A DNA stretch of 64,000 nt, from assembly GCA_026986375.1 (NCBI GenBank), contig JALSOQ010000022.1:1-64000 (forward strand). Direction: 5' to 3'. The DNA comes from Archaeoglobaceae archaeon (lineage in GTDB: Archaea; Halobacteriota; Archaeoglobi; Archaeoglobales; Archaeoglobaceae). The translations under genes were made by a program, and so were the position numbers. The notes beneath the pieces were generated by a model. That model saw only the letters and a list, made by a program, of their open reading frames with translations, did no database searches and was not told the origin of the DNA. Position 1 is the stretch's first letter. The number at the start of each line of letters is the position of its first letter. Positions 1 to 64,000 of this stretch are shown here, one piece after another.

Positions 1-729
1 CGAGGCGTTTCCAGTGAAAATCGTAACAACCCTACAACCCATCTTTTCGAGCAACGGAATCCAAACCGCAACGTCCCAGTCCATGTTGTATTCTCCGATT
101 ATCGCGACATCGTAGGGTGTCTTTTCCTCCTCCTTCAGGCACTTCTCCGGAAACTTCTCCCTCGCCTTCCTTATGTATCTGTAGAAGGTTATGTTGAATA
201 CGTGATGACCCTTAGACTGGCTCACTCCAGCGTATCCCGGACTGTTTATCGCCACGACCGGCTTCTTTATTTCATCCTCCACCTTTTTTGCAACAGCTTC
301 GACGTTATCTCCTATCAGAGCGGTGGGGCAGGTGGTGTAGATTATTATACCCTTGGCGTGCGGAAACTCCTCGTTGGCCTCAATGCAAGCCTTGTAGAGC
401 TTCTTTTCTCCTCCGTAAACTATGTCGGACTCCTGCATGTCCGTGGAGAAGCAGTAACGCCTGTGCAGGTCGTTGTCGCTTAAATTTCTCCTCGTTCCCC
501 AAGTGTAGAAGGCACAGCCTATAGGGCCGTGAACCATCTGAATTACGTCCTTTATGGGCCCTCCTACCACACCTCTCGCTCCGGCAAAAGCGCAACCCCT
601 TTCCGTCAAATCTCCCGGGACGGTGTTGGAATTGCAGAGCGGAACTATCTCCTCTTCAGGATCGTAGGCGTATATGTGCTTCATCCTCTCCGGAATACAC
701 CTGTCACAATCCAGTAAGATAAACGGCAT
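1..729 (-). CDS. nifD: Nitrogenase component I alpha chain, N-terminal 243 residues (partial)
   Basis: This is the catalytic alpha subunit of nitrogenase (dinitrogen reductase), cut off at the left edge of the window. Translation from the ATG at 729 gives 243 codons without a stop. The three P-cluster cysteine contexts are visible (ERGCAFAG, HGPIGCAF, YTTCPTALIGD), as is the SQSKGHH motif holding the His near the cofactor in NifD. The N terminus (MPFILLDCDRCIPERMKHIY) and the GVSQSKGHHV stretch look closer to VnfD than to classical NifD, while RGVVGGPIKD is NifD-like, so the metal type is undecided. It starts 9 bp after nifI2 and belongs to the nifH-I1-I2-D operon. Confidence 0.9.
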   Translation of the reverse strand, partial: MPFILLDCDRCIPERMKHIYAYDPEEEIVPLCNSNTVPGDLTERGCAFAGARGVVGGPIKDVIQMVHGPIGCAFYTWGTRRNLSDNDLHRRYCFSTDMQESDIVYGGEKKLYKACIEANEEFPHAKGIIIYTTCPTALIGDNVEAVAKKVEDEIKKPVVAINSPGYAGVSQSKGHHVFNITFYRYIRKAREKFPEKCLKEEEKTPYDVAIIGEYNMDWDVAVWIPLLEKMGCRVVTIFTGNAS

Positions 730-738
730 AAAACCACC

Positions 739-1119
739 TCACAAAGCCTCAACACCACTCTCTCCAGTCCTAACCCTAACCGCATCCTCAACCGGCAAGA
801 CGAATATCCTACCGTCCCCTATCTTGCCGGTTCTGTTTATCTTCATGATTATGCCCACGACGAGCGGAACGTCCTCGTCGTTCACGACTATCGACAGCAG
901 TCTCTTTGGTATGAACTTCATGCGCAACCCCTTCTCCTCCCCCTCCTTCACTATCCTCTCCACGTCCACGACATCCGGCAGGTTGACGTCGAGGTAACCC
1001 CTCTGCTTACCCCTTCCGAAGCACTTAACCACCGTCAGAGCGGGAAAACCGACCGCCTCCAGCGCCTTGACGGTTTTTGCCACCTTGTTGGGCCTTATTA
1101 TCGCAACGACCTCCTTCAT
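739..1119 (-). CDS. nifI2: PII-like nitrogenase regulator NifI2
   Basis: A 126-residue GlnB/PII-family protein. The N-terminal beta strand MKEVVAIIRPNKV and the C-terminal signature TGKIGDGRIFVLPVEDAVRVRTGE are typical of PII. The T-loop is longer than in NifI1 and carries a basic stretch around FGRGKQRGYLD. In methanogens NifI1 and NifI2 form a complex that binds and inhibits component I when fixed nitrogen is available, relieved by 2-oxoglutarate. The position between nifH and nifD is the diagnostic arrangement for NifI proteins rather than ordinary GlnB, and no ammonium transporter is adjacent. Confidence 0.92.
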   Translation of the reverse strand: MKEVVAIIRPNKVAKTVKALEAVGFPALTVVKCFGRGKQRGYLDVNLPDVVDVERIVKEGEEKGLRMKFIPKRLLSIVVNDEDVPLVVGIIMKINRTGKIGDGRIFVLPVEDAVRVRTGESGVEAL

Positions 1120-1128
1120 CGAGGCACC

Positions 1129-1446
1129 TCATATTCCAGTTTCTCCCGTTCTAATCGTGTAGGCTTCCTCTATCGGTTGAACGAAGATCTTTCCGTCCCC
1201 GAAGTTCCCGGTGTATGCGGATTTCCTTATTATCTCGACGATCTTTCCCACGTCCTCATCGTTCACCGCTATTAACAACATAACCTTCGGCAGTTCGTCG
1301 TAGTAGAACTCGCCCACTCTAAGTCCCCCCTGCTTACCCCTCCCGACCACGTCTATCTTCGTGAATGCCGGAAACCCTTCCTTATCGAGCGCATCTATTA
1401 CGTCATCTACCTTCTCCGGCCGAATTATTGCCTTTACGAGCTTCAT
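1129..1446 (-). CDS. nifI1: PII-like nitrogenase regulator NifI1
   Basis: A 105-residue GlnB/PII-family protein, the first of two tandem regulators between nifH and nifD. It has the N-terminal strand MKLVKAIIRPEKV, a short T-loop with GRGKQGGLRVGEFYYDEL, and the PII signature TGNFGDGKIFVQPIEEAYTIRTGE. Known NifI1 partners with NifI2 for post-translational switch-off of nitrogenase. It sits 4 bp after nifH and 9 bp before nifI2, so co-transcription is almost certain. There is no sign of damage. Confidence 0.92.
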   Translation of the reverse strand: MKLVKAIIRPEKVDDVIDALDKEGFPAFTKIDVVGRGKQGGLRVGEFYYDELPKVMLLIAVNDEDVGKIVEIIRKSAYTGNFGDGKIFVQPIEEAYTIRTGETGI

Positions 1447-1450
1447 GCTA

Positions 1451-2368
<918 letters not shown>

Positions 2369-2495
2369 TTAAACTATTACATGTTTTTAAAATTTTTTCA
2401 CAAAATTTCCTAAATTTTCAGTAACAATTCAATAACTTTTATGAAAAGAGTGGGATCCGCAACGATTATAAACAACTTCGGAGAATGGAACGTAA

Positions 2496-2568
2496 GCGCC
2501 GGTGGTGTAGCCTGGTAACACGGGGGCTTGCCGAGCCCCCACCCCGGGTTCAAATCCCGGCCGGCGCA
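2496..2568 (+). tRNA. tRNA-Gly (anticodon GCC)
   Basis: The acceptor stem GCGCCGG pairs with CCGGCGC, followed by discriminator A. The anticodon stem GGGGC/GCCCC encloses the loop TTGCCGA with anticodon GCC at 2530-2532. The T-arm is CCGGG-TTCAAAT-CCCGG. CCA is not encoded. A TATA-like ATTATAAA lies about 30 bp upstream. It sits between the nif operon and mcm. Confidence 0.95.
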
Positions 2569-2641
2569 CTCTTATCGCAAAATTTAAATATACATTTAAA
2601 ACCGTTCGATTTTTATCCTATTCCATCCTACTACATCTGGG

Positions 2642-4645
2642 ATGGTCAGCAGTCCAGACGTCTGGAGGGAGTTCTTCGAGACTTACTACTGGAGGGAAAT
2701 TAACAGGTTAGCGGAGAATATCGAAAACGGAAACAGACCAACGCTTTATGTTGACGTTAAGAAGGATCTGGCCTACTTCAGGGAAATGAAGCTGATGGAG
2801 GAGTTGTTCAACAATCCAGATAAGGTCATTAAGGACGCTCAAGACGGTCTCTCCCTCGTTCAGACGATTCACGATGTCGATCTATCCGGCTGTAAGGTTA
2901 GGTTTAAGAATTTTCCTTCCACGAGGAGGCTTTTGGTAAAGCAGATCGATTGTAGCGTCATAAACAAGTTCGTTGCGGTTGAGGGTATAGTTAGAAGGGT
3001 TACGGACGTGAGACCTTACGTCGTTAAGGCGGTTTACAGATGTCAGACTTGCGGGGAAAGCTTGGAGTTTCCGACGGACGGAAGCAAAATTCCCAAGAGC
3101 ATAAAGTGCCAGTGCAGGGGAAAGATGGAGTTGCAGGTAAACGAATCCAAGCTGACGAACGTTCAGAGAATCGAAATCCAAGACCTCCCGGAGAATCTGG
3201 ACAGCGGGGAACCGCCCCGACTTTTGAGGGTAGTTCTAATGGACGAGCTCGCCGGAAGCGTCCTTCCGGGAGACAAGGTTATAATAAACGGAATCGCGAG
3301 GGCGATGATCGACAAAAATTCCTCGGCAATTTTGGACGTTTACCTTGAGGCGAATTCTCTGGAATACATTCAGCAGGACGTTAGGAGCTTGCAGATCACG
3401 GAAAGCGACAAGAAGAAAATAAAAGAGCTCGCGAACAGGCCGGACATATACGATCTGTTTGTAAAATCAATAGCCCCCTCGATAAAGGGTTACGAAACCG
3501 TAAAGCTCGCCATAGTTTTACAGCTCTTCGGAGGTGTTTCGAGGGTAAATCCCGACGGCACGAGGGTCAGGGGGGACATCCACATACTGCTCGTAGGAGA
3601 TCCGTCCGTTGCTAAATCCCAGATTTTAAGGGCTGTAAAGCAGATAGCTCCGAGGGCGGTTCTCACAACCGGATACTCTTCATCAGGAGCGGGGCTTACG
3701 GTGACTGCGGTGAAGGGGGAGGACGGGAGGTGGACGATAGAGGCCGGAGCTTTGGTCTTGGCGGACAGGGGAATAGCGCTGATAGACGAGCTCGAAAAGA
3801 TGAACAAAAACGATCGAAGATACATCCTCGAAGCTCTCGAACAGCAGACGATTTCGATTTCTAAAGCGGGAATAAACGCAACTTTAAACGCGAGGTGCTC
3901 GGTTTTAGCCGCCGCGAATCCGAAGAGGGGAAGGTTTAACAGATTCGAGCCGTTGGTTGAGCAGATAGACATAGAACCCCCCCTCTTGAGCAGGTTCGAC
4001 TTGGTTTTCATAATAATGGACGAGCCCGACGAGAGGAGGGACGAGGAACTCGCGGACTTCATCCTTTCGGACGATGTGGAGGAGAAACAGCCGGCGATTC
4101 CGACGGATCTGCTGAGAAAATACGTTCTATACGTTAGGAGAACGATCAAGAACGTCAGAATAGACGAAGAGGCGAAGAGAAAGCTGAAGGAGTTTTACAA
4201 GAAGTTGAGGGCTATGAGCAAGGAAGACAACACGATCGCTATTACCGCGAGGCAGTTGGAAGCTCTGAGAAGACTTACGGAAGCTTCGGCGAAGGCGAGG
4301 CTGAGCGAAGTAGCTACCGTCGAGGACGCGGAGAGAGCGATAAGCATTTTCAAGAAATGCTTGGAGCAGATAGCGATAGATCCGGAAACGGGCAAGATAG
4401 ACATAGACTACGCCTTCACGGGCACATCGGCAACTCAGAGGGATAGGATAGCGATAGTCAAGAGGATAATAGAGGAGCTTGAGGATAGCAACGAAAAGGG
4501 AGCGCCGGAAGAGGAGATATTCAGACTGGCAGAGGAGAGGGGAATAAAGAGGGAGAAGGTCGAGGAGATTTTGGCAAAGCTGAAGCAGAACGGTGAAATT
4601 TTCTCTCCGAGGAACGGATATTACAGAGTGGTGAGATACGACTGA
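2642..4645 (+). CDS. mcm: Replicative DNA helicase MCM
   Basis: The homohexameric 3'-5' helicase of the archaeal replication fork. At 667 residues it is the normal length. The N-terminal OB region carries a zinc-binding set (CQTCG at about 134-138 and CQCRG at about 155-159). The AAA+ domain has Walker A GDPSVAKSQ near residue 317, Walker B ALIDELEKM near 378, and the arginine finger in LLSRFDLVF. A winged-helix domain ends the protein (KREKVEEILAKLKQNGEIF). No intein is present, although MCM is a common intein host in archaea. A TATA-like TTTAAATATA lies upstream at about 2584-2593. Confidence 0.97.
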   Translation: MVSSPDVWREFFETYYWREINRLAENIENGNRPTLYVDVKKDLAYFREMKLMEELFNNPDKVIKDAQDGLSLVQTIHDVDLSGCKVRFKNFPSTRRLLVKQIDCSVINKFVAVEGIVRRVTDVRPYVVKAVYRCQTCGESLEFPTDGSKIPKSIKCQCRGKMELQVNESKLTNVQRIEIQDLPENLDSGEPPRLLRVVLMDELAGSVLPGDKVIINGIARAMIDKNSSAILDVYLEANSLEYIQQDVRSLQITESDKKKIKELANRPDIYDLFVKSIAPSIKGYETVKLAIVLQLFGGVSRVNPDGTRVRGDIHILLVGDPSVAKSQILRAVKQIAPRAVLTTGYSSSGAGLTVTAVKGEDGRWTIEAGALVLADRGIALIDELEKMNKNDRRYILEALEQQTISISKAGINATLNARCSVLAAANPKRGRFNRFEPLVEQIDIEPPLLSRFDLVFIIMDEPDERRDEELADFILSDDVEEKQPAIPTDLLRKYVLYVRRTIKNVRIDEEAKRKLKEFYKKLRAMSKEDNTIAITARQLEALRRLTEASAKARLSEVATVEDAERAISIFKKCLEQIAIDPETGKIDIDYAFTGTSATQRDRIAIVKRIIEELEDSNEKGAPEEEIFRLAEERGIKREKVEEILAKLKQNGEIFSPRNGYYRVVRYD

Positions 4646-4666
4646 CCTCAGACCAGAAAAGCTTCA

Positions 4667-5578
4667 TCATCCTTCAGAAGTCCGACGGTTCATCATCGGC
4701 AAGACTTCGAATCCCAGTCTGCTTAAAAGCGTTTCAGCCCATCTGTTAGGCTTTATAACCATTCTTTCGCGTTCGCGGAATTTATCCAAGAGATCGAGCA
4801 TGTTCTTAAGGAAATCCTTGGTAAAAGGCTCTCCCAAATCCAACCCTTCATCGCTGACGTAAACTTTCATATCGGGAAATTTCCCCATTTCCGATCCGGT
4901 GGTGGCCGGAAAGAGATTACTTACGTGTCCGAACCAGTAAACCACCACTCCCTTCCCGAAAGTCTTAATGTATTCGCGGAACTGCCTTCTCCAGTAGAGA
5001 GAGTGGGTGCTCGTATCTCCGAACATCGCCTTGCTCTCTATCCACTTAAATCCGTTTAGGGGTCTTTCGAGCAGAAAGTCCGGGGTCTTCCCTCCGTTTC
5101 CCCTCAAATCATCTTCGCTTAGAAAATCCACTCCCAAGCTTTCGAGCCAATTCCTTACGATCTCCTCCCCTATTCTGCCCTTTATTTGCTGAAACTTTAC
5201 CGCTATGGGGGAGTATATGAAATCCGTCGTAACCGCCTTCCAAATCAAACTCCTAAGCTTTTCATCCTCAACGGAGTCGGGATCGTTTACGAACCTCCTT
5301 ATCTCGGACTTCGTGTATCCCAAACCCTTCAAAAGCAACCTAACCTTTATCATCGGCGGTGCTTTGAGCCAGTTGGGAAATCTTCCCTTTTCCTTCCAGA
5401 ACTCCGCTATGGCGTCCAACTTTCTGACGTAAATCGGATGCCTCGCCTTGACCCTCTCAACTATCTTCTGCGAGAGTATGGACGCGAGAACGGGCTTGGG
5501 ATAACCGAATCCTTCAAGGTTCCTAAGGTTCAGCGTCCTCTTCAGCCTCAAAAACTCTCTCTCCTCGATCGTCAGCAT
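4667..5578 (-). CDS. TPD-domain PD-(D/E)XK nuclease (archaeal CDIN1/C15orf41-like)
   Basis: A predicted nuclease of the TPD family, whose human member is CDIN1 (C15orf41). The N-terminal half is helical and carries two helix-turn-helix-like segments. The nuclease core shows GKTPDFLL followed by FKWIESKA, matching the TPD motif and the ExK of the PD-(D/E)XK fold, near residues 185-205. I place the start at ATG 5578 instead of the TTG at 5599, because a TATA-like TTTTTAAG lies about 30 bp before 5578. The cellular role in archaea is unknown; Holliday-junction resolvase activity has been suggested for the family. It is convergent with mcm. Confidence 0.72.
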   Translation of the reverse strand: MLTIEEREFLRLKRTLNLRNLEGFGYPKPVLASILSQKIVERVKARHPIYVRKLDAIAEFWKEKGRFPNWLKAPPMIKVRLLLKGLGYTKSEIRRFVNDPDSVEDEKLRSLIWKAVTTDFIYSPIAVKFQQIKGRIGEEIVRNWLESLGVDFLSEDDLRGNGGKTPDFLLERPLNGFKWIESKAMFGDTSTHSLYWRRQFREYIKTFGKGVVVYWFGHVSNLFPATTGSEMGKFPDMKVYVSDEGLDLGEPFTKDFLKNMLDLLDKFRERERMVIKPNRWAETLLSRLGFEVLPMMNRRTSEG

Positions 5579-5646
5579 CCCAACCGCTATATACCGCAAC
5601 CCTTAAAAAGGTATGGGCGATGATGAAAGGGCCCCACTGAGAGGTG

Positions 5647-6309
5647 ATGAGGGTCTTGAGTTCTGAGCTCTCGCTAAAAGCGGATCTCCACATCCACTCG
5701 AACCACAGCGACGGAAGGAGCTCCGTAAGGGATATTCTAAAAGTTGCGGTGGAAAGGAAAATAGATGTTGTATCGATCACGGATCACGATACCGTCGGCG
5801 GATCGCTCGAAGCTCTGGAGATCGTTAGAGAAGAGCACTTGCCAGTAATAGTCGTTCCGGGAGTCGAGATTTCCACGGCTCAAGGCCACCTACTGGCATA
5901 CGGAATTACGGAGGAGGTAGATCCGGGAATGGAAATGGACGAAACTGCGAGGATCGTTAGAGGTTTAGGAGGATTGACATCCCTCGCCCATCCCTTCCAG
6001 TTCTACAGACACGGAGCTTTAAGGCTAAGGTGCTTCGAAGTCGTCGATTGCGTTGAGGTCTTCAACGCGAAAAGTTTAAGGTTGTTCAACTGCCTTTCGG
6101 AGATTTTCCGGAGGAGATACGGGAAGGGGAAAACTGCAGGAAGCGACGCGCATAAGGCTGATTTCGTCGGATACGGGATTATAACAGTCAGAATTGAGGA
6201 GGTTTCGATCGAAGGAATACTAAAAGCTTTGAGAGAGGGGAGGGGTTACGTGGAAGGGAGATGTGCGATGTTCGAGCAGTTATGGATCCGATATCGCAAC
6301 CAACGTTAG
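5647..6309 (+). CDS. PHP-domain metal-dependent phosphoesterase
   Basis: A PHP-family hydrolase of about 220 residues, the family of RNase AM/YciV and histidinol phosphatases. Metal-ligand motifs are visible: DLHIHSNHSDG near the N terminus, DHDTVGG, GVEIS, LAHPF and GSDAHK. The substrate cannot be read from sequence. The start is ambiguous. ATG 5647 sits directly on a GAGGTGATG ribosome-binding sequence, so TTG 5656 at proper spacing is an alternative. The 3' end overlaps the convergent MFS gene by 30 bp. Confidence 0.85.
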   Translation: MRVLSSELSLKADLHIHSNHSDGRSSVRDILKVAVERKIDVVSITDHDTVGGSLEALEIVREEHLPVIVVPGVEISTAQGHLLAYGITEEVDPGMEMDETARIVRGLGGLTSLAHPFQFYRHGALRLRCFEVVDCVEVFNAKSLRLFNCLSEIFRRRYGKGKTAGSDAHKADFVGYGIITVRIEEVSIEGILKALREGRGYVEGRCAMFEQLWIRYRNQR

Positions 6310-6822
6310 CCCGAAGACTATCATGACGAAAGCCGTCCTTAGCATTAACCTGAACCCAAAGAACTCCGCGAGAAATCCTCCCAAAACCGGTCCTATTACC
6401 CATCCCAAGTTCCATACCGTCGTGTAGATCCCCATAGATCTTCCCCTCTCATCCCTTTCGGACAGATCCGCTATGTATGCCGGTGCTACGGTTCCAATCG
6501 TCGCCCAGGCGAACCCTTCGAGAACGTGAATGGGGATCGCATATACGTAGTAGTGGATTAGGGAATAGAAGAGCATCACTAAGGCGAAAGCTATCTGGGA
6601 TATAACGACCATGGGCTTTCTTCCGATTCTGTCCGATATGGCTCCTATTGCGAAGGATGTGATCACACCGGTTAAGGCACCTATGGTGAAGAGAAAACCC
6701 ACAGCCGTTTCACTCGCCTTCAGTTCCCTCGAAAGGTAGATAGGCAGAACGGAATAGACCATGCCGGAAGAGATCATGAGAGGTAGCAGGGATACGCAGA
6801 ATGTCACAACCTTTCTGTTCAT
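6280..6822 (-). CDS. MFS transporter, N-terminal half only
   Basis: A membrane protein of 180 residues with six predicted transmembrane helices and a clear MFS motif A (GAISDRIGRKP) between helices 2 and 3. MFS permeases normally have 12 helices and about 400 residues. This one stops with VAISDP right after helix 6 and has no second half downstream, because the convergent PHP gene occupies that DNA. It may be a truncated pseudogene or, less likely, a half-transporter that dimerises. The start overlaps the stop of the upstream fusion gene by 4 bp, so the two are co-transcribed. The substrate is unknown. Confidence 0.75.
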   Translation of the reverse strand: MNRKVVTFCVSLLPLMISSGMVYSVLPIYLSRELKASETAVGFLFTIGALTGVITSFAIGAISDRIGRKPMVVISQIAFALVMLFYSLIHYYVYAIPIHVLEGFAWATIGTVAPAYIADLSERDERGRSMGIYTTVWNLGWVIGPVLGGFLAEFFGFRLMLRTAFVMIVFGLTLVAISDP

Positions 6823-8039
6823 GGTTCTTCCAACTCCTTTTTAAGCCTGCGGTAGAATTCGAGCATGAACTCGTGCCTTTCCTCGGCGATCTTCTTGGCG
6901 GTTTCCGTGAACATCAGATCCTTAAGCTTAAGCAGTTTCTCCTCGAAGTGTCTGAGAGTTTCTTCAATGCTCCTCCCCCTCTCCCCGCTGAACATGAAAG
7001 CCCTCGCCACTCCTATCGCACCCATAGCATCCAGCTTGTCCGCGTCGCTCAGAACCTTCGCCTCTATCGTTTTGGGTTCAACTCCTGAGCTGAAGGAGTG
7101 TGCCTCTATGCAGTGAACTACCTTCGCTATGAAATCTTCATCGCATCCTTCCTCCCTCAAAATCCTCTCCGCAACCTTAGCACTTTCCACTGCATGATTC
7201 GGCATGTCCCTCGCAACGTCGTGGAGCTCAGCAGCTTTCTCCACTACTTTCAAATCCGCCCCCTCCTTTTCGGCTATGTGAACAGCCATCCTCTTCACCC
7301 TCTCCACATGCCCGTAATCGTGGGACGGTGACGTTTTTCTAACCACCGCCCTAACCCCACTCCTCTCCTCGAATTCGGCGACAACTTCGAGCCACTCCGG
7401 ATTCAGAACTTCGATGAGATCGTTGAATATCTTCTCAACCACCGCTTCGTGATGCATCGCCCTATTTCTGAAACTTTTGAAGTATTCGTCGAGCGACTCG
7501 TATTCTATCAGCCTGTTCCTCGGCCTATACCTTATCCTTATTTTGGCGTAATCCCTTCTCCCCGTAACGGGACAGATGCAAGTAAAATCGGAATAGACGA
7601 ATTCCGCCTCGTGCCTCCCGTATACGTTGGGAATAGTTCTGATCTTCCTAATTTTAACGGATTCGAGGAATTTCAAGAGCTCTTCCTCGCTTTTGGCGAC
7701 CGCGGTTGAGAAGTAGAGGGGCCAAGGGGACTTGACTTCCTTAGGACAGAACGCTACGATCGGCTTACCCTTCATGGCGGAAACTACAACCTCCGCCATC
7801 GCCCCGAAACTCGGATTCGTGGCTATCAGAACTATTACATCAGCCTTCCCGCAGAATTCCAAGTCCCTCTTGACGATCTCGTCCCATAGCCCAGGTTTAT
7901 CTCTGAAATCCTCGACATCGCTGTAATCGACCACGAGCTGATCCAAAACATCGTAACCCCTCTCCCTCAAAAACCTCTGCAACCTCCTTATCTCCTCGAT
8001 TCCTCCGTATCCTATGGATCCGCACACTAAAACTCTCAT
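6819..8039 (-). CDS. Three-domain fusion: deoxyribosyltransferase-like, QueF-like and HD phosphohydrolase
   Basis: A single 406-residue ORF with three recognisable modules. Residues 1-125 resemble nucleoside 2-deoxyribosyltransferases (start MRVLVCGSIGYGG; PSFGAMAEV). Residues about 140-235 are a T-fold QueF-like unit. The QueF cysteine (C156 in CICPVTG), the Asp seven residues later (D163) and the Glu 42 residues later (E198) keep the spacing of B. subtilis QueF. The NADPH-binding motif is altered, with Glu and Asp at both lysine positions. Residues about 238-406 are an HD hydrolase (HDYGHVERVK, ELHDVARD). A deazapurine or archaeosine-related role is inferred. ATG 8039 is preferred over 8072 because ATTTAAG lies about 29 bp upstream. 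Confidence 0.8.
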   Translation of the reverse strand: MRVLVCGSIGYGGIEEIRRLQRFLRERGYDVLDQLVVDYSDVEDFRDKPGLWDEIVKRDLEFCGKADVIVLIATNPSFGAMAEVVVSAMKGKPIVAFCPKEVKSPWPLYFSTAVAKSEEELLKFLESVKIRKIRTIPNVYGRHEAEFVYSDFTCICPVTGRRDYAKIRIRYRPRNRLIEYESLDEYFKSFRNRAMHHEAVVEKIFNDLIEVLNPEWLEVVAEFEERSGVRAVVRKTSPSHDYGHVERVKRMAVHIAEKEGADLKVVEKAAELHDVARDMPNHAVESAKVAERILREEGCDEDFIAKVVHCIEAHSFSSGVEPKTIEAKVLSDADKLDAMGAIGVARAFMFSGERGRSIEETLRHFEEKLLKLKDLMFTETAKKIAEERHEFMLEFYRRLKKELEEP

Positions 8040-8105
8040 GAATTCGAATGAGCCCTCACTTCTTAAATGCAAAGCTATTTCTGATATTGGTATTATATCG
8101 TCATT

Positions 8106-9131
8106 ATGGGTGCGGATATAGGCGAGCTTCTTGAGGAGAGAGAAGAGGTTGAGATAGAATACTTCTCCGGCAAAGCCATAGCGATCGACGCACTCAACAC
8201 GCTATACCAGTTCATAGCTACGATAAGACAGCCGGACGGAACCCCCCTCAGAGACTCTCGAGGCAGGATAACGTCACACCTTTCTGGCATTCTCTATAGG
8301 GTATCGAACATGGTCGAACTTGGAATTAGGCCCGTTTTCGTTTTCGACGGAAAACCGCCGGATTTCAAGAGAGCGGAAATAGAGGAAAGAAGAAAGATCA
8401 GAGAAGAGGCGGAAAGAAAGTGGAAAAAAGCTTTAATGGAGGGTAGAATAGAGGAGGCGAGAAAGTTCGCTCAAGCTTCGGCGAGGGTTGACGAATACAT
8501 AGTCGAATCTGCAAAAAAACTGCTGAAACTAATGGGAATTCCGATAGTTCAGGCGCCGAGCGAAGGAGAGGCGCAGGCGGCTTACATGGCGAAAAAGGGT
8601 GACGTGGATTTTACGGGGAGTCAGGATTACGATTCCTTGCTCTTTGGAAGTCCCAAGCTCGTTAGAAATCTGGCGGTAACCGGAAGAAGGAAGTTGCCGA
8701 AAAAAGACGTTTACGTCGAAGTTAAGCCGGAGATAATAGATCTCGGAAGAAATCTAAAGAAGTTGGGAATAACGAGGGAGCAGTTGGTAGACATTGCCCT
8801 TCTCATAGGAACGGATTACAACGAGGGTGTCGAAGGAATAGGTGTGAAGAAGGCGTATAAATACGTGAAGAACTACGGAAACGTGTTCAAAGTTCTGAAG
8901 GTGCTGAAGGTCGAACCCAAGGAACCCATAGAAGAGATAAGGGAGTTCTTTCTAAATCCACCGGTCACGGACGATTACTGCTTAAAATTCGGAAAACCCG
9001 ATGAAGAGGGTATAATAGAGTTCCTGTGCGAGGAACATGATTTCAGCAGGGAGAGAGTCGAGAAGGCTATAGAAAAGCTCAAGTCGGGGATAGGTGTTAG
9101 TCAGCTCACTTTGGAAAGGTGGTTCGGCTGA
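8106..9131 (+). CDS. fen: Flap endonuclease FEN-1
   Basis: A structure-specific 5' flap endonuclease for Okazaki fragment processing and repair. It has 341 residues, the usual archaeal length. The active-site acidic clusters are visible: [40 protein letters not shown] and GTDYNEG. The C terminus ends in [10 protein letters not shown], a canonical PCNA-interacting (PIP) box. It is divergent from the QueF-like fusion gene, with 66 bp between the starts, and is followed 10 bp later by moaB. Confidence 0.97.
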
Positions 9132-9141
9132 GGTGGAAAAT

Positions 9142-9654
9142 ATGCACGAACACGAGGCGGATGTGGAGGTTAGGGTAGGAGTCGTGACAATCTCTACGTC
9201 GAGATGGGATAAGTTTGGGGAGTTAAGAGGAGTGGATAAAATTCCCGAAGAAGACGAATCAGGAAAATTGATAGCGAAAGAGTTGAATTGCATCGAATAC
9301 AGACTTATTCCTGATGACAGATCGAAAATCGTCTCAACTCTAATGGAACTGATTCACGGAGATGTGGACGTTATAATAACTACAGGAGGGACCGGAATAT
9401 CTCCTAGAGACAGAACGATAGAAGCTGTGAAGATGATAGTCGAAAAGGAGATGGAGGGATTTGGAGAGATATTCAGAATGCTGAGCTATCAGGAGGTGGG
9501 TGTATCAGCGATACTTACGAGAGCGTTCGCCGGTGTTTCGCACGGTAAGGTGATATTCTGTCTTCCTGGATCGAAGAAGGCTGTGGAGTTGGGATTAAAA
9601 CTCATAAAACCCCTCCTAAAACATGCGGTGAGTCACGCCAAGGGTCTCAGGTAG
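9142..9654 (+). CDS. moaB: Molybdenum cofactor biosynthesis protein MoaB/MogA family
   Basis: Adenylates molybdopterin during molybdenum or tungsten cofactor synthesis. At 170 residues it fits the MogA/MoaB fold. TTGGTGISPRDRTIEA is the family signature, and the C-terminal LPGSKKAVELGL is the pterin-binding region. ATG 9142 is chosen over the upstream in-frame codon inside fen because an AGGTGG ribosome-binding site lies 6 bp before it. Tungsten or molybdenum enzymes are common in Archaeoglobales. It is co-directional with fen but not obviously linked in function. Confidence 0.9.
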   Translation: MHEHEADVEVRVGVVTISTSRWDKFGELRGVDKIPEEDESGKLIAKELNCIEYRLIPDDRSKIVSTLMELIHGDVDVIITTGGTGISPRDRTIEAVKMIVEKEMEGFGEIFRMLSYQEVGVSAILTRAFAGVSHGKVIFCLPGSKKAVELGLKLIKPLLKHAVSHAKGLR

Positions 9655-9694
9655 ACCACAAGAATCTTATATCGAGATGTAGAACTCGAACCGA

Positions 9695-9779
9695 GCGGGG
9701 GTTGCCGAGTCAGGACAAAGGCGCGGGATTGAGGGTCCCGTCCCGTAGGGGTTCGTGGGTTCAAATCCCACCCCCCGCA
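9695..9779 (+). tRNA. tRNA-Leu (anticodon GAG)
   Basis: A class II tRNA with a long variable arm. Acceptor GCGGGGG pairs with CCCCCGC plus discriminator A. Anticodon stem CGGGA/TCCCG encloses loop TTGAGGG with anticodon GAG. The variable arm is about 14 nt (TCCCGTAGGGGTTC) and the T-arm is GTGGG-TTCAAAT-CCCAC. CCA is not encoded. A TATA-like TTATAT lies upstream at about 9667. Confidence 0.94.
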
Positions 9780-9848
9780 CTTTTCAACAACAACGTTTTA
9801 AACTCTTTTAGTTGAAAACTTCGGCCGATGAAATTATAAGGTGTTGGA

Positions 9849-10898
9849 ATGAGGGTGGCGGTGATAGGAGGGGGACTGGCAGGACTAACTTTCGCGAAGC
9901 ACGCTTCGGAGTTCGCGGATGTGATATTGATAGAGCCGAATGATTTTATGGTATGTCAGGCGTTACTTCCAGAACTCCTGAGCGGGAAGGTGAATATAGA
10001 GGATTTGTGCGTCAGCATAGGGGAGTTCTGCGACGATTTTGGAGTGGAGCACGTCAGAGATAAAGCTACCGGTATTGGGAACGGTATCGTATTTACTGAA
10101 AAGAAAGAAATCGAATGCGAATTCGCGGTTATAGCGGTGGGAGCGGAAACGAACTACTACGGAATAGAGGGTGCCGAAAGAACTTACAACGTGAACACGC
10201 TTGAGGAGACTTTGAAAGCCAAGAAGGCTTTGGATAATGCTGAAGACATTGTAGTAGTTGGTTCCGGACTTACGGGCGTTGAGGTGGCTCTGGAGCTCGC
10301 GGAGTTGGGTTACGGGGTTAAAGTAGTGGAGGCGATGGACAGAATCCTACCCACATTTAGCCCAAAAGTTTCAAATTTTGTATATAAAATCATGATGAAA
10401 GAGGGTATCGAAGTGAACACATCGACTGCCGTCGTTAGGGTTGAGGAGGATGGAGTGGTTACGAATAAAGGTAAGATATCTTGCGACTTGGTGATGTGGT
10501 GCGCTGGGCTAAAGCCTTCGGAGTTCGTTCGAAATTTGGACGTTCCCAAGGAGAGGGGATGGGTGAAGGTGGACGAAACCCTTAAAGCGAACGGCTTCTT
10601 TGCCTTCGGGGACTGCGCTCACGTGGAGGTGGACGGGAAGGTAGCGACTAAGACGGCTTTAGAGGCGAGGAGTCAGGCGAAGCACTCCGCGGAAAATCTG
10701 AAGAGGATGCTTAGGGGAGATAGCCCAAAGCCTTACAGAATAAGATCGAGCGTCGATAGGCCGATAGCGATGATAATGCTCGCGAGGGGAAGGGCGATAA
10801 TGATATACGGAGGTTTCGTGATTACTAAACCGATGGGGCTGATTTACAGAATGAAGAAGTGGGCTATCGAGAGGTTCTTAGGATACTTTAGACCTTAG
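9849..10898 (+). CDS. FAD-dependent NADH dehydrogenase-like oxidoreductase (NDH-2 family)
   Basis: A two-dinucleotide-binding-domain flavoprotein of 349 residues. The N-terminal FAD motif is GGGLAGLTFAKHA, the central NAD(P)H motif is VVGSGLTGVEVALELAE, and the second FAD motif is GFFAFGDCAHVE. There is no redox-active CxxxxC pair, so it is not a disulfide reductase. The C-terminal tail (GLIYRMKKWAIERFLGYF) is amphipathic, as in type II NADH dehydrogenases that sit on the membrane. The quinone partner would be inferred as menaquinone. It overlaps the convergent tRNA thiolase by 21 bp. Confidence 0.8.
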   Translation: MRVAVIGGGLAGLTFAKHASEFADVILIEPNDFMVCQALLPELLSGKVNIEDLCVSIGEFCDDFGVEHVRDKATGIGNGIVFTEKKEIECEFAVIAVGAETNYYGIEGAERTYNVNTLEETLKAKKALDNAEDIVVVGSGLTGVEVALELAELGYGVKVVEAMDRILPTFSPKVSNFVYKIMMKEGIEVNTSTAVVRVEEDGVVTNKGKISCDLVMWCAGLKPSEFVRNLDVPKERGWVKVDETLKANGFFAFGDCAHVEVDGKVATKTALEARSQAKHSAENLKRMLRGDSPKPYRIRSSVDRPIAMIMLARGRAIMIYGGFVITKPMGLIYRMKKWAIERFLGYFRP

Positions 10899-11795
10899 CT
10901 CCTCTAAAAGCGTGCATGCCTGACATATCCTCTTCGGCGTGGGTTCACCGCATCTCTCGCACTCGTTCAATTCTATCTGCGGAAACATCTGCTTCAGACA
11001 TGGAATCAGAGCTTCGAAGCTCCTCATTATCGAGAACTTCCTTCCCGGATACTTCTCCTCGAAGTTGTATATGAAATCCCTCACGACATCCCTAACCGGA
11101 AAGTGGCTGTATGGGCACTCGTTCATGTCCATCGGGAGGTTGTGCAACAGTCCGTAAACGACCACCTCCTTCTCGTAAACCTCCCTGAACGGCTTTATTC
11201 TCATGACGAGCCCCTTCTGAACCCTCTGCGGAATCAGCCTCGCCAACCTCGCTATGTCTCCTTGGAGAAAGTTTAGGAGAATAGTCTGGACCTCGTCGTC
11301 CAAGTTGTGTCCGGTCGCGAGCTTAGTGCATCCGAGCTCCTTGGCCGTTCTGTTCAGAAGATATTTCCTGAAAACTCCGCAGTAAGTGCACGGCTTCTTG
11401 TCGCCAATCTTAACCATCTCGTCGAGGGTCATTCCGAAGTTCTCCTTGAACGAAACCACTACGTGCTCTATACCCAACTCCTTCGTGATCTTTCTTGCTA
11501 TCTCAACCGTGGGAGGCCTGTAACCTTCTATCCCTTCATCCACGGTTATCGCTACGAACTCCAAATCCTCCCTAAATCCGTAGAGCTTGTTTAGGACGAA
11601 GGTAAGGGTTACGCTGTCCTTTCCACCGCTCAAAGCTATGGCTATCCTATCCCCCCTCTCTATCATGTTGAACTTCTTTACCGCGAACTTAACCCTCCTC
11701 TCGAAGTGCTCTATGAAGTGCCTTTTGCAGAGGTGTCTGTTTGCGAACCTCTGATATATTACAGCCCTCCTCCCGCAGATGTCGCATTTGAGCAC
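10878..11795 (-). CDS. tRNA 2-thiolation enzyme, TtuA/NcsA (Ctu1) family
   Basis: Catalyses 2-thiolation of a tRNA uridine using an ATP-PPase fold and a [4Fe-4S] cluster. Visible features: an N-terminal zinc finger (CDICG ... HLCKRH), the PP-loop SGGKDS near residue 55, the PCTYCGVFRK catalytic cysteine segment, LATGHNLDDEVQT, and a C-terminal zinc ribbon (CERCG ... CQAC). The 305-residue length matches archaeal NcsA. The ubiquitin-like sulfur carrier (SAMP/TtuB-like) is not nearby. Confidence 0.88.
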   Translation of the reverse strand: MLKCDICGRRAVIYQRFANRHLCKRHFIEHFERRVKFAVKKFNMIERGDRIAIALSGGKDSVTLTFVLNKLYGFREDLEFVAITVDEGIEGYRPPTVEIARKITKELGIEHVVVSFKENFGMTLDEMVKIGDKKPCTYCGVFRKYLLNRTAKELGCTKLATGHNLDDEVQTILLNFLQGDIARLARLIPQRVQKGLVMRIKPFREVYEKEVVVYGLLHNLPMDMNECPYSHFPVRDVVRDFIYNFEEKYPGRKFSIMRSFEALIPCLKQMFPQIELNECERCGEPTPKRICQACTLLEELRSKVS

Positions 11796-11825
11796 GTTCC
11801 GACTTAAGGGGAATTGAATAAAAAT

Positions 11826-12215
11826 TTACTCCAGCACGACGAGAACATCCCCGTTTTCGACCCTATCTCCTTCTTTAACTAAGATTTGTTTTATCTTTCC
11901 ATCCTTATGACTTTTAACCTCGTTCTCCATTTTCATAGCTTCGAGTATCATTACCGTGTCTCCAGCCTTAACTTCGTCACCTTCCTTAACGAGTATCTTC
12001 GTAACAACTCCGGGGAGCATAGCCCTTATAGCCTCTCCCTCCACTTCGATCTCCTTCTTTTCAACCTCTACATTTGGCTTGGAAATCGTTCCCTTCTCCC
12101 TAACCAAAACGTCGATGACCTTGTCCCCGAGCTTTACCCTGTACAGCGTCCTCGTAACCCTCCTAACAGTCACATCGTATTGGGTGTCGTTGACTATAAT
12201 AGTAAACTTTCTCAT
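11826..12215 (-). CDS. Biotin carboxyl carrier (biotinyl-lipoyl domain) protein
   Basis: A 129-residue carrier protein whose C-terminal biotinyl domain carries EAMKMEN, the lysine being the biotinylation site, with the typical hairpin partner GDRVENGDVLVVLE. An N-terminal region (MRKFTIIVNDTQYDVTVRRV) and a linker precede it. It would serve a biotin-dependent carboxylase or decarboxylase, such as pyruvate carboxylase subunit B or propionyl-CoA carboxylase. No carboxylase subunit is adjacent in this window. ATG 12215 is preferred to the upstream start at 12362, which would run into the divergent larB gene. Confidence 0.85.
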   Translation of the reverse strand: MRKFTIIVNDTQYDVTVRRVTRTLYRVKLGDKVIDVLVREKGTISKPNVEVEKKEIEVEGEAIRAMLPGVVTKILVKEGDEVKAGDTVMILEAMKMENEVKSHKDGKIKQILVKEGDRVENGDVLVVLE

Positions 12216-12249
12216 CCAAGTTCCGCACGATTTATAGGTAATAAACCTT

Positions 12250-12267
12250 ACGTTTAAATACAAACGT
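12250..12267. promoter_or_regulatory. Palindrome in the divergent biotin-carrier/larB promoter region
   Basis: ACGTTT and AAACGT are perfect 6-bp inverted arms separated by AAATAC. The site overlaps TTTAAATA, the likely TATA element of larB, and lies 35 bp from the biotin-carrier ATG. It is a plausible operator shared by the two divergent genes, but it is short and could be coincidental in AT-rich promoter DNA. Confidence 0.35.
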
Positions 12268-12281
12268 GCATAGGATGAGCG

Positions 12282-12968
12282 ATGATAAAGGACTTGGGAT
12301 TCGCCAAGCTCGACGTTTTCAGAGAGCTTAGAGCGGGAAAGCCGGAGGCGATATTCGCTCAATCTAAAACGGTAGATGAGTTGATAAGGATCGTCAAAGC
12401 TTATCTGGAAGTCAAGGATTCAGTCCTCGTTACGAGGCTCGAAAATGAGCACATCAAAGCGTTGAAATCCGAATTCAACGAGATCTACGTAAACGAGAGG
12501 GGTAGGATTGCTGTAGTTGGAAAAAAGGCGAAAGAAGTGGAAAGTAACGAATACGAGGAAATCGGAAAGGTTGCGATATTCGTTGCTGGATCCTCGGATG
12601 CATTCGTTGCAGAAGAGGCGAGCGTTACCGCCAAATTCTTGGGATTGAAGGTGCTGAAGTTCTACGACGTCGGAGTGGCTTGCATTTACAGGTTGATAGA
12701 TCCACTTAAAAAGGTTAGGGAGGAAAACGTAGACTCTATAATAGCCATAGCGGGTATGGAAGGTGCTTTGCCGTCCGTTCTGGCAGGACTCGTGGATGTT
12801 CCAATAATAGCCGTTCCAACTTCCGTGGGTTACGGGGTTAATTTGAACGGATTGGCCCCCCTCTTCACTATGCTTTTGAGCTGTCCTTCGGGGGTGGCGG
12901 TGGTAAACGTGGACAACGGATTTGGAGCGGCGGTTTTCGCTTACCTGATATCGAAACGAAAGCTTTGA
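12282..12968 (+). CDS. larB: LarB-like pyridinium dicarboxylate synthase
   Basis: Resembles LarB, which carboxylates and hydrolyses nicotinic acid adenine dinucleotide in synthesis of the nickel-pincer cofactor of lactate racemase; the core is PurE/AIR-carboxylase-like. Diagnostic segments are AGSSDAFVAEEASVTAKFLG, the DVGVACIYRL block, IAGMEGALPSVLAGL and VPTSVGYG. The 228 residues match archaeal LarB. LarC and LarE homologues are not seen in this window. The next gene, HMG-CoA reductase, follows after 24 bp and may be co-transcribed. Confidence 0.85.
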   Translation: MIKDLGFAKLDVFRELRAGKPEAIFAQSKTVDELIRIVKAYLEVKDSVLVTRLENEHIKALKSEFNEIYVNERGRIAVVGKKAKEVESNEYEEIGKVAIFVAGSSDAFVAEEASVTAKFLGLKVLKFYDVGVACIYRLIDPLKKVREENVDSIIAIAGMEGALPSVLAGLVDVPIIAVPTSVGYGVNLNGLAPLFTMLLSCPSGVAVVNVDNGFGAAVFAYLISKRKL

Positions 12969-12992
12969 AAAATCATCGACCGATTCTTTTCC

Positions 12993-14243
12993 ATGAAAAC
13001 ATCCCGGATAAGCGGATTTTACAAGCTGACTCCCGAGGAAAGGCTGGAAATCGTGAAGGAATTTGCGGGATTAAGCGATGAGGATACAGAGCTACTTAAG
13101 AAGTGCAAGATCGGGATGGACAGAGCCAACGCGATGATAGAGAACGTAATAGGGACTTTCGAACTTCCCTTAGGAGTGGCGACGAACTTCCTAATAGACG
13201 GAAAGGACTATCTCGTTCCGATGGTGATAGAGGAGCCGAGCGTCGTAGCCGCCGCGAGCCACGGGGCGAAGATCGCGAGAGTGAAGGGCGGGTTCAGGAC
13301 TTACTACACGTCCTCTCTAATGATAGGGCAGATTCAAGTTATAACCGAAAATCCCCACTCTGCCAAATTCGAGGTCTTGAGGTGTAAGGATGAAATAATC
13401 GAGAAAGCGAACGAACTCGAATCGAGCATAATAAGGAGGGGAGGAGGTTGCAAGGATTTGACGGTTAGAGTGTTGGATGCAAAAAAGCCTATGCTCGTCG
13501 TAGAATTGCTGATAGACGTCAAGGACGCGATGGGTGCGAACTTCGTGAATTCGATGTGCGAACACGTGGCTCCTTTAATCGCTAAGATAACGGGTGGTAG
13601 AGTTTTACTCAGAATTCTGTCCAACCTCTGCATTCACAGAATTGCGATGGCGAAAGCTGTGTTCGATAAGAAGGCGATTGGCGGGGAGGATATAGTGGAG
13701 GGGATAATGGATGCATACGAATTCGCGAAGGCTGACATCTTCAGATGCGCCACCCACAATAAGGGAATTATGAACGGAGTTTGTGCAGTTCTCATAGCCA
13801 CTGGAAACGATTTTAGAGCCGTTGAAGCTGCATGTCACGCTTATTCCGCCATGAAAGGATACAAGCCCCTGACACACTACGAAGTCAACGAGGAGGGTGA
13901 TCTCGTAGGATACATCGAACTTCCACTTTCAGTGGGAGTTGTCGGGGGGGTTAAGGCGAATCCCTTAGCGGAGATTTGCCTGAAGATATTGGGTGTTAAT
14001 AGCGCCGAAGAACTTGCAAGGGTCGTAGCTTCGGTTGGGTTGGCACAGAACTTCGCGGCCCTTAGAGCTCTCGCTACGGAAGGAATTCAGAGGGGGCACA
14101 TGGAGCTACACGCAAGGAGTCTTGCCATTTCCGCCGGAGCCGAAGGGGAGGAGATCGATATCGTCGTTGAAGAGATGCTGAAGGAGAGTAAGATCAGCCT
14201 AAGCAAGGCGAAGGAAATTCTCGAAAGACTCAGGAAGGCTTAA
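12993..14243 (+). CDS. Hydroxymethylglutaryl-CoA reductase, class II
   Basis: Reduces HMG-CoA to mevalonate, the committed step to archaeal isoprenoid lipids. The 416-residue length, the ENVIG substrate segment, MVIEEPSVVAAAS, the cofactor region DAMGANFVNSMCE and GLAQNFAALRALATEGIQRGH fit the class II (bacterial, Pseudomonas mevalonii-like) enzyme, not the class I enzyme usual in archaea. Archaeoglobus is known to carry a class II enzyme acquired from bacteria, and this copy fits that history. It is the third gene of a run larB, hmgA, DUF2258. Confidence 0.92.
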   Translation: MKTSRISGFYKLTPEERLEIVKEFAGLSDEDTELLKKCKIGMDRANAMIENVIGTFELPLGVATNFLIDGKDYLVPMVIEEPSVVAAASHGAKIARVKGGFRTYYTSSLMIGQIQVITENPHSAKFEVLRCKDEIIEKANELESSIIRRGGGCKDLTVRVLDAKKPMLVVELLIDVKDAMGANFVNSMCEHVAPLIAKITGGRVLLRILSNLCIHRIAMAKAVFDKKAIGGEDIVEGIMDAYEFAKADIFRCATHNKGIMNGVCAVLIATGNDFRAVEAACHAYSAMKGYKPLTHYEVNEEGDLVGYIELPLSVGVVGGVKANPLAEICLKILGVNSAEELARVVASVGLAQNFAALRALATEGIQRGHMELHARSLAISAGAEGEEIDIVVEEMLKESKISLSKAKEILERLRKA

Positions 14244-14267
14244 ATCCTTTCGAACATACCTAATTAC

Positions 14268-14903
14268 ATGCTCAGTTCGGGTTACATAATAGTGGGAGCG
14301 TATGCGGATAAGATAAGGAGGACCCTGTTCGCTCAGCTTAGGGACAGGATCAAAAAAGGAGAGATTGATTCGAAGACCGTTGCGAAGGCGGCAGCGGACT
14401 TGAACAAGCTGTTATATGAAATACTCGTAAACAGACTCAAGCTCGACAAGGGAGATGTTGTCAGAATTAGAGTCGAATATGGAGTTGAGGACGGTGAGAT
14501 CAAATGGAACCTTGAGAGTTTAAGAGTCGAAGCTTTCAGAAGGATTCCAGATGAAGAAGTGGAGAAAGTCGTGAAGGAATCCATAGGAAGGATCGAAGAG
14601 CTCGAATATGAGGAGGAGAGGTTCGAAGTCGTTAAATTGGGAGATACGGATTTGGGAGATAGCGTTTACGAAGTTAGATTCGGAGGGGAGAGCGTGGGAG
14701 CTTTGGTGGTAACACCTCTGAACGGAGAGGCGATAGTGAGGGGTGCGATATCCAAGCCAAATCCGGTGGTAATAGATAGGATAAAAATAGAGGTTGGAGA
14801 AAATTTAGAAGAATCTCTCGTAAATCTGATAGAGCAGAGAGGGAAAGAGGTGGACGAGGAAACTGCGGAAAGGATAATAGAAGAAATCAGAGAGATGATT
14901 TGA
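14268..14903 (+). CDS. DUF2258-like archaeal protein
   Basis: A 211-residue protein whose N terminus ([20 protein letters not shown]) and following segment [19 protein letters not shown] look like the archaeal DUF2258 family. Function is unknown. It is charged and soluble, with an alternating alpha/beta pattern and no signal peptide or membrane helix. It follows HMG-CoA reductase by 24 bp and overlaps the convergent dCMP deaminase gene by 17 bp. Confidence 0.6.
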
Positions 14904-15339
14904 AGAACACAACTTCGATTCCTGCTTTTTTCAGAAGATCTAAACCCCTCTTATCCGCGTATTCCTTTCCGTAAACTACCCTCTTTATTCCTGCGTTGAT
15001 TATCATCTTCGCGCACGTTATGCAGGGGCAGTGTGTGGTGTAAAGCGTAGCCCCCTCTATGCTTATTCCGAATCTCGCCGCTTGAATTATAGCGTTCTGC
15101 TCCGCATGAAGTCCGTTGCAGAGTTCTATCCTCTCACCACTCGGAACTCCCAACTCCTTCCTAAGACAACCCACATCTATGCAGTGTGGCATTCCAGAAG
15201 GAGGACCGTTGTAACCCGTGGAAAGTATCCGCTTGTTCTTGACTATTATAGCACCCACCTTCTGCCTCAAACACGTAGAACGTTTCGCTACGACATGTGC
15301 GAGTTCCATGAAGTATTCATCCCAGCTCGGCCGAGACAC
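14887..15339 (-). CDS. Deoxycytidylate (dCMP) deaminase
   Basis: Converts dCMP to dUMP for thymidylate synthesis. The zinc site is complete: GLHAEQNAI (His and catalytic Glu) and CPCITCAKM (two Cys). The core ends with [20 protein letters not shown]. The open frame extends to 15549, but that extension would be transcribed through the antisense of tRNA-Val. The family start fits GTG 15339, giving about 150 residues ([20 protein letters not shown]). It is convergent with the DUF2258-like gene. Confidence 0.9.
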
Positions 15340-15410
15340 GTTCGAAATCGCTGGGAGGGTTAATAACGTTACCGCAAATCTTATAATCCCTCGCGAATTC
15401 AATACAACAA

Positions 15411-15483
15411 GGGCTCGTGGTCTAGGGGTTATGACGTCGCCCTGACGAGGCGAAGGTCCCCGGTTCGAATCCGGGCGAGCCCA
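15411..15483 (+). tRNA. tRNA-Val (anticodon GAC)
   Basis: Acceptor GGGCTCG pairs with CGAGCCC plus discriminator A. Anticodon stem TCGCC/GGCGA encloses loop CTGACGA, anticodon GAC. The T-arm is CCCGG-TTCGAAT-CCGGG. CCA is not encoded. A TATA-like CTTATAAT lies about 30 bp upstream. Confidence 0.95.
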
Positions 15484-15508
15484 CTTCTTTCCATTTAAGT
15501 GATCTGCA

Positions 15509-16075
15509 ATGATTAGGGAGCTCTTGAGGAAGAGGGAATTCGATGCCATACAGAGGCCGAGTCTCTTAATGGTCTTTCTATACGATCCGGACGAATTTTA
15601 CAGATTCAGGGCGGCGGAGGCTTTGGGTTATCTTTGCAAAGGGGAGAGGGCAAGGGAATTCATACTCAGGCTGTTCTGGCATCTAAGCGACGAAAGCGGA
15701 GCTTACTGCGTTGGAGCTCCACTGGGAATTGCGGAGATAGGAAGGAGCAATCCGGAAGTTTTCGAGGGGTTCAAGAACAAATTCGTATCCCTTTTAGACG
15801 ATTGGGAGGTGGAGAGGAGATACGTGGCATACGGGATAGGGAGAACGGCCAAAGTAGTCAGGGATGCCTATCCGAATCCAAAGGAAAAGCTTTTAGAGAA
15901 GATCGAAGAAATTGGGAGCGGAGATTTTGTCGTTTACGCCGTCTGGGCTTTGGGAATGCTCGGAGAAACCGAAGTCGTCAGGAAGTTCGTGAACGACGAA
16001 AGAAGGGGTAGGTTTTACGACGGGGAGAGAATAACCGTTAGGAGTGTCGGTGAGATAGCGAGGACGTTCATTTGA
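15509..16075 (+). CDS. HEAT-repeat-like protein
   Basis: A 188-residue all-helical protein with repeats of HEAT/PBS-lyase type, for example [32 protein letters not shown] and [15 protein letters not shown], spaced about 35-50 residues apart. Such proteins act as scaffolds; no catalytic motif is visible. The gene begins 26 bp after tRNA-Val and ends 8 bp inside the convergent Lrp-family gene. The binding partner is unknown. Confidence 0.7.
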
Positions 16076-16484
16076 GGACGTCGAGGATTATCGCCGGACA
16101 AATCCTTTTAACCCCGCCCAACTTCGAAATCCTCTCGTGAATCTTCGAAAGTTCGTCGACCGAACTCCCGACTATTTCGAGCATTATCATGTGATCTCCG
16201 GTTGTTAGGTATATCGACTTTACCTCTTCCATACCCTTCAACCTGTCTATAACCTCCCACAACCTATCCGGTTCTACATCCAACCCCGTTAGAGATGCGG
16301 AAAGTCCGGCCGATTTATAGTTTATCACCGCCCTGTATCCCATGATTATCCCGGTTTTTTCGAGCTTGGAAATTCTCTTCCTAACAGCGGTTTCCGTGAC
16401 GTCCAAACTTTCCGCAATCTTGGTCTTCGGAATCCTCGCGTTCTCCATGAGCATGGAAATTATTTTCCTATCTTTTTCGTCCAT
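16068..16484 (-). CDS. Lrp/AsnC-family transcriptional regulator
   Basis: A 138-residue regulator with an N-terminal winged helix-turn-helix (DRKIISMLMENARIPKTKIA ... TETAVRKRISKLEKTG) and a C-terminal RAM domain ([15 protein letters not shown] end). It is divergent from the peroxiredoxin-rubrerythrin-SOR operon, with 90 bp between starts. A palindrome at 16523-16537 between them is a candidate site. The minus-strand TATA is GGATATAAATT. The ligand is unknown, and control of the stress operon is inferred from position only. Confidence 0.9.
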   Translation of the reverse strand: MDEKDRKIISMLMENARIPKTKIAESLDVTETAVRKRISKLEKTGIIMGYRAVINYKSAGLSASLTGLDVEPDRLWEVIDRLKGMEEVKSIYLTTGDHMIMLEIVGSSVDELSKIHERISKLGGVKRICPAIILDVLK

Positions 16485-16522
16485 AATCGATTAAAGAAAT
16501 TTCAATAATTTATATCCTTTTT

Positions 16523-16537
16523 GTTCGATTTTCGAAC
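16523..16537. promoter_or_regulatory. Palindrome between Lrp regulator and oxidative-stress operon
   Basis: GTTCGA and TCGAAC form perfect 6-bp arms around TTT. The site lies between the two divergent TATA elements, 39 bp from the regulator start and 38 bp from the peroxiredoxin start. Lrp-type proteins often bind 13-15 bp palindromes and autoregulate, so this is a reasonable operator candidate. Confidence 0.45.
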
Positions 16538-16574
16538 GAAACTTTTTTGTATAATGAGCGAAAGAGAATGAAAC

Positions 16575-17228
16575 ATGAACAGGATACCGACTATAGGTGA
16601 AAAAGCCCCGGAATTCAAGGCTTTAACAACCAAGGGAGTTATAGAGTTTCCAAAGGATTTCGAAGGCAAGTGGGTCGTTTTGTTTTCGCATCCGGCCGAT
16701 TTTACACCCGTTTGCACTACTGAGTTCGTCGCGTTCGCGAAGAGATACGAAGAATTTAAAAAGCTCAATTGCGAACTCATAGGTTTGAGTATCGATCAGG
16801 TGTTCAGCCACATAAAGTGGGCGGAGTGGATAAAGGAGAAGCTGGGTGTAGAGATACCTTTCCCGATAATAGCCGACGATAGAGGACAGATTGCGGAGAA
16901 GTTCGGCATGATCCACCCGGGAAAGGGAACGAACACCGTTAGGGCCGTATTCATAATCGATCCTGAGGGGATAATACGGGCGATTCTGTATTATCCGCAG
17001 GAGTTGGGAAGGAACATGGACGAGATTCTGAGGATGGTGAAGGGTCTGCAGATAAGCGACGAGCACGGAGTGGCTCTGCCGGCCAACTGGCCGAACAACG
17101 AACTGATAGGAGATAAAGTCATAATTCCTCCGGCAACCGATGAAAAAACCGCTAAGGAGAGGCTGGAGAGGGCGAAGGCGGGAGAAATAGAGTGCTTCGA
17201 CTGGTGGTTCTGCTACAGGAAGCTTTGA
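16575..17228 (+). CDS. Peroxiredoxin (archaeal AhpC/TSA, Prx6-type)
   Basis: Reduces hydrogen peroxide and organic peroxides. The peroxidatic cysteine lies in [13 protein letters not shown] near residue 47. The 217-residue length with a C-terminal arm ending [12 protein letters not shown], carrying two further cysteines, is typical of archaeal Prx forming decamers. It is the first gene of a four-gene oxidative-stress operon with two rubrerythrins and superoxide reductase, separated by 9-10 bp gaps. Confidence 0.95.
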
Positions 17229-17238
17229 GGTGTTCTTT

Positions 17239-17805
17239 TTGGAAACTCCAAAAAACCTTTTGAAAGGGTATATAGGAGAAAGCGTCGCGATAAGCAGATA
17301 CCTTATTTATTCCGATATCGCGGAAAAGGAGAAGCTGATTTACGTTTCCAAATACTTTAAGGAGGTAGCGGAAAACGAGAAGAAACACGCCGAAATATAC
17401 GCTAAATTGATAAAGGAGTTGGGCGTCGAGCCTACGGAAGTAGATGTAAAAGCTCCGGTAAGGTTCGGGAATACGGTGGAAAACCTCAGGTGGGCGGTGG
17501 AAGGGGAGAAGTTGGAGGCTGAAAAGCTTTACCCCGAAATCTCCGAAGTTGCCGAAAGAGAGGGTTTTGGAGAGGTTGCGGAGAGGATAAAGACGCTCGC
17601 GGAAGTTGAGGAGCAACACTACAGAAAGTTCGCAAAGCTTTTGGAGTTGCTCGAAACCGATAGTATGTTCAAGAGGGATGAGGTAGTGGAGTGGATGTGT
17701 TTGGTCTGCGGTTACGTGCACAAAGGGAGAGAGCCTCCCAAAGCCTGCCCGAACTGCGGTGCTGAATTTTATTATTTCGTTTCAAAAGACGTTTTGGCTC
17801 TGTGA
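17239..17805 (+). CDS. Rubrerythrin (first copy)
   Basis: A di-iron NADH or rubredoxin-linked peroxidase. The ferritin-like domain has ExxH-type ligands (NEKKHAEIYAKL, VEEQHYRKFAKL), and the C-terminal rubredoxin-like domain has CLVCG ... CPNCG. TTG 17239 is chosen over GTG 17230 because a GAGGTG ribosome-binding site lies 6 bp before it. The product is 188 residues. It is similar in layout to the next gene and likely a tandem duplicate that has diverged. Confidence 0.9.
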   Translation: METPKNLLKGYIGESVAISRYLIYSDIAEKEKLIYVSKYFKEVAENEKKHAEIYAKLIKELGVEPTEVDVKAPVRFGNTVENLRWAVEGEKLEAEKLYPEISEVAEREGFGEVAERIKTLAEVEEQHYRKFAKLLELLETDSMFKRDEVVEWMCLVCGYVHKGREPPKACPNCGAEFYYFVSKDVLAL

Positions 17806-17814
17806 GGTGGTGGT

Positions 17815-18387
17815 ATGAAGACTTTGGAGAATTTGGTAAAGGCGTTTATGGGAGAGAGCATGGCGAGAAACAGATACACCTTCTACGCCAAAGTGGCGAA
17901 GGAGGAGGGATACGTTTTCGTCGCGAGGGTGTTTTTGGAAACGGCCGAGAACGAAAAGGAGCACGCTGAGACTCTGTTAGAACTGATTCAGAAGATAAGA
18001 GGGGATGTGAAGGCAGTGGAAACGACTGCAGAAGCTCCGATAGTTTTGGGAGATACGGTTCAAAATCTGAAGACGGCAATAGAAGGTGAAACTTACGAGT
18101 TCGAGAGCATGTATCCGAAATTCGCTAAAATAGCTGAGGAGGAAGGACTGAACGAGATAGCGGGAAGGTTAAGAGCCATAGCCAAAGCTGAGGAGCACCA
18201 CAAGAGGAAGTTCGAGAAGTTGCTCGAAGCGATAGAGAGCGGTAAGATGTTCAAGAGGGATGAGGAGGTAGCTTGGGTGTGCTTGGAGTGCGGATACATA
18301 CACTACGGAGAAGAGCCGCCGGAGAAGTGTCCGAGTTGCGGACATTCGAAAGCCTACTACGTAGCTAGGGACATGCTGAGCCTTTGA
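17815..18387 (+). CDS. Rubrerythrin (second copy)
   Basis: A 190-residue rubrerythrin with the ferritin-like domain (ESMARNRYTFYAK, NEKEHAETLLEL, AEEHHKRKFEKL) and rubredoxin-like cysteines CLECG ... CPSCG. It follows the first copy by 9 bp with GAGGTGGT as ribosome-binding site. Both end in a similar tail (YYFVSKDVLAL and YYVARDMLSL), supporting tandem duplication. Together with peroxiredoxin and superoxide reductase it would clear peroxide produced from superoxide. Confidence 0.93.
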   Translation: MKTLENLVKAFMGESMARNRYTFYAKVAKEEGYVFVARVFLETAENEKEHAETLLELIQKIRGDVKAVETTAEAPIVLGDTVQNLKTAIEGETYEFESMYPKFAKIAEEEGLNEIAGRLRAIAKAEEHHKRKFEKLLEAIESGKMFKRDEEVAWVCLECGYIHYGEEPPEKCPSCGHSKAYYVARDMLSL

Positions 18388-18396
18388 GGTGATATT

Positions 18397-18732
18397 GTGG
18401 AGGTTTATTCGGAAGGAGAGAAGGCGAAGAATCACAAGCCGATAATAGAGTGTCCGGATTCCGTTAAGGCCGGAGAGGAGTTCGAAGTCAGAGTTTACGT
18501 GAGCGGACATCCAAGCAGAGTGGATCACTTCATAGGATACTTGGACGTCTATTTCTACGAGGAAGGGAGGGAGTTCAATCCCGTAAAAATTCTAAGAGCG
18601 GAGTTCGCCCCAGAATACGTAAGTCCGGAAGTTAGATTCAGGATGAAGCTCGAAAGGAGCGGAACAATTTTCGCTTTGACTTACTGCAACAAGCACGGCC
18701 TCTGGGAGAACAGCAAAAGAATAGAGATCTAA
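18397..18732 (+). CDS. Superoxide reductase (1Fe, neelaredoxin type)
   Basis: Reduces superoxide to hydrogen peroxide without forming oxygen. The 111-residue protein keeps the iron ligands: H13 (NHKP), HPSRVDHF with two His six residues apart, and CNKHGLWE with Cys and His. The usual Glu-Lys pair directly before the first His (EKHVP) is replaced by Lys-Asn, so the catalytic Glu and Lys are absent or displaced (E8-K9 lie four residues earlier). The start is GTG with a GAGGTGAT site. It is the last gene of the stress operon; a T-rich stretch follows its stop. Confidence 0.9.
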   Translation: MEVYSEGEKAKNHKPIIECPDSVKAGEEFEVRVYVSGHPSRVDHFIGYLDVYFYEEGREFNPVKILRAEFAPEYVSPEVRFRMKLERSGTIFALTYCNKHGLWENSKRIEI

Positions 18733-18737
18733 TTTTT

Positions 18738-19058
18738 TTAACTTTCCAGAACTATTTCTATGTTGACGTCCTTGGGCACCTGTATCCTCATTATCTGCCT
18801 CAGAGCTCTCTCGTCCGCTGCTATGTCTATCAGCCTCTTGTGAACTCTGAGCTCCCAGTGGTCGTATGTTTCGCTTCCCTCACCGTCAGGAGCTTTCCTT
18901 ACGGGTATCACGAGCCTCCTCGTCGGAAGGGGAACCGGCCCGCTTATCTCAACGCCCGTCTTCAAAGCTATCTCCTTGATCTGCTGGCAGATTCTGTCCA
19001 AGTCCTTAGGATTCAAGCCGGAGAGCCTGATCCTCGCCTTGGGACCCTTGATCACCAT
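18738..19058 (-). CDS. rps10: Ribosomal protein uS10
   Basis: Small-subunit protein S10, 106 residues. The family core [20 protein letters not shown] and [18 protein letters not shown] ... [13 protein letters not shown] is clear. ATG 19058 is preferred to the upstream GTG 19067 because a GGTGG ribosome-binding site precedes it. It follows EF-1alpha by 26 bp on the same strand, the conserved archaeal arrangement tuf-rps10. Confidence 0.97.
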
Positions 19059-19084
19059 AAAAACCACCGAAAAAAATAGGAAGG

Positions 19085-20356
19085 TTACTTCCTCGGAGTT
19101 ACGTCGATTACCATTCCAGCGGCGATCGTCATACCCATGTCTCTCACTGCGAACCTGCCGAGCGGTGGGATGTCCTTGACCCTCTCTATCACCATCGGCC
19201 TCGTGGGTTCGAGCTTGACTATCGCGGAGTCACCCGTCTTGAGGTACTGCGGGTTCTCCTCCTTCACCTGTCCAGTCCTCGGGTCAATCTTCTTTATGAG
19301 CTCGACGAACCTGCAAGCCACTTGAGCGGTGTGGGCGTGGACTACCGGAGTGTATCCGACAGTAATGGCCGTGGGGTGCTGCAGGACGATTATCTGGGCG
19401 GTGAAGTCCTTAGCAACCGTCGGCGGGTTGTCGGGATGTCCGGCGACGTCTCCCCTCCTTATGTCCTTCTTGCTCACACCTCTAACGTTGAATCCGATGT
19501 TGTCTCCCGGATATGCCTCCTTGAGCGGTTCGTGGTGCATCTCGATGCTCTTAACCTCACCGACTACCCCTGGAGGCTCGAATATGACCTTATCTCCAAC
19601 CTTGAGCACTCCGCTCTCCACTCTGCCAACCGGAACGGTTCCGACACCCTTGATCGAATAGACGTCCTGAATCGGAATCCTGAGCGGCTTGTCGATCAGC
19701 TTCTCCGGCGGCTTGAGCATGTCGAACGCCTCGAACACGGTCGGACCCTTATACCAAGGCATCTTGTCGCTCCTCTTGTAAACGTTGTCTCCGTAGTATG
19801 CGGAAGCGGGAATGAACGGGATCTCGTCGATCTTGTAACCTACGGCCTTGAGCAACTTCGCAACCTGATTCTTTACTTCCTCATACTTCTTCTGGTCGTA
19901 GTTAACCCTGTCCATCTTGTTGATCACGACGATCATCTGGTTTATACCCAAAGTCCTCGCGAGGAAGACGTGCTCCTTCGTCTGAGGCTGAATACCTTCC
20001 GCCACATCCACTACCAATATCGCAGCGTCGGCCTGAGATGCGCCGGTGATCATGTTCTTTATGAAGTCCCTGTGCCCGGGGCAGTCGACTATCGTGATCA
20101 TGTACTTGTCCGTCTCGATCTTCCTGTGAGCCACGTCGATCGTAACTCCTCTCTCCCTCTCCTCCTTTAGCCTGTCCATTACCCAAGCGAACTCGAACGT
20201 CGCTTTACCTTTCTCCTGCGCCTCTTTCCTATACTGCTCTATGATGTGCTCCGGAATCTGTCCCGCCTCATACAGCATCCTTCCGATCAGTGTGCTCTTA
20301 CCGTGGTCTACATGTCCTATAACCGCAACGTTGATGTGCTCCTTCTCCTTCGGCAT
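19085..20356 (-). CDS. tuf: Translation elongation factor EF-1alpha (aEF1A)
   Basis: The GTPase that brings aminoacyl-tRNA to the ribosome, 423 residues. G-motifs are intact: [17 protein letters not shown] and NKMD. Switch I contains [11 protein letters not shown]. Domains II and III follow ([31 protein letters not shown]). It is transcribed with rps10. A strong TATA element is at 20399-20407 and GGTGG precedes the ATG. Confidence 0.98.
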
Positions 20357-20398
20357 TTACACCACCTCGAAGGTTTTTCATCTGCTAAAATTGAAGGG

Positions 20399-20407
20399 TA
20401 TATAAAA
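20399..20407 (-). promoter_or_regulatory. TATA box of the tuf-rps10 operon
   Basis: On the minus strand this reads TTTTATATA, preceded by a purine-rich GTGAAAG that fits a BRE. It lies about 45 bp before the EF-1alpha ATG. The quality of the match fits a highly expressed gene. Confidence 0.6.
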
Positions 20408-20460
20408 CTTTCACCGTCCGTTAACGCAAGATAGATATATTCCGGCCAAAAATTAAGAAC

Positions 20461-20853
20461 ATGTGCATACTCGTCGGTCTGGACGGTTCGAGCCAGAGTT
20501 TCAGAGCTTTAGAGTTCGCGCTCGAAGAGGGAAAGTTGAGGGGTAAGAAGGTCGTCGCGATTCACTCTCTATACGGTGGGAGCAAGACTGATGAAGAGGA
20601 GATAATGAAGGGGGAGGAAATTCTCAAGAAGGCCGAAGAGATTGCAAAGGAATACGGCGTGGAATTCGAGACCCACCTGCTCGTTAGAGGTAAGAGTCCG
20701 GGAGAGGACATAGTGGATTTCGCAAATGAAGTAGGGGCGGAGATAATAGTTCTTGGAATGAGAAGGAGACTGTCGATAAAAGAGAGGATTTTAGGAGGAG
20801 TTTCGAGGTTCGTCGTAAATCACGCCGATCAACCCGTAGTTTTGGTCAAGTGA
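20461..20853 (+). CDS. Universal stress protein (UspA family)
   Basis: A single-domain Usp fold of 130 residues: MCILVGLDGSSQSFRALEFA at the start, GAEIIVLGMRRR near the end, and a final VVNHADQPVVLVK strand. The ATP-binding loop normally reads GxxGxxxxxxxxxG(S/T). Here it is GMRRRLSIKERILGG, with the second Gly replaced by Arg, so nucleotide binding may be weak. The 3' end overlaps the convergent argD gene by 25 bp. Confidence 0.85.
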   Translation: MCILVGLDGSSQSFRALEFALEEGKLRGKKVVAIHSLYGGSKTDEEEIMKGEEILKKAEEIAKEYGVEFETHLLVRGKSPGEDIVDFANEVGAEIIVLGMRRRLSIKERILGGVSRFVVNHADQPVVLVK

Positions 20854-21974
20854 GACAGAACGTCCACCGCAAAATCTACCTCCTCCTTTCCGATTATGAG
20901 TGGTGGAACCAATCTCAGCGTTTCCTCGGAAGTTGCGTTGATTACGACCCCTTTATTTAATGATTCCCTGACGATATCGAAAGCCTTTTCGACTTCGACG
21001 CCTATCATTAGCCCCATCCCCCTTGAATTCAGGCCTATCTCCTCAAGCCTCTTCCTGAAGTATTCTCCCATCCTCTCCGAATTCTCCACTAGACCCTCAT
21101 TCTCTATCACTTCTATGGTCGCGAGCGAAGCTGTGCATGCGAGCGGATTCCCTCCGAAAGTTGACGCGTGCTCTGTAGCCTCAAGCCTTTCGGCAACCTC
21201 CTCCTTAACTCCAACGCCACCGATCGGAAATCCAGAACCCATCGCCTTCGCCATCGCCATGACGTCCGGCTGGACTCTGAAGTGATCCTTGGCGAACCAC
21301 CTTCCCGTCCTCCCGAACCCGGTCTGAACTTCGTCGAATATAACCAAAAAGCCGTGCTCGTCCCTCTCCTCAAAGATTGCTTTGATGAAGTCGCGTGTGG
21401 CAGGATAAACTCCGGCCTCACCCTGAACCGGCTCGACTATAACAGCGGCGGTCTCGTCGTCCACTTTCCTCTCCAGATCGTGGACGTCGTTGAACTTCGC
21501 GAACTCCACTGGCTTTATTAGGGGTTCGAAGGGTTTTCTGAACTTCTCCTTCCAAGTTACCGAAAGTGCACCCATAGTTCTGCCGTGGAACGAACCGGTG
21601 AAGGCGACGAACTTCTTTCTGCCCGTCACCTTCCTCGCTATCTTCAGAGAAGCTTCTACGGCTTCGGCACCGCTGTTGCAGAAGAAGAACCTGTCCAAGC
21701 CCGTGATCTTCTGCAGTCTTTCCGCGAGCTCTATCTGGGGAGTCGTGTAGAAGAGGTTGGAAATGTGGACGAGCCTTTCGAGTTGCTCCCTAACCCTCTT
21801 GATGAAGTGGGGATGGCAGTGACCTATCGAAACCGTAGCGATTCCGGCTACGAGATCTAAGTATTTTTTACCGTTTACGTCGTAGAGCCAGCAACCTTCT
21901 CCCTTAACGAACACAACCGGCAGTCTTCTGTAGAATCGGATGAGGACTTTCGATTCCCTTTCGAACCAGTCCAT
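20829..21974 (-). CDS. argD: Acetylornithine aminotransferase-like class III aminotransferase
   Basis: A PLP enzyme of 381 residues. Key segments are CNSGAEAVEASLKIARK, GSFHGRTMGALS, VIFDEVQTGFGRTG and the PLP-lysine region MAMAKAMGSGFPIGG, with HASTFGGNPLACTASLATIEV. Best fit is ArgD (acetylornithine or LysW-type aminotransferase) in arginine or lysine synthesis. Substrate choice within the family cannot be settled from sequence alone. argF, argJ and pyrD occur elsewhere in the window but not in the same operon. Confidence 0.85.
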   Translation of the reverse strand: MDWFERESKVLIRFYRRLPVVFVKGEGCWLYDVNGKKYLDLVAGIATVSIGHCHPHFIKRVREQLERLVHISNLFYTTPQIELAERLQKITGLDRFFFCNSGAEAVEASLKIARKVTGRKKFVAFTGSFHGRTMGALSVTWKEKFRKPFEPLIKPVEFAKFNDVHDLERKVDDETAAVIVEPVQGEAGVYPATRDFIKAIFEERDEHGFLVIFDEVQTGFGRTGRWFAKDHFRVQPDVMAMAKAMGSGFPIGGVGVKEEVAERLEATEHASTFGGNPLACTASLATIEVIENEGLVENSERMGEYFRKRLEEIGLNSRGMGLMIGVEVEKAFDIVRESLNKGVVINATSEETLRLVPPLIIGKEEVDFAVDVLSHLTKTTG

Positions 21975-21998
21975 GAATCTCTTTTTGAGTAGCGTTAT

Positions 21999-23657
21999 TT
22001 AAGATAACGCGTTTTTCAAAACGATGTCGAGAACGACATCATCTATCGGGAAATCGTATCTCTTAAATTCGTATTCCTCCAGATCTCCGCTCCTCTTTAC
22101 GACGGTTACTTCAAGCTTTGGAAGGGGCAAATACTTTACCAACACATTCCTTAGCTTTTCGTAATCGCCCACTATCGTCTTCGTCCTCTTCCCCACCTTT
22201 ATCTTGACCTTCCCCAAATGCTTGGGATTTAAAAACTTCCCGAACTTTTCGAGCTCGGAAATGCAGTCTCTCCTGACGAAAGTTTTTCCCAAGTGAGTGT
22301 AGATGTATATAACTTCCTCCTCCTCCACGGCCTTCCTCAAGGCGAACCTTACCTCCTCCAAAGTCCTACCGGTTAGATCCCTTATCCACTCCAAAGGCAT
22401 AGGCGTGCTCAGTAACTCCACTATCCTGTATCTCCTCGACTTTCTCCAGAGTTGCTCCAGAACATCTCTGTCGACGTTTACATCAACGAATTTCTTAGCC
22501 GTATCAATGGATGCTATTAGATCGTCAGTATCCACAGTATCTGGAGTCACCAGATAGACCACGAACTTCACATTCCTTCCCATCTTTCTCATTATCCTTC
22601 CGTGTCTCTGAATGAACCTGAGCGGACTCGACGTGTTGCTCCAGTTTATGAGAAGGTCGGCGGTTGGCAGATCCAGCCCCTCCTCCCCTGCAGATGTGGA
22701 TACTATTACTTCCGCCCTCTTGGCGTTTTCGAGCATCTCGTCCTTTCTCCTACCTCCTACAACCAGAGCCACATTGTAATCGATCTCTTCGACCAACCTC
22801 TTTGCAACTACAACTCTCTCAACGAAAATTATCGCTTTTTCGAAATCTTCGTATACCTCCAAAGCCCTTTTTAGGTGTTTTAATTTGTGCAGATCCCTAA
22901 GCCTTTCAACGGCATCCTTCAAATCCTCGAGTAGCTTTGAGAGTCTAGTTTTTCTGTTTAGACTTTCCTTCAAAGCCAGAGCTCCGTCCTTGGCGAAGAA
23001 CTTTAAGGCGGATGTGTAGATGAGCTTGTCCTTACCCTTAGCCAGACTCCTTCTCCTGTCTATCTCATCGTATACCTTCATCTCCTCGGAATCGAAGGGC
23101 GTTTCGAAGACCTCTCCTATCCATTCGGCAATGAACGGCCTGAGATCCTTAGCCTCCCATTCCCTTATCTCCCCTATCAACTCCTCGACCTCTTTCCTTA
23201 TTCTTTTCGGAATGAATGCTGAAAGTCCGAGTCGATATTCGCAGTTCAACTCCCTCAGAACCTTAGCATACGCGTCGTCACCGACCGCGTGATGGCATTC
23301 GTCCACAACGACCGCATCTACTTTGACGAATTCCAAGTCGCTGTAAACCGTTTCGGGAGTGGAAACTGCTATCACCGCTTTTTTCCACATATCCACTCTT
23401 CTTTCCTTGGTGTAGATTCCGTAAATGGCCTTAGCCTCAAGACCCAGTTTTCCGTATACCTTGCAAGTCTGTTCAACCAAAATTCTCGTGGGAACGAGGA
23501 CGAGAGCTCTCTTTATCGAACCGCTATCAAAAAGTTTTTTTAGAAAAAATGCACCGATTATCGTTTTGCCTGTTCCGGTTGGCAGTATGAGTATCGCCCT
23601 CTTACACTTCAGAGCGTGCTCGACTGCCTCCTTCTGATAAGGCCTTAGTTCGATCAT
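21999..23657 (-). CDS. SF2 DNA/RNA helicase (DECH-box)
   Basis: A 552-residue helicase with motif I LPTGTGKT near residue 26, motif II VDECHH near 115, GEEGLDLP, and motif VI FIQRHGRIMRK. The region between the two RecA domains is moderately long and basic. The C-terminal 150 residues contain a winged-helix-like segment (TPMPLEWIRDLTGRTLEEVR). The motifs recall Hef/XPB-type enzymes, but no nuclease domain is present. Its substrate is unknown. It overlaps the EndoIV-like gene by 4 bp, so the two are probably co-expressed, perhaps in repair. Confidence 0.8.
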   Translation of the reverse strand: MIELRPYQKEAVEHALKCKRAILILPTGTGKTIIGAFFLKKLFDSGSIKRALVLVPTRILVEQTCKVYGKLGLEAKAIYGIYTKERRVDMWKKAVIAVSTPETVYSDLEFVKVDAVVVDECHHAVGDDAYAKVLRELNCEYRLGLSAFIPKRIRKEVEELIGEIREWEAKDLRPFIAEWIGEVFETPFDSEEMKVYDEIDRRRSLAKGKDKLIYTSALKFFAKDGALALKESLNRKTRLSKLLEDLKDAVERLRDLHKLKHLKRALEVYEDFEKAIIFVERVVVAKRLVEEIDYNVALVVGGRRKDEMLENAKRAEVIVSTSAGEEGLDLPTADLLINWSNTSSPLRFIQRHGRIMRKMGRNVKFVVYLVTPDTVDTDDLIASIDTAKKFVDVNVDRDVLEQLWRKSRRYRIVELLSTPMPLEWIRDLTGRTLEEVRFALRKAVEEEEVIYIYTHLGKTFVRRDCISELEKFGKFLNPKHLGKVKIKVGKRTKTIVGDYEKLRNVLVKYLPLPKLEVTVVKRSGDLEEYEFKRYDFPIDDVVLDIVLKNALS

Positions 23658-24535
23658 CTCTCTATTAGAGGAACTATCTCTTTCGCAACTGTCGAGTAAA
23701 GCTGAACGCTGTCTCTATACTTCGTGTCTGGAATGCCCGTGTATATTAGGTGTATTCTGGTGGGTAAGTCTTCTTCATATATCTCCTTTACTATGAACTT
23801 GGCTATAGCCTTCGAAAGTGGATCGAGCTTTGGATAGCCCATTCCCAAAGGAACCCTTTTCTTAACCACCATCCCCCTCAGCTTTATTCCGGTAATCTGA
23901 GAGAACCTCAGCGATAGATAGTCAGAGTTTAGATCCAAAGCCCTCTTCATAATTTTCATCCAGAACGACTCGTCCGTCTCTTCAGATGCTTTATGGAATA
24001 GACCAGTTCTGTAAACTCCCTTCTCTCTCATCCAGTCGTTTTCAAGCTGTAAGGAAATCAGAACCCTGTTGGAATTCAAAATTTCCATTATCGCCTTTAT
24101 CTCATCTATCGATCCCAATAGATACCTTGAGTATGCAGTTTCGAGTGAGACCTTTACGTTTTTTGTATTTTTGAGTATCATCTTTACCGTTTCGGCGGCC
24201 ATCTCCAGCGTCCTGTCTAAATCCTCAAGCTTTCCGCCCAAGTGAAGGTTGAAGACCTCAGCACCCGCAATCTCAGCCTTCTTCGCTGCCGCAATCAATC
24301 CCTTTCTCGCCCTTTCGAGGGTTTCGGAGTCATCCGAAACCGTGCTGTAGTAAGGGGAGTGAGCAATGACCGTTCCAAAAGCTTTTGCAAGCTCTCCGTA
24401 TTCTCTAAAGTATTCTTCTACGAACTTCCTCCTCGTAAAATCGTATGGAGGAATTTCGGTCAGCCTCATTCCCAAAAGCTCCGCTATGTGAAGCTTCCAC
24501 TTCCCGTTGTATGTCCCCCAGTCGAACAACGCCAT
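23654..24535 (-). CDS. Endonuclease IV-like TIM-barrel protein
   Basis: A 293-residue protein with a xylose-isomerase-like TIM-barrel pattern. Segments such as TVIAHSPYYSTVSDD, EVFNLHLGGK, VKVSLETAYS and a C-terminal TRIHLIYTGIPDTKYRDS suggest the AP endonuclease 2 superfamily, with some metal ligands of EndoIV recognisable (the His in AHSPYY and HLGG, the Glu in LETA). ATG 24535 is preferred to the upstream 24667, which would overlap the divergent NMD3 gene. Coupling to the SF2 helicase (4-bp overlap) suggests a repair function; this is inferred. Confidence 0.68.
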   Translation of the reverse strand: MALFDWGTYNGKWKLHIAELLGMRLTEIPPYDFTRRKFVEEYFREYGELAKAFGTVIAHSPYYSTVSDDSETLERARKGLIAAAKKAEIAGAEVFNLHLGGKLEDLDRTLEMAAETVKMILKNTKNVKVSLETAYSRYLLGSIDEIKAIMEILNSNRVLISLQLENDWMREKGVYRTGLFHKASEETDESFWMKIMKRALDLNSDYLSLRFSQITGIKLRGMVVKKRVPLGMGYPKLDPLSKAIAKFIVKEIYEEDLPTRIHLIYTGIPDTKYRDSVQLYSTVAKEIVPLIER

Positions 24536-24611
24536 GACGATTATTAAGTTTGAAATTATAAAAACTTTGGCACTACATTTATATAGAACGTTCGAAAAGC
24601 GTCTTTTTGCA

Positions 24612-25619
24612 ATGAAGAGATGTCCGATCTGCGGAAGGCCCGTGGAAGGGTTAAATATGTGTCCCAAATGCTACGTCGAGAGGAGGGAGATATTCTGGGT
24701 AGAGGATATTGTAGAGCTCGTTAGATGTCCGAGGTGCGGTTTCTTCAAGCTGAGCGGTAGGTGGAGGGAGCTAACTTTTGAAGACGCTTTGGCCGATTAT
24801 CTGACCAGACATATTAGGGTTATTCCGGAGTTGGAAGTGAAAGGGGTTAGAATCACACCTCTCTCAAAAGGAGAGGTTGGAAAGTTCTTGGTGAGGGTGG
24901 AGGGTGAGCTCGAAGGGGAACTCGTTAGCTCGGAGAAAGTTGTGGATGTCCGGGTGAAGAGCGAGGTCTGCAAGAGGTGCAGTTGGGAAGCCGGAGGGTA
25001 TTATGAGGCGATAGTTCAGGTCAGAGCGGAGGGAAGGGAAATAAGTGAAGAAGAATTGGAAATCGTTAGGAACATAATTACAAGAGTTCTGGAGAAAGAA
25101 AGGGAAAATCAAAAGGCTTTCATAAGCAAAATAGTCGAAAGAAAGGAGGGTATAGATTACTACTTTGGTGATAGAAACATAGGCAGAAAGATCTCGAGAT
25201 TAATAGCGGAGGAGTTGGGCGGGAAGATCACGGAGAGCAAGAAGATTCATACAAGAAGAGATGGAAGAGACATTTACAGATTCACGTATTCGGTTAGGTT
25301 ACCGGCTTACAGGAAGGGAGATGTGGTGGAGGAGAACGGAAGGATATGCGTCGTAACGAATCAGAGATTGGGAAGGGCCATTGCTATAGATAGGGGAGAC
25401 ACCGTAAACCTCAGAAATCCAAAGGTAATAGCAAAAAAGGAGGATATGAAGGAGAGCGTCGTAGTTAGTTGCGACGAATTCGTGGTAGAGGTTTTGCATC
25501 CCGTAACGCACGAAGTAGTTCAAGCGAAAAGGCCGAAAGTTGATTTAAGCCCGGGAGATGCAGTCTTCGTCGTGGAGTGTGGGGAAGAGGTTTACGTCAT
25601 TCCCAAGGAACTTATTTAA
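24612..25619 (+). CDS. NMD3-like 60S/50S export-adaptor family protein
   Basis: An archaeal homologue of eukaryotic NMD3, a large-subunit biogenesis factor. The N-terminal zinc region has four CxxC pairs: CPICG, CPKCY, CPRCG and later CKRCS. The central domain includes ISRLIAEELGGKITESKKI and the C-terminal part has IDRGDTVNLRNPKVI. ATG 24612 begins MKRCPICGRPVEG and is chosen over 24507. The product is 335 residues, shorter than the eukaryotic protein, which has an extra nuclear-shuttling tail. Confidence 0.85.
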   Translation: MKRCPICGRPVEGLNMCPKCYVERREIFWVEDIVELVRCPRCGFFKLSGRWRELTFEDALADYLTRHIRVIPELEVKGVRITPLSKGEVGKFLVRVEGELEGELVSSEKVVDVRVKSEVCKRCSWEAGGYYEAIVQVRAEGREISEEELEIVRNIITRVLEKERENQKAFISKIVERKEGIDYYFGDRNIGRKISRLIAEELGGKITESKKIHTRRDGRDIYRFTYSVRLPAYRKGDVVEENGRICVVTNQRLGRAIAIDRGDTVNLRNPKVIAKKEDMKESVVVSCDEFVVEVLHPVTHEVVQAKRPKVDLSPGDAVFVVECGEEVYVIPKELI

Positions 25620-26092
25620 CTGACATAAACGCTAACGACCCTTCTTTCTTCTAAATCGATTAGAGCCGAAACCACTTTTGTTCCATGCCACGTGACGCTC
25701 AGAAGTTCCTTAGGTTCGTAGAATTTCTCCGCAGTTTGGGGCAAGATCCTTCTAACGGTAACGATACCTTTCGCATTTTTCGCTATGGTTTCGTTGCTCA
25801 GCGCTATCTCTATCGCCTCAAGCTTAACGTTCTCCGGAATTGCCTCCAAGCAGTAGGATTTCAAAACGAGAGTGCCGTTTTCGTCGACGAAAACGTATAT
25901 GTCTTCCCCATCAATTTCAGAATACCTCGCTTTGACGTATATCGTGTGGCCCTCCTTACGCACCGTTACATTGTCGTAGTTTAAACCGTCGAAGGGCGTT
26001 AGGTAGTCGGATAAGTTAGGTTTTACGTTGGACTTAGAAGCGCAACCAGAGAAAAGAAGAAACAAAAAAATAAAAAATATGTATTTTCTCAT
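25616..26092 (-). CDS. Predicted lipoprotein of unknown function
   Basis: A 158-residue exported protein. The N terminus is a signal peptide with a lipobox-like FLLFSGCASKS, so the mature protein would be lipid-anchored outside the cell. The remainder is mostly beta, with segments such as HTIYVKARYSEIDGEDIYVF and a C-terminal VVSALIDLEERRVVSVYVS. I do not recognise a named domain. It overlaps the upstream NEW3-like gene by 4 bp, so the two are co-expressed and possibly interact. Confidence 0.65.
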   Translation of the reverse strand: MRKYIFFIFLFLLFSGCASKSNVKPNLSDYLTPFDGLNYDNVTVRKEGHTIYVKARYSEIDGEDIYVFVDENGTLVLKSYCLEAIPENVKLEAIEIALSNETIAKNAKGIVTVRRILPQTAEKFYEPKELLSVTWHGTKVVSALIDLEERRVVSVYVS

Positions 26093-27282
26093 TCTATGGT
26101 CACCTCCATTTCAAATCCCATACAACTCTTCGGAAGCACTTCGATTCTCCATACCCCGCTTTCGGGATATTTCACATCGTATATTAGGGTTTTGGACTGA
26201 CTTACGACCTTGTAAATTCCTTCGGTCTCCTCCCAAGGAGGACTGCTGTATCCCGTAGTCACTACGATCTTCTCGATAACCTTCGGTCTAACCTTAACCA
26301 CTCCGCTCGGGGAAACTATTTTCACTTCGATATCTCCCCCCTTACCCCTCCAGTATGGAATCGGAATAAAACCGCTGAGCGGATTCGTGCTAACCTTGAC
26401 GACCAACTCGCTCGCGTTTTGAATTTTAACCGTCTTAACGAAAGGCTCTGTCGGAACTCTGAATACGTTCAAGCTCAACTCAACTCTCTGCATCCACTCG
26501 TTCAGCCCAGGATCGTTTATGTTAAGCTTTACCGTTCCTCTCAGAATCCCCTGAGCGTTTTCGGGAATCCTAACCCTAACAGTCACTGTGGCCACGGAAT
26601 TGGGCGGAATCGTCGAGGGAGATATTATAGTAACGTCCTCCTTTTTCAAGTAGTTTCCAACGAAAACGTATTGGGGTTCTACGAATTCCGGTTTCAGGCT
26701 GAAGCTCCTATCCGCATTGTTCTTTATTCTTATCTTGTATTCGTATGTCTTTCCGGCCTCTACGAAGTCCGATATGAACCTCGGTGTTATTGTAACGCTC
26801 GGAGGAATGTAGACGTTAACGCTCAATCTCAAAGAGTTTACGTATATAGGCTGTCCGTATGGACTCGGCGGGAGGATTTTATCGTCCGTAAAGGCGATCG
26901 TGCAATAGTAGAAACCCTTTTCCGCATCTTTCGGAACGCTGACGCTCACTCTAACCTTGGCGGACTCCTTTGCCTTTAACGTGAACTCGGTTTTGTCGAA
27001 GCTTATCCAGCTCGGCGGTATCGCATTTCCGCTGAGTGGATTGCTTATCACCTTTGGCTTTATTAGAACATCCTTATCGTTCGGGTTTTTCAGAGTTACT
27101 TCGAAGTCCACACTCTCTCCGGCTTTTAGCCTTATCGATTTGAACCTCGGCTCTATTACGATTTTCGTTACGTTCTTGTAGATGGGTTTGGAGAGTGGTG
27201 GAACTTCCATCGGCTGAACTACCTGCCCGCTCGCATAAGCCGTTGCAAATATAAAAACCAGAAATAATGCTAACGACTTCAT
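26089..27282 (-). CDS. Secreted protein with NEW3-like beta-sandwich domains
   Basis: A 397-residue exported protein: signal peptide MKSLALFLVFIFATAYASGQ, then Ig-like/NEW3-type beta domains. The repeated pattern LKAGESVDFEVTLKNPNDKD and VEAGKTYEYKIRIKNNADRS, each about 100 residues apart, marks at least two domains, with a third ending IPENAQGILRGTVKL. There is no C-terminal anchor, so it is probably associated with the cell surface through its lipoprotein partner. ATG 27282 begins the signal peptide. The start at 27390 is rejected because of its position in AT-rich promoter DNA. Confidence 0.72.
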   Translation of the reverse strand: MKSLALFLVFIFATAYASGQVVQPMEVPPLSKPIYKNVTKIVIEPRFKSIRLKAGESVDFEVTLKNPNDKDVLIKPKVISNPLSGNAIPPSWISFDKTEFTLKAKESAKVRVSVSVPKDAEKGFYYCTIAFTDDKILPPSPYGQPIYVNSLRLSVNVYIPPSVTITPRFISDFVEAGKTYEYKIRIKNNADRSFSLKPEFVEPQYVFVGNYLKKEDVTIISPSTIPPNSVATVTVRVRIPENAQGILRGTVKLNINDPGLNEWMQRVELSLNVFRVPTEPFVKTVKIQNASELVVKVSTNPLSGFIPIPYWRGKGGDIEVKIVSPSGVVKVRPKVIEKIVVTTGYSSPPWEETEGIYKVVSQSKTLIYDVKYPESGVWRIEVLPKSCMGFEMEVTIE

Positions 27283-27513
27283 CGTAAAAATATACAACAA
27301 TCTATTATAAAAAATTTTTGACCATATTTTAAGAATATATATTCGACCAAATATTTTTGAAGATATTACGGAGCGACCGAGATCCACCAAATTATTATGC
27401 TCAAAAAATTTAGAGAATAATAATAAACTTGGGCAAATCTTAAATATACTTTCAAGACAGTATTAAATAAGGGGTTACGTTTAAATTATATTTAACTTTA
27501 GAGGGTGGTTTAA
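27283..27513. other. AT-rich divergent promoter region
   Basis: These 231 bp separate the secreted-protein operon from the hydrogenase operon. TTTAAATTATATTT at about 27480-27493 is the likely TATA of the hydrogenase, with GAGGGTGG as ribosome-binding site. Several AT-rich TATA-like stretches lie on the left side. No gene or clear palindrome was seen. Confidence 0.5.
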
Positions 27514-28545
27514 ATGAGGCTGAGCAGGAGGAACTTCCTTAAGCTCGTAGCGGCGATGGGAGCAACGGCTTTTCTTTCGACATACAAAGCTGAGGTCGTT
27601 GAAGCGCTGAATGAGGTGAAGGACTACTGGCACATATGCTGGCTCAACGGAGGTGCTTGCACGGGATGCACGATTTCCTTTGCTCAAGCTACGGATCCGG
27701 ACATACTCGAAATATTTACGAGCATAACCGTAGGAAATTCGAGACTTCCGATAGCCCTTCCGGACTACATGGAAACCATCGAGCCCGCATCAGGCTGGCT
27801 CGCGGAGCATTTGAAGGAGAGGTGGAAGAAGGGAACTAAGGGAAGGAGGATTCTCATAATCGAAGGGGCTATTCAGAAGAAGGGATACTGCGTTATAAGG
27901 GGTAAAGATTTCAGTGAGCACGTTTTGGATGTGATTGACTACGCGGATCACATAATTGCCTTCGGAGCCTGCGCGTGTTTTGGAGGAATTCCTTCGTCCC
28001 ATCCCAATCCGAGCGGTGCTAAGGGTTTGCAGGAGTTTTTAAGGGAAGAGGGAAGGGACGATCTTGCAAGCAAAGTTATAAATGTCCCTTGCTGTCCCGG
28101 GCATCCGGATCACCTCGTAATAACGCTTACCGCGGTGATGCTCGGTATGAAGTTGGAACTCGACCAGCACAACCGTCCCAAGCTGTTCTTCGGAAGGAAC
28201 ATGCACATGGAGCTCTGTCCATACAGGCCATACTACGACATGGGAATATTCGAGACGAAGCCGGGGGAGGAAGGGTGTAGGTATAAGTTCGGATGTAAAG
28301 GGCCAGACGTTTACACCGATTGCGCTCTCAGGAAGTGGAACAACCACGTGAGCTACTGCGTGCAAGTCGGAGCACCTTGCATCGGTTGCGCTGAACCGGG
28401 ATTTCCAGATAGGTTCATTCCGTTCTACGAGCCGATAACGAACAGGAGGCCGTTCTTCAACATAGATCCGAACTACGTTTGGGTTGGAGGAGCGGTGTTG
28501 GCCGGAACTGCTTTGATGAAAAAGAAGAGGGGTGAGGAGGAATGA
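27514..28545 (+). CDS. vhtG: [NiFe] hydrogenase small subunit (Vht/group 1 type)
   Basis: The iron-sulfur electron-transfer subunit of a membrane-facing uptake hydrogenase, 343 residues. A twin-arginine signal (LSRRNFLKLVAAMGATAFL) shows export across the membrane in folded form. Proximal cluster cysteines are in NGGACTGCT and GACACFGG; medial and distal cluster residues follow in CCPGHPDH, CRYKFGCKGP and GAPCIGCAEPGFPD. A C-terminal hydrophobic segment (VWVGGAVLAGTALMKKKRG) anchors it in the membrane. It overlaps the large-subunit gene by 4 bp (ATGA). Confidence 0.95.
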   Translation: MRLSRRNFLKLVAAMGATAFLSTYKAEVVEALNEVKDYWHICWLNGGACTGCTISFAQATDPDILEIFTSITVGNSRLPIALPDYMETIEPASGWLAEHLKERWKKGTKGRRILIIEGAIQKKGYCVIRGKDFSEHVLDVIDYADHIIAFGACACFGGIPSSHPNPSGAKGLQEFLREEGRDDLASKVINVPCCPGHPDHLVITLTAVMLGMKLELDQHNRPKLFFGRNMHMELCPYRPYYDMGIFETKPGEEGCRYKFGCKGPDVYTDCALRKWNNHVSYCVQVGAPCIGCAEPGFPDRFIPFYEPITNRRPFFNIDPNYVWVGGAVLAGTALMKKKRGEEE

Positions 28546-30215
28546 AGGTCGTAATAGACCCAGTAACGAGGATCGAAGGACACCTGAGGGTTACGATGGA
28601 ATTGGAGAGCGTTTCCACTAAAACCGGAAACTGGTTCGTCGTTGGAAAGGCTTACAGTAGCGGAATGATGTTCAGAGGTTTCGAGATATTTCTTAAGGGT
28701 AAGGATCCGAGGGATGCCTTCTTCTTCACCCAGAGAATTTGCGGAGTTTGCCCCGCAGCCCATGCGGAAGCTTCAAATCAGGCTTTGGACATAGCCTTCG
28801 ATGCCGTTCCGGTCCCACCGGCGGCGACGCTTATAAGGAACATAATCCAGTGCGCATACTACATCTACGACCACATGATACACACCTATTTGCTCGTAGG
28901 GCCGGAATTGGGGATTCTTTGCAAGTATCCGCCGATGATACCTCCGGTTTTGGGAAAGGAAGGAATAGCCAAGATGGGATTGGGAAGTAGCTACGCCAAG
29001 TGCATAGAGATGCAGAGGAAGGCGAACGAGATAGTGGCGATATGGGGTGGTAAGTTCCCCCATCACGCATGCGGTTACCCGGGAGGAGTTACGGTAAAGC
29101 CTACGAGCGAGAGAATATCTCAGACGGTTGCGAGGGCTGTAGAGCTATGGGAGTTCGTAGCGAAAACGATGATTAGAGACATTCAGGCGATAATTCAGGC
29201 GAACGAGACCGTGGGGGAGAAGGTGAGCGAGATTTTAGGGCTGAACATAAGGGGCTTGGAGGACATAGGTGTCGGAACGGGCAACTTCCTGAGCTACGGA
29301 ATGCTTCCCGATCCAGAGAACTACGAAGACTGGCTTAAGGTCGCCTACGGGGAGAAGGGAAGGAGGAAAAGTGCTGTTTTCCATGCGGGAGCCTGGGACG
29401 GGAGTTTCAAGGACTTCGACCTCAAGAAGATTCAGGAGTTCGTGAAATACGCTTGGTATTCCGACGAATACTCCGGAAAGAGGCCGGATGAGGAGGAGAC
29501 TGTAGTTGAGTTGAACAAACCCGGAGCTTATTCGTGGATAAAGGCTCCGAGATACGACGGGAAGGTTTACGAGGTAGGGCCTTTGGCGAGGATGGTAAAC
29601 ACCTTCGGCCTAAGCTGGAGGATCCCGAGGGTCCATCCGATCACCGGCGAGGACTTGGGAGACTTCGTTTACAAGGTCAGAAATCCGAAGGGTTCGGTTT
29701 TGGACAGAGTGGTAGCGAGGGTCGCGAACGCTCTGATATGCGCGAACAAGCTGATAGAGTTCGCCAAGATGCTGATGGAGTTCAAGGATTCGTCGATATG
29801 CAAATACAAGGACGTTCCGGAAACGGGAGAGGGATTCGGACTTTACGAGGCTCCGAGAGGAGCTCTGCTACACTACCTCAAGATAAAGAACAAGGTTATA
29901 GAGAGGTATCAGTGCGTAGTTCCGAGCACGTGGAACCAGAGTCCGAGGGATGATATGGGGCAACCGGGAGTGATGGAGCAATCTTTACAGTGCGGAACGA
30001 CTTGGTTGCCCACCATGGACGTTCCTACCGTTTGTAGCGCCATATGGGGTGAGGATTACGGAAACCTTCTTAGGAAGGCTTTGGCACCTCTCGGACTGGC
30101 CGAACTTAACATGGAACCCGTAAACGGGCAGAAGTTCAACACGACTTTGGCTTTGCTCATCATCAGAAGCTTCGACCCGTGCATAGCCTGTGCGGTGCAC
30201 GTTATAAGCAAATAA
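28542..30215 (+). CDS. vhtA: [NiFe] hydrogenase large subunit (Vht/group 1 type)
   Basis: The catalytic nickel-iron subunit, 557 residues. The L1 motif RICGVCPAAHAEAS and L2 motif DPCIACAVHVISK supply the four active-site cysteines. The C terminus ends only four residues after the His of L2 (VISK), so the peptide removed by the maturation protease is very short. The N terminus VIDPVTRIEGHLRV is typical of the group. It is partnered with vhtG. No cytochrome b subunit or maturation protease gene follows. A T-run after the stop (30216-30222) may end the transcript. Confidence 0.95.
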   Translation: MKVVIDPVTRIEGHLRVTMELESVSTKTGNWFVVGKAYSSGMMFRGFEIFLKGKDPRDAFFFTQRICGVCPAAHAEASNQALDIAFDAVPVPPAATLIRNIIQCAYYIYDHMIHTYLLVGPELGILCKYPPMIPPVLGKEGIAKMGLGSSYAKCIEMQRKANEIVAIWGGKFPHHACGYPGGVTVKPTSERISQTVARAVELWEFVAKTMIRDIQAIIQANETVGEKVSEILGLNIRGLEDIGVGTGNFLSYGMLPDPENYEDWLKVAYGEKGRRKSAVFHAGAWDGSFKDFDLKKIQEFVKYAWYSDEYSGKRPDEEETVVELNKPGAYSWIKAPRYDGKVYEVGPLARMVNTFGLSWRIPRVHPITGEDLGDFVYKVRNPKGSVLDRVVARVANALICANKLIEFAKMLMEFKDSSICKYKDVPETGEGFGLYEAPRGALLHYLKIKNKVIERYQCVVPSTWNQSPRDDMGQPGVMEQSLQCGTTWLPTMDVPTVCSAIWGEDYGNLLRKALAPLGLAELNMEPVNGQKFNTTLALLIIRSFDPCIACAVHVISK

Positions 30216-30222
30216 TTTTTTT
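30216..30222 (+). terminator. T-run terminator after the hydrogenase operon
   Basis: Seven T residues follow the large-subunit stop codon directly. Oligo-T on the coding strand is the usual intrinsic termination signal in archaea. The Nif3-like gene starts at 30244, so some read-through could still occur. Confidence 0.4.
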
Positions 30223-30243
30223 CTCCACATCTTTTTCGCTGAC

Positions 30244-30993
30244 ATGAAACTCGAGGAAGTAGTTCGATTTTTGGACGAATTCTTGGGGATCGAGGAATGG
30301 GAGGATAAATCGAACAACGGATTGCAGGTTGAAGGGAAGAGTGATGTGGAAAAGGTCGCATTTGCGGTCGACGCTTGCATGGAGGTATTCGAGAAAGCAC
30401 GGGAAATCGGAGCGGACATGGTTGTAGTTCACCACGGCCTAATATGGGGTGGGATAGATTACGTTAGAGGAATTACGAGGAGAAGGCTGAAGTTCCTGCT
30501 CGACAACGAGATCTCCCTCTACGCCGCACACCTTCCACTCGACGCTCATCCGAGGGTGGGAAACAACGTTCAACTCTTAAGACTGCTCGATGTCGAGGCT
30601 GAGAGTCAGTTCGGGATTTACAGAGGAAAGCCGATCGGTTTCTACGGCAGATTTGAAAGACCAACGAAGCTCGAAGAGATCGTGGGTGATCTCAGAAAGT
30701 TGAACGAGCACCTCGTCGTCCTGAACTTCGGAAAAGAAGATGTAAAGAGTGTCGGAGCGGTTTCTGGAAGGGGTTCCTTCGCTCTCACGGAAGCCGTTGA
30801 ATTGGGATTGGACCTCTTCGTTACCGGCGAGGTAGATCACAGCGCCTACCATCTGGCGAAGGAGAGCGGGATAAACGTTATATTCGCCGGGCATTACGCC
30901 ACAGAAACCTTGGGAATCAAGTCGTTGATGAACGTCGTAGGCGAGGAGCTTGAGCTGGACGTTGAGTTCATAGACGTTCCGACCGGCTTGTGA
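30244..30993 (+). CDS. Nif3-like dinuclear metal centre protein (GTP cyclohydrolase 1 type 2 homologue)
   Basis: A NIF3/YqfO-family protein of 249 residues with the conserved metal-binding segments: SNNGLQVEG, VHHGLIWGG, AAHLPLDAHP, TGEVDHSAYHLA and GHYATE. The molecular function of the family is still unclear despite known structures with two metal ions. It begins 28 bp after the hydrogenase and overlaps the convergent archaetidylinositol-type synthase by 26 bp. Confidence 0.88.
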   Translation: MKLEEVVRFLDEFLGIEEWEDKSNNGLQVEGKSDVEKVAFAVDACMEVFEKAREIGADMVVVHHGLIWGGIDYVRGITRRRLKFLLDNEISLYAAHLPLDAHPRVGNNVQLLRLLDVEAESQFGIYRGKPIGFYGRFERPTKLEEIVGDLRKLNEHLVVLNFGKEDVKSVGAVSGRGSFALTEAVELGLDLFVTGEVDHSAYHLAKESGINVIFAGHYATETLGIKSLMNVVGEELELDVEFIDVPTGL

Positions 30994-31537
30994 GTCTGTA
31001 TGTGTGGATCATCCTGTGGATCGCGGTGATGTGAGATAAGACTGCGATTAGGAGGACGGACTGCCAAACGAATCCAGTCAGAAGTCCGATTACGAGCATG
31101 AGCATCCTTTCTCCCCTCTCTGCAATTCCGACGTCGCACCTTTCGATTATTTTTTCCGCCCTCGCCCTCGTGTAGCTAACCATCAAAGCTCCGCTGAGAG
31201 CCAAGATCACTAAAAACCAGTCCACCCCGTAAAATCCCAAGGAAGAGAAGATCGCTATGTCGACGTATCTGTCGAACACGGAATCCATAAAGCCTCCGAA
31301 CTCCGTTACCATCCCCTTGTTCCTCGCCAGAGCCCCGTCGAGTGCGTCCATGAAACCGCTAAGAAGAATGGCCAGAGCTCCTAATTTTGCGTGACCCTTC
31401 GCTATGAGAAACGCGGAAAAAATTCCCGTCAAGAGTCCTAAGAACGTGAGATGGTTGGGTTTCATGCCGAGTCTGACGAGTACGTCCGTGACTGGATTCA
31501 GGATCTCCGTAGTTTTGTGCTTAATTCTGCTCAGCAT
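30968..31537 (-). CDS. CDP-alcohol phosphatidyltransferase, archaetidylinositol phosphate synthase-like
   Basis: An integral membrane enzyme that joins CDP-archaeol to an alcohol phosphate. The family motif D-G-x2-A-R-x8-G-x3-D-x3-D is present in DALDGALARNKG ... GGFMDSVFDRYVD near residues 63-90. The 189 residues have about six hydrophobic segments. Length and motif context fit archaetidylinositol phosphate synthase; other polar head groups cannot be excluded. The start codon is immediately adjacent to the stop of the upstream Lrp-like gene. Confidence 0.82.
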   Translation of the reverse strand: MLSRIKHKTTEILNPVTDVLVRLGMKPNHLTFLGLLTGIFSAFLIAKGHAKLGALAILLSGFMDALDGALARNKGMVTEFGGFMDSVFDRYVDIAIFSSLGFYGVDWFLVILALSGALMVSYTRARAEKIIERCDVGIAERGERMLMLVIGLLTGFVWQSVLLIAVLSHITAIHRMIHTYRLTSRSERL

Positions 31538-32109
31538 TATTTCCAGATCCTACCTCTGTAGTATCCGGTTATCGGGCAACCCAAGCATAGGTTGGCGTTC
31601 CAGTAGTCGCATTCGCCACAGTTCGATCCGCAAGGCGATTTCTTTCTCTTCTCGACCCTTAGATTTACCGGTATTATCGTGTCCTTCTCCGCACGAACTA
31701 TTATTCCAACGTCGACGTCGTAAACGTCCGGATTCGGCCTTATGTGCTGATCCACGATAGCTTCGAGCGTCGGCAAATCCTCTCCTATGAACATCATGAC
31801 CAGATTCCTGTTACCTGCAACTATGAATCCGTTCAAGAAAAAGGGACAGTCTTTAAACAGCTTCAGCAGTTCCTTGGGTTGTTTGCACTTTATATCCGCC
31901 TTAAGAATATACAGACCCGAGTTTTTTATGTTTATTCCGTAAGCGTGACTTATTATTCCCAGTTCCTTCATCTTCTTTATCCTGCTTCCGACGGAAGGCT
32001 GAGAAAGGCCGACGATTTTCGCTATTTCGTTCTGAGAGATGTCGGGATTTTTTTCGAGAATCTCTAATATCATCCTATCCTTATCGTCGAGTTCGAACAG
32101 TCCGACCAT
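31537..32109 (-). CDS. Lrp/AsnC-like regulator with C-terminal cysteine cluster
   Basis: An N-terminal winged HTH of Lrp type (KDRMILEILEKNPDISQNEI, SQPSVGSRIKKMKELGI) followed by a degenerate RAM-like sensing domain. The last 35 residues add CGSNCGECDYWNANLCLGCP, a five-cysteine pattern like that of DUF3795 or small iron-sulfur or zinc sites. At 190 residues it is about 40 longer than a plain Lrp. A redox- or metal-responsive regulator is inferred. It is upstream of the lipid synthase and probably co-transcribed, and may autoregulate. Confidence 0.78.
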   Translation of the reverse strand: MVGLFELDDKDRMILEILEKNPDISQNEIAKIVGLSQPSVGSRIKKMKELGIISHAYGINIKNSGLYILKADIKCKQPKELLKLFKDCPFFLNGFIVAGNRNLVMMFIGEDLPTLEAIVDQHIRPNPDVYDVDVGIIVRAEKDTIIPVNLRVEKRKKSPCGSNCGECDYWNANLCLGCPITGYYRGRIWK

Positions 32110-32155
32110 AGTTATGATGACGCAACAATTCTTATAAAAAATTAGCGAAATTCCT

Positions 32156-32983
32156 TTAATCTAATATTCCAACCCCGCAGTGATCGACCTTGGCTTTTAG
32201 ATAAATCCCCTTGAAATCTTTGAGGACTTCGCCTTTCACTGCAAATACTGCCCTTCCGAGCATGACCATCGAAGCTAAACCTCCTTCGCTTTCTACAGCT
32301 TCAACGGCATCTCTAACGGCGGAATCAACGTCGATCAGTCCGGTTTCGATCGCAAACCTCTTTGACTGGCCGAAGAGGGAGACGACGCTCGGGTTCCTCA
32401 AGAATTCCTTGAGGCAATTCTTACCGATCTTTGAGATTTCATCCAACGGGAAGTCGGATAATATTTGTTCCGTGGGCAGTTCGCCCATTATCAGAACGTC
32501 GAGCTCGATATTCCAGAGAAATCTGTCGATAGCGCATTTGGACGGACATAAAGCCGATTTTCTCGCGACGATTCCGCCGAAACACTGGGTAACCACATCC
32601 CCCAAACCGGTTCTATTGATAACTTCGGCCTTATGGGTCAAATCTGCGAGCTCGAAGAAGGACCTATTCAAGTTGAGAGCTTCGTTTATTGCAAAAGCCG
32701 TTGCGAGGGCGGAAGCTCCGCTCATACCAAAACCGCATCCGGCCGGAAGATCCATCTTGATTCGAACTTTTCCTTTAAAACCCAACTGCTGGGCAATAGT
32801 CTGAACGGTCGGAAACTCCCAAGTTTCACCGTTCACGATTATCTCCATTCCATCGGAAGGTTCAACCGCAACACTAACCCCTCTGTTCAGAGCTATGCTT
32901 ACACCCAACGAACCGGACTTCAGAGGATCATCATCCATCTTCGGGGAGAAGAAACACGTAAGGCTTGCCGGCGCGAAGAACAT
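32156..32983 (-). CDS. pok: Pantoate kinase
   Basis: GHMP-superfamily kinase that phosphorylates pantoate in the archaeal CoA pathway. The GHMP ATP-binding loop is DLPAGCGFGMSGASALATAF near residues 77-96, and the C-terminal GHMP motif corresponds to LKAKVDHCGVGILD. ATG 32983 begins MFFAPASLTCFFSP and lies two bases from the coaBC stop. coaBC directly upstream on the same strand makes a two-gene CoA operon. Phosphopantothenate synthetase (PPS) is not in this window. Confidence 0.88.
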   Translation of the reverse strand: MFFAPASLTCFFSPKMDDDPLKSGSLGVSIALNRGVSVAVEPSDGMEIIVNGETWEFPTVQTIAQQLGFKGKVRIKMDLPAGCGFGMSGASALATAFAINEALNLNRSFFELADLTHKAEVINRTGLGDVVTQCFGGIVARKSALCPSKCAIDRFLWNIELDVLIMGELPTEQILSDFPLDEISKIGKNCLKEFLRNPSVVSLFGQSKRFAIETGLIDVDSAVRDAVEAVESEGGLASMVMLGRAVFAVKGEVLKDFKGIYLKAKVDHCGVGILD

Positions 32984-32984
32984 A

Positions 32985-34148
32985 CTAAGCCAAACAATCC
33001 TCAACGTATATGTCGATTATCCTCTCGGCAACGTAGCTCTTCAAACCTTCTACCCATTCCCTTCGCTTTTCGGTAATCACCACGACCCTCGTATCCTCTG
33101 TCCCCATCCCCCTCTCCTTAACATCGTTCGCGACGACCATCTCAAGCCTATCCTCAACCATCTTCTCCTCAGCGACTTTAACGAGTTCATCATCACTCAG
33201 CCCCGTCTCTGCTTTAAATCCGATTATGTGGCCGTCGTAAACCTTTCTGACCTCCTTGATTATCTTTGGAGCCATCTTGAGCTTGATCGTAAGCTCCTCA
33301 GTCGTCTTAATTTTGCTATCCGCCATCTCAACCACGAAGTCGGAAGGTGCTGCAGCTGACACGAACAGATCCGCATCCCTCACCTCATCGAGCACAGCCT
33401 TAAGCATATCCCTAACGGATCTAACGTAAATCTGCTTGAAGTTCGGTAGATTGTAGCTTAAAGGTTTGGAAGTTATTAAAACGACCTCCGCCCCCCTCCT
33501 CCAGCATTCCAAAGCGATTTCGTTTCCCATCCTTCCAGAGCTTCTGTTGCTTATGAACCTGATCGGATCCATGTGCTCGTATGTTGGGCCGGAGGTAACC
33601 ACGACCTTTTTTCCGGCGAGTTCTTTGGAATAAAGCGATCTCTCGACGAACAGGCAAATTTCGTCGATGCTCGCAAGCTTAGCCTTTCCCTCCTCGATCC
33701 TCGGCGGAACGACTTCGACTCCCCACTCCCTAAGCTTCGCCAAGTTATCCGCTATCGCATCGAACATAGACTTGTGCATGGCCGGAGCAACTACGATACG
33801 CTTTCCAGAGCCCAAGGCAGTTAGAGCCATTAAGGTTGGAGGCGTATCGGCTATTCCGTTCGCAATCTTCGAAATCGTGTTCGCAGTGGCCGGAGCTATT
33901 AAAAGAAGGTCGGCACTTTCGTTCAAGCCCAAAAGCTTGACGTGCTCAGCCCTTCTCACCTCGGTAATTACATCGTTGTCGGTTGCGAATTCCAACGCGT
34001 TCGGATGGATTATCTTCGCCGCATCGTTGCTCATCACTGCGATTACTTCCGCCCCTCTCCTTCTTAGCTCTCTCGCAAGCTTTACGGTCTCAACGGCCGC
34101 TATGCTTCCGGTTACGGCCAGAACTATCTTCCTACCCTTCAGTCTCAT
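32985..34148 (-). CDS. coaBC: Bifunctional phosphopantothenoylcysteine decarboxylase / phosphopantothenate-cysteine ligase
   Basis: Catalyses two consecutive steps of CoA synthesis. The N-terminal CoaC flavoprotein domain shows LAVTGSIAAVETVKLARELR, the catalytic-His region MSNDAAKIIHPNALEFAT, and APAMHKSMFD. The C-terminal CoaB domain begins KKVVVTSGPTYEHMDPIRFI with SNRSSGRMG. Length is normal (about 387 residues). ATG 34148 follows the HIT gene stop by 2 bp. The run HIT, coaBC, pok reads as one operon. Confidence 0.94.
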   Translation of the reverse strand: MRLKGRKIVLAVTGSIAAVETVKLARELRRRGAEVIAVMSNDAAKIIHPNALEFATDNDVITEVRRAEHVKLLGLNESADLLLIAPATANTISKIANGIADTPPTLMALTALGSGKRIVVAPAMHKSMFDAIADNLAKLREWGVEVVPPRIEEGKAKLASIDEICLFVERSLYSKELAGKKVVVTSGPTYEHMDPIRFISNRSSGRMGNEIALECWRRGAEVVLITSKPLSYNLPNFKQIYVRSVRDMLKAVLDEVRDADLFVSAAAPSDFVVEMADSKIKTTEELTIKLKMAPKIIKEVRKVYDGHIIGFKAETGLSDDELVKVAEEKMVEDRLEMVVANDVKERGMGTEDTRVVVITEKRREWVEGLKSYVAERIIDIYVEDCLA

Positions 34149-34150
34149 AA

Positions 34151-34543
34151 TCAATCCTTCAAAGCTTTATGAACTTCCTCCAAATCGCATTCGATCGGAT
34201 TTCCGAAGCTTATCGGCTTCGACTCCTCCCCAGAATACCTCGGAATTACGTGGATGTGGGCGTGCATGATCTCCTGCCCTGCAACCTCGTTGACGTTCGT
34301 TATTATGTTAAACCCCTCCGCCCCGAGCCTTTTAAGCTTCTCGCAGACGATCTTGATCGCATTCGCCAGATCTTTCGCAAGCTCAGCCGGAATCTCAAGC
34401 AAGTTTTCGTAGTGCTCCTTTGGAATTATCAGCGTGTGACCCTTGCTCAGCGGACGGATGTCGAGGAATGCTATCACCCTATCGTCCTCATACACCACGA
34501 ACGATTCGATCTCTCCTTTGGCGATCTTGCAGAATATGCACAT
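34151..34543 (-). CDS. HIT-family nucleotide hydrolase (Hint-like)
   Basis: A histidine-triad protein of 130 residues. It starts with MCIFCKIAKGEIESFVVYED, contains GHTLIIPKEHYENL, and ends with the HxHxH triad in IMHAHIHVIPRY. Hint-type enzymes hydrolyse AMP- or GMP-linked phosphoramidates and related nucleotides. The N-terminal CxxC (with later residues) may bind zinc as in other Hint proteins. It is the first gene of the operon with coaBC and pok. Confidence 0.93.
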   Translation of the reverse strand: MCIFCKIAKGEIESFVVYEDDRVIAFLDIRPLSKGHTLIIPKEHYENLLEIPAELAKDLANAIKIVCEKLKRLGAEGFNIITNVNEVAGQEIMHAHIHVIPRYSGEESKPISFGNPIECDLEEVHKALKD

Positions 34544-34568
34544 GCTCGATCATGATGGATCTGAGTTC

Positions 34569-35465
34569 TTAAACTTTATGAGCCTGCCCTATCAGATCGG
34601 AGATGTTTTCGCCGTATATCCTCAGATAGGACTTGAGGCTCTCCTCTATGCTTTTGAAGATGTGTCCGCTGTAAAATAAAGCCGAGCCTATCTGAACTGC
34701 GGTAGCACCGGCCAAAACGAATTCCACAACATCCTTCCAACTTGTTATCCCACCGCAACCTATTATCGGAATGCTGATCTCCTCGAAAAGATCCCAAACG
34801 CACTTCAGAGCTATGGGCTTTATCGCCTCCCCGCTAACACCGCCGCTTACGTTGCTTAAAATGGGCCTTCTGCTCACTATGTCGATCGCCATACCTTTTA
34901 CGGTGTTTATAGCAACTACGCCATCGGCTTTTGCCTCCTCACAAACTTTACCAATCTCGACTATGTTCATGTGAAATGATAGCTTCGCAAAGACCGGCTT
35001 ATCCGTTTTCGACTTAACAGCCCTTATTATCTCCTTAACCAAGTCTGGATCCCTCCCTATCTCCAAACCCAGTTTCTCGGCGTGGGGACAGCTCAGGTTA
35101 AGCTCGAACGCGTCCGCCATGGGAAAGTGCTCGGGGAGTTTTTCAAAATCCTCGGGTTTCGATCCGTATAGACTCACCACGAGGACGCAGTTCTTTTCGA
35201 ACTTCGAAAGCTCCTTGGCGAAATCCTCAGCAGAAGGAGAGGCTAAACCGACTGCGTTCAAAATCCCGCAGCGCCAGTTTACAACGCATGGGTTTTTGTA
35301 TCCCTCCCTCGCATTTAAACCGACGGACTTCGTGACAACCGCTCCAGCATGTCTTGCAATTCTGTTGAGGGATGAAACTTTGCTCCCCAAAATTCCGCTC
35401 GCAAGCATCAAAGGATTCCTAAGCTTTAAGCCCGCCAATTCGACTTCGAGCGAAGCGCTCATCAT
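34569..35465 (-). CDS. pyrD: Dihydroorotate dehydrogenase (class 1B catalytic subunit)
   Basis: FMN enzyme that oxidises dihydroorotate to orotate in pyrimidine synthesis, about 298 residues. Visible segments are LKLRNPLMLASGI, FELNLSCPHAEKLG (with the catalytic Cys, class 1B), KLSFHMN, VAINTVKGM and GCGGITSWKDVVEFVLAGA. PyrK, the electron-transfer partner of class 1B enzymes, is not adjacent. The start is ATG 35465 or 35462 (tandem ATGs). A TATA-like CATTTAAAT lies about 25 bp upstream, suggesting a leaderless mRNA. Confidence 0.92.
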   Translation of the reverse strand: MMSASLEVELAGLKLRNPLMLASGILGSKVSSLNRIARHAGAVVTKSVGLNAREGYKNPCVVNWRCGILNAVGLASPSAEDFAKELSKFEKNCVLVVSLYGSKPEDFEKLPEHFPMADAFELNLSCPHAEKLGLEIGRDPDLVKEIIRAVKSKTDKPVFAKLSFHMNIVEIGKVCEEAKADGVVAINTVKGMAIDIVSRRPILSNVSGGVSGEAIKPIALKCVWDLFEEISIPIIGCGGITSWKDVVEFVLAGATAVQIGSALFYSGHIFKSIEESLKSYLRIYGENISDLIGQAHKV

Positions 35466-35583
35466 TGTCTTCCCAACTGTCCGATTTAAATGACCTCCGA
35501 ACACATCGTGCGAATTCATAATGATTATTATATAACGATCGACCGAAAGTCAAATATATTTTATTTAAACTCAAAAAAACTTA

Positions 35584-37434
35584 ATGAGGTTGCTATGGTT
35601 TGTCATGCTGTCCGTGTTGCTGATCGTCCCGGCGAACGCCATGTTGCAGGGAAACGTTCAGCATACCGGAAACTACTCCGCAAGTGCGGAGATAATTCCT
35701 AAGGTCGCTTGGAAAACCTACATCAGCGGACTCGTTGACTGCCAGCCTCTCGTCGTGGATGGAAGGGTGTTCGTATCCAACTGGTATGGCTGGAAGGAGT
35801 GGAAACCCGGTCTCTACTGCTTGAACGCGGAAAACGGGGAAATTTTGTGGAGAAATCCCAAAGTGACGGGAGCTTCGAGCGTTGCGTATTATGATGGGAA
35901 GCTCTACGTCGGAAACCTCTCCGGAGATTTCTTCGTGATAAACGCCACGAACGGTGAAGTAATAAAGGAGATCAGGCTCGAAGATCATCCTTCGTGGTGG
36001 GGCATAGCATCTTCTCCCATAATCTACAACGGTAGCGTTTACGTAACGACATTCTCCAACGGAACCCTGTGGAAGCTCGACCTGAAAGGAAACGTCTTAA
36101 AGAAGTTCACCACGGGCGGAACAATATGTCCCTACGTTTCACCCACCGCCTTCGAAGGAAGGATATTCTTCGCAGGAAATTCGAGCGGGGATAGGATTTA
36201 CTGCGTCGACGAGAACTTGAGCGAGATCTGGAACTACAGCGTCGATTCCCAGATAACGGGAACTCCTACGGTAGGAAAGATAAACGGAAGCTACTACCTG
36301 ATATTCACGACGAAGAAGAGTCTATACGTTCTCGATTTGAACGGGAATCTAATAGACAGGGTTCCGCTCAACGGAACGATATCGAGTCCGGCAGTCGCCT
36401 ATAACATGATATACGTTGGGGCCAAGGACGGATTGTACTGCTTTAAGCTCGAAAACGGTCTCAAGCTCATCTGGAAATTTAAGACGGAAGGCAAGGTGGA
36501 TTCATCTCCGGCGGTAGCGAACGGGGTTGTTTACTTCGCCACAAACGTTAAGGAAGGGACTCTCTACGCCTTAAACGCCTTCAACGGAAATCTGCTCTGG
36601 TTCTACAGGCTGAAGCCTCCTCAGGGGTTATACTACAACATAATGTCCTCCCCGTTCATATACGATGACAGACTATACATAGGAACGGACAGCGGTTACG
36701 TTTACTGCTTCGACTCCTCCGGAACCATTGAGTTCAACGTGACGCTCTCTCCCAAGAACGTGACAATAACGATCGGCGGAAAGAGATATGAAGTCAGGGA
36801 AGATACAGCTTTGGGGGCTCTGCTTAAAGCTTCGAAGTATTCGACCAACGATCACGAAGTATTCTTCAACGTAACCCTCGACGATAGCTGGTATGAGAAA
36901 TACGGTTCATTCCTCATCAGCTCGATAATGGGACTGGGGACGAAGAACGTAGGGGGCAAGTGGATATACTGGAGCGTATGGAACGAAACCTCGCAGATAC
37001 CCGTTGGAGCGAACCTCTACTACTTGAGCGACGGGGAAACGATCTACTATAGATACGGAGACGGAACGATCAACAATTCGACGGTAACGCTGAAGATTAA
37101 CGCCGAAGTGAGTCCGATAGCGATAACCGGAGTGAGCGTAACTCCCGCAAAGCTCTGCGGAAACGCCACGGCTTACGTGAATGTAAGCTCTTCTAAGAGC
37201 GGATGGTTCGTGCTTGTTGTGAGCGGTTTGAACGATAAAGGGGATTATATAGCCGGAATATCGACATTCCACCTTAGCAAGGGCGGTAGCGTTAGGGTGC
37301 CCGTGCTCATCCATATCCCGCAGAGAAACTCCATCGGAACTTACAAACTCTATGCCGGAGTTTACGAGCTCGAAGGTTATCCTAACGATCTCATAGAAAT
37401 TTACGGGCCAGTCAAATGCGAGGTGTCGTCATGA
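35584..37434 (+). CDS. Secreted PQQ-like beta-propeller protein with DUF4430 domain
   Basis: A surface protein of 616 residues. A signal peptide (MRLLWFVMLSVLLIVPANA) is followed by a PQQ/pyrrolo-quinoline-type beta-propeller (repeated GKLYVGNLSGDFFVINATNG, GRIFFAGNSSGDRIYCVDE, DRLYIGTDSGYVYCFDSSG). After this, at about 395-500, comes a DUF4430-like domain (REDTALGALLKASKY, KWIYWSVWNE) and then a C-terminal Ig-like domain. DUF4430 is related to the cobalamin-binding beta domain of transcobalamin and intrinsic factor. It overlaps the next surface gene by 4 bp (ATGA), so they form one unit with btuF and btuC. Confidence 0.82.
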   Translation: MRLLWFVMLSVLLIVPANAMLQGNVQHTGNYSASAEIIPKVAWKTYISGLVDCQPLVVDGRVFVSNWYGWKEWKPGLYCLNAENGEILWRNPKVTGASSVAYYDGKLYVGNLSGDFFVINATNGEVIKEIRLEDHPSWWGIASSPIIYNGSVYVTTFSNGTLWKLDLKGNVLKKFTTGGTICPYVSPTAFEGRIFFAGNSSGDRIYCVDENLSEIWNYSVDSQITGTPTVGKINGSYYLIFTTKKSLYVLDLNGNLIDRVPLNGTISSPAVAYNMIYVGAKDGLYCFKLENGLKLIWKFKTEGKVDSSPAVANGVVYFATNVKEGTLYALNAFNGNLLWFYRLKPPQGLYYNIMSSPFIYDDRLYIGTDSGYVYCFDSSGTIEFNVTLSPKNVTITIGGKRYEVREDTALGALLKASKYSTNDHEVFFNVTLDDSWYEKYGSFLISSIMGLGTKNVGGKWIYWSVWNETSQIPVGANLYYLSDGETIYYRYGDGTINNSTVTLKINAEVSPIAITGVSVTPAKLCGNATAYVNVSSSKSGWFVLVVSGLNDKGDYIAGISTFHLSKGGSVRVPVLIHIPQRNSIGTYKLYAGVYELEGYPNDLIEIYGPVKCEVSS

Positions 37435-39686
37435 AGGGGAAGATTCTGCTTGTTCTGTTACTCATCTCATGCATACATCTCGCCAAAGCTTTGAGCATAA
37501 GCGTGGAGGGAGATTGCATAGTGGGACACAAGCTTCTAATAAAAACGGACGAACCTGCCTTGATAATTTTGAGAATGAACGGCGGAACGCCAATATACGC
37601 CAACACTTCCGCATACTTCACTCCTCAAGTGACCGGAAAGCTTAGGATTGAAGCAGTAGCCAGAAACGAGAGGGCTTTCAAGGTGGTAGAGATTAAAAAG
37701 CCAAGCGGAGGAGGCGGTGGCTACGTAGGGCACTACTACCTACCAGAAGGGAACGTAACGGTAACGCTCGAAAACGGAGGAACCGCAAGCGTGAGCTACA
37801 GAACCGCATTAGGAGCTCTTCTAAGAGCTTCGGAAGTCATGGGGTTCGGAGTTAGGGTTAAGGCTTGGAGCTACGGACTCTTCGTGGACTGCATAAGGGG
37901 AATCTGCACCGGACACTTGGGCAAAAGTTCCGGCTGGATGTATTCGGTGAACGGAGAGATTCCGATGGTTTCCGCCGATAGGTATAACCTGAAAGCCGGA
38001 GACGACGTTATCTGGTATTTCTCAAGGAGCATGAGTGAGACTCCTGAGAGCTCTCCATACAGAATCGAGATAAAAACGTATCCGGACTGGTCGTTTGATG
38101 TCCACATGCACTGGAGCATCACACACGTTTCTGGAGGTGGAGGAAGCACGCAAGTTTCTGGAGGTGAGGTAAAGAGAACTGAAGAAAAAGCCGTTAACGT
38201 AACGACGACCAAAGAAACTCTGAAGGCGATCGTAAACGGAACTGCAACGTTCGTCGTCAACGTTACGAGGGTTCCGCTGAAAGTTGCCGTCAAAACTGCG
38301 AAACTCGTCGAACTCGAATTCGAAAGGAAGGCTCTGGCGGGAATGGAGCTGAACAAGCTATACGCCACGGTTCTGGACTACTTCAGCATAAAAGCAAATA
38401 GATCGGTTAAATTAACCCTGAGCTTCGCCCTCAGCAAGGATACTCTTAGGAGGTTAAACTCCTCACCAAAGGACGTTTTCTTGGCGGAGTTAAAAGGAAC
38501 TTGGATTCAAATCCCGATCAGCTATTCTGAAAACGAAACGCATTACCTGTTCAGAGCGAATCTGACTAACTTCAGTTCGTTCGTGATAGCGGTCAAGTGG
38601 AGAGGATTCCCGCTGAACGCTACTGATGAAAGAATAGTGAGAGCACTCAACTACCTCAAGACTTTGCAGAAGGACGACGGCGGTTTCGGAAATCCGAACG
38701 AGAACAGCAGTTTTTCTGCGACGTGCTGGGCCGTAATGGCTTTGGTTTCTGCTGGCATAGATCCGCACGGCTGGAAGAAGAACGGAAAATCGCCTATAGA
38801 TTACCTCAGAGACCACATAGTGGAGGAATATCCAAAGATGGGAACTGCGGATCTCGCGAGAACGATTTTGGCTCTCGTTTACTCCGGAGAAAATCCGTGG
38901 AACTTCTCCGGCATAGATCTCGTTTCTGCTTTAAAGGATAGGACTAAGAAGGACGGACAGATAGGCGACTACATATACACGACGATCTGGGGGATAATAG
39001 CGCTGAAAGCTTGCGGGAAAAACGTTTCCAAGTCAGTAGAATGGCTCGCAAGCCATCAGAATCCGGACGGAGGCTTTGCATGGGCAGTAGGGGAGAAGAG
39101 CGATTACGACGACACGGCAGCTGCCATCCAAGCGCTCATAGCCGGAGGGATTCCGAGGGACAGCGAAGTGATTAAGAAGGCTTTAGAGTTCCTCAAGACT
39201 GGACAGAACGAAGATGGGGGGATGAGATACTTCGGAAATTCGGCGAGCAACTCCGCGAGCGACTCTTGGACGATTCAGGCTTTAGTTGCGGCTGGGATAA
39301 ATCCGAAGGAATGGAAGAAGAACGGTGTGAGCGTTGTCGATCATTTGTTGAGCCTTCAAACCGATGAGGGATACTTCAAATACACGAAGTTCGTGACTGA
39401 CAACCCGGGATACATGACGGTGTCCGCAATAATGGCTCTGCTTGGCAAACCGCACCCGATTAAGGTTACGAAAGAGCATAAAGAGAAGGCACATGAAATT
39501 ATTAAACCTCTTATCACTCCAAAACCCTCTCCCACTCAAACTCCTACACCCAAGCCAACTTCCATTCCGACTCCAACACCGACGGTTACGCCCCCAAGCA
39601 CTCAACCGTTCGGAATAGACGGATTCACAGCTTTAATCGCATTGGCCGGAATAACGATCGCTTTGGCGGTGAGAAGATGGAGATGA
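37431..39686 (+). CDS. Surface protein with DUF4430 and terpenoid-cyclase-like repeats (transcobalamin-like)
   Basis: A 751-residue exported protein. Order: signal peptide (MKGKILLVLLLISCIHLAKA), beta domain, DUF4430 domain (ALGALLRASEVMGFG, SSGWMYSVNGEIPM, AGDDVIWYF) near 90-210, a beta region ending LTNFSSFVIAVKW, then alpha/alpha-barrel repeats of prenyltransferase/squalene-cyclase type (LQKDDGGFGNPN, HQNPDGGFAWAVG, GQNEDGGMRYFGN). A Pro/Thr-rich stalk follows, then a C-terminal membrane helix and RRWR, like archaeal PGF-CTERM anchors. Vertebrate B12 carriers also pair an alpha/alpha barrel with a DUF4430-related domain. Corrinoid binding is inferred from this and from btuF and btuC following. 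Confidence 0.8.
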   Translation: MKGKILLVLLLISCIHLAKALSISVEGDCIVGHKLLIKTDEPALIILRMNGGTPIYANTSAYFTPQVTGKLRIEAVARNERAFKVVEIKKPSGGGGGYVGHYYLPEGNVTVTLENGGTASVSYRTALGALLRASEVMGFGVRVKAWSYGLFVDCIRGICTGHLGKSSGWMYSVNGEIPMVSADRYNLKAGDDVIWYFSRSMSETPESSPYRIEIKTYPDWSFDVHMHWSITHVSGGGGSTQVSGGEVKRTEEKAVNVTTTKETLKAIVNGTATFVVNVTRVPLKVAVKTAKLVELEFERKALAGMELNKLYATVLDYFSIKANRSVKLTLSFALSKDTLRRLNSSPKDVFLAELKGTWIQIPISYSENETHYLFRANLTNFSSFVIAVKWRGFPLNATDERIVRALNYLKTLQKDDGGFGNPNENSSFSATCWAVMALVSAGIDPHGWKKNGKSPIDYLRDHIVEEYPKMGTADLARTILALVYSGENPWNFSGIDLVSALKDRTKKDGQIGDYIYTTIWGIIALKACGKNVSKSVEWLASHQNPDGGFAWAVGEKSDYDDTAAAIQALIAGGIPRDSEVIKKALEFLKTGQNEDGGMRYFGNSASNSASDSWTIQALVAAGINPKEWKKNGVSVVDHLLSLQTDEGYFKYTKFVTDNPGYMTVSAIMALLGKPHPIKVTKEHKEKAHEIIKPLITPKPSPTQTPTPKPTSIPTPTPTVTPPSTQPFGIDGFTALIALAGITIALAVRRWR

Positions 39687-40750
39687 GAAAGTTCGCCTTG
39701 CTTGTTCTGGCAATTTTTTTGATCGGCTGTCAAACGCACTCGCGCATTCAAACAGTTTCGCACATCCAAGCGGTTAACGTTACTTACCACCTAAATTTCT
39801 CATACCTGAGCCATGGGATAGTCGAGAAGGCAGATGAGGTAATCGTTAGGGACGATTTCGGTTATGAGGTCGTAGTAAAGAAGTTCCCGCACAGAATAGT
39901 CTCCTTAGCACCTTCCAACACCGAAATTCTCTTCGCACTGGGCTTGGGGAATAGAGTGGTGGGGGTTACGGACTACTGCGACTATCCGCCGGAGGCAGTT
40001 AAGTTGAGGGAGGAAGGTAAGATCGAATCGATAGGCGGTTATTCAACCGTAAACGTCGAGAAGGTCATCTCGCTAAAGCCGGATTTGGTGGTGGCGTGCT
40101 ACGGAAACGGAATAGGAACGGTTGAGGCGATAAAGCGTTTCGGTATTCCCGTTATATGCTTCAACCCCCGCAACCTCACCCAGATAATGAGGGACATATA
40201 CGTTTTGGGAGTCGTCTGCGGAGTTAAGGAGAACGCGACGAAGCTGATAAATTGGATGGTCAAGAAAATCGATGAAGTAGTCGGAATTACTTCGAAAGCG
40301 AAAGTTAGGCCTAAGGTGGTTCACATACTGTGGAACGATCCGATATGGGTGAGCGGAAGAGGAACGTTCGTGGATGAGTTGATAAGACTCGCAGGAGGGA
40401 TAAATGCGGTGAAAAAGAAGGGATGGGTAGTGATAAGCAAGGAGGAACTTCTGAGGATGAATCCAGACGTTATAATCGTGAACAGCGGTAGCGGGATGGG
40501 TAACGGCAGAGATATTTTATACGAATGGATTACGAACGACAGCGTTCTTTCGAATTTGAAGGCGGTAAAGGAGGGGAGGGTTTACGTCGTCGATGCGGAT
40601 ATCGTATCCAGACCGTCATACAGAATCGTTTACGCGCTCGAAGATTTTGCGAGGTTCATACATCCCGAGCTTTTTGGTTCTGGCCTTGATCACGCTCATA
40701 GTATCTCCAGCGTTGGGCCCGAGCCAGATACCGCCGAAGCTCGTAGCTGA
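39683..40750 (+). CDS. btuF: Corrinoid ABC transporter substrate-binding lipoprotein BtuF
   Basis: A periplasmic-binding-protein-fold lipoprotein of about 355 residues. The signal has a lipobox-like IFLIGCQTHS. The core begins RIVSLAPSNTEILFALGLGN and continues VVGVTDYCDYPPE, KVISLKPDLVVA and NPDVIIVNSGSG, the class III helical-backbone pattern of BtuF/FecB. ATG 39683 overlaps the stop of the upstream DUF4430 protein (ATGA). The normal BtuF end would be near IHPELF. The remaining 24 residues run inside the btuC frame. Confidence 0.88.
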   Translation: MRKFALLVLAIFLIGCQTHSRIQTVSHIQAVNVTYHLNFSYLSHGIVEKADEVIVRDDFGYEVVVKKFPHRIVSLAPSNTEILFALGLGNRVVGVTDYCDYPPEAVKLREEGKIESIGGYSTVNVEKVISLKPDLVVACYGNGIGTVEAIKRFGIPVICFNPRNLTQIMRDIYVLGVVCGVKENATKLINWMVKKIDEVVGITSKAKVRPKVVHILWNDPIWVSGRGTFVDELIRLAGGINAVKKKGWVVISKEELLRMNPDVIIVNSGSGMGNGRDILYEWITNDSVLSNLKAVKEGRVYVVDADIVSRPSYRIVYALEDFARFIHPELFGSGLDHAHSISSVGPEPDTAEARS

Positions 40751-41624
40751 ATCGATCTTTAAGGCGATAACGGGAAAGAAGCTGAGCTTGGAGGAGAGGA
40801 TAGTCGTAGATCTCAGAATTCCAAGGGTTCTGATGGCTTTCCTCACCGGAATCGCTCTCTCAACATCCGGAGTCGTAATGCAGGCCATATTCAGAAACCC
40901 GTTGGCGGATCCGTTCGTTTTGGGAATTTCCGCAGGAGCTTGCGTAGGAGCTATTTTGGGCATTCTACTTTTCTTTGACGTCTATTCTGTATCCCTCTTG
41001 GCCTTCCTAACATCCCTCTTAGCCATCTTCACCGTCTACAACTTGGCAAGGGTAAGGGGAAGGATCACCACGGAATCCCTACTGCTGTCGGGGATAGCCG
41101 TCAACTTCTTCCTCTACGCTTTAGAATGGCTGATGCTCATCACATTCAACAGAGCCCATCTAATCCTAACTTGGCTCGTTGGATTCTTCGGAAACGTCGA
41201 ATGGTTGGACGTTGAGGTTAGCCTTATCCCGGTCTTGCTCGGAGTGGTTGTCGTTTGGTTCTTCTACAGAGACCTCAACGCCATGGCGTTCGGAGAGGAG
41301 ACCGCCCACTACTTGGGTATCGACGTTGCTACTGTCAGGAAAGTTCTGCTCGCTGTCGTGTCTCTCATAACCGCGATATGCACGGCTTTCGTCGGAATAG
41401 TAGGATTCGTCGGATTAATGATCCCACACATAGCCAGAACCATCGTCGGAGCCAATCACAGAGAACTCATCCCATCCTCAGCCCTAATCGGCGGAATATT
41501 CTTGGTTTGGGCGGATACCTTCGCAAGAACTTTTATGAACGATTCCGTTCCGGTAGGAATAGTTACGATGCTCTGCGGAGCTCCTTTCTTCCTCTACCTC
41601 CTAAGGACAAAACAAAAGATTTAA
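40593..41624 (+). CDS. btuC: Corrinoid ABC transporter permease BtuC (FecCD family)
   Basis: A membrane permease with about nine to ten hydrophobic segments. Family motifs are [56 protein letters not shown] and [16 protein letters not shown], the last being the coupling region for BtuD. ATG 40593 gives 343 residues but overlaps btuF by 158 bp. TTG 40674 is an alternative that would clip the first helix. No BtuD ATPase follows; argF is next, so the ATPase must be encoded elsewhere. Confidence 0.9.
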
Positions 41625-41649
41625 TTGTCTTCGACAATATTTCTTAGGG

Positions 41650-42570
41650 ATGAAGCATCTGATATCAATGGCAGATCTAACGCCAGAGGAGCTCGAAGAG
41701 ATTCTCGAACTTGCAGAGAAGCTCAAGGAGGAGAGATATAAAGGGAGAGTTACGGACTACTTAAAGAACAAGAGTCTTGCGATGATATTCGAGCTCCCCT
41801 CAACCCGAACCAGAATCTCTTTTGAAGTCGCAATGACCGATTTGGGCGGGCATGCCCTCTATTTAAGCTGGAACGACCTGCAGTTGGGAAGGGGTGAGCC
41901 GATAAAGGATACCGCCCGTGTTCTAAGCAGATACGTCCATGCGGTTATGATGAGGGTTAGAAACCACGAAACGATCGTGGAATTTGCGAAATACTCCTCT
42001 GTTCCGGTTATAAACGGTTTGAGCAACCTTGAGCACCCCTGCCAGATAATAGCCGATCTTCTGACGATTAAGGAGTATAAGGGTAATCTGAAGAACGTCA
42101 GGTTGGCTTGGGTTGGAGATGGTAACAACGTCTGCAACTCCCTGATTCTGGCTTCCGCTTTGACGGGAATGAAGATGGTCGTGTCAACTCCGAAGGGTTA
42201 CGAGCCGAACGAAGAAATAGTCAAGAAGGCTCTGGAGATGGGTGCGAATTTGGAGTTCGAGCCGGATCCGACCAAAGCCGTGAGGAATGCGGACGTGATA
42301 TATACGGACGTATGGGTTTCGATGGGGCAGGAGGCTGAGAGGGAGAAGAGGTTGAGGGATTTTGCGAAGCATCAGGTCAGCGAAGCTCTAGTAAGCATGG
42401 CCAAGGATGACGTAATAGTCATGCACTGCCTGCCAGCACACAGGGGGGAGGAGATAACCGAGGAGGTTCTGGAAGGTGAGCATTCGATAGTATTCGATCA
42501 GGCCGAAAATAGGTTGCACGCTCAGAAGGCCATCCTGCTCAAGCTTATTGGGGGTGAAGAGGTTGACTGA
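41650..42570 (+). CDS. argF: Ornithine carbamoyltransferase
   Basis: Forms citrulline from ornithine and carbamoyl phosphate. At 306 residues it is normal in length. The carbamoyl-phosphate motif is [13 protein letters not shown] near residue 47. [15 protein letters not shown], the ornithine-loop VSMGQE and the catalytic [12 protein letters not shown] follow. It shares its 3' end with the nadE start region, so the two genes are probably co-transcribed although functionally unrelated. Confidence 0.97.
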
Positions 42571-44452
42571 TTGGAAAGCCGTAGTGGATAGGATCACGGA
42601 GTTCATAAGGAAGGTCGTCAGCGAGGCGAACGCCGATGGAGTTGTAGTCGGATTGAGCGGGGGAGTTGACAGCTCAACGACGGCATTTCTCTGCGTCAAA
42701 GCTCTGGGAAAGGATAAGGTTCTCGGAATAATCATGCCAGAAAGGGGAGTTACGAGGGAGGAGGACATAGAGGATGCTCTAAAAGTTTGCGAGATTTTGG
42801 GAATAGACTACAAGTTCGTCGAAATCAATCCGATGGTCGAAGTTTTTTTGAACGAGCTCGGAGAGGGCAATAGGATTGCTGTGGCGAATCTAAAGCCGAG
42901 AATTAGAATGATCATAAACTACTACTACGCTAACAACATGAACAGACTCGTTGCCGGAACTGGAAACAAGAGCGAATTGATGACTGGCTATTTCTGTTAC
43001 GATGAAAAGACGAGGGTCTTGACGACGGAAGGCTTGAAGACGTATAGGGAGCTGAAGCCCGGAGACGTTGTGTTTTCGCTCAACTTGAATACCGGTAAGG
43101 TTGAGGAGGTTCCGGTTAAAGCCGTTTACACTTTCGAATACGAGGGTGAGATGATCCACATAAGGGGTAAGAGGACGGATCTGCTCGTTACTCCAAATCA
43201 TAGAATGCTCATCGTAAAGAATGGATTGAAGTTCGTTCAGGCTGAAGAGTTTTTGAATAAGAAGTTCAGCCTCCCGATTCCCACACCTTGGGACGGGATC
43301 ATGGATATGGATTACTTCAACACGACGGAGTTTCAGAGAGATCTCTACCACAACACCAATGTGCTACCCGAAAACATGCCGATTGAACCGTTCCTATATC
43401 TCATGGGTCTTTACATAGGAGACGGAACTTGCTCGACTTACGACGTGAAATCTTCGATAAAGGTAGAGGACAGGGAAGAGTGGATTAAAAATAGAGACGA
43501 GAGGGGAAGGTTTGCTCCGGCAGATGGCGAACGTAAGCCGGTTACATACAAAGCTCACAGCGTTTATTTTGCCATTCTGGAGCACGATAAGGCGAGGGAT
43601 AAGCTGATAGAAACCTTAGAAAACTTGGAGATAAGATACAGAGCCTACAGAAATTTTGTCAGAGTCAATTCAAAGGTTCTTCACCGAATATTCAGGCAGT
43701 GCGGAAGTAGGGCTGAAGAGAAGAGAATTCCTAGATGGGTTCTGAAGCTGCCACCCAAGAAGCTGATATGGGTTTACAGGGGTTTGATGGACAGCGACGG
43801 TTGGGGATACCAGAACTATCAGACTATATCATACAACCTTGCGTTGAACATCGTTGAGTTGTGTGCAAAGCTCGGAATGCACGCGACCATATCCGTCAGA
43901 CCTCCAAAAACCACCGAATACAACGGAAAGATCATAAGAAGTAGGAGGTCGTTCGTCGTAACGATAGCTAAGAACGTAAGAACGACTTCGATCTATCCTT
44001 CGAGCGTTTCGAAGGTTCACTACAAGGGGATAGTGTGGTGTCCGGATGTCCCACCACATCACAACTTGCTCGTGGAGAGGAACGGAAAGTTCACATTCTG
44101 CGGAAACACGAAGTATGGGGACGGAGGAGTCGATTTCTTGCCGATTGGAGACCTCTACAAAACCGAAGTTTTCGAACTCGCGAAGTTCTTAGGAGTTCCT
44201 AAGAGGATCATAGAGAAGGCTCCGTCGGCCGGGCTGTGGGTGGGGCAGACGGATGAAGGGGAATTGGGGATTACCTACGTGAAACTCGACACGATTCTCA
44301 AAGCACTTGAGAAAGGAGTTAAGCCTGAAGAGATTCCGAGGAGGTTCGACGTCAGCGAGGAGGAGGTCAGAAGGGTTTTGGAGATGGTCGAAAAGAGCAG
44401 GCATAAGAGAGAACCTCCGCCGATCGCAACGGTTAGAGATCTCGTGGATTAA
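42563..44452 (+). CDS. nadE: NAD synthetase (ammonia-dependent) interrupted by an intein
   Basis: Amidates deamido-NAD using ammonia and ATP. The extein is 258 residues (from TTG 42563), with the PP-loop [14 protein letters not shown] and [14 protein letters not shown]. There is no glutaminase domain. The extein is broken between [13 protein letters not shown] and [21 protein letters not shown], inside the conserved ATP and substrate-binding segment, by a 371-residue intein at 42995-44107. Excision would restore a normal NadE. TTG 42563 is preferred because GGGGGTGA lies 5 bp before it. TTG 42548 and GTG 42554 are alternatives. The 5' end overlaps argF. Confidence 0.94.
42995..44107 (+). other. 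Intein in NadE with LAGLIDADG homing endonuclease
   Basis: A self-splicing element of 371 residues. Block A starts with Cys1 ([10 protein letters not shown]). Block B holds TPNHR (Thr66, His69). Two LAGLIDADG motifs are LMGLYIGDG at 136-144 (Asp143) and YRGLMDSDG at 261-269 (Asp268). Block F is [14 protein letters not shown], and block G ends FCGN with Asn371. The penultimate residue is Gly, not the usual His, and the +1 extein residue is Thr. All splicing nucleophiles and both endonuclease aspartates are present, so both activities look intact. The frame is continuous with NadE on both sides. Confidence 0.93.
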
Positions 44453-44858
44453 TTCTTCTTTCTTTTGGAACGTAATTTTTCACGATTTTTCCGTTTCCCT
44501 TCCCGCAACCCAAAAAGAACTTTCTCCACTTCAGTATGACGTAACCTCTAACCGGTAACACCAAATCCTCCCCGCTCATCCACTTCTTTGCAGTTTCGTC
44601 GTCGACCTCTATCACGTTTTTCTTGGCGAGCCTTCCGACGATAAAGGATCCTTCGATGGAAAGCCTTATTCCTTCCTTCTCGATAGTTCCGAAGTATAGT
44701 CCGTAGTGATACGTGGAAACTTCGATTCCGCAATTCTTAAAGGCGTATATTCTTTTCTTACCCCTTTCCTCGAATTCCAAGCCCAGACTTAGGAATTCTT
44801 TCCTGTCTACACCGAACTGCCTTTCCAAAAGCTTGGCGATCCTCTCCTTAATATCCAT
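44433..44858 (-). CDS. PUA-like RNA-binding protein, RsmF C-terminal domain type
   Basis: A 141-residue protein whose C-terminal half resembles the RNA-binding PUA-like domain found at the end of RsmF-type rRNA m5C methyltransferases ([29 protein letters not shown]). It lies directly downstream of a Nop2/Sun methyltransferase gene without such a domain, starting 5 bp after its stop. The two may act together as a split RNA methyltransferase. ATG 44858 is used. The 3' end overlaps nadE by 20 bp, convergent. Confidence 0.7.
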   Translation of the reverse strand: MDIKERIAKLLERQFGVDRKEFLSLGLEFEERGKKRIYAFKNCGIEVSTYHYGLYFGTIEKEGIRLSIEGSFIVGRLAKKNVIEVDDETAKKWMSGEDLVLPVRGYVILKWRKFFLGCGKGNGKIVKNYVPKERRINPRDL

Positions 44859-44862
44859 CACC

Positions 44863-45804
44863 TCACGAGGGTTTTAATATTTTGGCTACGAAGAACCCTT
44901 CCGTATCGTTGTCTTGGGGATGAATTCTGAGGCACTTGAGCACTTCTTTACTGTATTCTCTTCCCTCGAACTTCGTAATGGGTCTGTGCCTTCTGACGGG
45001 CAGATCTATTTCCACTATCTCGGCATCCGTGTTCGACAGCAGATGATCGATTACCTCTTCGTTTTCAAGCGGATCGAGAGTGCACGTCGCGTAAACCAAA
45101 ACACCTCCCGGCTTTAATGCCTTATATCCGGCCATAACGAGTTCCTTCTGCAATCTCGAAAGGGACACCACTTCCTTAAGTGACCACAGCTTCAGATACT
45201 TGAAATTCTTCCTTATCATCCCGACATTGCTACAGGGAGCGTCTATGAGAACTCTGTCAAATCTGTCGGAAAATCTCTTGAAGAACCTGCCGTCCTTCAT
45301 CGTAACCCTCGCTATCGTCACTCCGCACCTCTGAAGGTTGGATATTAGGATGTTGAGCCTGTCGTATTTCACGTCGTTTGCAATAATGCATCCTTCATTT
45401 TGCATGTATTGTGCTATCTGAGTAGTTTTTCCACCCGGAGATGCGCACATATCCAAAACGAGCATTCCCGGCTTTACGTCCAAAGCTATGGCAGGAATCA
45501 TGGCTGAAGCTTCTTGAGAGAATATCAGACCTATCATGTGTTCTATCGTCCCTCCCACGCTTTCCGCATTGACGAAGAAACCCTCCCTACACCAAGGAAC
45601 CGGTTCAAGCTCGAACCTATCGTTAAGGCTTTCGACGACATCCTCGACTCTCGCTTTCAGCGTGTTCACTCTAAAGCTACACCTGAGCGGTTTTGCCATG
45701 AACAGGTAGAACTCGTCGGAGTCATCTATTTTCTCGTATCTCTCGACGAATTTCGGGTTAACGCTTTTGAAATCTTCTTTGATCTTCTCAACCTCTCTTA
45801 GCAT
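44863..45804 (-). CDS. RNA m5C methyltransferase, Nop2/Sun (NSUN/RsmB) family
   Basis: A SAM-dependent RNA cytosine-C5 methyltransferase of 313 residues. The SAM motif is VLDMCASPGGKTTQIA. Catalytic cysteines lie in DAPCSNVGMIRKN (motif IV) and ATCTLDPLENEEV (motif VI). Substrate could be tRNA or rRNA. It is followed by the PUA-like gene on the same strand. Its 5' end is 90 bp from tRNA-Lys. Confidence 0.9.
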   Translation of the reverse strand: MLREVEKIKEDFKSVNPKFVERYEKIDDSDEFYLFMAKPLRCSFRVNTLKARVEDVVESLNDRFELEPVPWCREGFFVNAESVGGTIEHMIGLIFSQEASAMIPAIALDVKPGMLVLDMCASPGGKTTQIAQYMQNEGCIIANDVKYDRLNILISNLQRCGVTIARVTMKDGRFFKRFSDRFDRVLIDAPCSNVGMIRKNFKYLKLWSLKEVVSLSRLQKELVMAGYKALKPGGVLVYATCTLDPLENEEVIDHLLSNTDAEIVEIDLPVRRHRPITKFEGREYSKEVLKCLRIHPQDNDTEGFFVAKILKPS

Positions 45805-45894
45805 CCGAAATACCTCCGTTGCGAATGAATAAAGGTGTTCCGGTGAACACCATAAAGCTCATAAACCCTAACGTGCTCAAGGGTCTTGTCGTCT

Positions 45895-45968
45895 GGGCCG
45901 GTAGCTTAGCCAGGTAGAGCGCGGGACTCTTAATCCCGCGGTCGGGGGTTCAAATCCCTCCCGGCCCG
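45895..45968 (+). tRNA. tRNA-Lys (anticodon CTT), integration target
   Basis: Acceptor GGGCCGG pairs with CCGGCCC plus discriminator G. Anticodon stem CGGGA/TCCCG encloses loop CTCTTAA with anticodon CTT. The T-arm is GGGGG-TTCAAAT-CCCTC. CCA is not encoded. The 3' 42 bp, starting at the anticodon loop, are repeated exactly at 55477-55518, marking this tRNA gene as the attachment site of the integrated element. The gene itself is intact. Confidence 0.95.
45927..45968 (+). repeat. attL: 42-bp direct repeat in the tRNA-Lys 3' half
   Basis: Starts CTCTTAATCCCG in the anticodon loop and ends at the discriminator base with CCCGGCCCG. It is identical over 42 bp to 55477-55518. The base before the repeat differs (A here, C at the right copy), which fixes the left boundary. 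It encodes GREGFEPPTAGLR on the minus strand in the integrase frame. Confidence 0.95.
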
Positions 45969-46131
45969 TGCCTAAAGGAGTGTATATCCCCCTCTCAGCC
46001 AAAACAATAGCCTTAGCAAGCTCAGATTCAAGAAAAGCCGATAGATTGAACCCTAATGCCTTAGCACGCTCGATCAAATGGCGATCAACCCACAGGGTGA
46101 GTTTCGTCTTAGTCGTCCCTCGCTTCGGCAT
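45927..46131 (-). pseudogene. Integrase N-terminal fragment (intN) with ribbon-helix-helix domain
   Basis: This is the 5' part of the integrase gene, separated from the rest by integration. It encodes MPKRGTTKTKLTLWVDRHLI and a helix pair ending FLESELAKAIVLAERG, a ribbon-helix-helix (CopG/Arc-like) DNA-binding pattern, then enters the att core in the GREGFEPPTAGLR frame. The open frame then runs into tRNA-Lys and stops at 45877, so the in situ product would have about 84 residues. In the excised circle it continues in frame into 54686-55476. A TATA-like TTATTTTTATC and a palindrome at 46137-46152 lie upstream. Confidence 0.85.
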
Positions 46132-46136
46132 AATTC

Positions 46137-46152
46137 ATCTATACGTAGAGAT
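46137..46152. promoter_or_regulatory. Palindrome at the integrase transcription start
   Basis: ATCTATAC and GTAGAGAT are inverted arms with seven of eight bases matching. The site lies 5 bp before the intN ATG and just downstream of its TATA element, so it overlaps the predicted start of transcription. Binding by the integrase RHH domain or another element repressor would shut the gene off. Confidence 0.4.
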
Positions 46153-46327
46153 AAAAATAAGGGTTCCGGTTTGGTGCAGGTAGTTGATAGTATCGATAAT
46201 ATTAATGAAATAATATAGCGGTTTGCTACGGTTTAGCATGGTGAATCGGTAATTTTTGCATTATTTTAATTTTTGTGGTTTTGGTTAACCGAATTTTCAA
46301 GGCTGTTGGAGAAAGAGAGTTTATAAA
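46153..46327. other. AT-rich spacer at the left element end
   Basis: About 175 bp between intN and the winged-helix gene. It contains the integrase promoter on its left side and long A/T runs. No open reading frame with a plausible start, tRNA-like sequence or clear repeat was seen. Confidence 0.4.
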
Positions 46328-47044
46328 TTATTTTTTTGTATTTTTAATAGAAAATAGAACCTCACAAAATCTACTTGTCAAGTCAAATATGAACGGTGAT
46401 GCTGTGTGGAATCCTACTAATAATGGATGCGGTTTAGCGATTTTTAGAAGCTTTCTAACAAGCATTTTGTTCTCTTCACCAAATCTCACTGCTTCTTCTA
46501 CATGTTCACCAAAACCTTCTTTTAGTGATTCCTTAATACATTTGAAGAATTCCTCCACAACGTGTTTGGGAGTATCTTTGAATTGCTCCTTAAACTCATC
46601 ACTTTTTAGAAAATCGTCGTAAAACAACCTCATTGAACAGAATCCATAAACAACATTGTAAAATAAGTCAACTACATTCCAAATTTGATTTTGGTTAGCT
46701 ACTTTTACAAATTTCCTAAATGTTGTGTCGAGAAAATCAAGAAGTTTCTTTCTTTCTTCATCCTCCAACGATTCGCCAATAGTGCTTAACTCTTTTTCAA
46801 TTTCTCTTAAAAGAATATCCGCTTTACCTTTAATAATTTTACTCTCTCTCCCTCCCTCTTTGATTAATTTAGTATCAAACAATTCATTATATTGTTTTAT
46901 GAGCGTGTATACTTTGTTTACATGCGGAGTATTCAACCGCTTAGCAATCTGATATCCTGTTGTTGGTTCACCATAAGCTATCGAATAGATTTTTGAGATT
47001 AATCCCTCTCTAATAGGTGATTCAATTCTTTTCCCTTTAGTCAT
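46328..47044 (-). CDS. Predicted winged-helix element regulator
   Basis: A 238-residue protein. The N-terminal 60-80 residues look like a winged helix (LISKIYSIAYGEPTTGYQIA, LNTPHVNKVYTLIKQY). The rest is helical with no recognised domain. It is divergent from the small RHH gene and the replication operon. Paired inverted copies of AAAGT-rich sequence (47063-47113) cover the shared promoter. A repressor of element genes is the simplest reading, but this is inferred from position. Confidence 0.55.
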   Translation of the reverse strand: MTKGKRIESPIREGLISKIYSIAYGEPTTGYQIAKRLNTPHVNKVYTLIKQYNELFDTKLIKEGGRESKIIKGKADILLREIEKELSTIGESLEDEERKKLLDFLDTTFRKFVKVANQNQIWNVVDLFYNVVYGFCSMRLFYDDFLKSDEFKEQFKDTPKHVVEEFFKCIKESLKEGFGEHVEEAVRFGEENKMLVRKLLKIAKPHPLLVGFHTASPFIFDLTSRFCEVLFSIKNTKK

Positions 47045-47062
47045 ATAACTTAGTCACTGATA

Positions 47063-47113
47063 AAAGTATATAACTTTTTTCAGGAGTAAGTTACCTAAAG
47101 TTATATATACTTT
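47063..47113. promoter_or_regulatory. Paired inverted operator-like repeats with divergent TATA boxes
   Basis: AAAGTATATAACTTT at 47063-47077 recurs as AAAGTTATATATACTTT at 47097-47113, the second being close to the reverse complement of the first with two extra bases. Each copy is itself nearly palindromic and contains a TATA-like core, one for each divergent gene. A protein bound here would compete with TBP at both promoters. Confidence 0.55.
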
Positions 47114-47130
47114 AAAGTCAAATAACTGTT

Positions 47131-47298
47131 ATGCCACCAAAAAATGTTCGCCAAAAAACGATAACACTAACACCGAATTACATCGACAAAATCAGAAAAA
47201 TAAAAGATAAGATTGGTCTTTCAAGCGATTCTGAAGTCATCAGGCGTGCTATTGATGCTTACGCTGAAAGGCTGGGTATTTTAGAGGGAGGTGATTAA
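47131..47298 (+). CDS. Small ribbon-helix-helix (CopG-like) protein
   Basis: A 55-residue protein beginning MPPKNVRQKTITLTPNYIDK and continuing LSSDSEVIRRAIDAYAERLG. The strand QKTITLTP followed by two helices is a typical RHH fold that dimerises and binds DNA. It leads the rightward replication operon, and its GGAGGTGAT end serves as ribosome-binding site for the next gene. It is a candidate copy-number or transcription regulator acting on the operator pair upstream. Confidence 0.75.
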   Translation: MPPKNVRQKTITLTPNYIDKIRKIKDKIGLSSDSEVIRRAIDAYAERLGILEGGD

Positions 47299-47300
47299 AA

Positions 47301-47507
47301 ATGGTTGCAAGCACTCAAAGGGCGACGGTCATAAGTATCTCAAAAATGAGAAGCATCTCAGATTTTAAAAGCTTTTCTGAGTCGTGTCCGTTCATGGTCA
47401 GAGATCAAACCAACATGAAAAACTGTATTTTTAATGAAGATTTTCCAACAGATTGTAAACCTGTGGTTTGTCCTTTTGTAGGAGGTGATGTCCTCTATGT
47501 CCCATGA
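47301..47507 (+). CDS. Small Cys-containing protein of unknown function
   Basis: A 68-residue protein with four cysteines, one in SCPFMVRD, one in KNCIF, one in DCKPV and one in VCPFVGG. The spacing is not a standard zinc finger, though metal binding is possible. It starts 2 bp after the RHH gene and overlaps the next gene by 11 bp. I do not recognise the family. Confidence 0.5.
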   Translation: MVASTQRATVISISKMRSISDFKSFSESCPFMVRDQTNMKNCIFNEDFPTDCKPVVCPFVGGDVLYVP

Positions 47508-47602
47508 GTCCTATGGTTATATAACCAATTCTAATAGTTCAAAATCACGGGACACGAAGGACACGAAGGACGCATGGGACACATGGGACAGACGGGACAA
47601 TC
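47490..47602. repeat. Nine-bp repeat array with inverted arms (possible iterons)
   Basis: Six direct 9-bp units lie at 47549-47602 (GGGACACGA, AGGACACGA, AGGACGCAT, GGGACACAT, GGGACAGAC, GGGACAATC). Three units in opposite orientation lie at 47490-47516 (GTCCTCTAT, GTCCCATGA, GTCCTATGG). The stretch 47490-47512 pairs with 47567-47589 at 19 of 23 positions. The array lies at the 5' end of the 393-residue ORF, where it encodes RDT-KDT-KDA-WDT-WDR-RDN. It may be an origin iteron set, an operator or an mRNA hairpin. Confidence 0.6.
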
Positions 47603-48690
47603 TCCTCAATTCCCGATTTGAGCCCGTATGTGTGAGAAGAGCGAGAAATCACCCGACTAAGGAGGCTTTGAAGGTAATAATCGCATGGGCGAAGAGAAGA
47701 GGGTTAACGGAATCCCAACGCAACGCTATCGTGAAGACTTTCATGCATGCGCACAATGTGGAGCTTTCTCCCGAGGATATCCTTGAAGTTCTCGATGTTC
47801 CAAAGTTCACCTGCGATTTTGTTAGGAGCTTAGGATTCTGTGATGAAGAATCATGCGCCGAAAGCTTATCTCCCGCCGATCGACTGATTATGGATACTGA
47901 ATCAGTTCTTCTATTCCATTCAACCTCTGAGCTCGATGTTAAGGTTGCAGGAAGGCGAGAGATAATCCCGTTGAAGAAACTGTTCAAGCAGTCTAAAGAA
48001 GGAACTAAAATAAATATAGCATTATTTAATGAAATTTATTTAAAGTGCTATTATCTCCCACCGAACCCTCCTTTCGATGAGGAATCCGCACTAAAGGTTT
48101 ATCAGGAGTGGATCGATAAGGCAGAAGTTATCCATGAAGCATTCGATCCTGAAACTGCAATCGAGGAGACGGTTATAGAGATTATTACGACGAAACGAAG
48201 ATTCTACGATCTTAAACTCCTCAAAGAGGGAAAAGTTCCGCCGAAGAGAGGATTTTTCGTAGAAGACGGAATCATATACATCGATTCCGAACTCTTTCGG
48301 GAGCTCCTTGAAGAGGAAGGAATTCACGAAAGAAAGGAAAAGGTTGCTCGTGCTGTAAGAAGAATTTTGGCAGATCCTCGACGAGCTTCCAAAAGACTCA
48401 GACTTGGCAAGGACAATAAGGATCGGCGGTATTTCTGGATGTTCAATCTTCAAGCGATTCAATCTATTCTCAAGAGGGATGGTGATGACTGGGCTCCAGA
48501 GATTCTCACCGAAGACGATCTTTTCCAAGCACTTAAGCGAACTGTTAATTCCGAATCGAAAGAGGACGAGCAAGAGAGTAAAACCGCAGATGAGTCTGAA
48601 CCTCCCGATTCTCAGGATTCTGAGGAGATTGAGATCGAAGATTGGGATCTTTCCGAGCTCTTAAATAAGGATGGTGATACACATGGCTGA
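47497..48690 (+). CDS. Element protein of unknown function, upstream of the helicase
   Basis: About 397 residues, starting MSHESYGYITNSN at ATG 47497, eight bases after GGAGGTGA. The N terminus has the D-rich three-residue repeat encoded by the 9-bp array. The middle is helical (LTESQRNAIVKTFMHAHNVE). Near 285-335 a basic segment (KVARAVRRILADPRRASKRL) may contain a DNA-binding helix-turn-helix. The C terminus is strongly acidic (PPDSQDSEEIEIEDWDLSEL). Its place just before helicase and primase suggests a replication initiator or loader, unproven. Confidence 0.5.
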   Translation: MSHESYGYITNSNSSKSRDTKDTKDAWDTWDRRDNLLNSRFEPVCVRRARNHPTKEALKVIIAWAKRRGLTESQRNAIVKTFMHAHNVELSPEDILEVLDVPKFTCDFVRSLGFCDEESCAESLSPADRLIMDTESVLLFHSTSELDVKVAGRREIIPLKKLFKQSKEGTKINIALFNEIYLKCYYLPPNPPFDEESALKVYQEWIDKAEVIHEAFDPETAIEETVIEIITTKRRFYDLKLLKEGKVPPKRGFFVEDGIIYIDSELFRELLEEEGIHERKEKVARAVRRILADPRRASKRLRLGKDNKDRRYFWMFNLQAIQSILKRDGDDWAPEILTEDDLFQALKRTVNSESKEDEQESKTADESEPPDSQDSEEIEIEDWDLSELLNKDGDTHG

Positions 48691-50266
48691 AGTCATAAAA
48701 GTTTTTGGAGCGCCGGGAACAGGAAAAACAAGCACCTTAATTAATCTTCTCAACGAGGAGCTTAAAAGCTCGGATGTTACGCTCAAGGACGTCATCTTCG
48801 TCAGCTTTTCCAATTCAGCGATAGATGAAGTCTGCGAAAGGTTGAACATCCGAAGAGGTGCAAAATCCGCTCCCTTCTTCAGAACGCTACATGGCTTGGC
48901 TTTGAAGGTGCTCATAAGAGAAGGAATTTACACGAGTGAGCAGATTCGGAAGTTGCAAAAGATCGGTTTCGTTGAAGGAGTTCAAGCCGAATTCTGTAGG
49001 GAGATGGGAATTCCGTTTGATAAGGGCGATCACGTTGGCGCTTCCGATCTCCTCGGAAACAGAGCATTCACAGCGTGGAGTGCGGTTATTGGAGAGTTCT
49101 ATTCGAAACACCGTGATGTGGAGAAATGCCTTGAAGAACTTTATGCCCTCTTTCCTGAATACGGAGAGATAATAGAGGCTTGGCTAAGATTTAAGAACGA
49201 GCTCGAACTCTTCGATTACAACGACATACTCATTGAATTCTATGAGCTAAAACCACAGATCGATGCGAAGATTGGTTTCTTCGACGAGGTGCAGGACTTC
49301 AACCGTTTAGAGTTCGAGATTCTGAAGGAAATAATTTCAGGGTTGGAACGGGTTTACTTGGCAGGAGACGATGACCAAGCTATATACGGTTGGAAAGGTG
49401 CAAAACCTGAGTTTTTCCTAAATCTTAAAGGAGAAGAGGTGATTTTATCGAAAACTTATAGACTTCCCTCAAGAATTTGGGAATTTGCACAGGAGATAAT
49501 CACTCAAGTCGAGGTAAGAAAGGCTAAGAAGATAGAAACAAGACGAAATGGAGGTGTTGTCAAAGTATTCGAACCAATCACGCTTGAAGAGATAACTAAG
49601 CTCGCAGTAGCATTGGCGAAGAAGTATCCAAACTTAACCGTGTTTCTACTATTTAGGACAAATCATATGGTTTATTTGGCTGAATCAATTCTCCTTGAGC
49701 ATGCCATTCCATTTAGAAAGCTGAAAGGATATAGTATTTGGGACAAGGAGCTCGTGACGGCTTGGAACATTATAGCGAAGATCAGGAACGGGCAAAACCT
49801 GAGCATAGATGAATGGATATTCCTCGTTGAACATGCAAATCCTGAAATCATTCCCGAGGATTATCGAGAGGATCTTATCAAGACCTTGAAGAACGAGGGG
49901 TCAATTCCAATCGAGTTGATGAGTGCTATAAGGTCAGTCTCCCCGCTGGTGGATTTGTTCAAAGTGAGGAGGAAGAAAACTAAGGAATTGCTCAAAAAAG
50001 CATGGCATCCTATCAGTTTTGAACAGATTAACCTCTACATCGATACAATCCACGCATCGAAAGGAAAGGAAGCTGATATCATCATTTTGGCTGATGCAAT
50101 AACCTCAACAATCGATTCAGCTATAAGAAACGGTTTCAGAGATGCTGAGCTCAGAGTCTTTTACGTTGGCGTGACAAGAGCACGAAAGGCCGTTTTCATA
50201 GCTCCTCTTCTCGGTTTTAAGTCCTTCCTTGAGAGGGAGGTGGTGACGAGTGTTCCAAGTCTATAA
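48683..50266 (+). CDS. Superfamily 1 DNA helicase, UvrD/Rep-like
   Basis: A 527-residue SF1A helicase. Motif I is FGAPGTGKTSTLINLL near residue 8, motif II IGFFDEVQDFNRLE, motif III YLAGDDDQAIYGWKGA, motif IV LFRTNHM, and motif VI VFYVGVTRARKAVF. It is shorter than chromosomal UvrD (about 700), with reduced 1B and 2B domains. ATG 48683 follows GGTGAT at good spacing. It overlaps the primase gene by 17 bp, so helicase and primase are made together, as in pTN2-type plasmids. Confidence 0.9.
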   Translation: MAEVIKVFGAPGTGKTSTLINLLNEELKSSDVTLKDVIFVSFSNSAIDEVCERLNIRRGAKSAPFFRTLHGLALKVLIREGIYTSEQIRKLQKIGFVEGVQAEFCREMGIPFDKGDHVGASDLLGNRAFTAWSAVIGEFYSKHRDVEKCLEELYALFPEYGEIIEAWLRFKNELELFDYNDILIEFYELKPQIDAKIGFFDEVQDFNRLEFEILKEIISGLERVYLAGDDDQAIYGWKGAKPEFFLNLKGEEVILSKTYRLPSRIWEFAQEIITQVEVRKAKKIETRRNGGVVKVFEPITLEEITKLAVALAKKYPNLTVFLLFRTNHMVYLAESILLEHAIPFRKLKGYSIWDKELVTAWNIIAKIRNGQNLSIDEWIFLVEHANPEIIPEDYREDLIKTLKNEGSIPIELMSAIRSVSPLVDLFKVRRKKTKELLKKAWHPISFEQINLYIDTIHASKGKEADIIILADAITSTIDSAIRNGFRDAELRVFYVGVTRARKAVFIAPLLGFKSFLEREVVTSVPSL

Positions 50267-51350
50267 GGCTGAAGAGGTTACATTCTCAAAAGCGCTTGAG
50301 ATGAAATATGGAGATCGCATCGAAAAATGGTGGAGGGGTAAGGAGCATCACCTTAAAACTTGGGTGCATCCTCTAAGGGATCTATACATAATCAAGGGTT
50401 TGATGTTTCAGCCGTTCCACTTCGTCTTCAATGGTGCTGGATTCAAGAACGAGCTCAACACAGAATGGACGGATGGATGGAACATTCCCAACGTCATTCT
50501 GTATGCTCCTCTTCTTAGAAGAGAAATCCTCCCGACTGAGATCGTCATCGAGCCGGACATCGAAGATAAGACCGAATTGATCAAAAAGAGCAAGTGGATA
50601 AGATCAGCGCTTGAAACTCTCGAAATCGATTATACGATGGGTTATTCAGGAAATAGGAGTTTTCACTTCCATGTTATAGTTGATCCAACTATCGAGCTTC
50701 CGGCTGAACTACCTGAAGGGTTTAATGTAAGGCTGTTTAAGGAGGCTATATTTAACTTAATTGGTTATTGTGCCGGTTTTGATGGCTTGGATATTGGAAC
50801 GGCGGGATTCAAAGCCAAGAGACATGCAATAAGGGAATTCTTCAGCATCAACGAGAAGACAAGAGCTTTCAAGATTCCTGTCGAGGATGTCGAGATCAAG
50901 ATAGTCAAGTTCCCAAAGCCTGTTGAAATCGAGGATTGGCAAGGTTACATAATTTGGACTCCTTCAAAAGATCAGATCAGGGAAATTCTTGAGGAGGTTG
51001 AAAGGATAATATCAGAGAGAAAAAGAGAAAAGAAAAAGCTCGAACTATTTTGGAAGGCCAAGCCGAGAAAGAAGAGAACTTTAGGATCGAGATGGAAGCT
51101 TGAAAGAATTCAGAAATATGCCCAAGCGCTGAAGAAATACGGGAGATTGACGGCTGATCCTGAAATTGCAAGAAGACACAAGAACGAGCACATGGCGCGT
51201 GTCCATCTAATTCTGCTCATGATTGAAGAGGGGTTTACAGATGAACAGATTCATGCCGTCTTTAAGCATGCTGAGAACTACAAACCCGAAAGAACCCAAT
51301 ACTTCATAGATTATAACCGGAGGAGATTGTTGGGAGGTGATTCTTCTTGA
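50250..51350 (+). CDS. PriS-like primase-polymerase with PriX-like C-terminal domain
   Basis: A 366-residue archaeo-eukaryotic primase. Motif I is the acidic EIVIEPDIED near residue 95, motif II is MGYSGNRSFHFHVIVDP near residue 130, and motif III corresponds to RHAIREFFSINEKTRAFKI. The C-terminal 80 residues (GRLTADPEIARRHKNEHMAR, IEEGFTDEQIHAVFKHAENY) are helical, lack iron-sulfur cysteines and resemble the PriX/PriL-CTD fold. Such PriS-PriX fusions occur on archaeal plasmids such as pTN2, where the enzyme primes and polymerises. The start is GTG 50250 with GGAGGTGG upstream. Confidence 0.78.
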   Translation: MFQVYKAEEVTFSKALEMKYGDRIEKWWRGKEHHLKTWVHPLRDLYIIKGLMFQPFHFVFNGAGFKNELNTEWTDGWNIPNVILYAPLLRREILPTEIVIEPDIEDKTELIKKSKWIRSALETLEIDYTMGYSGNRSFHFHVIVDPTIELPAELPEGFNVRLFKEAIFNLIGYCAGFDGLDIGTAGFKAKRHAIREFFSINEKTRAFKIPVEDVEIKIVKFPKPVEIEDWQGYIIWTPSKDQIREILEEVERIISERKREKKKLELFWKAKPRKKRTLGSRWKLERIQKYAQALKKYGRLTADPEIARRHKNEHMARVHLILLMIEEGFTDEQIHAVFKHAENYKPERTQYFIDYNRRRLLGGDSS

Positions 51351-51751
51351 GATGTCCATTTTGTGGAGCGATTTTTCATAATGCTATTGGAAAGGCTCTT
51401 AAGGGGTTCCAGATTCCGGAGGGTTTAGTTATTACGAACATTGACTATATCATTGAAGCTGGAAGATTGCTTAGATGCGTGATCGAGGAAAAGCATTCAG
51501 CCAAACATTTTGTCCCAACGTATCAGCTTGTTACGTTAAAGAAAGTTGCGAGAAGACTGAACGTCCCTTTACTCGTTACCTTTGTTGATGATGAAATCGA
51601 TGAGATTACCGTTTACGATGTTCCGTTAAACTCTAAATTTCCATCAGCCAAATTCTACAATTTTGAAAGACTTGATCCGGTTTTCGTCGGAGGATACGAT
51701 GAATTTAAGGATTTTATCGTTGGAAATTTCATTTTGGAGGTGATGAGGTAA
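51347..51751 (+). CDS. Possible PD-(D/E)XK nuclease-like protein with N-terminal CxxC
   Basis: A 134-residue protein starting at TTG 51347, seven bases after GGAGGTGATT. The N terminus has CPFCGAIFHNA (one zinc-ribbon half). The middle ITNIDYIIEAGRLLRCVIEE followed by KHSAKHF has an Asp ... Glu-x-Lys spacing seen in PD-(D/E)XK nucleases, and VARRLNVPLLVTFVDDE resembles the later strand of that fold. It follows the primase with a 4-bp overlap, so a replication or repair nuclease is plausible. The assignment is weak. Confidence 0.45.
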   Translation: MRCPFCGAIFHNAIGKALKGFQIPEGLVITNIDYIIEAGRLLRCVIEEKHSAKHFVPTYQLVTLKKVARRLNVPLLVTFVDDEIDEITVYDVPLNSKFPSAKFYNFERLDPVFVGGYDEFKDFIVGNFILEVMR

Positions 51752-51975
51752 TGAAAGGGAAAATCAGCTGTTACAACTGCTTAAATTCGTGCCAGCGTTC
51801 TCCCTCTAACGGTTTACTCGAAGATGGGAAGCTCTATTGTTCGGTTTGGCTTTGCGTGGTGAACTGCACGCATGCAAAAATTTGTCCTGAGTTTCTACCT
51901 CAAGCTCCTCTCCGAAGGGAGAGGAGAAAAAGGTGGAGGAGGTGTGAGCGTGAATTTGTATGTGGAGTTGGATGA
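51751..51975 (+). CDS. Small Cys-rich protein, possible zinc-binding
   Basis: A 74-residue protein with cysteines in SCYNCLNSCQRS and LYCSVWLCVVNCTHAKICPEF, enough for two metal sites. The tail is very basic (RRERRKRWRRCERE), suggesting nucleic-acid contact. ATG 51751 overlaps the stop of the previous gene by one base. The 3' end overlaps the next RHH-like gene by 26 bp. The family is not recognised. Confidence 0.5.
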   Translation: MKGKISCYNCLNSCQRSPSNGLLEDGKLYCSVWLCVVNCTHAKICPEFLPQAPLRRERRKRWRRCEREFVCGVG

Positions 51976-52348
51976 GGAGACTGTTAGGAAGTGGAAAGAG
52001 ATAAAGACGTTCTTGGGGAAGAGGAACGACACGGAGACGATGAGATTTCTCGTGGAGCACTTTCTAAACTTGGTTAAGAGAATAAAGGAGCACGAAGAAG
52101 AGGAAAGCCGAACAAAAGTGCTAAGAGAGATCGAATTGAACAATGCGTTTCTAAGCATTGATAACGCGAGAATGAACGAAGACATGATCATTAGATTTCA
52201 AGAAAGTGCTAAAAAGCTTAGAATTGTTGAAACTCCTCTCTCCTTAACCTTCGAATTCATGCTCGAAGACAATGGAACGCTATCAATCAGCTTTTTCGAG
52301 GAGCTGAAAGATTTAATGAAGGAGTTCATAAGAGGGAGAATTTCATGA
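51950..52348 (+). CDS. Ribbon-helix-helix-like element protein
   Basis: About 132 residues from GTG 51950 (MNLYVELDEETVRKWKEIKT), with GGAGGAGGTG upstream. The first 50 residues fit an RHH fold: strand NLYVELDEE, then KEIKTFLGKRNDTETMRFLV. The rest forms a helix and beta segment (LSLTFEFMLEDNGTLSISF) without a known name. The frame is open back to 51872, but the earlier ATG lies inside the previous gene. It overlaps the next gene by 4 bp. Confidence 0.6.
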   Translation: MNLYVELDEETVRKWKEIKTFLGKRNDTETMRFLVEHFLNLVKRIKEHEEEESRTKVLREIELNNAFLSIDNARMNEDMIIRFQESAKKLRIVETPLSLTFEFMLEDNGTLSISFFEELKDLMKEFIRGRIS

Positions 52349-53055
52349 AAGGAATAGTGGTTGATCGTTTCTATTTTTCAAAAATTTGGAGAAGAGAAAG
52401 AAACATACTCAGGAAGGGTATAAAAGAGTGGTTCGTAAACAGATTAAGCTCTAAAGAACGACGAACCTTAATCCGAATGTTTTGGAAAAAGGGGTTGAAT
52501 TTCGGATTGTTTCCATGGGATGTTAACAATTACATTAGAAACCTGTTTGGTATTTCATTGTTCGAAGTTCGCAGGTATTGGGGTGTGATTAGCGTTCTGA
52601 CCTTACCTACATGGGCTTTGAGGAAGGCGTTAGAACTTCGCAGAAAGGGGATTGAGAGGGTAGGGAAGATATCGTATACAATTTACGAAGAATACGGTTT
52701 TTGGGCTGAACCAAAACTCTTATGGAAATTCTTCAACTTGATGGATCCGGCTGAGGTTTTAAGGTTTAAAAAGCGCTACGATACTACACTACTTGAATCG
52801 TTACACAAAGTCGGACGTGTCGAGCAAGATTTCATCTTGGCAATCGAGGAGAAGAACGATCAAAACGTTTACGAAAAATTTGCGAGAGAATTCGGAAAAA
52901 TACCTTTGGAAAGCTTGTTTTTCTATGTATGCAATTGTCAACACATTCCAGCCCTAATCGATGCAGTTTTGATCGACAAAGTTGCAGAATGTGCTGGGTT
53001 GGAACCGCCTGAACTATGGAAAAGGTTTAAGGAGGTGGTTTTCGATGTTCGATAG
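52345..53055 (+). CDS. Element protein of unknown function
   Basis: A 236-residue basic protein (IWRRERNILRKGIKEWFVNR near the N terminus). It is mostly helical, has no transmembrane segment and few cysteines. No conserved motif is recognised. It is tightly packed in the operon, overlapping both neighbours (4 and 11 bp), which argues that it is real. Confidence 0.55.
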   Translation: MKGIVVDRFYFSKIWRRERNILRKGIKEWFVNRLSSKERRTLIRMFWKKGLNFGLFPWDVNNYIRNLFGISLFEVRRYWGVISVLTLPTWALRKALELRRKGIERVGKISYTIYEEYGFWAEPKLLWKFFNLMDPAEVLRFKKRYDTTLLESLHKVGRVEQDFILAIEEKNDQNVYEKFAREFGKIPLESLFFYVCNCQHIPALIDAVLIDKVAECAGLEPPELWKRFKEVVFDVR

Positions 53056-53605
53056 AAGGTTGCGGTTTTTGGAAGTTAAGCACAGCATGACGATGGTTCT
53101 CCCGTTCTTATTAGCTGATGAAGGACTAACTGCTGAGGAAATCGAATTTGTCATCGAGAAGTTCTTAAACTATCCCATTGACCTGAACAGGCTTAAGTTA
53201 CTCTTCGATTCGGAAGAATCGAAGTTAAGAAGGTGGAAGGTCGATGATCTTCCGCTCGAGGTTCTCAAGGAGATCAAACGGTTGAGGGAAGAGGAAGGTT
53301 ACGGTTACCACAAAATCACGAGGTTAATTTTCAGGAAATTCAAAACCTACGTTTCACCCATGACAATTCGCCGTTTACTCTTAGACGATCTTGATGAGTT
53401 AATCAGGGAAAAGGAAAAGGAGGAAAATAAGCTTAATGAGATCGCAAAGAAAATCGATGAGGAAGGTGTTGAAAAGCTTAGCTTAAAAGAACTCGTTTGG
53501 TTTGCAATGCGGAGAGAGGATGAGAGAGTAAATCGAGAGATCGAGCGGAGAGTTAGAAAAATGGAAGAAAAATCGGAAGAGTTGACAGTTTTCGATGTTC
53601 TCTGA
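53045..53605 (+). CDS. Element protein with possible HTH and coiled coil
   Basis: A 186-residue protein starting MFDRRLRFLEVKHSMTMVLP at ATG 53045. A possible helix-turn-helix lies at YGYHKITRLIFRKFKTYVSP and MTIRRLLLDDLDEL, followed by a charged coiled-coil-like helix (EKEKEENKLNEIAKKI). Its stop codon at 53603-53605 is followed in the same frame by a degenerate integrase C terminus (53606-53683), so its 3' end looks like the product of a recombination event. Confidence 0.55.
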   Translation: MFDRRLRFLEVKHSMTMVLPFLLADEGLTAEEIEFVIEKFLNYPIDLNRLKLLFDSEESKLRRWKVDDLPLEVLKEIKRLREEEGYGYHKITRLIFRKFKTYVSPMTIRRLLLDDLDELIREKEKEENKLNEIAKKIDEEGVEKLSLKELVWFAMRREDERVNREIERRVRKMEEKSEELTVFDVL

Positions 53606-53683
53606 TCACATTTCTTGAACAAAACCAAGCAAGCTGATGAATGGTATAGCAGAATCGTTGATAGCTTGAAGGTGATAGCGTGA
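53606..53683 (+). pseudogene. Remnant of a second tyrosine-recombinase C terminus
   Basis: Translation of 53606-53680 gives SHFLNKTKQADEWYSRIVDS plus LKVIA and a stop. It closely matches the C terminus of the integrase at 54686 (THYLNKTKQADQFYSKVVDK): same NKTKQAD core, conserved tyrosine-containing tail. No upstream integrase core exists; the preceding frame belongs to an unrelated ORF. The next gene starts on its stop codon (GTGA), as in an operon where this integrase was once followed by that gene. Confidence 0.75.
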
Positions 53684-53889
53684 GTAAGTATAAGGAGGTT
53701 AAAATCATATTTTGTAACGAAGAACGCATTTACTGGTGCAAATACGGACAAATTCCGTTCAAAACTAAGGTGAAGCTCATCGCTAAGGTTTACTTTCCGA
53801 ACGGCTACCGTATGGGTATTTTTGAGTGGAACGGTAAGAAGTTCAACGCTCCGTTAAGAATCCTGAGGAAGGTTAGGCATATGGATTAA
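53680..53889 (+). CDS. Small element protein of unknown function
   Basis: A 69-residue protein starting at GTG 53680, overlapping the stop of the integrase remnant (GTGA). It is basic with many beta-type residues (KEVKIIFCNEERIYWCKYGQ, MGIFEWNGKKFNAPLRIL). There is no transmembrane segment. The reading frame is short, but the start context and coupling to the former integrase gene support it. Confidence 0.45.
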   Translation: MSKYKEVKIIFCNEERIYWCKYGQIPFKTKVKLIAKVYFPNGYRMGIFEWNGKKFNAPLRILRKVRHMD

Positions 53890-54278
53890 CTACTTTTTCT
53901 TTTCCGCTAATTATAATAATGGATTTTTTAACCATTCTTGATTTACTATACAGGTGTAGAGAAAAGCAAGGATAAGCGTTTTTCAGCCAAAAGAAGCTAT
54001 CTAATCGTGGCTTTGATCTCAATGCAGATCGGTTTTTAAGCCGAAAGAAAGCTTATATTCGCTTTTCTTCTACCCTGTAAATGTATGCTAAAGATTAGCA
54101 AAGTTGAGGATCTTGGCTCTAAATATGCAATTGTTAATGTTTAAATTTCACAATTGTTTTTCGCATAATTATATTGTTTAGTTTGAAGGAAATATTATAG
54201 AATATTCATTTGTAAAAGTAAAACATAAAGGTAAAAAAATAACCAACTCGAAAAGCAAATCGATTTACAAAAATAAAA
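53890..54278. other. Non-coding AT-rich region with repeats (possible ncRNA or origin)
   Basis: A 389-bp gene-free stretch. Its left part holds the long inverted repeat at 53949-54079, described separately. The right part (54080-54278) is AT-rich with short inverted pieces such as AATTGT/ACAATT near 54130 and no start codon with a ribosome-binding site. In a compact element this is the largest gap and a natural place for an origin or a regulatory RNA. Confidence 0.5.
53949..54079. repeat. Long imperfect inverted repeat with internal direct repeat
   Basis: Arms at 53949-53977 (TACAGGTGTAGAGAAAAGC then AAGGATAAGC) and 54051-54079 (GCTTATATTC then GCTTTTCTTCTACCCTGTA) pair over about 29 bases with a few mismatches. 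Inside the arms GTTTTTCAGCCAAAAGAAGC (53979-53998) is repeated as GGTTTTTAAGCCGAAAGAAA plus GC at 54031-54052. A transcript would fold into a hairpin of about 130 nt. Confidence 0.6.
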
Positions 54279-54500
54279 TTATTTTATAAAAACAATTCTA
54301 ACATCCTTAATAACACCCATCCGTTTAAGCGCTGAAATCGTGAAGAGTATATCCTCAACCTTGCAATTATTCTCTTTCGCTACCTCTCCCAAAGTCTTAC
54401 CCTTTAATGCGTTAGCCAACTCGGTTGCATAATCGAAAAGAAAACTAACCATAAAGATGATAATGCTCTTATCAGTTAAATCATTTTTGTTTTTATTCAT
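54279..54500 (-). CDS. Small HTH-like protein
   Basis: A protein of up to 73 residues (or 57 from the internal ATG giving MVSFLFDYATELANALKG). The second half KTLGEVAKENNCKVEDILFT and SALKRMGVIKDVR looks like a small winged or plain helix-turn-helix. It is on the same strand as the integrase, downstream of it. It could be an excisionase-like or regulatory factor; this is a guess from position and size. Confidence 0.45.
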   Translation of the reverse strand: MNKNKNDLTDKSIIIFMVSFLFDYATELANALKGKTLGEVAKENNCKVEDILFTISALKRMGVIKDVRIVFIK

Positions 54501-54685
54501 CGCTTTTGTAAAATTGTGTGGTTGCGAAATTCAAAGTGGCGATGATGCAAAAGTCATCCGATTGGTAACACCGCTATGAGGAGGACGAAAAGGAGTTTGC
54601 TCCGTCTTCGATTTGGTTCGATCTCGGATGAGGGAGGAGATTGAAAAATAGGGGTAGATTGATTTTATATTTAATACTCATGAAA

Positions 54686-55518
54686 TTAGATAGGGAATTT
54701 ATCCACAACCTTTGAGTAAAACTGGTCTGCTTGTTTAGTTTTGTTCAGGTAGTGCGTGGATCCAACAGTTACCGATGCTCTGCCCTGTATGAAATCTGCC
54801 ACACTTTCAGGGATTCCATTTTCAATCATGAAGTTCAAATGCCATTTGCGAATGCTAAGAGCCGAAACTCGTTTATAATACACTGCCTTTTTAGCGGTTC
54901 CGTAGTTGATGTAAATTTGATCAAGCTCTTTTGCAAAGCTTAATGGCATGTATGCCCAATAAGCCCTTTTATACCCTTTGCTTATTGATGCGACAGGATA
55001 ACGAGCTAAACCGAGATCATCCTTGATGACGAGCTTTTCATGTTCAAACGTGGCCAACATCTCACAAGCTTGATCTAAACGCATTCCTGAATAAACTAAA
55101 AGCTTGAAAAGGGTTCTGTATTTCGGAAGGATGTTGTTGTATGCTTCGATTAGCTCTTCAGATGTAATGAAAACCTCCCTAACTCCTGATTTTTCAGTTT
55201 TGGCAACTTTGCGGTATTTGTTAATGATTGTTTCATCCCATCCCTTTTCGTATTCGAGGAACTTAAGGAGGTTTCTAAAAGCGTTAATAAACCATCTTCT
55301 AACTCCTCTCTTATCGATGTTCTTGATGATGTTAGTTACATCGGTTGGTGAAGTAATAGGCTTGGTTAGGAATCTATCGAGATGATATACGTATTTTTTT
55401 ACAGTCTCCTTATCTATACGCATCTCAAGCCATTCGATGAATTCTTTTCTGAGCTTCTTATAATCGATCAAACCGCCTCTTAATCCCGCGGTCGGGGGTT
55501 CAAATCCCTCCCGGCCCG
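54686..55518 (-). pseudogene. Integrase C-terminal catalytic fragment (intC)
   Basis: The catalytic part of the element's tyrosine recombinase, joined to the att core at its 5' end and lacking its own N terminus. An open frame exists from 55570, but the first 17 codons lie in argJ DNA. The core has the SAM-like arm-binding domain (LRKEFIEWLEMRIDKETVKK), then LVYSGMRLDQACEML with the first Arg, RKWHLNFMIENGIPESVADF plus IQGR, and THYL with a candidate catalytic Tyr. In the excised circle intN (54 codons), the att core and intC read as one 331-residue enzyme in a single frame. Integration therefore breaks the gene, as in SSV-type integrases. Confidence 0.85.
55477..55518 (+). repeat. attR: 42-bp direct repeat
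   Basis: Exact copy of the 3' half of tRNA-Lys (45927-45968), without the 5' half of the gene. It ends directly at the argJ stop codon (55519-55521). Before integration tRNA-Lys and argJ must therefore have been adjacent and convergent. Confidence 0.95.
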
Positions 55519-56676
55519 CTAAGTTGTGTATTCCGAATTTATCCTTACGTATTCGTAACTTAAGTCGCATCCGAACGCGTATCCTCTTCCATCTCCAACC
55601 TTCAGATTTATTTCGAATACGATCTCATCGCTGTTCTCCATTATCTTCCTCGCAACATCTTCCTCCATAGTCGACTTACCATTCTTAACGAGCTCGACCC
55701 TCCCTACACTTTTGCCATTCCTGAATCCCTCCAGAGAGAGATCCAACTTCTCGCTAACTTCGACACCCGAGTATCCCAACGCCGCTATTATCCTACCCCA
55801 GTTCGGATCGTTTCCGAAGACTGCCGTCTTCACAAGTAAGGAAGAAGCGACGACTTTGGAAGCTTTGAATGCCTCCTCATCGCTCTTTGCACCCCGAATC
55901 CTAACCTCCATCAACTTCGTCGCACCTTCACCATCCCTTGCGATCATCTTCGCGAGATCAATGCACAAATCCGTAAGTTTCCTCTCAAAGATGTTCCTAT
56001 CTACGACTTTCTCTCCCGTGGAAACGAGCAGAACCATGTCGTTCGTCGAAGTATCGCCGTCGACCACCGTTACGTTAAAAGATCTGTTTACGGCGTTTCT
56101 AAGCATTTCGTTCAAATCTTTAACTCCAAAATCCGCGTCGGTGAAAATGAACGCGAGCATAGTCGCCATGTTCGGAGCAATCATCCCCGCCCCCTTCGCT
56201 ACTCCGGCAATCGTAAAATCATCCGTTCTTACGACGCTCTGCTTTGGAAATGAGTCCGTCGTCATTATAGCTCTCGCGAAGCTTAAAGAATGTTTTTCGC
56301 CAGTTCCCAGTTTCGAGAATACGACTTCGAATCTGCTTTCTATCCACTCCATGTCGAGCTGAACTCCTATGACTCCTGTCGAAGCTACTGCTATCTTCCG
56401 AACGTCCACTTCCAATTTTTTCGCTAAAAGCTCGGCCATTCTCCTCGCGTTTTCAATTCCCCTCTCTCCCGTGAAGGCGTTCGCGTTACCACTGTTCACT
56501 ATTATTCCTTCAATTTCTCCCCCCTTCACGTGTTCCTGAGTTACGAGAACGGGCGCGGCTTTAAACCTGTTTTCCGTAAAAACCCCAGCCACCTTCCCAC
56601 TGCAAACGACCACACCCAGTCCGTTTCTTCCCTCCTTTATTCCGTAACACCTCACTCCCCTTATCGCGGTGATCAT
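55519..56676 (-). CDS. argJ: Bifunctional ornithine acetyltransferase/N-acetylglutamate synthase
   Basis: Transfers acetyl from acetylornithine to glutamate in the cyclic arginine pathway. At 385 residues it is the normal length. The self-cleavage site that yields alpha and beta chains is GAGMIAPNMATMLAF, with the Thr nucleophile in MATML. Other segments are IIVNSGNANAFTGERG, ASTGVIGVQLDME and a C-terminal FGCDLSYEYVRINSEYTT. The stop codon abuts the attR repeat. The gene is intact. Confidence 0.95.
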   Translation of the reverse strand: MITAIRGVRCYGIKEGRNGLGVVVCSGKVAGVFTENRFKAAPVLVTQEHVKGGEIEGIIVNSGNANAFTGERGIENARRMAELLAKKLEVDVRKIAVASTGVIGVQLDMEWIESRFEVVFSKLGTGEKHSLSFARAIMTTDSFPKQSVVRTDDFTIAGVAKGAGMIAPNMATMLAFIFTDADFGVKDLNEMLRNAVNRSFNVTVVDGDTSTNDMVLLVSTGEKVVDRNIFERKLTDLCIDLAKMIARDGEGATKLMEVRIRGAKSDEEAFKASKVVASSLLVKTAVFGNDPNWGRIIAALGYSGVEVSEKLDLSLEGFRNGKSVGRVELVKNGKSTMEEDVARKIMENSDEIVFEINLKVGDGRGYAFGCDLSYEYVRINSEYTT

Positions 56677-56709
56677 CCGTTTAAGTTCGTAATAAAGATT
56701 TTAAATCAG

Positions 56710-59391
56710 TTACTCGGAACTCTCGATTATTATCACCGAATTCTCAGTCTCTATTACCTCCACGCCCTCTCCACCGACGACCTTCTCTATCTCGATGTCG
56801 AACCACTCCTTCTTTAACTCCACCTTCTCCCCGTTGACCTCCACCTCTATTCTACCCACCTCCGCAAATCTCAGCTTATCCTCGTCCGACAAGCTTTGAA
56901 CCGCCCTCACGATATCCTTAATCTTCTCCCTGAACATCGGGCCCAAAACGTTGAACTTGGGCTTTATTTCCTTGATTCTAACCTCTATCTCCGGCATCTC
57001 CTCAACCCTTTCAACCTCCGCGTTTATCGCCCCGGCTATGTCCCTCGTATCCACGTCCATTGGCGTGTATATCAAAACCTTCTTCAGAGGAGCGTTCAAA
57101 GCCATTCCCCTGTCGTGTTTGAACCTCCTGATTGCGGAGACGATCTCCTTTATCAACTCCCCCCTACTCTCCACTTCACCGCAAACTTCGACTATCTCCT
57201 CCCAGTCCTTGGCCTTAGCGAATTCCTCGTATTTCTTTGATAGGACGTTGAGTATCTCTTCGATTTCGGGATACCTCTGCAGGTGAACGCTTTCCACATT
57301 CTCCCCTATCCCCTCGTGCAACCTCTGCCAGCACTCCTCCGCCAAGAACGGCGTGAAAGGTGCGAGCAACCTCGTAAGAACGCTCATCGCCGTGTAAAGA
57401 ACGAATTTAGCTGGCTTCTTTTCATCTTCGTTGCCGGAATAAAGCCTGTTCTTAACTATCTCCAAGTAGTTGTCCGCGTATTCATACCAAGCGAAGCTCC
57501 TTATAGCCTTGAGAGCTTCGGCGAATCTGTAGTTCTCCATGTGCTCGTTCACTTCCTTCACGAGTCTCATCAGCTTGGACAGAATCCAGACGTCCGCGTC
57601 CCTCAAAAGCTCAGCATCGCATTCGGGTTTTTCATTTAAGTGGAGGAGCGTGAACCTCAGAATGCTCCAGAACTTCTGCTGGAACCTCGATGCGGCTACT
57701 ATCTCCTTCCAGCTGAAAGCCACATCATCTCCAACCACACCGCTCGCCGCCCACTGCCTCAGAGCGTCCGCCCCGTATTTCTCTATCACCTCGTCCGGCT
57801 CTACGACGTTTCCCAAGCTCTTGCTCATCTTCCTTCCGTCCTCTCCCAAAACCATTCCGTTTATTACGATCTCCTTCCAAGGAATTCTCCCCACCAGAGC
57901 CAAAGACCTCAGAATCGTGTAGAACGCCCAAGTCCTTATTATGTCGTGCCCCTGAGGTCTCAAACTCACGGGATAGTCTTTCTCCTTCCAGTCATCCGGC
58001 CATCCCGTTATTGCGAGAGGGGTTATGGACGAATCCATCCAAGTGTCGAGCACATCCTTTTCCCCTTCGAACTCCGTGCTTCCGCATTTGGGGCAAGGTT
58101 CCTTTGGCTTGTCCTTCGTAGGATCTGCGGGCAACCACTCCTCCTTGGCAACGATTATCTCTCCGCACTTCTTGCAATACCAGACGGGAATCGGAGTTGC
58201 GAAAATCCTCTGCCTGCTTATGACCCAGTCCCACTCCATCCCCTCAACCCAGCTTTCCAAACGGGAGAACATGTGCTCCGGAACCCACTTTATCTTTCTC
58301 GCCTCCTCGAGTATTCTGTCCTTGTCCACCTTAACGAACCACTGATCCTCCACCACGATCTCAACGGGTGTCTTGCACCTCCAGCAAACTCCGACGTTCT
58401 GATCGATTACCTCCTGCTTTATCAGCCTACCCTCCCTCGCCAGATCCTCCAAAATCTTCTCCCTCGCCTCCCTCGTGGTCAAGCCCTTATACTTCCCGGC
58501 CAACTCGTTCAGCCTTCCGTCCTTATTAAGTATGGCTCTCAACGGAAGATTATGCTTCTTCCACCACTTTACGTCCTGCTTGTCTCCGAAAGTGCATATC
58601 ATCACTATGCCTGTTCCAAATTCCGGATCGACGTCTTCATCGGCTATAATCTCAACCTCGTGATTCGTGATGGGCACCTTAACCTTCTTCCCGATCAGAT
58701 GGCCGTATCTCTCGTCTTCCGGATGAACGGCGATTGCCACGCATGCTGGAATTAATTCGGGTCTCGTGGTGGCTATCACGACCGAATCTTCTCCGTCTCC
58801 GAACCTTATGTAGTTCAGCTTCGTCTTGCCCTTGACGTATTCTATCTCGGCCAAGGCAATCGTCGTCTGGCATCTCGGACAGAACACGACGGGATGATAA
58901 CCCTTATAGATCAGTCCCCTCTCGAACATCCTAACGAAAGAGATCTGCGTCTTGCGGTAGTATTCCGGATACATCGTCACGTATTCCTTGCTCCAGTCAA
59001 TGCTGAATCCCAATCTCTTCATCGCCTTCTTCATCCTCTCTATGTTCTTCTTCGTGAACTCGACGCAAAGCCTTCTGAACTCCTCTCTCGGAACGTCGTT
59101 CTTGCTTATTCCATGTATTTCCTCCACCTTGACTTCGGTAGGTAAACCGTGGCAGTCCCAGCCCTGAGGGAACATAACCTCATAACCCTTCATCCTCTTG
59201 AACCTCGCTATGAAGTCGATGTAGCACCAGTTGAGCGTGTTACCTATGTGGAAGGAGCCGGTCGGGTAGGGAGGGGGAGTGTCTATTATGTAGTGGGGCT
59301 TTTCGGAGTTCCAGTCGAAGTAATACATGTCCTCCTTCCAGAGCTCGACCCACTTCTCCTCCACTTCCCGGGCGTTGTATTCCTTTTCGAT
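56710..59391 (-). CDS. valS: Valyl-tRNA synthetase
   Basis: Class Ia synthetase of about 893 residues. The HIGH signature is [10 protein letters not shown] near residue 43, and KMSKS is present as [16 protein letters not shown]. The CP1 editing domain has [20 protein letters not shown]. Zinc-binding pairs are visible (CPRCQ, CWRCK, CKKCG, CPKCG). The archaeal form lacks the bacterial C-terminal coiled coil. ATG 59391 is preferred over the upstream 59433 because GGAGGAG lies about 10 bp before it. Confidence 0.96.
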
Positions 59392-59425
59392 CATGGATTC
59401 GAGCTCCTCCGCTTGGTTAAAATAA

Positions 59426-60148
59426 TTATCCAACGTAATTCCTCAAGACACCTATTCCCCCCACTTCCACCTCCACCACATCCCCCTTTCTGAGCTCGCC
59501 CACCCCGGCGGGAGTGCCAGTAGCTATTACGTCCCCCGGCTTCAGGGTCATTATAGAGGAAACGAACTCCAAAAGCGTCGGGACGTCGAATATGAGGTTG
59601 GAGGTAGTCGAATCCTGAACCAATTTACCGTTCAACCTCGTCCGAATCCTAAGATTTCTCCAGTCCCTGAAGCACGCCACGTAAGGCCCGATGGGTGCGA
59701 AGGTGTCGAACGATTTCGAGCGGGTCCACTGTCCGTCCTTCTTCTGCAGATCCCTCGCGGTAACGTCGTTGAAGCAAGTGTATCCCAAGATGTATTCCAA
59801 AGCATCCTCCCTACAAACGTTCCTACACCTCCTTCCTACAACCACAGCGAGCTCCCCTTCGTAATCCACTCTCTTCGACTGCTTGGGTAGTTCTATGATG
59901 TCCTCGTGCCCTATCAACGCGGAGGGAGGCTTTAGGAATATTATGGGCTCCTCTGGAATCTCCATGTTCAACTCCCTCGCGTGATCTATGTAGTTCAGAC
60001 CAACGCAGACTATCTTCTCCGGCCTCACCGGAGGCAGAAACTTAACTCTCTCGAACCTCAACCCCTCGAAATTTACTACTCCGTTTTCGACCTCGAAGTA
60101 ACCTTCGAACACCTCTCCTTTTGCGATAAATCTACCGTATGCGAGCAT
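59426..60148 (-). CDS. Fumarylacetoacetate hydrolase (FAH) family protein
   Basis: A FAH-superfamily protein of 240 residues. The family core [55 protein letters not shown] (with the metal-binding Glu) and [11 protein letters not shown] is clear. Members hydrolyse acylpyruvates or act as isomerases or oxaloacetate decarboxylases; the substrate here is unknown. ATG 60148 is chosen; the frame extends to 60331 but that part lacks family similarity and overlaps the divergent thioesterase. Confidence 0.88.
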
Positions 60149-60199
60149 GAACTGAGAAGGCTTGGCAAAATCTAAAAATCTTCCGCACGATAGAAGAGT

Positions 60200-60586
60200 A
60201 TGCAAGAGTATCTGCTCAACGACGGGTTCAGGAAGTTTTTGGGTGCGGAGGTCGTGGAGTTCGAGCCGGGATTTGCGAGGGTGAAGGGCGTTGTTAGGGA
60301 AGAGTTCACGAACTTCCACGGGTTCGCTCACGGCGGATTTTTGATTGCGTTGGCAGATTTCGCCTTGGGATTGGCCGCAAACGCGGACGGGATCAAGAGG
60401 TTCGCGATATCGATAGATATGGACTTCCTAAGCCCAGCTTTTGTTGGGGAGGAGCTTATAGGAGAGGCGAAGTTGACGAAGATGGGGAGGAGAATATCGT
60501 TCTACGAAATAAGGGTGTTGAGGGGGGAAGAGTTGATAGCGAAGGGGAGAGCGGTGGTATATTCGAGGGGAGAAAAAATAGAGTAG
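60200..60586 (+). CDS. Hotdog-fold thioesterase (PaaI-like)
   Basis: A 128-residue acyl-CoA thioesterase-like protein. The active-site region NFHGFAHGGFLIALADFALG is typical of PaaI/YbgC hotdog enzymes, followed by AISIDMDFLSPAFVGEELI and KGRAVVYSRG. The physiological substrate is unknown. It is divergent from the FAH gene with 51 bp between starts, and convergent with ftsZ, whose end lies 3 bp away. Confidence 0.85.
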   Translation: MQEYLLNDGFRKFLGAEVVEFEPGFARVKGVVREEFTNFHGFAHGGFLIALADFALGLAANADGIKRFAISIDMDFLSPAFVGEELIGEAKLTKMGRRISFYEIRVLRGEELIAKGRAVVYSRGEKIE

Positions 60587-60588
60587 TT

Positions 60589-61680
60589 TTACCTTATTCT
60601 ATCGATACCGCACTTCCTCCTTATGCTTTCGAACGATTCGTTCCTCCGAGGAATTTCCCCGTCCGGTTCGTATCTTGAAAGCAGATTCGGGGACTTAACG
60701 CCAGTCATTATGGCCATTACCCTGACCATTCCCTCCAACTCATCTTCTATCCTCGCACCCCATATAACGTTCGCGTTCACGTCTATCTCGAACGTTAGCT
60801 CCCTAACTATCTCCTCCGCCTCCTTTATAGTCAGATCGGTTCCGCCGGAGATGTGGATCAAAGCACCCTTCGCTCCCCTGAAGTCCACCTCAAGCAGGGG
60901 ATGGTTGAGGCAGTCCCTAACGACATCCTTAGCCTTCGACTGAGACTTCGATTCGCCTACGAGCATTACAGCAACTCCTCCGTTTTCCATGACGGCCTTA
61001 ACGTCCGCAAAGTCTATGTTCATTAGAGAGGGTCTCGTGATAGTGTCCGTAATCCCCTTTATAGTCTCGGCGATCAGCTGATCCATCACGCTGAAAGCCT
61101 GCTCAATCGGAAGGTTTGGAACGTATTCGAGCAACTTGTTGTTGTCCAAAACCACTACTGTATCGGAATACTTCCTCAACTCCTCCAAACCTTCTGCTGC
61201 CTTCCTAAGCCTCGCCCTCTCAACCAAGAACGGCATGTTCGCCATGCTTATGACTATCGCACCCTGCTGTTTCGCAACCTCCGCTATAACCGGGGCGGCT
61301 CCGGTTCCAGTTCCGCCACCCATTCCGGCACAGATGAAAACCATGTTAGCGTCGCACAACAACTGCTCGAAAACACCTCTCGCCATCTCTGCGGCTTTCC
61401 TACCTATATCGGGATAACCTCCTGCCCCCAAACCCTTGGTTATGCTCCTACCGATCAGAACCTTCTTATCGGCCTTCGTAATCATCAAATGTTGTTTGTC
61501 CGTGTTTACGGCGATCGTGAGGACGCCATCAACTCCTATATTCTTCAACCTCGTTATGGTGTTGTTTCCAGATCCTCCAACTCCGACGACTACTATTTTA
61601 GGCATTTCGAACTCTTTAATCTCCTTCTCTACCCTCTCCTTCTGATAAAACTCCTGAGCCTTAACCACGAAAGACTTCAT
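60589..61680 (-). CDS. ftsZ: Cell division protein FtsZ
   Basis: Tubulin-like GTPase that forms the division ring, 363 residues. The nucleotide motif [19 protein letters not shown] is complete, preceded by [12 protein letters not shown], and the T7-loop region includes [15 protein letters not shown]. The N-terminal extension of about 27 residues before [11 protein letters not shown] is charged. The gene follows the CdrS-like RHH gene by 12 bp, so the two share one promoter with the palindrome at 61941-61961. Confidence 0.97.
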
Positions 61681-61692
61681 GACCGCAACCCC

Positions 61693-61866
61693 CTAAATGT
61701 AAGGACGCATATTCTGCTGCTTTTCCAAAAGCTTGGCCTTCTCAGCCAAGAGCTTACGAATGGCATCCCTTATAGCCTCGCTAACCGACGCATATTCTCC
61801 CATCTGAACGAGAGCCTCCAACATTTCGTAGTGCTGATCCGTGAGTCTGATCGAGATCTTCCTCAT
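61693..61866 (-). CDS. cdrS: CdrS-like ribbon-helix-helix regulator of cell division
   Basis: A 57-residue RHH protein: MRKISIRLTDQHYEMLEALV, then ASVSEAIRDAIRKLLAEKAK and a tail ending QNMRPYI. In haloarchaea CdrS, a short RHH protein encoded beside division genes, controls ftsZ expression and division. Its place 12 bp upstream of ftsZ on the same strand makes orthology likely, though the sequence is short. The probable operator is the palindrome ahead of this gene. Confidence 0.8.
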   Translation of the reverse strand: MRKISIRLTDQHYEMLEALVQMGEYASVSEAIRDAIRKLLAEKAKLLEKQQNMRPYI

Positions 61867-61940
61867 TTCGGCTCACCTAAACGGCTCGTCCCCCAACGGT
61901 GTTCCCGCCGACATCCACATGTGGTCTGTCCATGGTTCGT

Positions 61941-61961
61941 TTGTCCGACATTGTCGGACAA
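61941..61961. promoter_or_regulatory. Perfect 21-bp palindrome upstream of the cdrS-ftsZ operon
   Basis: TTGTCCGACA and TGTCGGACAA are perfect 10-bp inverted arms around one base. A further half-site GTCCGAC lies at 61964-61970. The minus-strand TATA (TTATATATTTT at 61974-61984) would place transcription start inside the palindrome, so a bound repressor would block initiation. The nearby RHH protein is the obvious candidate to bind it. Confidence 0.7.
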
Positions 61962-61984
61962 TAGTCCGACTCGAAAATATATAA

Positions 61985-62166
61985 GCATTTTGGTTTCTCT
62001 ATCATAACGAACTCATAAGAAATGAAACCGAAAATATCACAAAAAAGAAAATGGATATGTAAGCTGATTCGAACCTAAACCGTTCGGAAAACGATCCTAT
62101 CAAAAAGATAAACGAAGTTAAGTATTATCTAAAAATTTTATAAATCTTTGCTAATTATCGTTATCA
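61985..62166. other. AT-rich spacer between cdrS promoter and MazG-like gene
   Basis: About 180 bp with no plausible gene. It includes A-rich tracts and a few short inverted pieces (ACCGTTCGGAAAACGAT near 62079-62095). I see no tRNA-like or C/D-box structure that I can support. Confidence 0.4.
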
Positions 62167-62445
62167 TCATAACGGCAGGTCCCAATCCTTGCTCGGATCA
62201 CCTTTTATGTATTTTTCTACCAGCCTTTTCTCCAGTTCCAGTCCGAACAGGTTCGCTATGCTCAGAACCATGAACAGAACGTCCGTTAGCTCTTCTCCTA
62301 TAGCGTCGATCTCCCTCTTCCTTACGGCTTCCGCGAGTTCTCCGACCTCCTCGAAAAGCACCGCGAGCAAAAATAGCTCTCCGGACTTGGAGTCTATCTC
62401 GTAATACTTCTCCTTTATCTTCCTTTGAATGTCTCCGAGCTCCAT
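62167..62445 (-). CDS. MazG-like nucleotide pyrophosphohydrolase
   Basis: A 92-residue all-alpha NTP pyrophosphohydrolase. The metal motif is ELFLLAVLFEEVGELAEAVR (ExxE) followed by EELTDVLFMVLSIAN (ExxD). It is one MazG unit, so it should act as a dimer or tetramer to clear aberrant nucleotides. It is divergent from the RCK_N-DHH gene with about 50 bp between starts. Confidence 0.88.
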   Translation of the reverse strand: MELGDIQRKIKEKYYEIDSKSGELFLLAVLFEEVGELAEAVRKREIDAIGEELTDVLFMVLSIANLFGLELEKRLVEKYIKGDPSKDWDLPL

Positions 62446-62494
62446 AAATGTCTTAGGATAGTTTTAAATATCAGTTTTGCCCCTAAGAATCGGG

Positions 62495-63937
62495 ATGGCC
62501 GAAGAGATCGCGGAGGATAAATTCACGCACGAATACGTCGTGATAGGTTGCGGTGCCACCGGTTTTAGCGTCGTAAGGGAGCTCGTTAGAAGGGGAAAGA
62601 GGGTTTTGGCAGTGGACATATCCAAGGAGAGAGTGGAGATTCTCAGAGATGAGAATTACGATGCCATAGTCGGTGACGCGAGGGATGAAAGCCTATACGA
62701 GAGTTTGGACTTCGACAGGGTTTCGGTGATTCTCCTCCTCACTTCCGACGTGGACGTGAACAGGGATGCGATAAGGATCATAAGAAAGTTCAGCAAGGAT
62801 GTCTTCGTAATAGTCAGGGCTCCGAGCTCGAAGATGAAGGAAGAGCTCGAACAGGAAGGGGCGGACTTCGTCGTAGTCCCTTCAGAAGCCATGAAGAGTG
62901 CGGTCATAGATGCGATAAAGAAGATAGACACCTTCAGAAAGCTGAAGAAGTTCAGAAAGGTTTTGGAGAGCGCCAAGGGGGGAAGGCTTGGAATATTTAC
63001 CCACGACAACCCCGATCCCGATGCAATCTCATCAGCGTTCGCTTTAAGGGAAATAGCGAAGAGGTTCGGTGTCGAGGCGGACATAATATACTACGGAGAG
63101 ATCCTCCATCAGGAAAACAGGGCTATGGTGAACTTACTCGAAATTCCGATGCTCAGAGGTGATGAGGTCGATCTGTCGAAATACACGAAGTTCGCTCTCG
63201 TGGATTGCTCCGCACCGGGCGTCAACAACTCGATTCCCAAGGACATAAAGATCAGCATAGTCATAGACCACCATCCGGCAGAGAACGTCGAGGCGGAATA
63301 CGTTGACATAAGGACGGACGTAGGAGCGGCGGCGACCATAATGACCGAATACCTCAGAGAGCTTAAGATAGTTCCGAGCAGGATTCTTGCGACGGCCCTA
63401 TTCTTCGGAATCAAGAGCGAAACGGACGACTTCAAAAGAAATACGAGAACGGCCGATTTTTACGCTTCGGCCTTCCTCTACCCCTTCGTCGATTACGAGA
63501 TGATAGAGAAGATGGAAGGACCGGCAATATCCACGGAAACCCTCGACGTCTTGGGGACTGCGATAAAGAACAGGCAAATTTATTCGAGCTTCCTGATAAG
63601 CTTCGCAGGATTCATAAACGACAGAGACGCCTTACCTCAGGCGGCCGACTTCCTACTGAGACTCGAAGGTATTTCTACAGTCCTCGTTTTCGGTGTCATA
63701 AAGGATACCGTTTACCTTTCCGCGAGAAACAAGGACGTCAGGATAAACATAGGTGAAGTCCTAAGGAGGGCGTTCGGAGACGTTGGAAGCGCCGGCGGTC
63801 ATGCACACGCTGCTGGCGGTCAAATCCCCTTAGGAATATTCGGAGACGTTTCGGATAGAGAGGCATTGAGCAAGCTACTGACGGAAGCTATAAAGAAGAG
63901 GTTTCTGAGCGCTTTGGGTGTCGAGATAAAAGAATAA
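62495..63937 (+). CDS. RCK_N/TrkA-N domain fused to DHH-DHHA1 phosphoesterase
   Basis: About 480 residues. The N-terminal Rossmann domain (VVIGCGATGFSVVRELVRRG, with VDISKERVE) is of TrkA-N/RCK type, able to bind NAD or a nucleotide. Then the DHH phosphoesterase domain follows: FTHDNPDPDAISSAFALREI, VDCSAPG, IDHHP (the DHH motif). The DHHA1 domain ends with SAGGHAHAAGGQIPLG. Similar fusions are found in many euryarchaea; cyclic dinucleotide or nanoRNA hydrolysis is known for relatives. ATG 62495 is preferred over the upstream 62477. Confidence 0.85.
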   Translation: MAEEIAEDKFTHEYVVIGCGATGFSVVRELVRRGKRVLAVDISKERVEILRDENYDAIVGDARDESLYESLDFDRVSVILLLTSDVDVNRDAIRIIRKFSKDVFVIVRAPSSKMKEELEQEGADFVVVPSEAMKSAVIDAIKKIDTFRKLKKFRKVLESAKGGRLGIFTHDNPDPDAISSAFALREIAKRFGVEADIIYYGEILHQENRAMVNLLEIPMLRGDEVDLSKYTKFALVDCSAPGVNNSIPKDIKISIVIDHHPAENVEAEYVDIRTDVGAAATIMTEYLRELKIVPSRILATALFFGIKSETDDFKRNTRTADFYASAFLYPFVDYEMIEKMEGPAISTETLDVLGTAIKNRQIYSSFLISFAGFINDRDALPQAADFLLRLEGISTVLVFGVIKDTVYLSARNKDVRINIGEVLRRAFGDVGSAGGHAHAAGGQIPLGIFGDVSDREALSKLLTEAIKKRFLSALGVEIKE

Positions 63938-63969
63938 CGATTATATATGATAGACCTTAGCGAAGACGG

Positions 63970-64000
63970 ATGGCGGTAATAGAGGACACGTTCGCGGAAG
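63970..64000 (+). CDS. Start of an unidentified gene (partial)
   Basis: An ATG at 63970 opens a frame reading MAVIEDTFAE up to the window edge. A TATA-like ATTATATATGATAG lies about 30 bp upstream, as expected for a leaderless archaeal gene. The sequence is too short to identify the product. Confidence 0.4.
   Translation, partial: MAVIEDTFAE

Follow-up and report, generated by a model that had tools for sequence, protein, structure and literature searches.

An NDT-QueF protein of Archaeoglobi, fused to an HD domain in one species, as a candidate enzyme for salvage or clean-up of 7-deazaguanine nucleotides

Results

A three-domain protein encoded at the locus

We analyzed a window of 64,000 nucleotides from an Archaeoglobaceae archaeon (the source genome; assembly GCA_026986375.1, contig JALSOQ010000022.1, positions 1 to 64,000). 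A minus-strand open reading frame (ORF) of 406 codons starts with the ATG at 8039 and terminates at 6819-6821, and its start methionine is the same as that used in related proteins (Table 1). From the N terminus, the predicted protein consists of a deoxyribosyltransferase (NDT)/DNPH1 fold, a QueF-family T-fold and an HD domain. The first-pass annotation had proposed that this single ORF holds three domains that are usually separate, and Pfam, phmmer and structure models bore this out: the QueF and HD domains passed their Pfam cut-offs, and the NDT domain was backed by relatives, phmmer and an AF2 model.

Downstream of the fusion gene we found a half-size MFS gene followed by a convergent PHP hydrolase gene. 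The 180-aa MFS protein matched the N-terminal half of MFS_1 only; genes of 174-191 aa are also present in genomes G015, G017, G033 and G035-G038, and because this short length recurs we regard the gene as a conserved half-size transporter and not as a broken one. In G015 and G017 (genus g4), and in only these two genomes, adenine deaminase and phosphoribosyltransferase genes lie ~2-5 kb from the NDT-QueF locus, an arrangement that fits purine-base metabolism.

Table 1. Features of the fusion gene and its neighbours (window positions).
Feature	Position	Strand	Remarks
Three-domain ORF, 406 aa plus stop	6819..8039	-	ORF list; located at the same position in its genome
N-terminal NDT/DNPH1-like domain, residues 1-125	7665..8039	-	Ser8, Asp59, Ser77 and Glu83 conserved across the NDT-QueF family
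QueF-family T-fold domain, residues 135-237	7329..7637	-	Cys156, Asp163, His197, Glu198
Altered NADPH-motif position, residues 179-186	7482..7505	-	EYESLDEY (QueF: E-x-K-S-L-K-x-Y)
Fusion junction, residues 235-240	7320..7337	-	K-T-S-P-S-H; stop and HD start codon here in relatives
HD domain, YpgQ-like, residues 238-406	6822..7328	-	H240, H244, H273, D274, D334, R346, F350, H364
Half-size MFS transporter, 180 aa	6280..6822	-	Start overlaps fusion-gene stop; same order in relatives
Convergent PHP-domain metallohydrolase (CehA/McbA type)	5644..6309	+	Conserved neighbour in related genera

The N-terminal domain resembles 5'-monophosphate N-glycosidases

Residues 18-101 of the fusion matched Pfam Nuc_deoxyrib_tr with 20.2 bits, under the cut-off of 28.8. 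Despite this weak score we consider the NDT assignment sound, because standalone relatives, phmmer and the AF2 model agree. Standalone NDT proteins that are ~48-50% identical occur in another family of the phylum (genomes G221 and G205), and the one that we scored against Pfam reached 35.3 bits, over the cut-off. A phmmer search with the N-terminal domain retrieved Rcl/DNPH1 (E 9e-5), and the first Foldseek matches of its AF2 model (mean pLDDT 93.5) were 2'-deoxyribosyltransferase and DNPH1 structures. The nearest structural match was a 2'-deoxyribosyltransferase (E 1.3e-5); by sequence, the closest solved relatives were 5'-monophosphate hydrolases.

DNPH1 is a sanitiser of the nucleotide pool, in which E104 acts as the nucleophile, D80 as the acid and S98 as a phosphate ligand (PMC10603095). 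Glu83, Asp59 and Ser77 of the fusion align with these three residues and are invariant across the NDT-QueF alignment, so that the N-terminal domain reads as a putative 5'-monophosphate N-glycosidase. Its fold, catalytic Glu and Asp, and phosphate-binding Ser are common to DNPH1/Rcl and to 5'-mononucleotide N-glycosidases (BcmB, MilB), whereas it differs from DNPH1/Rcl in its fusion to QueF and in lacking the catalytic tyrosine. The position of DNPH1 Tyr24 is occupied by Leu4 in the fusion and is hydrophobic in all NDT-QueF members, and the standalone NDT relatives have His in place of Asp59; both features would speak against an N-glycosidase.

The QueF-like domain keeps its catalytic residues and has an altered NADPH site

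Residues 163-236 matched Pfam QueF with 82.1 bits (cut-off 27.3), and the fusion protein also passed the QueF-II equivalog of NCBIfam (TIGR03139; 96.3 bits, cut-off 86.9). Cys156, Asp163, His197 and Glu198 are invariant in the NDT-QueF alignment, the Asp lying seven residues and the His-Glu pair 41 and 42 residues after the Cys; the catalytic Cys, Asp (+7) and Glu (+42) spacing noticed in the first-pass annotation thus corresponds to Cys156/Asp163/Glu198. The same annotation had read the NADPH motif as E-Y-E-S-L-D-E-Y, with both lysines replaced by acidic residues. This is the case in the fusion, but in relatives only the first replacement is constant: in all intact NDT-QueF proteins (14/14) the consensus E-(S/L)-K-(S/A)-(F/L)-K-(L/Y)-(Y/F/W) has become E-Y-E-S-L-x-x-Y, in which the first lysine is Glu and the position of the second carries Asp, Glu or Lys. 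The sequence E-x-(K/R)-S-L-K is retained in haloarchaeal standalone QueFs and in those of halovirus HCTV-1 and of Dp-1, a phage with demonstrated dPreQ1 in its DNA (PMC6884629). The altered motif argues strongly, if indirectly, against NADPH-dependent reduction by NDT-QueF, and the automatic annotation as preQ1 synthase that comes with passing the equivalog cut-off is probably wrong.

The first structural match of a two-domain model (pLDDT 88.8) was the QueF thioimide complex 4f8b, and QueF-L also ranked high, with a TM-score of up to 0.91 on the target. At the sequence level the domain matched QueF with an E-value of 4.9e-16 (best match, B. subtilis QueF) and QueF-L with one of 1.4e-3, although similarity alone cannot separate the two (PMC6884629). 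C156 and D163 align with QueF-L chain 5jyx (154-222 to 19-87; C156 corresponds to Cys21). NDT-QueF therefore has relatives on two sides. Its best match in sequence and structure is the unimodular NADPH-dependent preQ0 reductase of the B. subtilis type, with which it has the T-fold and the Cys/Asp/His/Glu set and spacing in common, but from which it differs in having Glu for the NADPH-motif Lys throughout, a fused N-glycosidase-like domain and an archaeosine-making host. With QueF-L, the archaeosine synthase of Crenarchaeota, it has in common the thioimide Cys, the general acid/base Asp and a nearly identical fold, whereas QueF-L is a short, single-domain protein of lower sequence similarity whose occurrence is inverse to that of ArcS, an enzyme that the source genome encodes. 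NDT-QueF is an apparent independent case of the QueF fold losing its NADPH site, and as such bears on the question of how T-folds alternate between reduction and other reactions of nitriles.

The HD domain resembles the nucleotide pyrophosphohydrolase YpgQ

Pfam HD matched residues 242-339 with 50.6 bits (cut-off 22), and the best solved relative was YpgQ (5DQV), which cleaves NTPs and dNTPs, with dGTP and dATP as its best substrates (PMC8177086). All eight YpgQ residues named in that study are retained: the metal ligands H29, H58, D59 and D124 correspond to H244, H273, D274 and D334 of the fusion, and the substrate residues H25, R136, F140 and H158 to H240, R346, F350 and H364. The domain is thus predicted to convert NTPs to NMPs. 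Nucleotide dephosphorylation had initially been suggested for it; a role of this kind remains plausible, but the likeness is to an NTP pyrophosphohydrolase more than to a monophosphatase. YpgQ itself stands alone, whereas the HD domain here is fused to NDT-QueF.

NDT-QueF is a two-domain family, and the HD fusion is recent

We compared 55 genomes of the family and 59 of the class Archaeoglobi, with whole-genome searches kept within the phylum. A protein of ~238 aa with the NDT and QueF domains is encoded in 13/55 family genomes and in 15/59 Archaeoglobi genomes. Every QueF-family match in Archaeoglobi is such a fusion; standalone QueFs were found in only five genomes of the phylum sample, all of them outside Archaeoglobi. 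In G021 the NDT-QueF gene (C2, ~28152-28860) is split between frames within the QueF domain, and is either a pseudogene or an assembly error.

The HD part is present in 50 of the 55 family genomes, mostly as a separate gene and usually at another locus. In the close relatives G035-G038, G015, G041 and G042 it directly follows NDT-QueF, either overlapping it or within ~30 bases; it is distant from NDT-QueF in G033 and G048, and G017, an NDT-QueF genome that is 99% complete, lacks it. HD is therefore not an obligate partner of NDT-QueF. The three-domain form occurs in the source genome alone among Archaeoglobi and the phylum sample; a search for the same architecture in other Archaeoglobales, which the first-pass annotation had recommended, yielded only two-domain proteins, and we reject the idea of a shared three-domain architecture.

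At the junction no reading frame retains the NDT-QueF stop codon or an HD start ATG, and all three parts are about equally similar to their counterparts in the nearest relative, G038 (80, 78 and 79% identity). A sequencing indel or joining error, which had been considered as an explanation of the fusion, is thus unlikely. In a tree of 13 NDT-QueF proteins, several forks of which are weakly supported, the fused protein falls inside the clade with an adjacent HD gene. The most economical order of events is that NDT-QueF came first, adjacency to HD followed and fusion came last. Taken together, a two-domain family and a three-domain fusion in one species are secure at the level of sequence; the HD domain was added recently to an existing two-domain protein, and the NDT-QueF core apparently represents a small, Archaeoglobi-specific and undescribed family of archaeal enzymes. 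No description of an NDT-QueF-HD fusion was found in the largely open-access literature searched. The full NDT-QueF architecture was found in none of the phage, plasmid or viral-contig records searched, which leaves a viral DNA-modification origin without support, and none of the anti-phage defence models matched.

The host genome encodes an intact archaeosine pathway

In the source genome the QueC, QueE and QueD genes are clustered on contig 5, and contig 12 carries those for ArcTGT, ArcS and RaSEA, which together make up an intact de novo archaeosine pathway. Scores exceeded the cut-offs for TgtA (622.6 bits, cut-off 350), ArcS (525.6, 440), RaSEA (392.7, 212), QueC (224.3, 150) and QueD (98.1, 89); QueE, which falls under the equivalog cut-offs, was identified by homology and position. 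The presence of ArcS, singled out for checking at the outset, was confirmed for the source genome and for every NDT-QueF genome of the family (13/13), and RaSEA was found in 12/13, the exception being the 72%-complete G016. Because QueC, QueE, QueD, ArcTGT, ArcS and RaSEA are already encoded, the fusion is unlikely to replace ArcS, and we rejected archaeosine synthesis as its main role. The first-pass annotation had proposed archaeosine synthesis or salvage: the synthesis half is disfavoured by this gene set, and 7-deazaguanine chemistry coupled to base release is the part that we carry forward as a possible function.

In G048 and G021 (estimated 97-99% complete), which have both NDT-QueF and ArcS, neither QueC nor QueE could be detected, and these genomes may depend on imported preQ0. 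QueC and QueE are also missing from several genomes without NDT-QueF, and an apparent loss in G037 is due to a contig break; we saw no clear link between the presence of NDT-QueF and the loss of QueC/QueE.

Discussion

A possible role in salvage or clean-up of 7-deazaguanine nucleotides

We tentatively propose, with a probability of roughly one in three (0.35), that the fusion is a nucleotide-degrading enzyme for the salvage or clean-up of 7-deazaguanine nucleotides. The link to 7-deazaguanines comes from the conserved QueF active site, and because QueF never occurs without a fused NDT domain in Archaeoglobi, base release would be tied to the QueF pocket. The YpgQ-like HD domain would first trim NTPs or dNTPs to the corresponding monophosphates; the DNPH1-like domain would then release the base by N-glycosidic cleavage, in which Glu83 would be the nucleophile and Asp59 the acid; finally, the QueF-like domain would take up the 7-deazaguanine base, Cys156 forming a thioimide with the C7 nitrile or amidine without NADPH. 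The substrates would be preQ0 or archaeosine nucleotides from tRNA turnover and the product preQ0, reusable by ArcTGT. A canonical arcTGT is unable to use the archaeosine base, which readily deaminates to preQ0 (PMC5485725), and reusable preQ0 would for this reason be the natural end product of the chain. Since this deamination is spontaneous, the QueF step would be less needed, and no enzyme would be strictly required for it.

A narrower version, which we regard as possible but rather doubtful, is that NDT-QueF is a dedicated archaeal salvage enzyme, a mononucleotide N-glycosidase joined to a non-reductive QueF, which would recover preQ0 for reuse from nucleotides of archaeosine or preQ0 and which in the source genome is supplemented by an NTP-trimming HD domain. 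Bacteria and eukaryotes are known to salvage queuine from queuosine nucleotides. In the literature searched we found no archaeal enzyme that recovers an archaeosine precursor from nucleotides, and NDT-QueF would be a small, testable candidate for this function.

Alternative readings

The main rival to salvage or clean-up, and one that we consider somewhat unlikely, is general nucleotide sanitation, in which the HD and DNPH1-like domains would break down surplus or non-canonical (d)NTPs as far as the base while the QueF fold would only bind guanine-like bases or oligomerize, with no nitrile chemistry. Such a role is consistent with the resemblance of HD to an enzyme that prefers dGTP and dATP, with the sanitising function of DNPH1, with the wide occurrence of HD without QueF and with the absent NADPH site; the invariance of Cys156, Asp163, His197 and Glu198 in NDT-QueF is, however, hard to explain by binding alone.

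That NDT-QueF is an amidinotransferase of the QueF-L type, acting on preQ0-tRNA as an alternative or redundant archaeosine synthase to ArcS with NDT as an accessory, seems improbable to us. Retention of the thioimide residues without the NADPH motif and the structural match to QueF-L would agree with it, but QueF-L is distributed inversely to ArcS (PMC5485725), whereas ArcS, and in all but one case RaSEA, accompanies NDT-QueF; furthermore, the sequence is nearer to bacterial QueF, and a Pfam search of the fusion found no tRNA-binding domain.

We place slightly less weight on a base-exchange or DNA-precursor enzyme, in which NDT would move 7-deazaguanine bases onto (deoxy)ribose 5-phosphate and so yield 7-deazaguanine (deoxy)nucleotides. 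The structural proximity of the N-terminal domain to a 2'-deoxyribosyltransferase is compatible with this activity, but its closest solved sequence relatives are hydrolases, any NTP products would be destroyed by the attached HD domain, and dpdA-like genes were noticed only beside standalone haloarchaeal QueFs and not beside NDT-QueF.

A genuine preQ0 reductase, making preQ1 as QueF does but through a remodelled NADPH site, is an equally poor prospect; it would account for the equivalog score and the best alignment being with B. subtilis QueF, but not for the K-to-E change at the first motif lysine in 14/14 intact proteins, and no archaeal cell pathway is known to use preQ1.

Other observations

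Near the contig start, the window contains on the minus strand (739-2305) a match to the nifH equivalog (453.6 bits, cut-off 394), then two P-II regulator genes. An NAD+ synthase gene on the plus strand (42548-44452) is likely interrupted in frame by an intein: its NadE match is divided in two, and the intervening part gives weak matches to Intein_splicing, Hint and LAGLIDADG. In the haloarchaeal-type genomes G353 and G264, a standalone QueF gene adjoins one for a protein of 344-346 aa that on visual inspection resembles a transglycosylase/DpdA, a pairing that suggests a 7-deazaguanine DNA-modification cluster.
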